Source: Chloroflexota bacterium (GTDB lineage: Bacteria; Chloroflexota; UBA5177). From it: a stretch of DNA of 33,680 bases. The stretch spans positions 1-33,680 of the forward strand of contig QHBP01000302.1 in NCBI GenBank assembly GCA_003244175.1, written 5' to 3'. The notes below the pieces were generated by a model. The model ran no database searches and had not been told where the DNA came from. It worked only from the letters and a program-made list of their open reading frames with translations. Made by a program: the position numbers and the translations under genes. Below are positions 1-33,680 of this stretch, in pieces; within the stretch, counting starts at the first letter, position 1, and each line of letters opens with the position of its first letter.

Positions 1-1017
1 GCCGTCTACAACCACTACAAACGCGTGGCCGCCGGCATGCAAATCGATGACGTGGAGCTGGGCAAGAGCAACATCCTGCTGATTGGACCAACCGGGTGCG
101 GAAAGACGCTTCTCGCTCAAACACTGGCGAAGGTGCTGGACGTACCCTTCTGCATCGCGGACGCCACCGCCCTCACGGAGGCCGGCTACGTGGGTGAGGA
201 TGTTGAGAACATCCTGCTGCGCCTGATCCAAGCAGCCGACTTCGACATCGCGCGCGCGGAGAAGGGGATCGTTTACATCGACGAGATCGATAAGATCGCG
301 CGCAAATCGGACAATCCGTCCATCACGCGTGACGTGTCCGGGGAGGGAGTCCAGCAGGCCCTCCTGAAGATCGTCGAGGGAACCGTCGCCAACGTTCCGC
401 CGCAAGGCGGGCGAAAACACCCACATCAGGACTTCATTCAGATCAATACGTCGAATATCCTCTTCATCTGCGGAGGCGCGTTCGAGGGACTCGACAGGAT
501 CATCGAGAAGCGCGTTGGGAAAAACCGCTCCATCGGCTATCGCATCAGCAGCATCAGCGTCGACGCCGACAATGAGCCGGTCAACGCCATCACGCCCGAA
601 GACCTTCTCCAGTACGGTCTGATCCCCGAGTTCGTCGGTCGACTTCCCGTCATCGTCGGTCTGGAGCCGCTCGACAAGGACACGATGATCAGGATTCTCA
701 CGGAGCCCAAGAACGCGATCATCAAGCAGTACAGGAAGTTCTTCGAGCTGGACAAGGTGGAGCTGCTTTTCACCACAGAGGCACTGGAGCAGACCGCTGT
801 GCAGGCTCTGGCCCAGAAAACGGGCGCACGCGGCCTGCGCAGTATCGTCGAGGAGACTCTGCTCGAGATCATGTATGAGATTCCCTCGAGAAACGACATC
901 CGATCCTGTACGATCACGGACAAGGTGATCCTCAAACAGGAACGCCCCATCCTGGAGCCCTCACCTCTGCCCACGCGATCGGACGACGACTACCTGCAGG
1001 AGAACGAGTCGGCCTGA
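1..1017 (+). CDS. clpX: ATP-dependent Clp protease ATP-binding subunit ClpX (5' truncated by window)
   Basis: ClpX is the AAA+ unfoldase that forms a hexamer, recognises tagged proteins and threads them into the ClpP peptidase in the cytoplasm. The reading frame is open from base 1 and begins with AVYNHYKR, a ClpX signature just upstream of the Walker A motif. The N-terminal zinc-binding domain must therefore lie left of the window. Visible motifs are Walker A GPTGCGKT (bases 85-108), Walker B IVYIDEID, the pore-loop context GYVGEDVE and sensor-2 GARGLRS near the C terminus. The C-terminal tail is short and acidic. Nothing looks broken. The following gene is about 230 bases away, so clpX probably ends its own transcription unit. 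Confidence 0.97.
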
Positions 1018-1249
1018 GGGTAGGGAGCATGGTCTCCTCCGACCCACGATACTTCCTGGTCTATGCAGTCCGGCGCGTGAAGGTTTCGCACTGGCTACGG
1101 GGACATCACGGTGGTAGATTAGAGGTGCAGACACGCCTACGTGGCGTGTCCACATGGGGGCGCGGAGCAGTGCTTCTGGGAATCGAGGGCAGACACTCCC
1201 GCCGCATGCTGGAAGGGTCTTTTCGCACAATTCACACGAGGAGATGCTC
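1018..1249. other. Intergenic region with one hairpin (1130-1150)
   Basis: This is a 232-base gap between clpX and the secreted-protein gene. It holds one clear inverted repeat: GACACGCC (1130-1137) pairs with GGCGTGTC (1143-1150) across a 5-base loop. No T-run follows, so it is not a convincing intrinsic terminator. It could be a 5'-leader structure or an operator for the gene at 1250. I see no good promoter consensus; TAGATT at 1115-1120 is a weak -10 candidate. Confidence 0.4.
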
Positions 1250-1792
1250 ATGCGCTCGTCCCGCCTCAAACGATCTCGTCCGGTCCTCGTCGTCTTGGCC
1301 CTCGCAGTGGGCGTCGGCGCGGCCCCACAGATCTCCCGGCTTCCGCTCGCTCTAGCTCAGACCGCCGGGTCGTCGTCGGTTCAATGCCCATCGTTGTTCG
1401 GCGCGGTTCCCACGCCCCTGACCGTCTCGCTCGGCAGCACACCGGCTGGAAGCGCGGCAGCGGTGCCCGCCCTCGAGTGCCGTCCGGTATCGTCCTCCAT
1501 TTCTACTATCTCGAGCGCGACTCTTAGCGTGAGCCTGTGTGGCACCGTCACGGACTTTACAGCTCCCGTGAGCGGCGGCCCCGCGAGCTTGACGGTGAAC
1601 GGCTTGATCATCCCCATCCCTGCCGGCTACGCGGTCCCGGGCTACGTCGCGGTGGGAAACATTGTCTACGTCGTCATTCTCAGTCCGGGCGGCCAGCTCG
1701 TCGAGATCTCGCCCGGCTTCTGCACCCCACTGGCGGCAGCGACCCTGAGCGGTGGTGGCGGGCAGATGGTAGGAAAAGCATACGCAAGCTGA
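1250..1792 (+). CDS. Small secreted hypothetical protein with four cysteines
   Basis: I do not recognise a named family. The ATG at 1250 was chosen because AGGAG (1239-1243) lies 6 bases upstream; an in-frame ATG at 1244 abuts the ribosome site too closely. The 180-residue product has a basic start (MRSSRLKRSR), a hydrophobic stretch at about residues 11-35 and an Ala-rich cleavage region near LALAQ, typical of a Sec signal peptide. The mature part is low in charge and rich in Ser, Thr, Gly, Pro and Val, with four Cys that could form two disulfides, and ends in a Gly-rich patch. It is probably a secreted or surface-associated beta-rich protein. It is monocistronic, followed directly by a strong terminator. 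Confidence 0.7.
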   Translation: MRSSRLKRSRPVLVVLALAVGVGAAPQISRLPLALAQTAGSSSVQCPSLFGAVPTPLTVSLGSTPAGSAAAVPALECRPVSSSISTISSATLSVSLCGTVTDFTAPVSGGPASLTVNGLIIPIPAGYAVPGYVAVGNIVYVVILSPGGQLVEISPGFCTPLAAATLSGGGGQMVGKAYAS

Positions 1793-1798
1793 CAGGGT

Positions 1799-1861
1799 TC
1801 TAGAAGGCTAAGAGGGGATGGCGCACATGTGCGCCATCCCCTCTTCTTTTTACCTTCTAGA
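1799..1861. terminator. Nested hairpin, probable bidirectional intrinsic terminator
   Basis: The inner repeat is a perfect 18-bp palindrome with no loop (1810-1845), and CTTTTT follows at 1846-1851. An outer 9-bp repeat encloses it: TCTAGAAGG (1799-1807) pairs with CCTTCTAGA (1853-1861). The position just after the stop codon at 1792 and the T-run on the plus strand support termination of the secreted-protein gene. It also insulates the fha-rodA-pbpA operon from upstream transcription. Confidence 0.85.
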
Positions 1862-1915
1862 CTATGCGACAAACTATGTGGAGCGTCCTCGCCTTTCCTA
1901 ATGACAGCCCCTCCC

Positions 1916-1921
1916 TATAAT
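1916..1921 (+). promoter_or_regulatory. -10 box TATAAT directly upstream of a GTG start (leaderless promoter)
   Basis: A perfect TATAAT ends 5 bases before the GTG at 1927, so transcription should start at about 1927-1928. There is no Shine-Dalgarno sequence in this interval. The only -35 candidate is the weak TTTCCT at 1894-1899 (16-base spacer). The arrangement predicts a leaderless mRNA for the first gene of the cell-wall operon. Confidence 0.65.
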
Positions 1922-1926
1922 GATGC

Positions 1927-2643
1927 GTGAATTTCGTCGACCGCTTCGAGACCTTTATCGAACGACTGATGGAGCGCACTTTTACGCGTGCCACCCGAAG
2001 CCACCTCCAACCAGTGGAAATCGGTAAGCGAATTGTTCGCGCCATGGAGAGCCAGCAATCGGTGGGCGTCGACGGAGTGATCGTGCCCAACGTGTACGAC
2101 GTCCACCTCAGTCCACGGGACTATGCGGAAGTCGAACCCATGCGTCGCTCTCTCGCCAAGCAGATGGAGCAGCACGTAGGCCGGGTGGCGCGGCAGCGCC
2201 GATTCGTGCTTGTCAGCCGTCCCGTCGTGACACTACAAAGCGAGGACAAGCTCTCCGCGGGCGATGTGCGGGTGACCCCGCGCCTCCAAGACGTCGATAC
2301 CCGGGCGGGACAACAATTCCAGCATACGGCCATGCTTCCCCAGTTGGAGGGACCGATCCGCAATGGCCCGGCAACCCCGAATGTCATCGTAAACGGACGT
2401 TCTCACGCCGTGCTGCGTTCGCCCACACGCGTCGGCCGCCTGCCGGACAACGATATCGTCTTCGACGACAAGCGCGTCTCCCGTCACCACGCGGAATTCG
2501 TACAGCAGGGGACGCGCTGGACGATGCACGACACCGGCAGTACGAACGGAACGGCCGTCAACGGCAAGATCGTGAGGGAAGCTGTCCTCCGACCTGGAGA
2601 CACGATTTCTCTTGGCGGCCTCGAGGTGACGTGGGAGCAGTAG
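1927..2643 (+). CDS. fhaA: FhaA-like protein: DUF3662 domain plus C-terminal FHA domain
   Basis: FHA domains bind phosphothreonine peptides. FhaA of actinobacteria sits at the cell wall synthesis site and binds phosphorylated partners such as MviN. Residues 1-115 match the DUF3662 domain that starts FhaA proteins (RFETFIERLMERTF, then LQPVEIGKRIVRAM). Residues 116-150 form a short linker. The FHA domain follows, with GR at 170-171, SRHH at 185-188 and STNG at 205-208, all the phosphopeptide-binding signatures. At 238 residues it is much shorter than mycobacterial FhaA because the linker is reduced. The GTG start fits the family N terminus and sits right behind a -10 box, so translation is probably leaderless. 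It is the first gene of the fhaA-fhaB-rodA-pbpA operon. Confidence 0.9.
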   Translation: MNFVDRFETFIERLMERTFTRATRSHLQPVEIGKRIVRAMESQQSVGVDGVIVPNVYDVHLSPRDYAEVEPMRRSLAKQMEQHVGRVARQRRFVLVSRPVVTLQSEDKLSAGDVRVTPRLQDVDTRAGQQFQHTAMLPQLEGPIRNGPATPNVIVNGRSHAVLRSPTRVGRLPDNDIVFDDKRVSRHHAEFVQQGTRWTMHDTGSTNGTAVNGKIVREAVLRPGDTISLGGLEVTWEQ

Positions 2644-2650
2644 CCACCTC

Positions 2651-3082
2651 TTGAACGTCGACGACATCCTCCTGGTGGGTCGGGTGCTGTTCATTGTGGC
2701 GCTCTACCTGTTCTTGTTTCTGCTGGCGGCACTGTTGAGGCGGGAGCTGCGCCAGTCAGCCTCCCCGAGCGAGGAGCGAGGCCCCGCGGACCTGTTGCTC
2801 GTCGATCCCGCCGAAAGCGGCCTCGATGCGGGTGAGCGCATTCCTCTCCTTGCCCTCTCGCGCGTCGGTCGTAGCGCGGATAACGATGTCGTGCTCGACG
2901 ACACCTTCGTCTCCACCGAGCATGCGCGTCTGGTGTGGAACGGCAGGGGTTGGGTCGTCGAGGACCTGAAAAGCACCAACGGTACGCGAGTCAACGGCCA
3001 TCCGGTCAAGAAAACCACCGCCGTGAAGCCCGGAGACACCATCGAATTTGGGCGGGTCAAGGGCAAGCTGGTGACCCTGTGA
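2651..3082 (+). CDS. fhaB: FhaB-like membrane-anchored FHA-domain protein
   Basis: The product has 143 residues: an N-terminal transmembrane helix (about residues 8-30), a short linker and one FHA domain facing the cytoplasm. FHA signatures are intact: GR at 73-74, S88 and H91 in VSTEHAR, and STNG at 108-111. In actinobacteria the equivalent FhaB/FipA links septal and elongation complexes to Ser/Thr phosphorylation. The start is the TTG at 2651, 7 bases after the fhaA stop; no clear ribosome site is visible, so coupling to fhaA is likely. It overlaps rodA by 4 bases (GTGA). Confidence 0.88.
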   Translation: MNVDDILLVGRVLFIVALYLFLFLLAALLRRELRQSASPSEERGPADLLLVDPAESGLDAGERIPLLALSRVGRSADNDVVLDDTFVSTEHARLVWNGRGWVVEDLKSTNGTRVNGHPVKKTTAVKPGDTIEFGRVKGKLVTL

Positions 3083-4362
3083 GCGTTCGGTATCGGCCGC
3101 GCTGGCTCGAGCTGGTCCTCCTGCTTCTCGCGGGCGCCATCGTGCTGGGCGGGTTCTTTTTGCTGTCCACCGTGCGCCACGGCCATCTCGTGGCCGGTGA
3201 TTTTCGCTATCCCGCACTGTACGTCGGGAGCACTCTGATACTCAGTCTCTGGATCGGACGTGCAGCTCCGTTGGCGGACCAGATTCTCTTGCCCGTCGTC
3301 GCGCTGATCTCCGGTGTCGGCCTCCTGGTCGTCACGCGTCTGGGAGATTCCCTGGGACATAAACAGGTCTTCTGGGTCGTTTTGGGAGAGGTGATTGCCG
3401 CCGCCATCCTGGTGGCCCCGCGGCAAGTCAACACCCTACGCCGTTACAAGTACACGGGCGCGTTCCTGGGGCTGTTCTTGATTGTCGCCACGATTCTCGC
3501 CGGGACCGATATCAACGGCAGCGGCTACCGCCGGTGGATAGGGTTCCATGGCGTGTACTTCCAGCCGGTCGAGCTGCTGAAGCCGCTCATGGCAATCTTC
3601 TTCGCGGCATATCTGGACGAAAAGCGCGAGCTTCTCGCCCGCGCCCGGCTCGAGATCGGGCGGCTCACGTTGCCCCCGTTTCAGTATCTGGCCCCACTTG
3701 TCGCCGTCTGGGGTCTGTCCCTTCTGCTGCTGGTCAGGCAAAACGACCTCGGAAGCGCGCTACTATTCCTGGGTATCTTCCTGGCCATGATCTACGTGGG
3801 GACATCGCGACCGGTCTACCCCATCTCGGGTCTGTGTATGTATGTCGTCGGTGTGTATCTCGCCTTCCACATATTCCCCCACATCCGTGCCCGCACCGAA
3901 GTATGGCTTGACCCCTGGGCGCACAACGCCGGATCCGGTTATCAGCTTGTGCAGGGTTTGATCGCGCTGGCGGTGGGAGGCATTGGTGGGCAAGGAATCG
4001 GCCAGGGGCACCCAGCGCTCGTGCCCGTGGTTAGCACAGACTTTATCCTCGCCGCCATTGGAGAAGAGCTTGGGCTGGCCGGCGCCGCGGCCCTGATCGG
4101 GCTCCTCCTCTTTCTCGTATTTCGCGGCTTGACCGTGGCGATGCGGGCGGAGGACGGCTTTGCCAAGCTCCTCGCCACGGGTCTCGTAGCGACATTGGGC
4201 ATTCAGACCATCGTTATCGTGGGCGGCACGACGCGACTGATGCCCCTCACCGGAGTGCCGCTGCCCTTTCTGAGTTACGGCGGCAGCTCCGCCCTGGCAA
4301 ACTATGTCATCATCGCCCTCCTGCTCAAGATATCCTCCTCCACCGCGGCACAAAAGCAATGA
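3079..4362 (+). CDS. rodA: RodA/FtsW/SpoVE family peptidoglycan glycosyltransferase (SEDS protein)
   Basis: SEDS proteins polymerise lipid II into glycan strands together with a class B PBP. The product has 427 residues with about ten transmembrane helices. Family landmarks include GSGYRRWI followed by FQPVELLKP, the conserved RQNDLGSALLF (with the Asp essential in RodA) and the C-terminal stretch TGVPLPFLSYGGSS. The start is the GTG at 3079, which overlaps the fhaB stop as GTGA; the frame is open further upstream but that part is antisense-like noise inside fhaB. The downstream neighbour is its cognate PBP with an ATGA overlap. Operon position points to RodA (elongation) more than FtsW (division), but sequence alone does not separate them. 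Confidence 0.93.
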   Translation: MSVRYRPRWLELVLLLLAGAIVLGGFFLLSTVRHGHLVAGDFRYPALYVGSTLILSLWIGRAAPLADQILLPVVALISGVGLLVVTRLGDSLGHKQVFWVVLGEVIAAAILVAPRQVNTLRRYKYTGAFLGLFLIVATILAGTDINGSGYRRWIGFHGVYFQPVELLKPLMAIFFAAYLDEKRELLARARLEIGRLTLPPFQYLAPLVAVWGLSLLLLVRQNDLGSALLFLGIFLAMIYVGTSRPVYPISGLCMYVVGVYLAFHIFPHIRARTEVWLDPWAHNAGSGYQLVQGLIALAVGGIGGQGIGQGHPALVPVVSTDFILAAIGEELGLAGAAALIGLLLFLVFRGLTVAMRAEDGFAKLLATGLVATLGIQTIVIVGGTTRLMPLTGVPLPFLSYGGSSALANYVIIALLLKISSSTAAQKQ

Positions 4363-5792
4363 ACGCGAACATTCGGCGGCTCGGCCTTTTCTTTCTCGTC
4401 GCATTTGCCATCATCCTCATCGACCTCACGTACTGGCAGGTTATTGATGCCTCGAATATGGCCACTCGTTCGGACAACCAGAGACTGACAATCGAGGCAA
4501 ACCAAGTCCGGCGCGGTCTCATTCTCGACCGCAACGGAGTCGTTCTGGCGGGCCGCGTGGTCGATGCCAACGGCATCGTCCATCGCACCTATGCAGATCC
4601 GTCCCTCTCGCAGGTTATCGGCTACGACTCTCCACGATACGGCAGATCGGAGCTCGAGAAGACGTACGACGACTATTTGACGGGGCGGAACGTCGGGCCC
4701 AGCTGGAAGAACCAGCTCGATCAGTGGGAACACCGACAGGTCGTTGGCGACGACGTAACACTGACCATCGACGAGCGGCTGCAACGCCAGGTGGCCGCCA
4801 TCCTGCCCAACCAACCATCCGCGGCCATCGTCACGGATCCTCGGAACGGGGAGGTTCTGGCGATGGTGAGCAAGCCGGAGTTCGACGCAAGTCAGATCGA
4901 CAACCCGTCGTATTGGACCTCCCTGTTCCCGCCGGGGGCCGGAGAGCCTCTCATCAACCGAGCGGTCAACGGCTATTATCCTCCCGGCTCGACCTTCAAA
5001 ATTTTGACCATGTCGGCGGCCCTGGACAGCGGAATCATGTCCCCAACGACGCCCTTTTACGGCATCGACGCAACCGGGCCGCTAACCGTGGACTTTCATA
5101 CATTCCCGGCCAGCATCAACAACCTGCCCGCCGGCGTCGGCTCCGTGGATCTTACGCACGCCCTGATGTACAGCGATAACATCGTCTTCGCCAAAGTTGG
5201 TCTCGCACTCGGGCAAAGCCGATTTCGCGACTACGCATCCCGCTATGGGATCGACAGTCCAGTCCCGTTCGACATCCCGGCGTTCCAGAGCCACCTTATG
5301 TCTCAAGGGGAGACGTTCTCGAACGTCGACCTCGCCAGCACCGCGTTCGGCCAGGGAGGCCTGCATGTGACGCCGTTGCAAATGCTCATGCTGGCGGAGG
5401 CTCAGGCTACGGGCGGAACTATCCCCAATCCGGTTCTCGTGAAACAGGTGAGGGGGCCGGATGGCTCCGTTATCAAGGATGCGAACTACGGGACGCTGCA
5501 CCAGCCGATATCGTCGGACACTGCGACCCAAATGCGCGCCGCCATGGTGCAGGTGGTACAAGGCGGCTCGGGATTCGAGGCGAACATTCCGGGCATCCAG
5601 GTCGCTGCCAAGACCGGCACTGCGGAGACCGGAGGTGGACTTCCTCCACACGCCTGGTTCGTCTGCTTTGCGCCCGCGGCGCACCCGAGAGTAGCCGTCG
5701 TCGTTATCGTCGAACACGGCGGTGAGGGGGCGTTTGTCGCCGCGCCGCTCGCCCGGCAGATCCTGCAGGCCGCGCTCCCCCTGACGCAGTAG
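4359..5792 (+). CDS. pbpA: Class B penicillin-binding protein (PbpA/PBP2-like transpeptidase)
   Basis: This is the D,D-transpeptidase that cross-links glycan strands made by the SEDS partner. The 477-residue product has one N-terminal membrane helix (about residues 8-27), a short pedestal domain and a transpeptidase domain. Active-site motifs are complete: S211-T-F-K (nucleophile Ser), S272-D-N and K418-T-G. The short N-terminal domain resembles mycobacterial PbpA. The start overlaps the rodA stop by 4 bases (ATGA), so the two are translationally coupled. The usual next genes in actinobacteria (pknA, pknB) are absent; lipid-metabolism genes follow instead. Confidence 0.94.
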   Translation: MNANIRRLGLFFLVAFAIILIDLTYWQVIDASNMATRSDNQRLTIEANQVRRGLILDRNGVVLAGRVVDANGIVHRTYADPSLSQVIGYDSPRYGRSELEKTYDDYLTGRNVGPSWKNQLDQWEHRQVVGDDVTLTIDERLQRQVAAILPNQPSAAIVTDPRNGEVLAMVSKPEFDASQIDNPSYWTSLFPPGAGEPLINRAVNGYYPPGSTFKILTMSAALDSGIMSPTTPFYGIDATGPLTVDFHTFPASINNLPAGVGSVDLTHALMYSDNIVFAKVGLALGQSRFRDYASRYGIDSPVPFDIPAFQSHLMSQGETFSNVDLASTAFGQGGLHVTPLQMLMLAEAQATGGTIPNPVLVKQVRGPDGSVIKDANYGTLHQPISSDTATQMRAAMVQVVQGGSGFEANIPGIQVAAKTGTAETGGGLPPHAWFVCFAPAAHPRVAVVVIVEHGGEGAFVAAPLARQILQAALPLTQ

Positions 5793-5798
5793 CGCATT

Positions 5799-5804
5799 TA
5801 TACT
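5799..5804 (+). promoter_or_regulatory. Candidate -10 box TATACT for the hbd operon
   Basis: TATACT occurs just after the pbpA stop codon and 75 bases before the chosen hbd start. No good -35 is found at 16-18 bases; CTGACG at 5781 is too close. The in-frame GTG at 5805 touches the hexamer and would lie upstream of the predicted +1, so it is unlikely to be the real start. Confidence 0.4.
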
Positions 5805-5879
5805 GTGAGGGTCGCCGCCGGGACAGATTCAAGAGCGACTTACCGGCTGGAGACTATTTGCGAGAAGGAGACGGATGGC

Positions 5880-6740
5880 ATGGGTGTATCGACAGTCGGC
5901 GTAGTCGGAGCAGGGCTCATGGGCTCGGGAATCATCGAGCAGTCCGCTCGCTGCGGCTACAACGTCGTCGCCCGGGAAATCGACGAAACGGCCGTGACGG
6001 CGGGCCGGAAGCGCGTCCGGGACTCCATGGATCGCGGCATCCAACGCGGCAAGTTTCCGGAAACGGTACGTGACGAGGCCCTTGATCGCATAACCTGGAC
6101 AACCGAGCTGCGAGACCTGAAGGCGTGTGATCTGGTGATCGAGGCAATAGTCGAGCATCTCGAGAGAAAGCGGCGGCTCTTCGCGGAGCTGGACCTGGTT
6201 ACTGGACCCCACACCATTCTGGCTACCAACACATCTTCGGTCAGCATTACAGCCATCGCTGCCGCAACCAAGAGACCACATAAGGTGGCGGGCGCCCACT
6301 TCTTCAATCCGGTGCCAGTCATGAAGCTGGTCGAGCTCGTACGCGCGCTCCAGACGAGCGATGAGACCATGGACTGCCTTCGCCACTTCGGCGAATCGCT
6401 CGATAAGAAAGTAGTCGTCGCCAAGGACACGCCCGGTTTCATCGTCAACTACCTTCTGGTTCCGTATCTCCTAGATGCCGTGCGGGCGGTGGCGGACGGT
6501 ACCGCAACGGTGGAGGACATCGACACCGCGATGACCCTGGGAACGGGCGTCCCCATGGGCCCGTTGACCCTCTTGGACTTTATCGGAGTGGACACAACCC
6601 TCTACATCGCGGACGTGATGTACGACGAGCTTCGAGATCCGAAGTACGCGGCCCCTCCGCTCCTTCGAAAGATGGTCAGTGCCGGCTACTACGGAAAGAA
6701 GAACGGCCGAGGATTCTATGACTACGCCAATGGCGGATAG
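5880..6740 (+). CDS. hbd: 3-hydroxyacyl-CoA (3-hydroxybutyryl-CoA) dehydrogenase
   Basis: The enzyme interconverts 3-hydroxyacyl-CoA and 3-oxoacyl-CoA with NAD(P)H, in beta-oxidation or in butyrate/acetoacetyl-CoA metabolism. The product has 286 residues. The Rossmann fold begins at once with GAGLMG (residues 10-15). H140 in HFFNPVP is the catalytic His of the family, and the helical C-terminal domain ends in [13 protein letters not shown], the standard signature. The ATG at 5880 is preceded by AAGGAG (5865-5870) at good spacing and matches the family start; the frame is open back to GTG 5805 but that adds an unrelated 25 residues. Its 3' end overlaps the enoyl-CoA hydratase gene, the enzyme of the neighbouring reaction step. 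Confidence 0.93.
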   Translation: MGVSTVGVVGAGLMGSGIIEQSARCGYNVVAREIDETAVTAGRKRVRDSMDRGIQRGKFPETVRDEALDRITWTTELRDLKACDLVIEAIVEHLERKRRLFAELDLVTGPHTILATNTSSVSITAIAAATKRPHKVAGAHFFNPVPVMKLVELVRALQTSDETMDCLRHFGESLDKKVVVAKDTPGFIVNYLLVPYLLDAVRAVADGTATVEDIDTAMTLGTGVPMGPLTLLDFIGVDTTLYIADVMYDELRDPKYAAPPLLRKMVSAGYYGKKNGRGFYDYANGG

Positions 6741-7530
6741 GGTGTCCCCGTTCGAGAACCTGCTGCTGGACCGTGAGGACGGATTCGCCGTCATCGCAAT
6801 CCACCGGCCTCACGTCCTCAACGCACTCAATCGAGCCACGCTGTTCGAGCTGGAGAGCGCGATCGACGACATCGGCCGCGACAGTGACGTCCGAGCGATC
6901 ATCATTACTGGAAGCGGCAGCAAGGCATTCGTCGCCGGAGCCGACATTGCTGAGCTGCGACTGCTCGGGACGGCGAAGGACGCATACGATTACTCGCTCT
7001 CGACGCATCATCTTCTCCTCAAGCTCCAGCGTCTCGACCAGGCGGTCATCACGGCGGTCAACGGATACGCCCTGGGCGGCGGCTGCGAGCTGGCGATGAG
7101 CGGGGATATCATCATCGCAGCCGAGAACGCACGATTCGGCCAGCCCGAAGTCAATCTCGGCCTCATTCCCGGGTTTGGCGGCACGCAACGTCTGCCCCGT
7201 CTCGTCGGGCGAACCAAGGCCCTGGAGATGATCCTGACAGGTCAACACATAGATGCGCACGAGGCGCTCGAGATCGGTCTGGTCAACCGGGTGGTGCCGG
7301 CGGAGGATCTACTCCCGACGGCCAAGCAAATGGCCCGCCAAATCGCCGAGAAAGCTCCGCTCGCGATCGCGCTTGCCAAGCGGGCGGTCTATGAAGGGCT
7401 GGAGATGAGCCCTCGCGACGGAAACCTGGCGGAGCCGGCGTACTTTGGCTTGTCCTTGGCCACCGCCGACAGCAAGGAAGGGACGGGCGCATTCCTAGAA
7501 AAACGTCAACCGATATGGCAGGGACGCTGA
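6718..7530 (+). CDS. Enoyl-CoA hydratase/isomerase family (crotonase)
   Basis: The enzyme hydrates trans-2-enoyl-CoA to 3-hydroxyacyl-CoA, the substrate of the upstream dehydrogenase. The 270-residue product has the crotonase oxyanion-hole motifs [11 protein letters not shown] and [12 protein letters not shown]. The acidic region [18 protein letters not shown] carries the second catalytic Glu. The ATG at 6718 was preferred because GAGG (6709-6712) lies 5 bases upstream; ATG 6730 is an alternative. It overlaps hbd by 23 bases, a sign of translational coupling. The exact substrate chain length cannot be told. Confidence 0.92.
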
Positions 7531-7533
7531 GTC

Positions 7534-8784
7534 ATGCGAGCGGTCGTGATGTCCATCGGCAGCGAGCTCCTGCGTGGGGACATCATTGACCGCAACGCGG
7601 CGTTCCTGACTCAGCGGCTGAGTCGCATCGGGGTCGACGTGCGGGGGGTACGCCAGATCGGGGACGATATGGACGGTCTGTCGGCGGCATTTCGGGATGG
7701 CGTGAAGGACGTGGATCTGCTGGTGTGCACCGGAGGGCTGGGACCCACCGCCGACGATCTGACTCGCCAGGCAATCGCGGCAGCCCTGGACGAGCAGGTA
7801 CGCGTCGATCAAGTCTTACTGGACGCGATCGCGGCTCGCTTCCAGGCAATGGGTCGCAGAATGCCCGCAAGCAACGAGCAGCAGGCCTGGCTCATTCCCT
7901 CGGCTAGCGCGTTGCGCAATCCTCGGGGGACGGCCCCGGGATGGTTTGTCGAGCGAGACGGGCACGTAGTCGTGGCGATGCCCGGCCCCCCCTCCGAAAT
8001 GGAGCCGATGTGGCTGGACCAGGTACAGCCGCGGCTTGAGGAACGGATGCACGAGCACGTCGTGATGCGATCGCTCATGACCTTTGGCCTGGGCGAATCC
8101 ACCGTCGAAGAGCGGGTACGGAGCGTCATCGATTGGCGCCCCGATGTAACCATTGCGACGTACGCCAAGATCGCCGGTGTTGAGGTCCACGTGACGGCGC
8201 GCGCCTCGAGCGAGCAGGAGGCGTCAGCGCGCGCCCAGGAAGCGGATGGCCGCCTCAAGGCCCTCCTCGGACAGGCTGTTTTGGGCAGCGGAGACGATTC
8301 GTTATCGTCGGTGGTGGGCCAAGCCCTACTCGCGCGACAACTGACCCTCGCCACGATGGAGTCCGCCACAGGTGGAGCTCTTGCCGGCATGATCACGGAC
8401 TCGAGCGGCAGCTCCGACTATTTTCTGGGCGGTATCGTGGCCTACAGTCGGAAGGCGAAGGCGCGGCACGGGGTGTCGGAGACGGTGATGGACGAGCACG
8501 GTTTGATCAGCGAAGAGACGGCGCTCGCGATGGCGCTCGCGGCGCGCGCGGCCTTCGACGCGGATGTCGGACTGGGAGTCACGGGAGTAGCCGGCAATGA
8601 ATCCGTGGAGGACCAGCTCACCGGTACGGTCTTCATCGCCATTTCCACCGAAACGGACGAGCAAGTGCGAAAGGTGAGCAGGCCGGGGGATCGTGAAACC
8701 GTGAAGCGGTTCGCCGCGCAGAGCGCTCTCGACTTGCTGAGACGGCAACTCTGGACACATGTTGCAGAGAAGGCAGCGCCGTGA
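7534..8784 (+). CDS. cinA: CinA family protein (competence/damage-inducible, NMN deamidase-type C terminus)
   Basis: CinA proteins combine an N-terminal MoaB/MogA-like domain (ADP-ribose pyrophosphatase type) with a C-terminal PncC domain that deamidates nicotinamide mononucleotide for NAD recycling. The N-terminal domain spans about residues 1-170 (SIGSELLRGDIIDRN, then CTGGLGPTADD). The PncC domain occupies about 255-410, with MESATGGALAG and GSSDYFLGGIVAYSRKAK. Length (416) is normal. The gene starts 3 bases after the hydratase stop and its stop overlaps the next start as GTGA, so it is an inner member of this operon. Confidence 0.93.
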   Translation: MRAVVMSIGSELLRGDIIDRNAAFLTQRLSRIGVDVRGVRQIGDDMDGLSAAFRDGVKDVDLLVCTGGLGPTADDLTRQAIAAALDEQVRVDQVLLDAIAARFQAMGRRMPASNEQQAWLIPSASALRNPRGTAPGWFVERDGHVVVAMPGPPSEMEPMWLDQVQPRLEERMHEHVVMRSLMTFGLGESTVEERVRSVIDWRPDVTIATYAKIAGVEVHVTARASSEQEASARAQEADGRLKALLGQAVLGSGDDSLSSVVGQALLARQLTLATMESATGGALAGMITDSSGSSDYFLGGIVAYSRKAKARHGVSETVMDEHGLISEETALAMALAARAAFDADVGLGVTGVAGNESVEDQLTGTVFIAISTETDEQVRKVSRPGDRETVKRFAAQSALDLLRRQLWTHVAEKAAP

Positions 8785-9098
8785 GTCGCCGAATCAAGGA
8801 CTTTCGCACAAATTTCATGTATTGGCGCTTCCGGTATATCACCCGAAACCGGATGCGACTCCAATCCGCCTATTATCGTCGCCGCCAACCGCGTTCCAGG
8901 ACTCGCCCGCGCGGCGGTGCCGCCTTTGTCTACCGCCGTTCCCCGCGACGCACGTGGCTCATCCTTCTGGTAATGGTGGTTCTCCTTACAGCGCTGAGCG
9001 ATGCATCGCGCCGAGGTTATGTCAACGGATCGGTCGACTATGCCCTGAGCTCACTGGTCGTCGTTCTCTCCATATACACGGCTTTGAAAGCGTTCTGA
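8781..9098 (+). CDS. Small basic membrane protein, function unknown
   Basis: The 105-residue product is not recognised. The first 55 residues are strongly basic with many Arg and Tyr. One transmembrane helix follows (about residues 58-75) and a second hydrophobic stretch ends the protein (about 87-105), so the basic part should face the cytoplasm. The GTG start overlaps the cinA stop by 4 bases and has GAGAAGG nearby, which supports real translation. The basic region could bind nucleic acid or anionic lipid, but that is a guess. Confidence 0.6.
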   Translation: MSRRIKDFRTNFMYWRFRYITRNRMRLQSAYYRRRQPRSRTRPRGGAAFVYRRSPRRTWLILLVMVVLLTALSDASRRGYVNGSVDYALSSLVVVLSIYTALKAF

Positions 9099-9123
9099 CC
9101 CAGTTCCAGCGCTTGTCAAGGCC

Positions 9124-9132
9124 TGGTATAAT
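9124..9132 (+). promoter_or_regulatory. Extended -10 promoter (TGGTATAAT)
   Basis: A perfect TATAAT (9127-9132) is preceded by TG in the extended -10 position. TTGTCA at 9113 is too close to serve as a -35. The predicted +1 is near 9139, giving a leader of about 31 bases that contains the purine-rich ribosome site GGGGGGAG before the ATG at 9170. Confidence 0.6.
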
Positions 9133-9169
9133 TCGTGCGGTCGGGGACCGATCGTGGGGGGAGTGCGAT

Positions 9170-10603
9170 ATGATCCAGGGGAGCGAGCGCGCGAAGGTTG
9201 TTTCGCCGCTCGACGTCATCGCCGCACGCTTTCACCTCATGCTGTCATTCTTGCGCGGGGAAGTCGCCGCCGGCTCGCCGGACCTCGCACGGTTGGGATT
9301 GATAGCCATGGGTATGGCGCTACAAACCGTGGTGCTTCTTAGTCCCGGTCACTTCCGCCCCGCGCCCAGCCCATTTTTTGCCGGCCTGGTTTGCCTTGGG
9401 ACTCTGGCAAGCGTTGCCGTCTCACTGCTTGCAACGATGCGGCTACGACGACTCTACCCTCCGCGAACTCGACAGATACTCGGTGCATTTGCCCTGGCCG
9501 CCCTTCTCATACTTTCCGTGATTGGAATTTGGAAGGGTGCGGTGGGACTCCGTGCTATGGCCCAGGGTACGCCGTATGGCAACGACGGCGCGGCAATGGA
9601 TCTGTACGCGGCCCAGCAAGTACAACACGCGCACAACCCGTACCTCAAAACAAATATCGTCGACGCTTTGGCGGCGATCAACGCACCGGCGGTGACCACG
9701 ACTCCTCTAATGGATGGACAGTTCCGGGGAGCCAGAGCATATCCCTCCGACACCGCAGTTCAGCAAGCGTTCATGAGCGATTTTCGCTATCGCTCGAAAA
9801 AGGGGGTGGCCACAACCCCCGAATTTGAGTCGAAGTACAACTATCCCGCAGGATCCTTTCTCTTCATTCTCCCATTCGTGTGGGCCGGTTTCCATGACAT
9901 GCGCTTCTTGTATCTCATGGCGATCTTCGCCATGGGAGCGTATTTGTGGATGCGCATGCCGACTACGCTACGCCCTCTCGTGCCGCTTCTGCTTCTGAGC
10001 GACGTGCCGCTCGTGGTTCTAACAACCAGCGGCCAACCCGACCCGATCTACGGGTTATTTCTGCTTATCGGATACGCCGAATGGCCATCGATGTGGCTGA
10101 GCCCCGCGTGCATGGGACTCGCGATCGGCACCAAGCAGCTGGCGTGGTTCTTCGTGCCTCTATATCTTGTTCTGATTGCGTCCCGACTCGGATGGAGAGA
10201 GTCGGTGCGAAGAGTAGCCATTATGGCCGGCGTGTTCGTTGTGTTGAATGGGCCATTCATCGCGATGTCTCCAGACGCTTACATTTCGGGAGTCGCGGGG
10301 CCCCTGCAGGATCCCATGTTTCCTCTAGGAATCGGCATCGTTGCCCTATTTGTAGCCAACGTGCTGCCCATGATTCCCAAGTTTGCTTTCACTGTGATGG
10401 AGCTGATCGCCTGGACTCTAGCTACGCTCGCCTCGGCCCGGTCTCGCTTTCTCGCTCCCGCCGCAGCTCCCGCTCTCGCCTCTTTGCCACTATTCTTCGC
10501 CTGGCGCAGTTTGAGTAACTATTTCTACCTGGTGCCGCTCATCACGCTTGCCATCGTCTTTGCGGACAACGCCCGCTCCAGGTATCAGCAGGCCGAGACG
10601 TAG
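9170..10603 (+). CDS. Multi-pass membrane glycosyltransferase (GT-C type, DUF2029/GT87-like)
   Basis: The 477-residue product is a polytopic membrane protein with about ten helices. Its shape fits GT-C glycosyltransferases that use polyprenyl-phosphate sugars on the outer face of the membrane. The first long loop holds NDGAAMDLYAAQQVQHAHNPY, matching the acidic catalytic loop of GT87 (DUF2029) mannosyltransferases. The segment LAIGTKQLAWFFVPLYLVL is also typical of that group. ATG 9170 was chosen for its GGGGAG ribosome site and the upstream extended -10; the frame is open far upstream only by chance. The 3' end overlaps the opposite-strand glycosyltransferase gene by 19 bases. Acceptor and sugar are unknown. 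Confidence 0.8.
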   Translation: MIQGSERAKVVSPLDVIAARFHLMLSFLRGEVAAGSPDLARLGLIAMGMALQTVVLLSPGHFRPAPSPFFAGLVCLGTLASVAVSLLATMRLRRLYPPRTRQILGAFALAALLILSVIGIWKGAVGLRAMAQGTPYGNDGAAMDLYAAQQVQHAHNPYLKTNIVDALAAINAPAVTTTPLMDGQFRGARAYPSDTAVQQAFMSDFRYRSKKGVATTPEFESKYNYPAGSFLFILPFVWAGFHDMRFLYLMAIFAMGAYLWMRMPTTLRPLVPLLLLSDVPLVVLTTSGQPDPIYGLFLLIGYAEWPSMWLSPACMGLAIGTKQLAWFFVPLYLVLIASRLGWRESVRRVAIMAGVFVVLNGPFIAMSPDAYISGVAGPLQDPMFPLGIGIVALFVANVLPMIPKFAFTVMELIAWTLATLASARSRFLAPAAAPALASLPLFFAWRSLSNYFYLVPLITLAIVFADNARSRYQQAET

Positions 10604-12042
10604 ATCGTCGCGTTCTTGATGCGGCCGGAGGATCGATAGTGAGACGTGATCGCAGCATTGGCTGAGCCAAGCGGCGGCGCGGGCGCATCGACCACCACGA
10701 GCTCCCGCGCCGCGCATCGCGCCACGGCCCCCCGAAGCGCGGCTGTCTCGCCCGGCACCTTCGGACTCCTCAGCGACGACGTATACGGCGTCGCGGGTAA
10801 CTTGGTGCTGAGGACGTAGATCCAGGGCGAATTGCCCCAGACCAGGAGACGCCCCGGCGGCAGGGTCTTTAGCAGCGACGCGACCGCCAGATTGCGATTT
10901 ACGTGATCGTCGATCTCGGCGCTGTAATCACCGTAGCTCTGCGTGCCGAGAGCGAGCCGTCCGAAATCGGCGTAGTACTGCAGCCGCCGGGCGAGAATCG
11001 AGTCGTGTCCGGCTATCGCTAGGATCCAACCCACCAGAGCGCACAGACAGGCCATCGAGGCGAAGAGCGCGGGAAGCCGAAGGAGTGGGCGGCGAGCGAG
11101 CCGCTCGGGTAGATGCAGAGCGAGCACCAGGACGAACGGAACGAGTGCTTGAATCATGTAATGGCCAAAGATACGCCCGCTGACCAGCGCTCCAGCCGCC
11201 GTGTACAGAAGCCAAAGATAGGGAAAGGGTGCACGCCAGGTCAGGGCGGTCAACGCGACCATGGTCGCGAGCTTTGCCACCAGGAGCAAAGGGACGCCTC
11301 CACCGTTCCCGTTACGCACATACCCGAGGTCGTAAAGCACAGCGTGGTGAAGCATTGCCGGCAGGATGCCGGCGAACGCCGCTAGTACTACGCAGGCCGC
11401 GGGCGGCAGGAGCACGCCGGCGCAGTATGCATATGGCGTGCGCCGCCTACCAATAAGCCAGACCGCTATCGCGGTCGCATCGAAGATCGCGACTGTCTTG
11501 ACGAGAATCGCGAGGCCAAGCAACAGGCCCGCCATCAAGGGCCGATTGCGGACAAGAACGAAATAGACGCCCGAAGCGGCGAAAAGCGCCAGGAAGATTT
11601 CCGCGTTGGCCGTCGTCCCTTCCAGGAAAGGGACGCTCAACAACAGGCCGGACAGAAGCGCCGCGGCAAGAGAACTCTGGTTGTTCACGTAGCGCCGACT
11701 CAGAAGGAATGTCAGGGCCACCAGGGACAGACTCGCGACAAGGGCCAACAGGCGCACCGCGAGCAGTGACGGTCCGGCAACTCGGTCCACCGCCTCGTAC
11801 ACTAGGTAGAGCAGCGGGGGTTTGTTCTCCCAGACGTCTGCATACAAGCGGTAACCGTGACGCATGGCCTGCGCGACCGCGAAGTACGTGCCCTCATCAT
11901 TGACCCAGGGGGGGTCCCATAGCGAAGGCAATCGCCAGATCACCGAGATCACCAATACCAGAAGAAGCTGACGATTGCGTGCCGCCGAGTCAGGTCGAGG
12001 TGAACCCCCTCCTTCGAGCCGCGGTCGCGATAGCACCGTCAT
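10585..12042 (-). CDS. Membrane glycosyltransferase of the GT39/ArnT (PMT) superfamily
   Basis: The 485-residue polytopic protein has the N-terminal PMT/ArnT loop VNDEGTYFAVAQAMRHG followed by YADVWENKPPLLYLVYE. In ArnT and Pmt proteins this acidic loop carries the catalytic Asp, and the KPP motif is typical of the family. About eleven hydrophobic helices follow, and a C-terminal soluble part (about residues 380-485) would face outward. It probably transfers a lipid-linked sugar to a protein or cell-wall glycolipid. The start at 12042 lies inside the 5' end of the divergent PIG-V-like gene. No strong ribosome site is visible; GTG 12036 is an alternative start. Confidence 0.8.
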   Translation of the reverse strand: MTVLSRPRLEGGGSPRPDSAARNRQLLLVLVISVIWRLPSLWDPPWVNDEGTYFAVAQAMRHGYRLYADVWENKPPLLYLVYEAVDRVAGPSLLAVRLLALVASLSLVALTFLLSRRYVNNQSSLAAALLSGLLLSVPFLEGTTANAEIFLALFAASGVYFVLVRNRPLMAGLLLGLAILVKTVAIFDATAIAVWLIGRRRTPYAYCAGVLLPPAACVVLAAFAGILPAMLHHAVLYDLGYVRNGNGGGVPLLLVAKLATMVALTALTWRAPFPYLWLLYTAAGALVSGRIFGHYMIQALVPFVLVLALHLPERLARRPLLRLPALFASMACLCALVGWILAIAGHDSILARRLQYYADFGRLALGTQSYGDYSAEIDDHVNRNLAVASLLKTLPPGRLLVWGNSPWIYVLSTKLPATPYTSSLRSPKVPGETAALRGAVARCAARELVVVDAPAPPLGSANAAITSHYRSSGRIKNATIYVSAC

Positions 12043-13094
12043 TTGTGCTCAGTCGCGCCTTGTTGATCGTCGTGAGCTGCACCGTTGCCGCCGCGCAGCA
12101 CGTATCCCTGCTGTCGGTGTGGAACCGGTGGGACGCCAGATGGTACGTCGGAATCGCGGCCCACGGGTACCACTGGAGCCTGGACGGCAAGCCGTCTCTG
12201 GCCTTCTTCCCACTGTATCCGCTGCTCGTGCACTGCGTTTCTCTGACGGGTGTGCCACGCGACGTTGCGGCTCTCGTGCTGTCCAATGCGGCATTCGGGG
12301 CCTCGCTGCTCTACCTGTATCTGTTGGTGGATCAAGAAGCCTGCCCGCCGGCAGCATGGCGTGCCACCTGGCTGCTGGCACTGTTTCCGACTGCGTTCTT
12401 CACGTTCGCCCCGTACACTGAGTCTCTCTTTTTACTGTCGGCCATCGCGACCGTGTACCATGCTCGACGGGGAAACGCGCGCGTTACCGGGGCGTGGCTG
12501 GCCGCCGCGGTGGCTACGCGCGCCACCGGCTTAACCCTGGTGCCGGCGGCGCTTTTAGCAATGAATGGACAGACATGGCGCAGACGGCTCCTCATGCTTT
12601 TCCCCGCCGTGGCCTCCCTGTCCGCCTACCTCTGGTACCTCCAACGGCACCATTTACAGATACAGCGGCTGCTTACGGCACAGCGCGCCTGGCATCGCGC
12701 CCTGGCTTACCCCTGGACGGGATTCGTCGCTTCCGCTTCGTGGCCGGTTCGTCATGGCATCGTGAACTTTGGCTGGGCAGTCGAAAATGTGTTTCAGCTC
12801 GGGGTAACCATTCTGTTCCTCGCCTTGACGGTGGCCGCCTGGCGTCACCTCGGGCGTGCTCAAGCAGCATACTGTGCCGCGTTTTGGCTCCTGGTCCTGA
12901 TCTCCCCGCAATGGCTGGACGATTTTTACGCGCCCTTCTCCTCGATGGACCGGTTCGTGCTCGCCCTCTTCCCCTTGGCAGGGTGGGCGGCTTTGCGTTT
13001 GACCGCACGGGGCTTTAGACGGACTTTGGCTTGGAGTGGGACGCTGATGGCGTGTCTGGCCGCTCTCCATCTCGCGGGCGGGTGGGTTGGCTGA
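12000..13094 (+). CDS. PIG-V-like mannosyltransferase family membrane protein
   Basis: The 364-residue polytopic protein matches bacterial relatives of PIG-V (GPI mannosyltransferase 2). The signature region is WNRWDARWYVGIAAHGYHW followed by LAFFPLYPLLV, and later come ALFPTAFFTFAPYTESLFLL and DDFYAPFSSMDRFVLALFPL. These enzymes add mannose from polyprenyl-phosphate-mannose. GTG 12000 has AGG at a short distance; GTG 11979 would add 7 residues. Either way the gene overlaps head-to-head with the minus-strand GT39 gene. The 3' end lies 10 bases from the convergent rplY end. Confidence 0.8.
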   Translation: MNPLLRAAVAIAPSFVLSRALLIVVSCTVAAAQHVSLLSVWNRWDARWYVGIAAHGYHWSLDGKPSLAFFPLYPLLVHCVSLTGVPRDVAALVLSNAAFGASLLYLYLLVDQEACPPAAWRATWLLALFPTAFFTFAPYTESLFLLSAIATVYHARRGNARVTGAWLAAAVATRATGLTLVPAALLAMNGQTWRRRLLMLFPAVASLSAYLWYLQRHHLQIQRLLTAQRAWHRALAYPWTGFVASASWPVRHGIVNFGWAVENVFQLGVTILFLALTVAAWRHLGRAQAAYCAAFWLLVLISPQWLDDFYAPFSSMDRFVLALFPLAGWAALRLTARGFRRTLAWSGTLMACLAALHLAGGWVG

Positions 13095-13104
13095 AACTGG
13101 ACGG

Positions 13105-13761
13105 TTATGATTCGGGAACCGCGTCCGGTTGGGCCTCTTCTCCACCAAGCTCCTGAGGCAATGCCGTCTCCTCAGCCAGAACAGCCTCGATTGCCTCTTC
13201 CGACACCGGAGGATTGACCTTCACGACTGTCTCTTCGACGGGCGTCAGCAGGGTCAATCCAGGAGGAAGGGTCAGCTCACCGGCATTGAGCTGGCTGTTC
13301 ATCTCCGCTAGAAGAGAAAGATCGACCTCGACTCCTCCCGACGGCACGTCCTGCGGCAGGCTCTCAATATTGACGTGGTCCAGGACCGTGAGCAAGATGC
13401 CACCGTCTTTCACCGCCTGAGAGTCGCCGACGAAATGGATCGGCACCTGAGTATGCACCTTCTCCCTCAAATTCGCCTGGAAAAACTCGACGTGAAGCAC
13501 GGTGTTGCGTTTCGCATCGATGGCCACCTGGCGCAAGAAAACCGGGCGCGCGGTCTCACCGGCGATGACCAAATCGACCAGCTGCGACGTGCCCGCCTCT
13601 CGCAGAACGGGACGCAGATCGGCGGCTCGAAACTGGATGGATTGGGGCGTGACGTTGTGGCCGTACACGGTCGCCGGCAAGATACCGGCGCGCCTCAGAC
13701 GACCGACTTTCTTGCCAAGAAGCTCACGCTTCTCCGCATTGAGCAGTACCCGGTCAGGCAT
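13105..13761 (-). CDS. rplY: 50S ribosomal protein bL25, long CTC/TL5 form
   Basis: bL25 binds 5S rRNA in the large subunit; the long CTC form is also a general-stress protein in Bacillus. The N-terminal L25 domain spans about residues 1-93 (KREllGKKVGRLRRAGILPATVYG core) and the TL5-type beta domain about 94-185 (IHFVGDSQAVKDGGILLTVLDHVNIESLP). An acidic tail follows. Length is 218. The ATG at 13761 has GGAGG 4 bases upstream. A promoter lies just upstream at 13795-13822. It is convergent with the PIG-V-like gene. Confidence 0.95.
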   Translation of the reverse strand: MPDRVLLNAEKRELLGKKVGRLRRAGILPATVYGHNVTPQSIQFRAADLRPVLREAGTSQLVDLVIAGETARPVFLRQVAIDAKRNTVLHVEFFQANLREKVHTQVPIHFVGDSQAVKDGGILLTVLDHVNIESLPQDVPSGGVEVDLSLLAEMNSQLNAGELTLPPGLTLLTPVEETVVKVNPPVSEEAIEAVLAEETALPQELGGEEAQPDAVPES

Positions 13762-13794
13762 GATGCCTCCTGAATCGCTTGAATCGCACCTACC

Positions 13795-13822
13795 ACCGTA
13801 TCACGCCGCCGGCGAGTGACAA
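13795..13822 (-). promoter_or_regulatory. Candidate promoter for rplY (TTGTCA-N16-TACGGT)
   Basis: On the minus strand TTGTCA (13817-13822) is followed after 16 bases by TACGGT (13795-13800), which has TG in the extended -10 position. The predicted +1 is near 13788, about 27 bases before the rplY start, with room for the GGAGG site. Confidence 0.45.
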
Positions 13823-13840
13823 AATGCTGTACCGATGCGG

Positions 13841-15160
13841 TTAGATGATCCCCTGCGCCCGCATGGCGGCCTCGACGCCGCCACCTTCTACCTCTTCGAG
13901 TCGGTAGGTGGCGCGCACGGCCGGCATGTGCACGTCGACAAGTTGCGTGAGATCGATTGGCGTGGCCACGACGAGCACGTCTGCCGACGATGCGTTGATG
14001 GTCTCTTCAAGCTCTCGCACCTGCACGTCGTCGTAGCCCATGGCCGGCAGCAGGGCTCCCATGTGGGGATATGCGGCGTAGGTCTTCGCGATCGTTCCCA
14101 CCGCGAAAGGCCGAGGATCAATAAGCTCCGACGCTCCCTGTTGCCTTGCCAGCACGACTCCAGCCCCATACGACATTTCGCCGTGCGTCAACGTCGGCCC
14201 ATCTTCCACCACGAGGACCCGCTTGCCGTGGAGATTGTGCCCATTATCGACGCTAATCGGCGATCGGGCCTCGACAATCGTCGCCGAGGGATTGAGCCTC
14301 TCGACGCGCGCACGGACCGCGTCGACATCCTCGCGACGTGCGCTATCCGTTTTATTGATGACAACGAGCTGCGCCATGCGCACGTTGGTCTCACCGGGGT
14401 GGTACCGGAACTCGTGACCAGGACGCAGAGGATCGACCACAACGATGTGAAGATCGGGACGGTAGAATGGAAGGTCATTGTTACCTCCGTCCCACACGAT
14501 GACATCGTGTCCCTTTTCGGCACGCCCCAAGATTGCTTCGTAGTCGATGCCCGCATAGACCGTCGACCCCATCTCGAGATGAGGCTCATACTCTTCGCGT
14601 TCCTCGATGGTGCAGGCGTGGCGATCGAGATCCGCCTGGTTCCGAAACTCCTGCACAGCTTGCGACGCCAAATCTCCGTACGGCATGGGATGTCGGACGA
14701 CGGCGAACGACTTCCCGCAGTCCCGCAGGATACCCGTGACGTACCGCGTCGTCTGGCTCTTTCCGCTGCCGGTTCTCACCGCGGTGATGGCAACAACGGG
14801 ACGCCTTGACGCAATCATCGTCTCGGCAGGGCCGAGCAGCGCGAAGCTTGCTCCCGCTGCAAGCACCTCGGAGGCCTTGTGCATGACGTATTCGTGTGAC
14901 ACGTCGCTGTAGGCGAACACCACCGTGTCTACGCGCAATTGCGTGATCAGTTCCGCCAGCTGCTCTTCCGGATATATGCGGATGCCCTCCGGATACGCCC
15001 CCCCTGCCAGCTCCGGCGGATAGAGCCGCCCCTCAATATTGGGGATCTGTGTCGCGGTAAACCCCACCACGTCGTAGGACGGGTTTCCGCGATAGACAGT
15101 ATTGAAGTTGTGAAAATCTCGACCCGCTGCCCCCATGATCACGACGCGCTGTGGCTCCAT
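13841..15160 (-). CDS. Cyclic 2,3-diphosphoglycerate synthetase homologue (COG2403 P-loop NTPase)
   Basis: The archaeal founding member closes 2,3-diphosphoglycerate into its cyclic anhydride with ATP. Bacterial relatives are widespread but their reaction is mostly unproven. The 439-residue product begins with a Rossmann-like domain (VVIMGAAGRDFHNFNTVYR). A P-loop follows at about residues 128-135 (VRTGSGKS), and a SIMIBI-type GTPase/ATPase core carries IVWDGGNNDLPF and VVINKTDSA, the latter resembling the NKxD guanine-specificity motif. The ATG at 15160 follows a strong AGGAGGGG site; the frame is open 20 codons further upstream without support. It lies upstream of rplY in the same direction, with 79 bases and a separate promoter between them. 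Confidence 0.82.
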   Translation of the reverse strand: MEPQRVVIMGAAGRDFHNFNTVYRGNPSYDVVGFTATQIPNIEGRLYPPELAGGAYPEGIRIYPEEQLAELITQLRVDTVVFAYSDVSHEYVMHKASEVLAAGASFALLGPAETMIASRRPVVAITAVRTGSGKSQTTRYVTGILRDCGKSFAVVRHPMPYGDLASQAVQEFRNQADLDRHACTIEEREEYEPHLEMGSTVYAGIDYEAILGRAEKGHDVIVWDGGNNDLPFYRPDLHIVVVDPLRPGHEFRYHPGETNVRMAQLVVINKTDSARREDVDAVRARVERLNPSATIVEARSPISVDNGHNLHGKRVLVVEDGPTLTHGEMSYGAGVVLARQQGASELIDPRPFAVGTIAKTYAAYPHMGALLPAMGYDDVQVRELEETINASSADVLVVATPIDLTQLVDVHMPAVRATYRLEEVEGGGVEAAMRAQGII

Positions 15161-15241
15161 GTATGCCCCTCCTGCGGTCCGCACAGAATCTTCCTGAAGA
15201 CCGCTCGATTCCGCCCACACAGGCTAGCAAATCGCTAACGG

Positions 15242-17464
15242 CTACTCGGCGGCCGGTGACCGCGACGTGGCAGTGGCAGTCTTTGCCGGACGCCGTCTGA
15301 TCGGCGGAAAGCCTCGTATGGGTAGCCACCAGTTCCAGCGACCGAGCAGACGCATGACCGCGGGTACGAGCAGGGCACGGATCAGCGTTGCATCCACGAG
15401 CACTGCTACCGCCAGCCCAAGCCCGATTTCCTGAATCACTGCCAAACTAGCGAAGGAGAACGCACCGAAGACGACGATCATGACGAGGGCGGCGCTGGTG
15501 ATGATCCTGCCCGTGAACTCCAATCCCGTCGCCACGCTCTCCTCATTGTCCCCGGTAATCAGATACTGCTCCTGCACGCGCGTCAGAAGGAAAACCTCGT
15601 AGTCGGTGCTTATACCGAACAGCACGCAGAAGAGGAAGACAGGGACGATGGAGTCGATATTTCCCACTGGCGTGAAGCCGAGCAATCGCGCCATGTGGGC
15701 GTCTTGGAACGCGAAGACGACCACACCATAGGCTGCGAGCACGGAGAAAATGTTCATGACCACGGCCTTCAGCGGCAGGAGCAGCGAGCGAAACGCAACT
15801 AACAACACGACGAAGATGGTGACAATGACGAAGAATATGACCCACGGGAAGCGTGAGTACAGGAACGAGTCGAAGTCCATCTGACCAGCAGTCTGTCCGC
15901 CAATCAAAATCGTATAACCCTTGATGGGTGGTTCGCGGCGCAACATACGTACGTAGCGCTCCGCCTCCGCGCTCGACGGATCTGTCCGCAAGAACACGGG
16001 CAGAAGGTAGACGTGATGCCCTCGCGCAAATGCACGTGCCTGAGCGCCCTGGCGTGACAAGACGTTTTGCGACGCGGTCAGCAGATCCTGACACGATCGA
16101 ATTTGTCCAGGCGAGTCCGGAACCGGGACGGGTGCGATTCCCGCGACCTCTTTGGAGGAGCAGACCCTATCGAGAAGCGTGAAGGCAGCGCTCTGGTATG
16201 ACGACGGAGGTGTTCCAGCATCCCGCTTGACCACGACGAGCACCGGCGACTGGTTGGCGTAGCCAAGATGGCGATCCAGAAGGTCGTTGCCGTACCTGGA
16301 ATCGACGGAGGCGGGCAGGGTCTGCGGGCCGGGGATTCCCACCCGCAAGTGAAAGGCGGGAAGACCCAGAACGAGAATGATCGTCGCCACGACGCCAATG
16401 ATGGGAATCGGTCTCTGCATCACCCACAGGGAGTGCTTCCTCCAGAGGCGCCGTGTCGATAGTCGACGCGGCACCACAGGCAGTAGATTGATCCGAGGAC
16501 CGAGAAACGCCAGCACCGCCGGCATCAAGGTTAGAGCAACGAGTAAAGAGACCGCGGTCACGATGCTGCCGCCGATTCCCAGTGAGCGCAACATCTGGAC
16601 GCCGGACAAGGTCAGAGCGTAAAAGCCGACGGTCACGACCATCGCGGAAACGAGGATTGCTCTCCCGGACGTCGCCACCGTATGCGCTACCGCAGTCTCA
16701 ACGTCTCGTCCCAGCTCCAGCTCTTGTCGGAAGCGGTGGACCATGAACAGCGAGTAGTCGATGGCCACTCCCAGACCGAGCATCGACGCCGTGTTCAACA
16801 CGAAGATCGACATGTCGACGCGGTGGCCGACGAAGTAGACGGCGGCAAGCGCCAGGGTGACGGTAACGGGCGCCATGAGAACCGGGGTTCCGGACGCGAC
16901 CACGGAGCCAAAGATCAAGAGAAGGACGATGGCGGCGATCGGCAAGGTGACGATCTCGACGCGACGCAGGTCCTCGCCGCTGATTGTTTCCATGTCGTGA
17001 AAAATTGCAGAAGGCCCGGTGAGGGCGCCTCGTACCGATCCGTGCGGCAGCATCGCACGCAGCGGTCCGGCAAATCCTGCTCCGAAGTCGTCCCGTGGAT
17101 TACTGTAGACACGTTCGATGGCGACCACGCCGTCAGGGCTCCAGACGGGAGGTGTCACCGCCAGCGCGGCGCCGAAGCGCGCGCTGGCGCGGCACCGGAA
17201 TGCGACGGCGTCACTGTGGATTTTCGCACGGGCGCCTGGCGGTCCGGTGAACACAACACTAAATGTAAGGTCGCGGTAACCGTAGGCGCGGTGAAGATCG
17301 TTGTATGCCACCACCGACTCGCTCTTGCCGATGCTGTAGCCACCCGGCTTCAGCACCTGAGTCACCCTTGGAGCGAAAATCGAAGCACCCGCAAAGATGC
17401 ACAGCCACGCAATGACAACGGCCCAGCGCCGACGAAAAATGCAACGGCCCAGCCGCTCGAGCAT
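15242..17464 (-). CDS. MMPL family RND-type membrane transporter
   Basis: The 740-residue protein has the duplicated RND layout: helix 1 near the N terminus, an extracytoplasmic domain, a block of helices at about 165-330, a second extracytoplasmic domain and a C-terminal block. The motif GLGVAIDYSLFMVHRFRQEL, and its second copy FGISTDYEVFLLTRVQEQY, are the MMPL signatures; their Asp-Tyr pairs relay protons. Such transporters export lipids, siderophores or drugs. The start at 17464 has GAGGG upstream. It lies 20 bases after the BON gene and probably forms an operon with it. Confidence 0.92.
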   Translation of the reverse strand: MLERLGRCIFRRRWAVVIAWLCIFAGASIFAPRVTQVLKPGGYSIGKSESVVAYNDLHRAYGYRDLTFSVVFTGPPGARAKIHSDAVAFRCRASARFGAALAVTPPVWSPDGVVAIERVYSNPRDDFGAGFAGPLRAMLPHGSVRGALTGPSAIFHDMETISGEDLRRVEIVTLPIAAIVLLLIFGSVVASGTPVLMAPVTVTLALAAVYFVGHRVDMSIFVLNTASMLGLGVAIDYSLFMVHRFRQELELGRDVETAVAHTVATSGRAILVSAMVVTVGFYALTLSGVQMLRSLGIGGSIVTAVSLLVALTLMPAVLAFLGPRINLLPVVPRRLSTRRLWRKHSLWVMQRPIPIIGVVATIILVLGLPAFHLRVGIPGPQTLPASVDSRYGNDLLDRHLGYANQSPVLVVVKRDAGTPPSSYQSAAFTLLDRVCSSKEVAGIAPVPVPDSPGQIRSCQDLLTASQNVLSRQGAQARAFARGHHVYLLPVFLRTDPSSAEAERYVRMLRREPPIKGYTILIGGQTAGQMDFDSFLYSRFPWVIFFVIVTIFVVLLVAFRSLLLPLKAVVMNIFSVLAAYGVVVFAFQDAHMARLLGFTPVGNIDSIVPVFLFCVLFGISTDYEVFLLTRVQEQYLITGDNEESVATGLEFTGRIITSAALVMIVVFGAFSFASLAVIQEIGLGLAVAVLVDATLIRALLVPAVMRLLGRWNWWLPIRGFPPIRRRPAKTATATSRSPAAE

Positions 17465-17484
17465 GGTCGAATCCCTCGTGGCGG

Positions 17485-18003
17485 CTATTCCGGGACGGCC
17501 GGATCGAACTCGGTGTCGTCCACGACGTCGACGACACCTGCCAGCTCTCCCAAGACGGACTGCGCGTACTCAGCATCGTCCACGGAGGGAACGCGACCCG
17601 TTAGATGAATCACGCCGTCGTAGATCCGGATGTGGAGGTCCAAGGTAGACGTCAATGAGTCGTCATGGAGAAGCCTGAGCGCTCGTTCCAGGACCTCCTG
17701 ATCGCCACGCGGAGAGTGCTCACGCGCGGTCTCTTCGAGAGCTGATTCACCGAATCCGGTCGCCACGTGTACGCCCTCTTTTCCACCGGGCAAGAGTGGA
17801 GGATCCGTAGCTGGGGTATACGGCTCCGCGTCGCGTACCGACACGAGTGGGTCCGTGCTTCCGACGACGTCCGGAAATGGGGTCTCCTCGTCCTCGACGT
17901 CTGTTTCGGCGTGCGCATGCACCTTGCCGGTCTCGTCGAGCGGCATACCTTCGTCCCACACGCTCTCGCGCGCTGCATACGTTTTATCCGCTGCGTCATC
18001 CAC
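17485..18003 (-). CDS. BON-domain protein
   Basis: The 172-residue product has an acidic, low-complexity N-terminal half (residues 1-95, many Asp, Glu and Pro) and a C-terminal BON domain (about 100-165). The BON core reads DLHIRIYDGVIHLTGRVPSVDDAEYAQSVL followed by a VxDVVDDT ending; BON domains bind phospholipids or membrane proteins. No signal peptide is seen, so it is likely cytoplasmic. It starts 2 bases after the stop of the upstream PRC-barrel-like gene and lies 20 bases before the MMPL gene, so it may support the transporter at the membrane. Confidence 0.82.
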   Translation of the reverse strand: MDDAADKTYAARESVWDEGMPLDETGKVHAHAETDVEDEETPFPDVVGSTDPLVSVRDAEPYTPATDPPLLPGGKEGVHVATGFGESALEETAREHSPRGDQEVLERALRLLHDDSLTSTLDLHIRIYDGVIHLTGRVPSVDDAEYAQSVLGELAGVVDVVDDTEFDPAVPE

Positions 18004-18005
18004 GA

Positions 18006-18359
18006 CTATCCTCTCTCCTTCCCATGCGCCGAACCGTAGCCTTCAACCCGGGAATACGTCGATACGTCGGTAGGGCCGGTGTACTCATAGCCCGGAGTCG
18101 CGCCCTGCCGCATGAGAAACGTCTCGGGCGGAATGTTCCAGCAATTCTCCCGTAGGGCCGCGAGGGACACCGCTAGGCGCACACCGCTTGCATCTACCTC
18201 GCGGATGGCTCGCGTCGGTATGTACCAGTCATAGATTAAAATATGTCCCTGCTGAACGTGAATGTAATCGGCCGCGTGGCCGACCTCCTCAACCCGGCCG
18301 AGGTGACGACCCGTGTCGAGATAGACCTGCATATGCCGGTAGAAGTACCAGGAGTCCAT
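18006..18359 (-). CDS. PRC-barrel/DUF2171-like protein
   Basis: The 117-residue product starts MDSWYFYRHMQVYLDTGRHLG, followed by RVEEVGHAADYIHVQQG and a C-terminal half with ETFLMRQGATPGYEYTG. The pattern of a short beta strand, a turn with GxxLGxVxxV and a later DYIxV strand fits the PRC-barrel/DUF2171 fold, but the match is remote. The ATG at 18359 was chosen because GGAGG lies about 12 bases upstream and the longer frame encodes a Cys/Arg-rich unlikely peptide. It is the first gene of the apparent operon with the BON and MMPL genes. Confidence 0.6.
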   Translation of the reverse strand: MDSWYFYRHMQVYLDTGRHLGRVEEVGHAADYIHVQQGHILIYDWYIPTRAIREVDASGVRLAVSLAALRENCWNIPPETFLMRQGATPGYEYTGPTDVSTYSRVEGYGSAHGKERG

Positions 18360-18587
18360 GAGCTCGATTCGCCTCCGACACACTCCCCGCCCAGCAACCG
18401 TGCCGAAAGTGCATGATGTCATCCTTCGACCTGTACAAGCCGGGTGTCTAAACCTACCATGGGGTGACGGAGCCACCAACTGTTGGAGAATGGGGAGCCC
18501 GAACTCGCGTTGTCGGTGGTAAGGATCGCCACGAACTCAGGACCCAAGCAACGCTGTGGAGCGGATTGTCAACAAGGAGAGGGATAC

Positions 18588-19355
18588 ATGCGTCTAGAAG
18601 GCAAAGTAGCGATTGTTACGGGATCGGCCACGGGCATTGGGCGCGCGTGCGCGCAGGCGATGTCACGCGAGGGGGCATGCGTCACTATCGACTACGTGGG
18701 CCTCGCTGACGAGGCAAACCAGGTTGTAGATGACATTGAACGGGACGGAGGAAAGGCGATGGCCGTCGCCGCCGACGTGACCAAGTGGGACCAGGTACAG
18801 AACCTTGTGGACAAGACGGTGAGCCAGTTCGGACGCCTGGACATCATGCAGAACAACGCCGGATGGGAGAAAAAGTACCCGTTTCTCGACATGCCGCTCG
18901 ACATCTACCAGCGCGCCATCGACATCAACTTGACGGGAACCTGGATCGGCTCGCAAATAGCGGCGCGCCAGATGGTCAAGCAGGGAGACGGCGGCCGCAT
19001 CATCAACACCTCGTCGGTTCACGAGGACCTGGCCATGCCCACCAACGCCGCGTACTGCGCCTCGAAGGGCGGGATCCGCATGCTCATGCGCACCATAGCC
19101 GTCGAGCTTGCCCCTCACAAGATCACCGTGAACGACATCGCACCGGGAGCGATCTTCACGCCGATCGACAAGGAAATCGAAGAGAACCCGAAGGTCGAGG
19201 AGCAGCTCATGTCGGAGATTCCGCTGCATCGGTGGGGCAAGCCCGAAGAGGTAGCCGACCTCGCGGTCTTTCTAGCCTCGGATTCCGCCGCGTATATCAC
19301 CGGCTCGACCTATTTTATAGACGGGGGAATGATCCGGCAGTCGGGCAGCCTGTAG
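18588..19355 (+). CDS. Short-chain dehydrogenase/reductase (glucose 1-dehydrogenase-like)
   Basis: This is a classical SDR oxidoreductase of 255 residues. Cofactor motif TGSATGIG is at 11-18, NNAG at 89-92, and the catalytic triad is S143, Y156 and K160 (YCASK). The C-terminal PGAIFTPID and the end ITGSTYFIDGGM are typical of the glucose/ribitol dehydrogenase group. The acid at the end of the second strand (ITVTIDYV region, D35) does not decide NAD versus NADP. ATG 18588 is preceded by AAGGAGAGGG. No partner gene hints at the substrate. Confidence 0.92.
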   Translation: MRLEGKVAIVTGSATGIGRACAQAMSREGACVTIDYVGLADEANQVVDDIERDGGKAMAVAADVTKWDQVQNLVDKTVSQFGRLDIMQNNAGWEKKYPFLDMPLDIYQRAIDINLTGTWIGSQIAARQMVKQGDGGRIINTSSVHEDLAMPTNAAYCASKGGIRMLMRTIAVELAPHKITVNDIAPGAIFTPIDKEIEENPKVEEQLMSEIPLHRWGKPEEVADLAVFLASDSAAYITGSTYFIDGGMIRQSGSL

Positions 19356-19417
19356 GCTGCTCGCCCTCGCCCGTCAAACCGGGAAAAGGCCTACGGGTGC
19401 TCGGGCACGACGATCCC

Positions 19418-19918
19418 TCACCCCGTAGGGAGCGCGTTCATGCAGCGCTCGATGAATACCTGCTCCGCCACCGGGGGTCCAAGCTGCAGCGCTATGCGGT
19501 ATGCGTCCATGGCGTCTTGGTTGCGTCCAAGCCGGCGCAATAGGTCGGCACGTGCCATATGCAGCCGGAACCAACTGCACAATTGTGGATCGCGACCGGC
19601 CGCCTCGAGGATGACGAGACCAGCGGTCGGTCCTTCCGCCATCGCGACCGCGATGGCCCTGTTGGCCTCAATTACCGGCGTCGCATCGTGGCGGACGAGT
19701 TCTCCGTAAAGCGCAGCGATCTGTCGCCAGTCGGTATCCGCAGCCGTCGGCGCTTCCGAATGGCAGGCGGCAACGGCAGCCTGCAGCTGGTAGGGACCGG
19801 GGCAACCCATTCGGAGGGCCTGCACAATGAGGGCCTGGCCTTGGGCTGTCATCGCCGCGTCCCACAGGCTCCTATCCTGATCTTCTCGGTGGACGGAGAG
19901 GGAGCCGCGGATCCGGCG
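19418..19918 (-). pseudogene. 3' remnant of an ECF42-type RNA polymerase sigma factor (DUF6596/TPR tail)
   Basis: The frame encodes only the C-terminal half of an ECF42 sigma factor. It shows EDQDRSLWDAAM, GPYQLQAAVAACH, TDWRQIAALY and HMARADLLRRLGRNQDAMDAYRIAL, which form the TPR-like tail of that group. The sigma-2 and sigma-4 domains are missing. The frame is closed by TGA at 19919-19921, and the sequence just beyond (HGDA in another frame) looks like a frameshifted continuation of the same protein. An internal ATG at 19852 exists but no ribosome site was found. I consider it a decayed gene. ECF42 genes are usually paired with a YCII-domain (DGPF) gene; none is seen here. Confidence 0.75.
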
Positions 19919-19996
19919 TCACCATGCCGCCTCGGCCGGGAGCGGACCGTCGAGCGACTTAGCGAGGGGCAGCGGTAAGACTGCGGGGACTCCGGG

Positions 19997-20773
19997 TTAC
20001 GGCGCGAGCCATTCGATAGCGTCTGTTTGAGTCATCTCGCCCAACGTCGAATCCAGCACTCCGTGCACCCTGACCATGTCGGCTTCCTCAATGGTGCCGA
20101 GCGAAAAGCCTCTCTGGAGCGGCCCCGAGGCATGTGTGCCCGGGTCGATGTCCACTACGATCGACAGCCCACCAGAGACCTGAAGAATCATTGTCTGCAT
20201 GTCTACCTCGGGCGCTGAAGCGACGACTCCGGTAACACTTTTCGTCACCTGCGACGTATCTCTTAGACTTCCGTCCGCGTAGCGGATGAGACGGTCGCCG
20301 GGAAGGAGTCGACCGGCCGCCAGATTCCTCCCGTCATCGGCGGTCAATCGGCTTCCGCCACGCATGAGAAACGCTCCCACGCCTCCGTCAGTCAAGCGCA
20401 CGGCGATACGCGACAAGGGACCATCCGCGTGGACAGCAATCACGCTTCCAACCGTTGATGGTGCTCTCCGGGTCGGGCTGCCATTCAGGCCGTGCGTGCT
20501 TGCGTTGTGAAGGAAGGCGAGCGCACTCGGCGCAAACACCGATAATCCCAACACGACGGTCACCGCAAACACACACATCACGTTAAGCGTGTGGCGCCGG
20601 CTGGAGCACGACGGACCTCCGTGAGAGGAGGACGGCGTCACCGCGCCGCGAGAAAGCTCTGACCCGAGCGCGCGGTGACGCCTATGAGAAGATGCGATCG
20701 TTGAAGCCCGCACGGCCTGACGGTGAAAGTATGAGATAGGGACAAACGACCGTTGTCGAGGCCTCCAAAACAT
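19997..20773 (-). CDS. Exported OB/DUF5666-like hypothetical protein (regulon member A)
   Basis: The 258-residue product has a basic 60-residue N terminus, a hydrophobic helix at about residues 65-88 ending in SALAF (signal anchor or unusually long signal peptide), and an extracytoplasmic part of about 170 residues. That part shows two beta-rich repeats (STVGSVIAVHADGPLSRIAVRL and SVTGVVASAPEVDMQTMILQV) resembling the tandem OB-like folds of DUF5666 proteins. This is only pattern-level similarity. ATG 20773 has GGGAG 7 bases upstream. Its promoter carries the three-site TCTCAG operator shared with the protein at 25003 and with the response regulator, so I infer co-regulation. Confidence 0.72.
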   Translation of the reverse strand: MFWRPRQRSFVPISYFHRQAVRASTIASSHRRHRALGSELSRGAVTPSSSHGGPSCSSRRHTLNVMCVFAVTVVLGLSVFAPSALAFLHNASTHGLNGSPTRRAPSTVGSVIAVHADGPLSRIAVRLTDGGVGAFLMRGGSRLTADDGRNLAAGRLLPGDRLIRYADGSLRDTSQVTKSVTGVVASAPEVDMQTMILQVSGGLSIVVDIDPGTHASGPLQRGFSLGTIEEADMVRVHGVLDSTLGEMTQTDAIEWLAP

Positions 20774-20823
20774 ATGTTTTCTCCCTCGTCGTCCCTACGG
20801 TCACCGCACTGTCGACTATCTCA

Positions 20824-20878
20824 ACTGTAAGGCGCTGCCCTGAGAAGGGCAGTCAACAATACTGAGACTTACCTGAGA
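20824..20878 (-). promoter_or_regulatory. Promoter/operator A: three TCTCAG sites plus -10 TACAGT
   Basis: On the minus strand TCTCAG sites lie at 20873-20878, 20862-20867 and 20840-20845 (steps of 11 and 22 bases), then 10 bases, then TACAGT at 20824-20829. The predicted +1 is near 20817, giving a 44-base leader to the ATG at 20773. The 11-base direct-repeat step is what OmpR/PhoB-type regulators bind. The same layout occurs at 25704-25758 and 28134-28188. Confidence 0.8.
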
Positions 20879-21065
20879 GGGCGGAGGTCGATGTCTCATG
20901 TAAACACCCGTTCACGAGAAAGTCATCAATTTGTCATGCGAACCCAACGTATTTCTCACTATTCCACCAGTAGCATGAAGAACACGTGAAAGGACATGCA
21001 TTGAGCCATCGACTCGCTTTGAGAGGCTGCCGGGGCGCATGGAGTGCATCGCGGAGGTCTTCGCC

Positions 21066-21134
21066 ATGAGCATCCTGACATCGCCGAGAACGCGAGGTCT
21101 CAAGTGCACGCTTTACCGAGGCGTCCCGAACTAG
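21066..21134 (+). CDS. 22-residue upstream ORF (possible leader peptide)
   Basis: An ATG at 21066 has an excellent GGAGG site (21053-21057, 8-base spacing) and encodes 22 residues starting MSILTSPRTRG. Its TAG stop overlaps the GTG of the ferric-reductase-like gene as TAGTG. That gene has no ribosome site of its own, so ribosomes ending the leader probably reinitiate at the GTG. Whether the peptide has any role beyond coupling is unknown. Confidence 0.5.
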   Translation: MSILTSPRTRGLKCTLYRGVPN

Positions 21135-22522
21135 TGAATATTCGAGCTCGACCCGGAATCGGCCCGTGCGGGAGCGTACGCGTTGCGGGCACGTCTGAGC
21201 ACGCCTTCGAGGTTGCGAAACTCAGCGTCATCTGGTTGGTGGTCCTTGGCAACACTGTGGCAATTGTCTGGCTCTGGCTAGCCGGAGGTGGCGTGTCCGG
21301 CGTTCACGGAGTCGCCGACCTGCTGACCAGCACGGGACGGATCACGGGACTGCTCGGGGCCTACTTCCTCTTGCTACAGGTCCTCCTGCTGGCTCGGCTG
21401 TCATGGATTGAACAACGCGCCGGCTTTGACAGGTTGACAATCTGGCACCGCCGCAACGGGAAACTCTCTCTCGGCGTGATCGTGGCACATACCGTCCTCA
21501 TAACGCTCGGATACGCGATGACAGACAAACTCTCCATTCCGCGCGAGGCCTCACAGCTTTTGACGAGCTACCCCGGAATGGTTACGGCGACGGTGGGGAC
21601 CGGGCTGCTCGTCGTGGTCGTGCTCACCTCGCTCGTCATCGTCCGGCGCCGGCTGCGGTACGAGGCCTGGTATCTCGTCCACTTCATGGCGTATGTGGGC
21701 ATCATCCTGGCTTGGAGCCATCAGATTCCAACAGGGAACGAATTTTCGGCGAGTCCGGCCGCTGCCGCTTACTGGACCGCGCTGTATCTTGCAACGCTCG
21801 CGCTGCTCGTTCTCTTTCGGCTCGCTCAACCGATTGTCGGCGCGTGCCGCTTTCGCCTGCGCGTGGCCGACGTCAAGGTCGAGAGCGGGAGCGTCGTCTC
21901 GCTCAGCATCACTGGCGACCGGCTTGACCGACTCAACGCCCGTTCCGGCCAGTTTTTTCTCTGGCGATTCCTCACCTCGAGCCGCTGGTGGGAGTCGCAC
22001 CCGTTCTCGCTGTCGGCGGCGCCACGGGACGACGTTCTGCGGATCACGGTGAAGAACGTCGGCGACTTCACGAGTCACATTGGCGACATCGCTCCCGGCA
22101 CTCGGGTGGTAGCAGAGGGCCCATTCGGCGTGTTTACGGGCTCACTTCGCACCCGCCCGGGAGTCGCCCTCATAGCAGGCGGAATCGGCATTACGCCAAT
22201 CCGTGCGCTGGTCGAGGACATGTCTGGAGACCTCATCCTCGTCTACCGGGTCTTGCGAGACGAAGACCTCGTGTTTCGACACGAGCTTGAACATCTTGCA
22301 CGGGACCGAAGCGTTAGCCTGTGCTATGTGGTAGGAGACCACGCAGCGCCTGGCGGCGAAAGGCTCCTCTCGCCGGAGCACCTGCGTCAGCTGATTCCAG
22401 ACATCGCAGACCGCGAGGTATATGTCTGCGGACCTCCGGTCATGGCCCGGGCTATCGAGACCGCTGTCCGGCGGGCCCACGTGCCATCTAAATACATCCA
22501 CGTCGAGCGCTTCGCCCTCTAG
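21134..22522 (+). CDS. Ferric-reductase-like transmembrane flavocytochrome / ferredoxin-NAD reductase
   Basis: The 462-residue protein joins a membrane heme-b domain (about six helices, residues 25-255) to a cytoplasmic FAD/NAD(P)H reductase domain. Candidate heme ligands are the His in LTIWHRRNGKL, IVAHTVL, LVHFMAY and WSHQ. FAD binding shows in RSGQFFLWRF and HPFSLSAAP, and NAD(P) binding in IAGGIGITPIRAL and VYVCGPPVM. The protein should move electrons from NAD(P)H across the membrane. GTG 21134 was chosen because it overlaps a leader ORF stop; the frame is open upstream to 21044. It lies 29 bases before an FMN-binding protein gene that is its likely electron acceptor. Confidence 0.88.
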   Translation: MNIRARPGIGPCGSVRVAGTSEHAFEVAKLSVIWLVVLGNTVAIVWLWLAGGGVSGVHGVADLLTSTGRITGLLGAYFLLLQVLLLARLSWIEQRAGFDRLTIWHRRNGKLSLGVIVAHTVLITLGYAMTDKLSIPREASQLLTSYPGMVTATVGTGLLVVVVLTSLVIVRRRLRYEAWYLVHFMAYVGIILAWSHQIPTGNEFSASPAAAAYWTALYLATLALLVLFRLAQPIVGACRFRLRVADVKVESGSVVSLSITGDRLDRLNARSGQFFLWRFLTSSRWWESHPFSLSAAPRDDVLRITVKNVGDFTSHIGDIAPGTRVVAEGPFGVFTGSLRTRPGVALIAGGIGITPIRALVEDMSGDLILVYRVLRDEDLVFRHELEHLARDRSVSLCYVVGDHAAPGGERLLSPEHLRQLIPDIADREVYVCGPPVMARAIETAVRRAHVPSKYIHVERFAL

Positions 22523-22551
22523 TCCTTCAGAGATCACACAGAGGAGTACTC

Positions 22552-22941
22552 ATGAACCGATCCATTCCCGCCTTCCTATTGACAGCCTTAGCCGCCGTGT
22601 CGGCCGAAAGCGGATCCACAGTAGCGTCCGCTCGCACCAGCGGAGCCACGTCACACAAGTACAAGGGCCCGTCGGAGGCCATGCGCTGGGGACCGGTGCG
22701 GGTGACGATCACCGTCAAAGGCAAAAAGCTGACGAACGTCAAGGCCACCGCGCCAAACGAACGGGAGCGCTCGGCAATCATCAATGAGCAGGCCCTACCG
22801 ATCCTCCGTGAAGAGGCGCTGACAGCCCAAAGCGCCACCGTCGACGAGATCTCCGGCGCCACACTGACGAGCGATGCCTACGCTCAATCGCTGCAGGGCG
22901 CGCTCAAGAAGGCTCACTTCAAGAGCCCGCAGGGACAATAG
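22552..22941 (+). CDS. Exported FMN-binding domain protein
   Basis: The 129-residue product has an N-terminal signal peptide (about residues 1-27) followed by one FMN-binding domain. It shows RWGPVRVTITVKGKKLTNV and INEQALPILREEAL, then the flavinylation motif SGATLT, in which the final Thr is the expected site of phosphoester FMN attachment by ApbE. A GAGGAG site precedes the ATG. It forms a two-gene operon with the ferric-reductase-like protein and should carry electrons outside the membrane. No apbE is found in this window, so the transferase must be encoded elsewhere. Confidence 0.92.
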   Translation: MNRSIPAFLLTALAAVSAESGSTVASARTSGATSHKYKGPSEAMRWGPVRVTITVKGKKLTNVKATAPNERERSAIINEQALPILREEALTAQSATVDEISGATLTSDAYAQSLQGALKKAHFKSPQGQ

Positions 22942-23179
22942 CTCCCTTCTCCACCGATCCGGCCTAGGCCTACGGTGATCCGCACTCAACACCGGTTGGG
23001 TAGGGTCCGCTGGCCAACGAACCACGTTGAACATCGGCCGATCGCCTCCCCTGCACTCGGTCGACTTTGAAGGGCTGACTCTCTCGATCCCGAGCGCGGG
23101 CTGCTGGCGAGCAGCTCGTGCGAAGGTAACACCTTCTACGCGCGGAGAGGCTCCGTCCGTGGAGACCCGGGAGTCGAGT

Positions 23180-24361
23180 CTATGGCGTCGGAGAAAGAGC
23201 TAACGCCGAGGCCGCCAGGCCGGATACGCGCGGGGTTCCCCAGCCGGTGACCGCATCCCAGCCGGGCTTTGCCTTGTAGCGCCCATTGCTTCCACTCGTG
23301 ATGTCGTCAAAGGCTTGGACGTACGAGGGGGAGTTGGCGACACGGTACAACACGGTAGGGGCCGTTCCCACCTGTTTGCCCGCCTTTTGCGCGTCCTCCC
23401 GAATAAGCGCCCAGATCCCCGCCCAAGCAGGGGAACCAAGACTTGTACCGCCCGCTTGACCCCATCGTCCGTTGAAGTAGACCGCAACTCCCGTCGACGG
23501 GTCGCCCAGAAAGGCCACGTCCGGCACGTAGCGATACTTGCCGGGCAGTAGAGTCAGCGCCATCTGCCAGGACGGGCGCCGCAACGGGGATCCCTTGCCA
23601 CCACCGCTCAGCTGCCAGGCTGTCTCCGCTAACGTCGAGTTGTCGTCGGCGAGAGTGAGGGACGTTCCACCAACCGACACGACCGAAGGGTCGGAAGCCG
23701 GGTACGTGACTCCCGGTTTTGAACCGCACTCATGACGTGGCCCCGGATACTGGCCCGAGTCTCCGCTGCTGACAAAAACGCTGACGCCTGCACCAAGGGC
23801 AGCCGCCAGGGCCTTTTGCACCGCCTTGTAGCCGGTCGAGGTCCGGCACGCGCCAAAGGAGATACTGATCGTGCCGGCACCTCCGGACGCCGCCGCACTC
23901 AGCGCCGTCGCAAACCCCCTCCAACCGGAAGCACTTGGCTGCCCGTTTTTCAGGTAGTACACCTGAATTGCCGCACCGGGCGCTAGAGCGTGAGCCCATT
24001 CAATATCCAAAGTCGTCTCGAGTCCCGCGGTCCGCGCGAAGGTCTTGCCATTCGGGTAGAACTCCCGGATGGTGGGATCGGGAAGCTGGTTGGCGGCGTC
24101 AAATTCCTGCAGGTCGGCAACATTGAAACGATCCAGCTCGATAAGGGCGATTGTCTGCCCGGTTCCATCCACACCGCGATCGAGCATCGACTTCACGTCG
24201 TACGCCTGTTGAATTTGTGCAGGTGTGTAAGACGTGGCGAGCTGCCGCGTTTGACCAAGAGCGAAGAACAGAGCCGGTTGGGCCCGTGTCGCTGACAGGG
24301 AGGCGGGTGCGGCGAGCAGCGCGCTTGCCGCGAGAAGTGGGATCAAAATTCGACGGAGCAC
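23180..24361 (-). CDS. S53 family peptidase (sedolisin/kumamolisin-like) without propeptide
   Basis: Sedolisins are secreted serine-carboxyl endopeptidases active at low pH. After a signal peptide (residues 1-27) the 393-residue product goes straight into the catalytic domain (SYTPAQIQQAYDV at 44-56). Catalytic residues are visible: E115 and D119 (ETTLD), oxyanion Asp D201 (SSGDSG) and nucleophile S307 (GGTSLGSPAWAG). The C-terminal calcium site DDITSGSNG, with Asp in GWDAVTGWGTP, is present. The usual prodomain of roughly 150-180 residues is missing. The start is GTG 24361 with AAGGA upstream. Confidence 0.92.
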   Translation of the reverse strand: MLRRILIPLLAASALLAAPASLSATRAQPALFFALGQTRQLATSYTPAQIQQAYDVKSMLDRGVDGTGQTIALIELDRFNVADLQEFDAANQLPDPTIREFYPNGKTFARTAGLETTLDIEWAHALAPGAAIQVYYLKNGQPSASGWRGFATALSAAASGGAGTISISFGACRTSTGYKAVQKALAAALGAGVSVFVSSGDSGQYPGPRHECGSKPGVTYPASDPSVVSVGGTSLTLADDNSTLAETAWQLSGGGKGSPLRRPSWQMALTLLPGKYRYVPDVAFLGDPSTGVAVYFNGRWGQAGGTSLGSPAWAGIWALIREDAQKAGKQVGTAPTVLYRVANSPSYVQAFDDITSGSNGRYKAKPGWDAVTGWGTPRVSGLAASALALSPTP

Positions 24362-24469
24362 CGGTGAATCCTTACTTACTACTTAGGTATTGATTCTTAA
24401 CTATGAGGCGAAGGGTCAGCTTCTGCAAGCATACCCGCTAGCCGAAGTTGTAAATGCGAGAATGCCGAG

Positions 24470-24880
24470 TCAATGCGGGGACTGGAGTGACTCCAGCGCT
24501 TGAAAAGAGCTGGAGAGAGCGCGCCTGAGATGCTGAGTCACCTCACGATCATCCAACGTGAGGTCGTCCAAGAGGACCTGTCGCAAATGACCTTCCATCT
24601 TATCCAACGATGCCAGAGCGATGGCTGCGCGGTGGGTCCGTCCCTCGCGTCGAACCAGCCTGCCTACCAGAGTGTTAAGATCACGGTTTGCCAGCTTGAG
24701 CATGCGCGCGGTCCGGAGAAGTGCTATGTGCCCGGTCTCATTACTCTCCAGAGTATTCGTCAGCTTCACGCACAGGGATTCGATCCTGCAAAGATCTATC
24801 GGCCTCTTCACAGCTGAAGCTCTCGGAGGCATGGCCCCGACTCCGTCCAATGACAAGGGCATCGATGACCGGTTCTGCAT
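24470..24880 (-). CDS. Hypothetical helical protein
   Basis: I do not recognise this 136-residue product. It is mostly alpha-helical by pattern, rich in Leu, Arg, Asp and Glu, without signal peptide or membrane helix. The best-formed part is LARMLKLANRDLNTLVGRLVR-like heptads at about residues 55-80 and a second helix near the C terminus. ATG 24880 has GGAG 6 bases upstream; ATG 24832 (MPPRAS) is an alternative. It lies between the S53 peptidase and the DUF5666-like gene in the same direction. It could be a short regulator or a false ORF. Confidence 0.45.
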   Translation of the reverse strand: MQNRSSMPLSLDGVGAMPPRASAVKRPIDLCRIESLCVKLTNTLESNETGHIALLRTARMLKLANRDLNTLVGRLVRREGRTHRAAIALASLDKMEGHLRQVLLDDLTLDDREVTQHLRRALSSSFQALESLQSPH

Positions 24881-25002
24881 TCCATTCTCCGGGAGGCATA
24901 GTCCGACACCGTGAGTGCGTCGCGTACGTAAAGCCGATTGCCTGGCAGCTCGCGCGGAATCGGCTCAACCCTGCGCCAGCCGGCGGTGACGGGTGACGAG
25001 CC

Positions 25003-25641
25003 TTAGCTGCTGAGAATCTCGACGAAACGAGCGGCGCCGGCCGCGTCCTTGAAGACGCGCACCGTCTGTCCCGCGGCGAGGTCGTTGACGGTGCCAACCA
25101 TGACTTTAATAACCGTCGTATTCGCGGCGAGAGCATAGCTGGCTGTGCGGCCACGCGCATCACGCAGGGTTAGCGTGTTGCCCACCAAGGAGACCACCTG
25201 TCCTCGATGCATCTTGGCCTGTGCTCCGCTTCGACCGACTCCGGTCCCAGCGCGTTTCGAGGTCTTCCCCGATTGCGGAGACTTGTGTGTGTGTTTCCCA
25301 GGGTGTCCGCTCATGATCGAGGGAAGCAACGTGATTGTGCTCGCGACTGTCGCGCCCGTGGCCGAGCGAACCTCCGCAAAAGCGCCGGCGGTGACATCGG
25401 CAGTACTACCCTTCGCGTAGCGAACGAATTGCGTGCTCGTCATTAGGGGGACGCTGACGCTTCCGCTTTGCGTCTGTACCGTCACGTTCTGCTTGCTCGT
25501 ACTCACGACTATCCCCTGCACCGCCGGCTGACGGGCATGTTTAGGGTGCGTGCCGTGCGCGTACGCGCCCCCGGCACCGAACCCAAAGGCCAGGGGAAGC
25601 AACAGACTTGCCGCTATCTTTGGCAAAAAACGTCGGATCAT
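25003..25641 (-). CDS. Secreted DUF5666-like protein (regulon member B)
   Basis: The 212-residue product has a clear signal peptide (residues 1-28, ending GGAYA) followed by a His-containing segment. It has two beta-barrel-like repeats. The first is VQGIVVSTSKQNVTVQTQSG with TQFVRYAKGSTADVTAGAFAEV; the second is GQVVSLVGNTLTLRDARG with NTTVIKVMVGTVNDLAAGQTVRV. This alternation of a G-V-V strand, a dT-x-I strand and DLxxGxxVxV is the DUF5666 pattern. A Lys/His/Gly-rich linker joins the repeats. Function is unknown. AGGGAG precedes the ATG at 25641, and its promoter shares the three-site operator with the response regulator, which supports control by that system. Confidence 0.8.
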   Translation of the reverse strand: MIRRFLPKIAASLLLPLAFGFGAGGAYAHGTHPKHARQPAVQGIVVSTSKQNVTVQTQSGSVSVPLMTSTQFVRYAKGSTADVTAGAFAEVRSATGATVASTITLLPSIMSGHPGKHTHKSPQSGKTSKRAGTGVGRSGAQAKMHRGQVVSLVGNTLTLRDARGRTASYALAANTTVIKVMVGTVNDLAAGQTVRVFKDAAGAARFVEILSS

Positions 25642-25703
25642 TCAATTCTCCCTTTCGCATCGAGGACGCCACTCCGGCGCTGGTTGATTCCACCACTCGT
25701 TCC

Positions 25704-25758
25704 ACTGTACGAGGGCGCCCTGAGATACAGCAGACACCAAACTGAGACTTCGCTGAGA
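25704..25758 (-). promoter_or_regulatory. Promoter/operator B: three TCTCAG sites plus -10 TACAGT
   Basis: On the minus strand TCTCAG sites lie at 25753-25758, 25742-25747 and 25720-25725, then 10 bases, then TACAGT at 25704-25709. The spacing is identical to operator A. Matching bases also extend past the hexamers: ACTGAGACTT (plus strand) occurs in both. The predicted +1 is near 25697, giving a 56-base leader to the ATG at 25641. The site begins 29 bases after the histidine kinase stop codon. Confidence 0.82.
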
Positions 25759-25786
25759 ACTCTTTTTGGGCCAGGTCTGCACCGCC

Positions 25787-27388
25787 TTAAGCGCCCGTCG
25801 TCGTCGCTTGCGACCGGCTCTCTCCTGGCTCCTTGTTCGACTCGATGTTGTCGTCGACGTTAGAAGCGGCGCGGGGAAAAGCGACTTCAACGGTGGTTCC
25901 ACGGCCTAACGCCGTGTCGATGCGGATCCTCCCACCATTGGCCTCGACAAGCGACTGGACGATGGACAAACCCAGACCCGATCCGCCACTCTCTCGCGAT
26001 CGGCTCTTGCTCGCCCGATAAAAGCGCTCGAACACTCTCTCCGCGTCCTCGGAAGACAGGCCCGGACCGTCGTCATGCACGTCTATCGACACGGAGGCCG
26101 AGTCTGATCGGCCCGACATGGTCACCGGCTGCCCCGCCGAGCTGAATCGGATTGCATTGTCCACGAGATTTATCAGGATGCGTGTGAGCGCTTCCGGTTC
26201 AACGTACGCGCTTGCTGAGCCCCATGCCGGCCCATTGACGGCTATTACGTTGTCACGCCACGCCGGCCCGTAGCGCTCGACGAATTCCATGACGAACTGG
26301 CGAACAGGCACGGGTTCTGGATGGAACGACTGGGACGTGTGCAGCCGTGTCAGCGTCAAGAGATCATCGACGAGCTTCGAAAGACGCACCGTTTCCAGGT
26401 GAATAGCCCTGAGAGCCTTCTCGTAGTCGGCACGATCGACCCTTTGCCGAAGCAGGATTTGCGACGTGCCCCGAAGCGCCGTCAATGGGGTTCGTAGCTC
26501 ATGCGAGGCGTCGGCCAGAAAGCTCCGCATGCGCTCCTCGGAACGGCGTGCGGACGAAAGCGCCTCTTGGAGACGGTCGACCATGGCATCGAATGCACTT
26601 CCCAGCCGGCCGACCTCGTCGGCCGTGCGCTCGAGATGGGCGCGCTGGTCGAGGTCGCCTCCGGCGATCGCTTCCGCTGTCTGAGCGACCCGGTGCAGCG
26701 GACGAAGAGCCCGATTGATGATCGGAATGGCGGCGAGAGTCGCCAGCAGCAGGGCCATAACCGCCCCCAGACCAAAGACTATCTGCGCACGACGCACAGT
26801 GTCGTGGGCCGCGAGCAGGGAGCGGCCGAGAATCGCGTATCCATCGACGCGACCCGGGGGACCGAGGGGCACCGCAATGAGCAGGAGGTTGTCTGATGTC
26901 GCGGACGGTGGCGCGAGAGGGTGACCGTGAGGTCGGTGTCTTGGTCTGTGCCGCGGGATGCCGTTTGCGCAGAACGTCTTGCTGCCGGCAGTCACATTCC
27001 GCGCCGCCGGCGCGGCCGAACGTATGAGCCCGCGAATAGTCGCCGTCGACAACTGCATTGCCTGCAGGTTCCCCGGCTCGCCGAAGCCGTGATCGGCCAG
27101 GGTCGCTCCCTGTGGTGTCACAATCTTTACCCCAATCTCCCTGGATCCGAGAAGGCGAGCCAGCCGCTCCGCGTTCCCATACAGGTCTCCCGGAGACCGG
27201 ACGATACAAGGCCCCAGGACCACCAGCTCCGAGCGAGCCGTATCGCGAATGCTGTCGAAGGTGGTGACTCGCAGGTAGTTGGCCAGGGTGACGGACTGAA
27301 AAACGCCGAGGGCGAGCAACAAGAGCGCCATGACGCCGAGATACCACACGACGAGCCGTCCGCGTATTGTCGTCAGCCGGTTCCACAC
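25787..27388 (-). CDS. Two-component sensor histidine kinase with His-rich sensor loop
   Basis: The 533-residue membrane kinase has helix 1 at about residues 12-36, an extracytoplasmic sensor domain (37-200), helix 2 at 202-224, HAMP (224-276), HisKA with phosphoaccepting H296 in SHELRTPL, and a HATPase domain with the N box NLVDNAIRF, G1 DDGPGL and G2 GGSGLGL. An insertion at about 145-157 in the sensor domain reads PRHRPRHRPHGHP, which could bind metal ions or sense pH. GTG 27388 has AGGA upstream and starts 9 bases after the response regulator stop, so the two are one operon. The C-terminal tail of about 30 residues is polar and unstructured. Confidence 0.94.
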   Translation of the reverse strand: MWNRLTTIRGRLVVWYLGVMALLLLALGVFQSVTLANYLRVTTFDSIRDTARSELVVLGPCIVRSPGDLYGNAERLARLLGSREIGVKIVTPQGATLADHGFGEPGNLQAMQLSTATIRGLIRSAAPAARNVTAGSKTFCANGIPRHRPRHRPHGHPLAPPSATSDNLLLIAVPLGPPGRVDGYAILGRSLLAAHDTVRRAQIVFGLGAVMALLLATLAAIPIINRALRPLHRVAQTAEAIAGGDLDQRAHLERTADEVGRLGSAFDAMVDRLQEALSSARRSEERMRSFLADASHELRTPLTALRGTSQILLRQRVDRADYEKALRAIHLETVRLSKLVDDLLTLTRLHTSQSFHPEPVPVRQFVMEFVERYGPAWRDNVIAVNGPAWGSASAYVEPEALTRILINLVDNAIRFSSAGQPVTMSGRSDSASVSIDVHDDGPGLSSEDAERVFERFYRASKSRSRESGGSGLGLSIVQSLVEANGGRIRIDTALGRGTTVEVAFPRAASNVDDNIESNKEPGESRSQATTTGA

Positions 27389-27397
27389 CGCGCGATC

Positions 27398-28099
27398 CTA
27401 GGCGTTCAAGCGGTACCCGATGCCGCGCACCGTCTCAATGATCCTCCGTTCCTGATCACGTAGCTTTCTGCGAAGGTACCCAACGTACACTTCCACGTTG
27501 TTCTGGTCGCCATAAAAGTCGTAGCCCCAGACGCGATCGAGAATCAGCTGCCGCTCCAACACCCTCCCGGGATTGAGGACGAAGAGCCGCAACAGCTCGT
27601 ACTCCTTTACGGAGAGGGACACGTCCCGACCGTCGACCGTGACACTGCGCCTCCCTTGATCGACCACGATTCCGCCGGCGCGCAGAATGTCCTCTTGTAC
27701 TGGAAAGCGTCGCCTCGTAACTGCGTGGATCCGTGCCAGCAGCTCGTCGAAATCAAACGGCTTGACCACATAATCGTCCGCACCCGCCTGAAGGCCGGCT
27801 ATCCTCTCCGGCACCTGATCACGCGCCGTAAGCATGATGATCAATAGGTCGGGATCCGCTCGCAGCCGGTCGGCCACGTCCAGACCATCCAAGCCGGGAA
27901 GCATGAGGTCAAGGATGACGAGATGAGGCTTGAAGCGCCCCACGGCTTCGAGCGCCGACGGCCCGTCCCCCGCGACCGCAACCGAATAGCCCTCGTATCG
28001 CAGTCCAAGACGCAGAAAATCCGTAATGTGCGTCTCATCGTCCACCACCAGCACGCGTACCTGTTCAGTTTCGAAGGTGTTTGCGAGGTACTGCGCCAA
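27398..28099 (-). CDS. OmpR/PhoB family response regulator
   Basis: The 233-residue product has a receiver domain (VRVLVVDDE acidic pair at residues 20-21, phosphorylation site D64 in VILDLMLPG, K in VVKPFD) and a winged-helix DNA-binding domain ending in VYVGYLRRKL and IETVRGIGYRL. I chose TTG 28099 because GGGGAG lies 6 bases upstream and because the shared promoter (28134-28188) would otherwise lie inside the coding region; the ATG at 28168 is upstream of the predicted +1. It precedes its sensor kinase by 9 bases. The operator in its own promoter implies autoregulation. Confidence 0.94.
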   Translation of the reverse strand: MAQYLANTFETEQVRVLVVDDETHITDFLRLGLRYEGYSVAVAGDGPSALEAVGRFKPHLVILDLMLPGLDGLDVADRLRADPDLLIIMLTARDQVPERIAGLQAGADDYVVKPFDFDELLARIHAVTRRRFPVQEDILRAGGIVVDQGRRSVTVDGRDVSLSVKEYELLRLFVLNPGRVLERQLILDRVWGYDFYGDQNNVEVYVGYLRRKLRDQERRIIETVRGIGYRLNA

Positions 28100-28133
28100 A
28101 ATTAGCTCCCCTTCCGGCAAACTCTCCCACTTG

Positions 28134-28188
28134 AGGATACTGAAAAAAGGTGAGAGGTGTGTCCGCACTTTCTGAGATTCGGCTGAGA
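28134..28188 (-). promoter_or_regulatory. Promoter/operator C (response regulator): TCTCAG sites plus -10 TATCCT
   Basis: On the minus strand TCTCAG lies at 28183-28188 and 28172-28177. A one-mismatch third copy, TCTCAC, is at 28150-28155, then 10 bases, then TATCCT at 28134-28139. The spacing equals operators A and B exactly. The predicted +1 is near 28127, which gives a 28-base leader with the GGGGAG site before TTG 28099. Confidence 0.78.
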
Positions 28189-28244
28189 GACTTTAAGGCG
28201 ATGGCGAGCTCGCACCTTCCCGGTGGCGCCAAGACCCATTTTCG

Positions 28245-28277
28245 TTGACAAGTCGTCGAATATTGTGATATTGTCAA
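28245..28277 (+). promoter_or_regulatory. Promoter of the SPFH gene with overlapping palindromes
   Basis: A consensus -35 TTGACA (28245-28250) is followed after 18 bases by TATTGT (28269-28274). Two inverted repeats overlap it: TTGACAA (28245-28251) with TTGTCAA (28271-28277), and AATAT-TGTG-ATATT (28259-28272). The heptamer ATATTGT also occurs twice with an 8-base step (28260 and 28268). A repressor binding here would cover the -10 region. The predicted +1 is near 28281. Confidence 0.65.
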
Positions 28278-28307
28278 GATAGAAGACAATAATGACGGAA
28301 GGCGTAG

Positions 28308-28350
28308 TCGCGGGCCCAGTATGGCCACCTAGCCCGCGATCAGCCACTGG
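28308..28350 (+). promoter_or_regulatory. Candidate H-type pseudoknot in the SPFH 5' leader (riboswitch-like)
   Basis: TCGCGGGC (28308-28315) pairs with GCCCGCGA (28332-28339) as a perfect 8-bp stem. The first five loop bases CCAGT (28316-28320) can pair with ACTGG (28346-28350) downstream of the stem, giving an H-type pseudoknot. An intrinsic terminator starts 2 bases later. This layout, between a promoter and an SPFH gene in a leader of about 120 bases, resembles compact transcription-attenuating riboswitches. I do not recognise it as a known class. Confidence 0.45.
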
Positions 28351-28352
28351 TG

Positions 28353-28380
28353 AACCCGATCCGTTAGGGTCGGGTTTTTT
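28353..28380 (+). terminator. Intrinsic terminator within the SPFH leader
   Basis: AACCCGA (28353-28359) pairs with TCGGGTT (28370-28376), and the stem extends inward through a T-G wobble and CC/GG to a GTTA loop, 10 pairs in all. A run of T follows to 28380. It ends 24 bases before the SPFH start. The only gene to its left is on the other strand, so what it stops is the SPFH leader transcript itself, which suggests attenuation. Confidence 0.8.
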
Positions 28381-28404
28381 CGTTCTGTAGGGAGGTGCCG
28401 CACC

Positions 28405-29367
28405 ATGGTCGTCATCCCAGTCGTCGTAGCACTCGCCGTCCTCTTTGTTCTCATCGTCGGCATCAGATCCATTCGTCTAGTTCCGCAGGCCAGGGTCGTC
28501 ATCGTTCAACGGCTGGGGCGCTACTTGAAAACGGCAGGCAGCGGTCCCGTCTTCGTCCTGCCCTTCGTCGACAAAATCCTGCCGACCATCGACCTTCGCG
28601 AACAGGTGGTCCCGTTCCCGCCACAGGCCGTCATCACCTCGGACAACGTTGGCATTCAAGTGGCGACCGTCGTGTATTACCAGATCATCGACGCCAAGAA
28701 CGCTTCGTACCGCGTGGTCAACCTGGTCGCGGCTATGGAACAGCTCGCCATGACGTCCCTGCGCAATGTCATCGGCGGCTTGACTCTCGACCGAACTCTG
28801 ACGAGTCGAGAGGATATAAATGCGAAGATGCGCGTTGTTCTGGACGAGGTAACTGAGGGGTGGGGCGTGCGTGTAACCCGCGTAGAGCTCAAAGACATCA
28901 TTCCGCCGCACGACGTTCAGCAAGCGATGGAAAAGCAGATGCAAGCGGAAAGGGAAAAGCGAGCCGCGGTCCTGCGTGCGGAGGGAATGAAGGCATCGGC
29001 TGTCCTCCAGGCGGAAGGCGAGAAACAAGCGGCAATCCTCACAGCCGAGGGCAAGCGGCAATCGTCAATCGTCCAGGCCGAGGGCGACGCTCAGGCTCTG
29101 GTCACGGTTCAGGAGGCACAAGCACACGTTATTCGAGTTGTCTTCGCCGCCCTCACCGCCGCCCGTCCCACCCCGGAGATCCTGAAGTACCTCTACATTC
29201 AGGCGTTACCGAAGATGGCCGAGGGAACTGCTAACAAGCTGTTCGTGGTCCCTTCCGAGCTGGAGAATATCGCCAGTCTGGGCGCGACCTTTTCCGCGGC
29301 CGCCCAAAATGGCCAGCCCAATGACACCTCGACGGACCGCCTCTTGACCGGAGCGAACGAACAATAA
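28405..29367 (+). CDS. SPFH/Band 7 (stomatin-like, slipin) protein
   Basis: Stomatin-like proteins form membrane rings that organise lipid domains and proteases. The 320-residue product has an N-terminal membrane helix (residues 2-20) and the SPFH domain (about 22-190: VPQARVVIVQRLGRYLKT, DLREQVVPFPPQAVITSDNV, VTRVELKDIIPP). A long Ala/Glu-rich coiled coil (about 190-245, repeats of the AEGEKQAA type) and a C-terminal tail follow. The GGGAGG site fits ATG 28405. The partner NfeD protease often linked to slipins is not seen. The gene sits behind a leader with a terminator, so it is likely controlled by attenuation. Confidence 0.94.
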   Translation: MVVIPVVVALAVLFVLIVGIRSIRLVPQARVVIVQRLGRYLKTAGSGPVFVLPFVDKILPTIDLREQVVPFPPQAVITSDNVGIQVATVVYYQIIDAKNASYRVVNLVAAMEQLAMTSLRNVIGGLTLDRTLTSREDINAKMRVVLDEVTEGWGVRVTRVELKDIIPPHDVQQAMEKQMQAEREKRAAVLRAEGMKASAVLQAEGEKQAAILTAEGKRQSSIVQAEGDAQALVTVQEAQAHVIRVVFAALTAARPTPEILKYLYIQALPKMAEGTANKLFVVPSELENIASLGATFSAAAQNGQPNDTSTDRLLTGANEQ

Positions 29368-29455
29368 CTCGACAATTATTGAAGGAAGGCTCTAGCGGCA
29401 AGAACGCATCACCGCCCACGCTCAGCCGTCTACGAGAGAAAGGTATACAGCCACT

Positions 29456-29674
29456 ATGTCAAAGACCGATACACCGGTGGACACTGAAGGTTCCGACGGA
29501 CATAACCCCCAAGAGTCCCCCGGGTCACGGGACACAGACGGTGGTGGTGCGACGCAGCAAGGAATGAGCTACAGGGAGGCGAAGTACCAGGCCGCATCGA
29601 GCAGACGCGAGGGTAGCAATCGCGACGCCCGAGCAATGTTCGACACCGCAAGTAAACAATGGTGCGTCAAATAG
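29456..29674 (+). CDS. Small hydrophilic hypothetical protein
   Basis: The 72-residue product is not recognised. The N-terminal half is disordered and acidic (Asp, Gly, Ser and Thr rich), and the second half is helical with basic residues (YREAKYQAASSRREGSNRD). ATG 29456 has only a distant AAAGG, so translation support is weak. It follows the SPFH gene by 88 bases and precedes two similar small genes. Confidence 0.5.
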   Translation: MSKTDTPVDTEGSDGHNPQESPGSRDTDGGGATQQGMSYREAKYQAASSRREGSNRDARAMFDTASKQWCVK

Positions 29675-29741
29675 GTGCTGTACATTCCGCAGGACTAGCC
29701 TGCTATCAGAGATCAGTATCTGTAAAAGAGCAGGAGGCTTC

Positions 29742-29957
29742 GTGAATAAGGAAATGAGCGACGAGTATGGTGAGTCCATCGGGGCTGTCATGGACGCTCG
29801 AAAGCAATACGACGACGTCTGTGCAGTCCACGGCACTGAAAGTTGGGCCGCCGAGCAGGCGCACGATTACCTCCAAAGAGCGACCGTGCACAGAGACGAC
29901 ATGCGTGAGCGTTACGATGGAGCGTCTGGAATGTCTGGAAAGAAGCCATCTCCGTGA
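29742..29957 (+). CDS. Small hypothetical protein with SW-x-A-x-EQA-like motif (copy 1)
   Basis: The 71-residue product is acidic and helical. The GTG start has a near-perfect AGGAGG 5 bases upstream. The region ESWAAEQAHDYLQRATVHRDD aligns with QSWLAGEQALDEIMTLHRG of the next gene, which suggests the two are paralogous. Its stop overlaps the next start as GTGA. Function is unknown. Confidence 0.65.
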   Translation: MNKEMSDEYGESIGAVMDARKQYDDVCAVHGTESWAAEQAHDYLQRATVHRDDMRERYDGASGMSGKKPSP

Positions 29958-30346
29958 CCGACGAAGTCGATGGGGACCAGACTCGAGCTGATGGGTTGAA
30001 CAGAGCCGTCGAGGTGTGGGACTCGGGAGGCGGAGCGCAACGCACCGCGGACCACGTTCAGGCGGCCGCGTCGCGTCCACATACCGAAGTTCCCAGTGCG
30101 ATCGCCGGCAGATCGATGCCGATGTCGCAGATTCGGAACGAGCACCAACGACAAGCGGCCCTGAGCTGGATCGAGTACTGGAGGACGTCCGTCCGAGCGG
30201 GTGACCAGAGCTGGTTGGCGGGAGAGCAGGCCCTCGATGAGATAATGACGTTGCACCGTGGTATCGACGCTTATGACAGGCGGACGGCGAGCGCTGCGGC
30301 GGGGGATAAGTCGGAGGCGTTTCATGTCGCGCGCCGGAGTCTTTGA
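29954..30346 (+). CDS. Hypothetical protein with the same motif (copy 2)
   Basis: The 130-residue product has a disordered acidic N terminus (about residues 1-55) and a helical C-terminal part containing ALSWIEYWRTSVRAGDQSWL and EQALDEIMTLHRGIDAYDRR. The GTG overlaps the upstream stop by 4 bases, indicating coupling. It has no signal peptide or membrane helix. It shares the SW-EQA-HR pattern with the upstream protein. Function is unknown. Confidence 0.65.
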   Translation: MTDEVDGDQTRADGLNRAVEVWDSGGGAQRTADHVQAAASRPHTEVPSAIAGRSMPMSQIRNEHQRQAALSWIEYWRTSVRAGDQSWLAGEQALDEIMTLHRGIDAYDRRTASAAAGDKSEAFHVARRSL

Positions 30347-30389
30347 CGTCGTCCGGTTTCTTCCAGGTGGCACGACGGTGGGAATCCGT

Positions 30390-30611
30390 CTACTCGTCCC
30401 CGGACACCCAGTGTCTCCCACCGCCGGACATGGTTGACCCGATCTTCTCCACGTCCTGTCTCAGCAGCATTTCTCGGTAGAAGGGCGGCGGCAACCTGCC
30501 CGCGCGGGTTTTGATCCTGCCCTCCCTCACGAAGCCTCGAAGAGCATCAACGGTGTATCCGACGCGTTTGGATGCCTCCTCATAGGTCATCCATTTGCTC
30601 TGTGAAGACAT
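30390..30611 (-). CDS. Small HTH (excisionase/MerR-like) DNA-binding protein
   Basis: The 73-residue product carries a HTH_17-type winged helix: MTYEEASKRVGYTVDALRGFVREGRIKTR followed by a wing with RLPPPFYRE and the ending LLRQDVEKI. Excisionases and AlpA-like regulators share this layout. ATG 30611 was chosen over ATG 30638 because AGGAGG lies 11 bases upstream of it. No integrase or attachment site is visible nearby, so it is an orphan; it may regulate the neighbouring small genes. Confidence 0.75.
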   Translation of the reverse strand: MSSQSKWMTYEEASKRVGYTVDALRGFVREGRIKTRAGRLPPPFYREMLLRQDVEKIGSTMSGGGRHWVSGDE

Positions 30612-30864
30612 GCCTCGGACTCCCTCCTGTGGGGCCATTGGCCCGTACGAACGCGTAGCCTACGGTAACACCCTCGAGCCGGCCCGGGTCCAGTGCACCC
30701 AGGTGCCGGGCAGCAGATGCGTTGTTCCCGGACTTATGCCATAGGCCATGCACCGAACCGAGCCTACAAAGTATACTGCCGCCTTTCCCCAGCAGACAGC
30801 GGTCACCCCATCCGTGCGAACAAAAAATCACAAAGATCGCTCTGAAAATGTTCCCAGGGTACGG
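30612..30864. other. Intergenic region between HTH gene and DedA gene
   Basis: This 253-base gap holds no supported gene. The minus-strand frame 30580-30831 is a composition artefact. I see no terminator or clear promoter consensus. Confidence 0.4.
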
Positions 30865-31821
30865 TCATCGCGATGTCGCGGGCAACCGATGCCAATAATC
30901 GGTGGCGAAAAGCGTCTCTCCGGGCGTTTGGCTCCCTCGGCCCAGGAGGAGGACCGCGATGAGCAGCATCGCGGCGACAAGGACCTCGATCCACCCATCC
31001 GCGCTCACCTGCATGACCTTGCGTCCCAGGGCGAACAAACCTCCAACAAGGCTCACAACGATTCCGGCGTCGAAGACAAGCGCGAGAGATGCGCGGAGTC
31101 GTGGTGTGAGCCCCGAGATTCCGTTCCGCGGGTCCGCGGATACATCGCGAATGGCCAGCCACCCGACCGTTCCCAGAGCAATGAGTATCACTCCTCGCAA
31201 AGCCACCTTTTCGAACTGACCGAAGAAATGTGCGACGGGCAAACCGACAAGCATGCCCACGGCGATCCATACGATCTCCCACAGTAGGAGCGCCGGAGCA
31301 GCGCCCAGAAGGAAGGTGCGGATCTCGACGCTGGCCGCGCCCGAGACGAGCGTGGCATAGGGACGCAGGCCCGGCACGACGCGCGAGAAGGCAATCTCCA
31401 ATGGACTGGCAGACTGCAGACGTTCCTGCGCTCGCTGATAGGCCTCGCCGGCGCGGACACGCTCAGCTATTGCCTGCAGGCCGCTTTGACCGATGGTTCG
31501 CGCCCACCCGTACCCCGTTATCATTCCTGAGGCCATGGCCAGGAAGGCCGCTGGGAGGATGACCCACGCGGGGAAGGCACCAGCGGAGACCAGAACGCCC
31601 GTGAGAAGGAGCAGGCCCTCGCTGGGGGCAATGGGGAGGGGCAAGCCGGCCTCATCGACAAAGAGCAAAGTGCAGATGAGGACGGCAGCCACCGTTCCGT
31701 GCAGGTCCGCCAAAAAGCTCAATCTGGCCTCCACCACCGACGCCTGCTCGAAGCCATTGTATCCAGGCACTACGACTGTGAGGTCGAGCAGTGCAGCGCC
31801 GGCCGTCATCGAGGGGTCCAC
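30865..31821 (-). CDS. DedA family (VTT domain) membrane protein
   Basis: DedA proteins are polytopic membrane proteins involved in lipid-carrier (undecaprenyl-phosphate) flipping and membrane homeostasis. The 318-residue product has helix 1 near residues 45-60 followed by the acidic EAGLPLPIAPSE motif. A second conserved block is FSRVVPGLRPYATLVSGAA, and further helices follow. The C-terminal part has extra hydrophobic segments (about 210-300), longer than standard DedA proteins of about 200 residues. The start is GTG 31821; ATG 31809 is the alternative. Neither has a strong ribosome site. Confidence 0.88.
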   Translation of the reverse strand: MDPSMTAGAALLDLTVVVPGYNGFEQASVVEARLSFLADLHGTVAAVLICTLLFVDEAGLPLPIAPSEGLLLLTGVLVSAGAFPAWVILPAAFLAMASGMITGYGWARTIGQSGLQAIAERVRAGEAYQRAQERLQSASPLEIAFSRVVPGLRPYATLVSGAASVEIRTFLLGAAPALLLWEIVWIAVGMLVGLPVAHFFGQFEKVALRGVILIALGTVGWLAIRDVSADPRNGISGLTPRLRASLALVFDAGIVVSLVGGLFALGRKVMQVSADGWIEVLVAAMLLIAVLLLGRGSQTPGETLFATDYWHRLPATSR

Positions 31822-31904
31822 GCATGCCGTCAGGCAAGCGAATGGCAGGTATCCAGGCGCGCACCCGGATGCGTCACTGGTGAGAAGGGATCACAAGAGC
31901 CGCG

Positions 31905-32306
31905 TTAGAGCGCGGTAGGTTCGCCGCGCTGATCGCGCACGCTGAGGGCGGTCTCGACCTGGTGATACAGATCGGCAATGTCGAATGGCTTCGGCAGGAC
32001 CGCAATGCCGTGAGCGTTGAGCCACGTCTCATGAGCCTGCAGATCGAAGACGGCCGCCGAACAGACGATCACGGGAACAGCGCGAAGCTCTCGATCGAGC
32101 GTGAAGAGCTCGAGCAAAGTCCAGCCCATCTCGGGATTCTCCATGCGAATATCAAGGATAATCAGATCCGGCATTTTGCGCTTCAAGCACGCGACCGCGT
32201 CATCCGCCTCCTTATAGACATCGGTCTGCCACCCCTGCTCCGCGAGCACTGCCGCCATCATGTCGAGGAAGACGGTGTCGTCGTTCACCACCGCTATGCG
32301 TGTCAC
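31905..32306 (-). CDS. Single-domain response regulator (CheY-like receiver)
   Basis: The 133-residue product is a lone receiver domain. Acidic residues are D9 and D10 (VVNDDT), the phosphorylation site is D52 (LDIRMENP), the switch Ser is S83 and the conserved Lys is K106 (PKPFD). There is no output domain. GTG 32306 has GGAGGAG at good spacing. No kinase is encoded nearby, so it may be an orphan or a partner in a phosphorelay. Confidence 0.9.
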   Translation of the reverse strand: MTRIAVVNDDTVFLDMMAAVLAEQGWQTDVYKEADDAVACLKRKMPDLIILDIRMENPEMGWTLLELFTLDRELRAVPVIVCSAAVFDLQAHETWLNAHGIAVLPKPFDIADLYHQVETALSVRDQRGEPTAL

Positions 32307-32486
32307 GTGGCACTCCTCCCATTGCTCGTCTCACCCTACAGCACGTGTACTCGACGGTCAACCCAAGGGTATGGCGCCTGCGACGAAAGCGAAGGTGTCC
32401 GCGCGAGCCGCGGAAGCATGGTCGAGTCTCCACACGCCATTTGCCCGATAATGCCGCTACACACCACCATTGACACATGGAGCCAG

Positions 32487-32870
32487 ATGGCGGAGGTGAT
32501 GAGAGATGATCAGCTGCGTGAGAAGCGTGGGGCTCTTGACGCAACACGGCGAGTAACCTTGGAATTTCTCGTGCGGATCGAGGTCGGACTACCCGCGGAT
32601 ATGCCGGAGGAGAGACGCGTGAGTCTCCTGGCTTCCGAGTCCGCTCGCGGGCGTGAGCTGATGGAAGCGGGGGAGCTGAAACGAATTTGGCGGATTCCTG
32701 GACGGCTCGCGAACTTCAGCCTATATGACGTCACCGACGCGACCGTTCTCCACGACCTGATTTCGTCCCTTCCTCTTTGGCCGTGGATCATGGCGACGGT
32801 CGAGCCGCTTGCCGTTCACCCGCTCGAAAGCGCCAATGCGGCACCTAGTGTTGTGTCCGGTAAAGATTGA
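32487..32870 (+). CDS. Muconolactone isomerase-like protein
   Basis: The 127-residue product matches the muconolactone delta-isomerase family (catechol ortho-cleavage; CatC). Matching stretches are LEFLVRIEVGLPADMPEE, then KRIWRIPGRLANFSLYDV, and the ending LISSLPLWPWIMATVEPLAVHP. The family's usual start is MEFLVR-like, so residues 1-24 are extra here. The last residues (SANAAPSVVSGKD) do not match and may come from IS630-derived DNA next to the 3' end. ATG 32487 has GGAG 4 bases upstream. No other catechol-pathway gene is near, so the real substrate is uncertain. Confidence 0.8.
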   Translation: MAEVMRDDQLREKRGALDATRRVTLEFLVRIEVGLPADMPEERRVSLLASESARGRELMEAGELKRIWRIPGRLANFSLYDVTDATVLHDLISSLPLWPWIMATVEPLAVHPLESANAAPSVVSGKD

Positions 32871-32934
32871 CCGGAATGGGGTCTGCCGGTGAAGGGGTCG
32901 GATCGCCAGAGATAAGGGCCACAGAGGTTGATGC

Positions 32935-33195
32935 ATGGCCCACATCCGCGCGTGGGCCGAGTCGCACAATGTCGAGCTGGTGCCGACGCCGACCTCGGCC
33001 AGCTATCTCAACCGCATCGAGTGTCACTTCCGACCCTTGCGCGAATTCGTGTTGAACGCCTCGGACTACGTCAGCCACGCCGAAGTCAGCATCGCGTTCC
33101 GCCGCTATCTCCGCAGACGCAATGCCGACCATCACACCAGCCGCATCCGGTTACTCGAATCCAGGTCAAGAATTGCCGGACCCACCAGTGGTTAG
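32935..33195 (+). mobile_element. IS630-family transposase remnant (C-terminal fragment)
   Basis: The frame encodes 86 residues matching the C-terminal part of IS630-type DDE transposases: IRAWAESHNVELVPTPTSASYLN, then NRIECHFRPLREF containing the final catalytic Glu, and LRRRN. The two catalytic Asp residues and everything upstream are missing, and an in-frame stop lies just before the ATG. No second copy or clear terminal repeat pair is visible. It is an inactive fragment. Confidence 0.85.
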
Positions 33196-33213
33196 CTAAG
33201 CTGGTCTCAGCCA

Positions 33214-33680
33214 ATGACCGTGCTGGACTGGATGCTCGATTCCGACCCTTCCATCCGATGGCAGGCATTGCGTTATCTTGTCGATGCCCCAGCTGAGGTC
33301 GTGGCGGCGGAGCGGGCGCGAGTGCCCAGCGAGGGGTGGGGCGCCCGGCTGCTGGCATTGCAGGGTGAAGACGGCCAGTGGGAGGGAGGCGCGTTATTCC
33401 CCGCGCGGAACGGTGATTCCGATGACGGCGGCCAGTCCGACGACGACGAGGGCCAACCCTGGACCGCCACGGCGTACAATCTCCTGCTGCTGCGTGACCT
33501 CGGGGTCGACCCACGTTGTGACCAGGCGCACCGGGCGGTGGCGCTGGTCAGAGACCACTGCCGTTGGGAGCACGCCGGGCAGCCGTTCTTTACCGGCGAG
33601 GTCGAGCCGTGCATCAACGGTATGACCATCGTGCTCGGTGCCTACTTTGATCAAAATGTCGATGGCGTGGTCGCCAGGCT
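33214..33680 (+). CDS. Squalene/prenyl cyclase-like protein (3' end outside window)
   Basis: The frame is open from ATG 33214 to the window end (155 complete codons), so the gene continues to the right. The start reads VLDWMLDSDPSIRWQALRYL. LLALQGEDGQWEGG and later WTATAYNLLLLRDLGVDP follow, then HAGQPFFTGEVEPCINGM. The repeated GxW-type short blocks are the QW-like repeats of alpha/alpha toroid terpene cyclases. It resembles the uncharacterised squalene-cyclase-like proteins of actinobacteria, not true hopene cyclases. Catalytic residues cannot be judged as the rest is missing. Confidence 0.75.
   Translation, partial: MTVLDWMLDSDPSIRWQALRYLVDAPAEVVAAERARVPSEGWGARLLALQGEDGQWEGGALFPARNGDSDDGGQSDDDEGQPWTATAYNLLLLRDLGVDPRCDQAHRAVALVRDHCRWEHAGQPFFTGEVEPCINGMTIVLGAYFDQNVDGVVAR

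Follow-up and report, generated by a model that had tools for sequence, protein, structure and literature searches.

Why would three promoters on a single contig keep the same short words at exactly the same distances, and which protein would read them? The question is raised by a 33,680-nt stretch of contig QHBP01000302.1 from a Chloroflexota bacterium (UBA5177; assembly GCA_003244175.1), the whole of which will be named hereafter the window. The 55-bp pattern TCTCAG-N5-TCTCAG-N16-TCTCAG-N10-TANNNT occurs in it three times, always on the minus strand and with 0, 0 and 1 mismatches, and in none of 100 dinucleotide shuffles. Among the three promoters the spacers differ in sequence while their lengths are constant, the steps between the TCTCAG repeats being 11 and 22 bp. 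A first, sequence-only reading of this DNA had described three elements with identical spacers, a single deviating hexamer (TCTCAC at 28150-28155) and gene starts at 44, 56 and 28 nt from the predicted +1 positions, all of which proved exact. The third 11-bp register, between the second and third hexamers of that reading, is itself occupied by degenerate hexamers (TTGACT, TGTCTG and GCGGAC), and the array is therefore best described as four registers, DR1-DR2-DR3-DR4. Since DR3 is often a recognisable half-site in other Chloroflexota families, the N16 can be read as N5, a degenerate half-site and N5; that is, judging from the sequence comparison, it hides a decayed half-site.

In promoter 1 (20824-20878, minus strand), TCTCAG stands at DR1 (20873-20878), DR2 (20862-20867) and DR4 (20840-20845), DR3 is TTGACT (20851-20856), and the -10 element TACAGT (20824-20829) places the predicted +1 at ~20817. 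Promoter 2 (25704-25758, minus strand) has DR1 at 25753-25758, DR2 at 25742-25747, DR3 (TGTCTG) at 25731-25736 and DR4 at 25720-25725, followed by TACAGT at 25704-25709 and a predicted +1 at ~25697. Promoter 3, the putatively autoregulatory one (28134-28188, minus strand), has DR1 at 28183-28188, DR2 at 28172-28177, DR3 (GCGGAC) at 28161-28166, the deviating TCTCAC as DR4, and TATCCT as -10 at 28134-28139 (predicted +1 ~28127). A purine-rich Shine-Dalgarno sequence precedes all three gene starts, and none of the three sites has a sigma-70 consensus promoter or a recognisable -35.

Promoter 3 lies before a minus-strand gene (27398-28099) for an OmpR/PhoB-family response regulator composed of a receiver (PF00072, E=1e-29) and a Trans_reg_C domain (PF00486, E=7e-27), with the recognition helix NNVEVYVGYL. 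Its start is best read as the TTG at 28099, behind GGGGAG; the GTG at 28168 given by a mechanical ORF list was rejected, as it lies upstream of the predicted +1. Nine bp downstream of the regulator, on the same strand, a sensor histidine kinase is encoded (25787-27388) with two transmembrane segments and HAMP, HisKA and HATPase_c domains, as expected of a cognate kinase in the same operon. Just upstream of the regulator's array, the plus strand carries a sigma-70-like TTGACA with a 16-18 bp spacer (28245-28274) facing a divergent Band_7 gene (28405-29367).

The other two promoters lie before genes for proteins that the sequence-only reading had called exported DUF5666/OB-like proteins, a description that holds in part. 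Both products (target 1, 19997-20773, and target 2, 25003-25641, minus strand) carry a hydrophobic segment of the export-directing kind. The structural model of target 2 consists of two five-stranded barrels with a pLDDT near 90, OB-like by their strand pattern, and that of target 1 is of low confidence; Foldseek searches with the two models gave no significant match. The DUF5666 label is weak, in that neither target gives any match to Pfam PF18914 at all and the sister-genus orthologue in genome G002 falls short of the cut-off (E=0.02, 15.5 bits against 27 needed). A small helical protein encoded downstream of target 2 (24470-24880, minus strand) keeps its position in G002 and G005 and is a probable operon partner of target 2. 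Further along the minus strand, an exported subtilase/sedolisin-like protease (23180-24361) follows this gene pair without an array of its own, and a ferric-reductase-like flavoprotein gene (21044-22522, plus strand) diverges from promoter 1.

The arrangement is rare in the host and is kept by its relatives. In the draft genome (3.7 Mb, 440 contigs, 82% complete), a search that allowed as many as 3 mismatches of 22 returned the three window copies only, all in these promoters, where the expected count is zero and the reversed-control pattern has 0 matches, so that the pattern does not occur at chance frequency. A fourth exact TCTCAG-N5-TCTCAG (G000:C88:1334) was discarded, being without a third repeat and without a -10. 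Within the window's family, matches were obtained in four of five genomes; the fifth member (G003) and the more distant G001 and G006 gave no match and are without a close orthologue or the triple array. In three sister genera (G002, G004 and G005) the triple repeat stands upstream of the target 2 orthologue, adjoining orthologues of the regulator (66-70% identity) and of the kinase, and in G004 the target 1 orthologue comes next in line, also adjoining the regulator (L111:3610-4278). The regulator's own promoter is less uniform among these relatives: in G004 another array points at the regulator gene and has TATGTT at N10, G005 has a partial one (TCTAAG, TCTCAG, CCTCAT), and the regulator gene of G002 is without an array of its own. 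Two contigs of G004 (C230 and C231; L113:1-441 and L114:7144-8944) carry an apparent second regulator and kinase copy, ~70% identical to that of the window and split across the contig ends.

The search among these relatives asked for the repeats and not for the -10, and it therefore served as a blind test of the latter. YANNNT was found at exactly N10 in all six of the relatives' sites, and TANNNT in five of them (p ~1e-11). Three of the six have 2 mismatches and stand ahead of genes for an exported phosphodiesterase-like protein, a MacB/FtsX permease and a glycosyltransferase (L008, L010 and L012). The idea that these were chance matches is contradicted by their YANNNT at N10, and they are probably real. 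The permease site, in G005 (L010:1501-1539), adjoins a genuine DUF5666 protein (2473-3039, E=1e-11), and would thereby link DUF5666 to the regulon in a relative.

Conservation extends well beyond the family. Across 400 Chloroflexota genomes, 35 matches were recorded in 28 genomes against 0 for reversed controls, while a version with a 12-bp step, searched at the same scale, gave 8 matches against 4 controls, none of the 8 being in the window's family. When the regions flanking 56 homologous regulators were scored, TCTCAG stood out at the 11-bp step alone (15 against 0 to 1). Many of the distant sites consist of four TCTCAG repeats at the exact 11-bp step, and at two of them all four repeats are perfect. 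Among 33 distinct sites, YANNNT occurs at N10 in 20 and at any other offset in no more than 5; with the window's family left out, the probability of the N10 excess is ~1e-22 under independence, some of the sites coming from related genomes. The distant arrays have unrelated spacers and unrelated downstream genes. By reading of their sequences, these genes appear to encode, among others, copper-type P-ATPases, cupredoxin-like proteins, exported proteins and lipoproteins, a cytochrome b, a TerC-like protein and the regulators themselves. On one contig (L098, G034:C49), two minus-strand arrays, at 6376 and 3957, lie before genes for a cupredoxin-like protein and a P-ATPase of the copper type, which suggests that this regulator group has to do with copper or redox processes in family f21. 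A further 37 genomes, mostly from other phyla, gave 2 matches and 0 controls. One match is in Clostridium manihotivorum (CP025746, position 936180; L228:1501-1560), where TCTCAG-N5-TCTCAG-N16-GCTCAG-N10-TATAAT directly follows a histidine-kinase-like gene and stands ahead of an ApbE gene. As this array lies outside the phylum, Chloroflexota are probably not the only bacteria with this arrangement.

What would a protein bound to such an array do? Repeats bound by PhoB replace the -35 element, and some OmpR-family regulators repress from positions between the -35 and the -10. The promoters described here have a geometry closer to that of SARPs such as AfsR of Streptomyces, in which an OmpR-type DNA-binding domain recognises repeats 11 or 22 bp apart, the last of them ~8 bp from the -10, and sigma adaptation makes up for a poor -35 (PMC10936776). 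The window promoters likewise have steps of 11 and 22 bp and no consensus -35, with 10 bp between the last hexamer and the -10. SARPs differ in carrying a BTA domain and in not being response regulators, whereas the window protein has a receiver and gave no BTA match. The constant distance of 10 bp between DR4 and the -10, the want of a sigma-70 consensus and the 11/22-bp steps, taken together under the SARP rule, argue for activation by replacement of the -35 and for positive autoregulation. It could be objected that the regulator binds the arrays but mainly represses, since DR4 sits in the -35/-10 spacer region, where a bound protein would block RNA polymerase. We regard this as improbable, because the distance from the last repeat to the -10 is held at 10 bp throughout the phylum, a constancy that would fit a docked activator and is shared by SARP promoters (PMC10936776), and because there is no usable -35 with which the promoter could work alone.

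Activation by the window's own regulator further presupposes that the arrays belong to this protein and not to another one, e.g. some other response regulator of the host genome, which holds roughly 40 response-regulator matches, or a SARP-like activator. In 14 distant array-bearing genomes, 22 to 152 matches to the window regulator were counted per genome, and in six of them (G018, G155, G256, G104, G240 and G074) the top-ranking match is encoded within 8 kb of an array, against ~0.1 of 14 expected by chance as estimated from the sizes of the genomes. The distant arrays are often found in the promoter of this best-matching regulator or directly behind the gene of its kinase. In the large genomes G339, G345, G357 and G363, the regulator adjoining the array ranks lower but is still among the top few. 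When regulators were picked by similarity alone and an array was sought within 1.5 kb, one was found for 11 of the 19 carrying the helix NxxEVY[VI]xYL and for 2 of the 40 others (Fisher p 1.5e-5, descent ignored); some regulators with this helix have no array within that distance. The regulators with arrays cluster on a tree (8 changes against 13.7 when shuffled), but a single clade is unsupported, and the arrays are therefore tied less to one proven lineage than to a helix type and a neighbourhood. The want of a single clade and the existence of arrays without a regulator gene nearby could both favour another owner. Such an owner seems quite unlikely, though, given that the arrays occur repeatedly in the promoter of, or beside, the regulator most similar to that of the window, among the 42 to 112 matches that each genome offers, and that they travel with the orthologous regulator in four genera. 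These results also bear out the sequence-only reading in its view that the 11-base step fits an OmpR/PhoB-type box, the 11-bp arrays being conserved and linked to the regulator, which would bind them directly, and in proposing a two-component regulon, since the arrays are kept beside homologous regulators and kinases in sister genera and in distant families. Its proposal of autoregulation stands with a reservation: arrays are often found in the regulator's own promoter in distant families, and G004 conforms, but G002 does not. Finally, recent duplication or chance without function, to which the AAG before the second hexamer and the identical -10 (TACAGT) shared by promoters 1 and 2 might point, can be dismissed as next to impossible, since the spacers differ in sequence but hold their lengths, arrays recur in distant genomes in unrelated surroundings, and the phylum counts (35 vs 0), the 12-bp control (8 vs 4) and the blind N10 test (6/6) speak against it.

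We therefore consider it highly probable that the element serves the response regulator of 27398-28099 as its activator box, activation as such being somewhat less certain than the assignment of the box to this regulator. The kinase would phosphorylate the regulator, which would then bind head-to-tail to TCTCAG half-sites that follow each other at one helical turn (11 bp). A first dimer would occupy DR1/DR2, and another would join it cooperatively on the degenerate DR3 and the strong DR4. Because DR4 lies 10 bp from the -10 and no -35 is recognisable, the regulator bound there most likely takes the place of the -35 and docks region 4 of the RNA polymerase sigma factor, in the manner of PhoB and the SARP activators. 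As a result, the regulator-kinase operon would be switched on by positive feedback, together with the two exported OB-like proteins. The whole is very probably a self-regulating sensor-regulator circuit of the ordinary PhoB/PhoP-like type that uses a recognition word of its own.

The distinctness of this word is apparent from a comparison with characterised relatives. The E. coli protein PhoB is of the same family and its pho box also has 11-bp direct repeats (PMC4832192), but the half-site is CTGTCAT, and the window regulator scores below the cut-off of the PhoB equivalog TIGR02154 (206.4 bits against 296.2), i.e. it is not a member. RR_1586 of Clostridioides difficile, an OmpR-family protein found by motif search and comparative genomics, also has direct repeats at an 11-bp step and autoregulation, but its half-site is TTAAG and its targets are sporulation genes (PMC6222199). 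MprA was rejected as a model, the motif given for it in one paper being TKTTAAGAAM and not TCTCAG. The closest solved structure is that of Mycobacterium tuberculosis PhoP (194 bits), which binds TCACAGC-N4-TCACAGC as a tandem head-to-tail dimer with an 11-bp step (PMC4832192). The PhoP half-site is one base away from TCTCAG, with A in place of T at the third base, and the three promoters, like the sites elsewhere in the phylum, have TCTCAG and not TCACAGC. Base contacts of PhoP are made from helix alpha 8 by N212, V213, E215, S216, Y217 and Y220, Ser216 being part of a water-mediated contact at the third base (PMC4832192). The window regulator has N, N, E, V, Y and Y at these positions; that is, four of the six are identical (N212, E215, Y217 and Y220), with V213 replaced by N and S216 by V. 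The latter change would suit the methyl group of a thymine at the third base. The two systems also differ in promoter layout, as the distance of the third repeat, which helps at several PhoP promoters, is variable there and the autoregulatory repeats lie downstream of +1 (PMC3413638), whereas spacing is fixed in the window arrays.

On a broader scale, the TCTCAG arrays may represent an old, widely kept code of one response-regulator group across Chloroflexota, with at least one similar array, behind a kinase gene, in Clostridium. Such a code would be a SARP-like sigma adaptation by true response regulators, which would dock RNA polymerase at a constant distance of 10 bp from the -10 without a -35, and the S-to-V change in the helix would explain the A-to-T difference from the mycobacterial PhoP box; we put this forward tentatively. 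Systems of this type are well known, but neither the half-site and its spread through the phylum nor the regulon seems to have been described, the searchable open literature containing nothing relevant on TCTCAG half-sites or Chloroflexota response-regulator boxes. An experimentally testable regulon has in this way been obtained from sequence for an uncultured Chloroflexota class, together with a word to search for throughout the phylum, TCTCAG four times at an 11-bp step and then 10 bp to TANNNT, which predicts copper ATPases, cupredoxins, lipoproteins and DUF5666-type proteins as targets. The covariation between protein and DNA would make it possible to test directly how recognition helices of the OmpR family select their half-sites.
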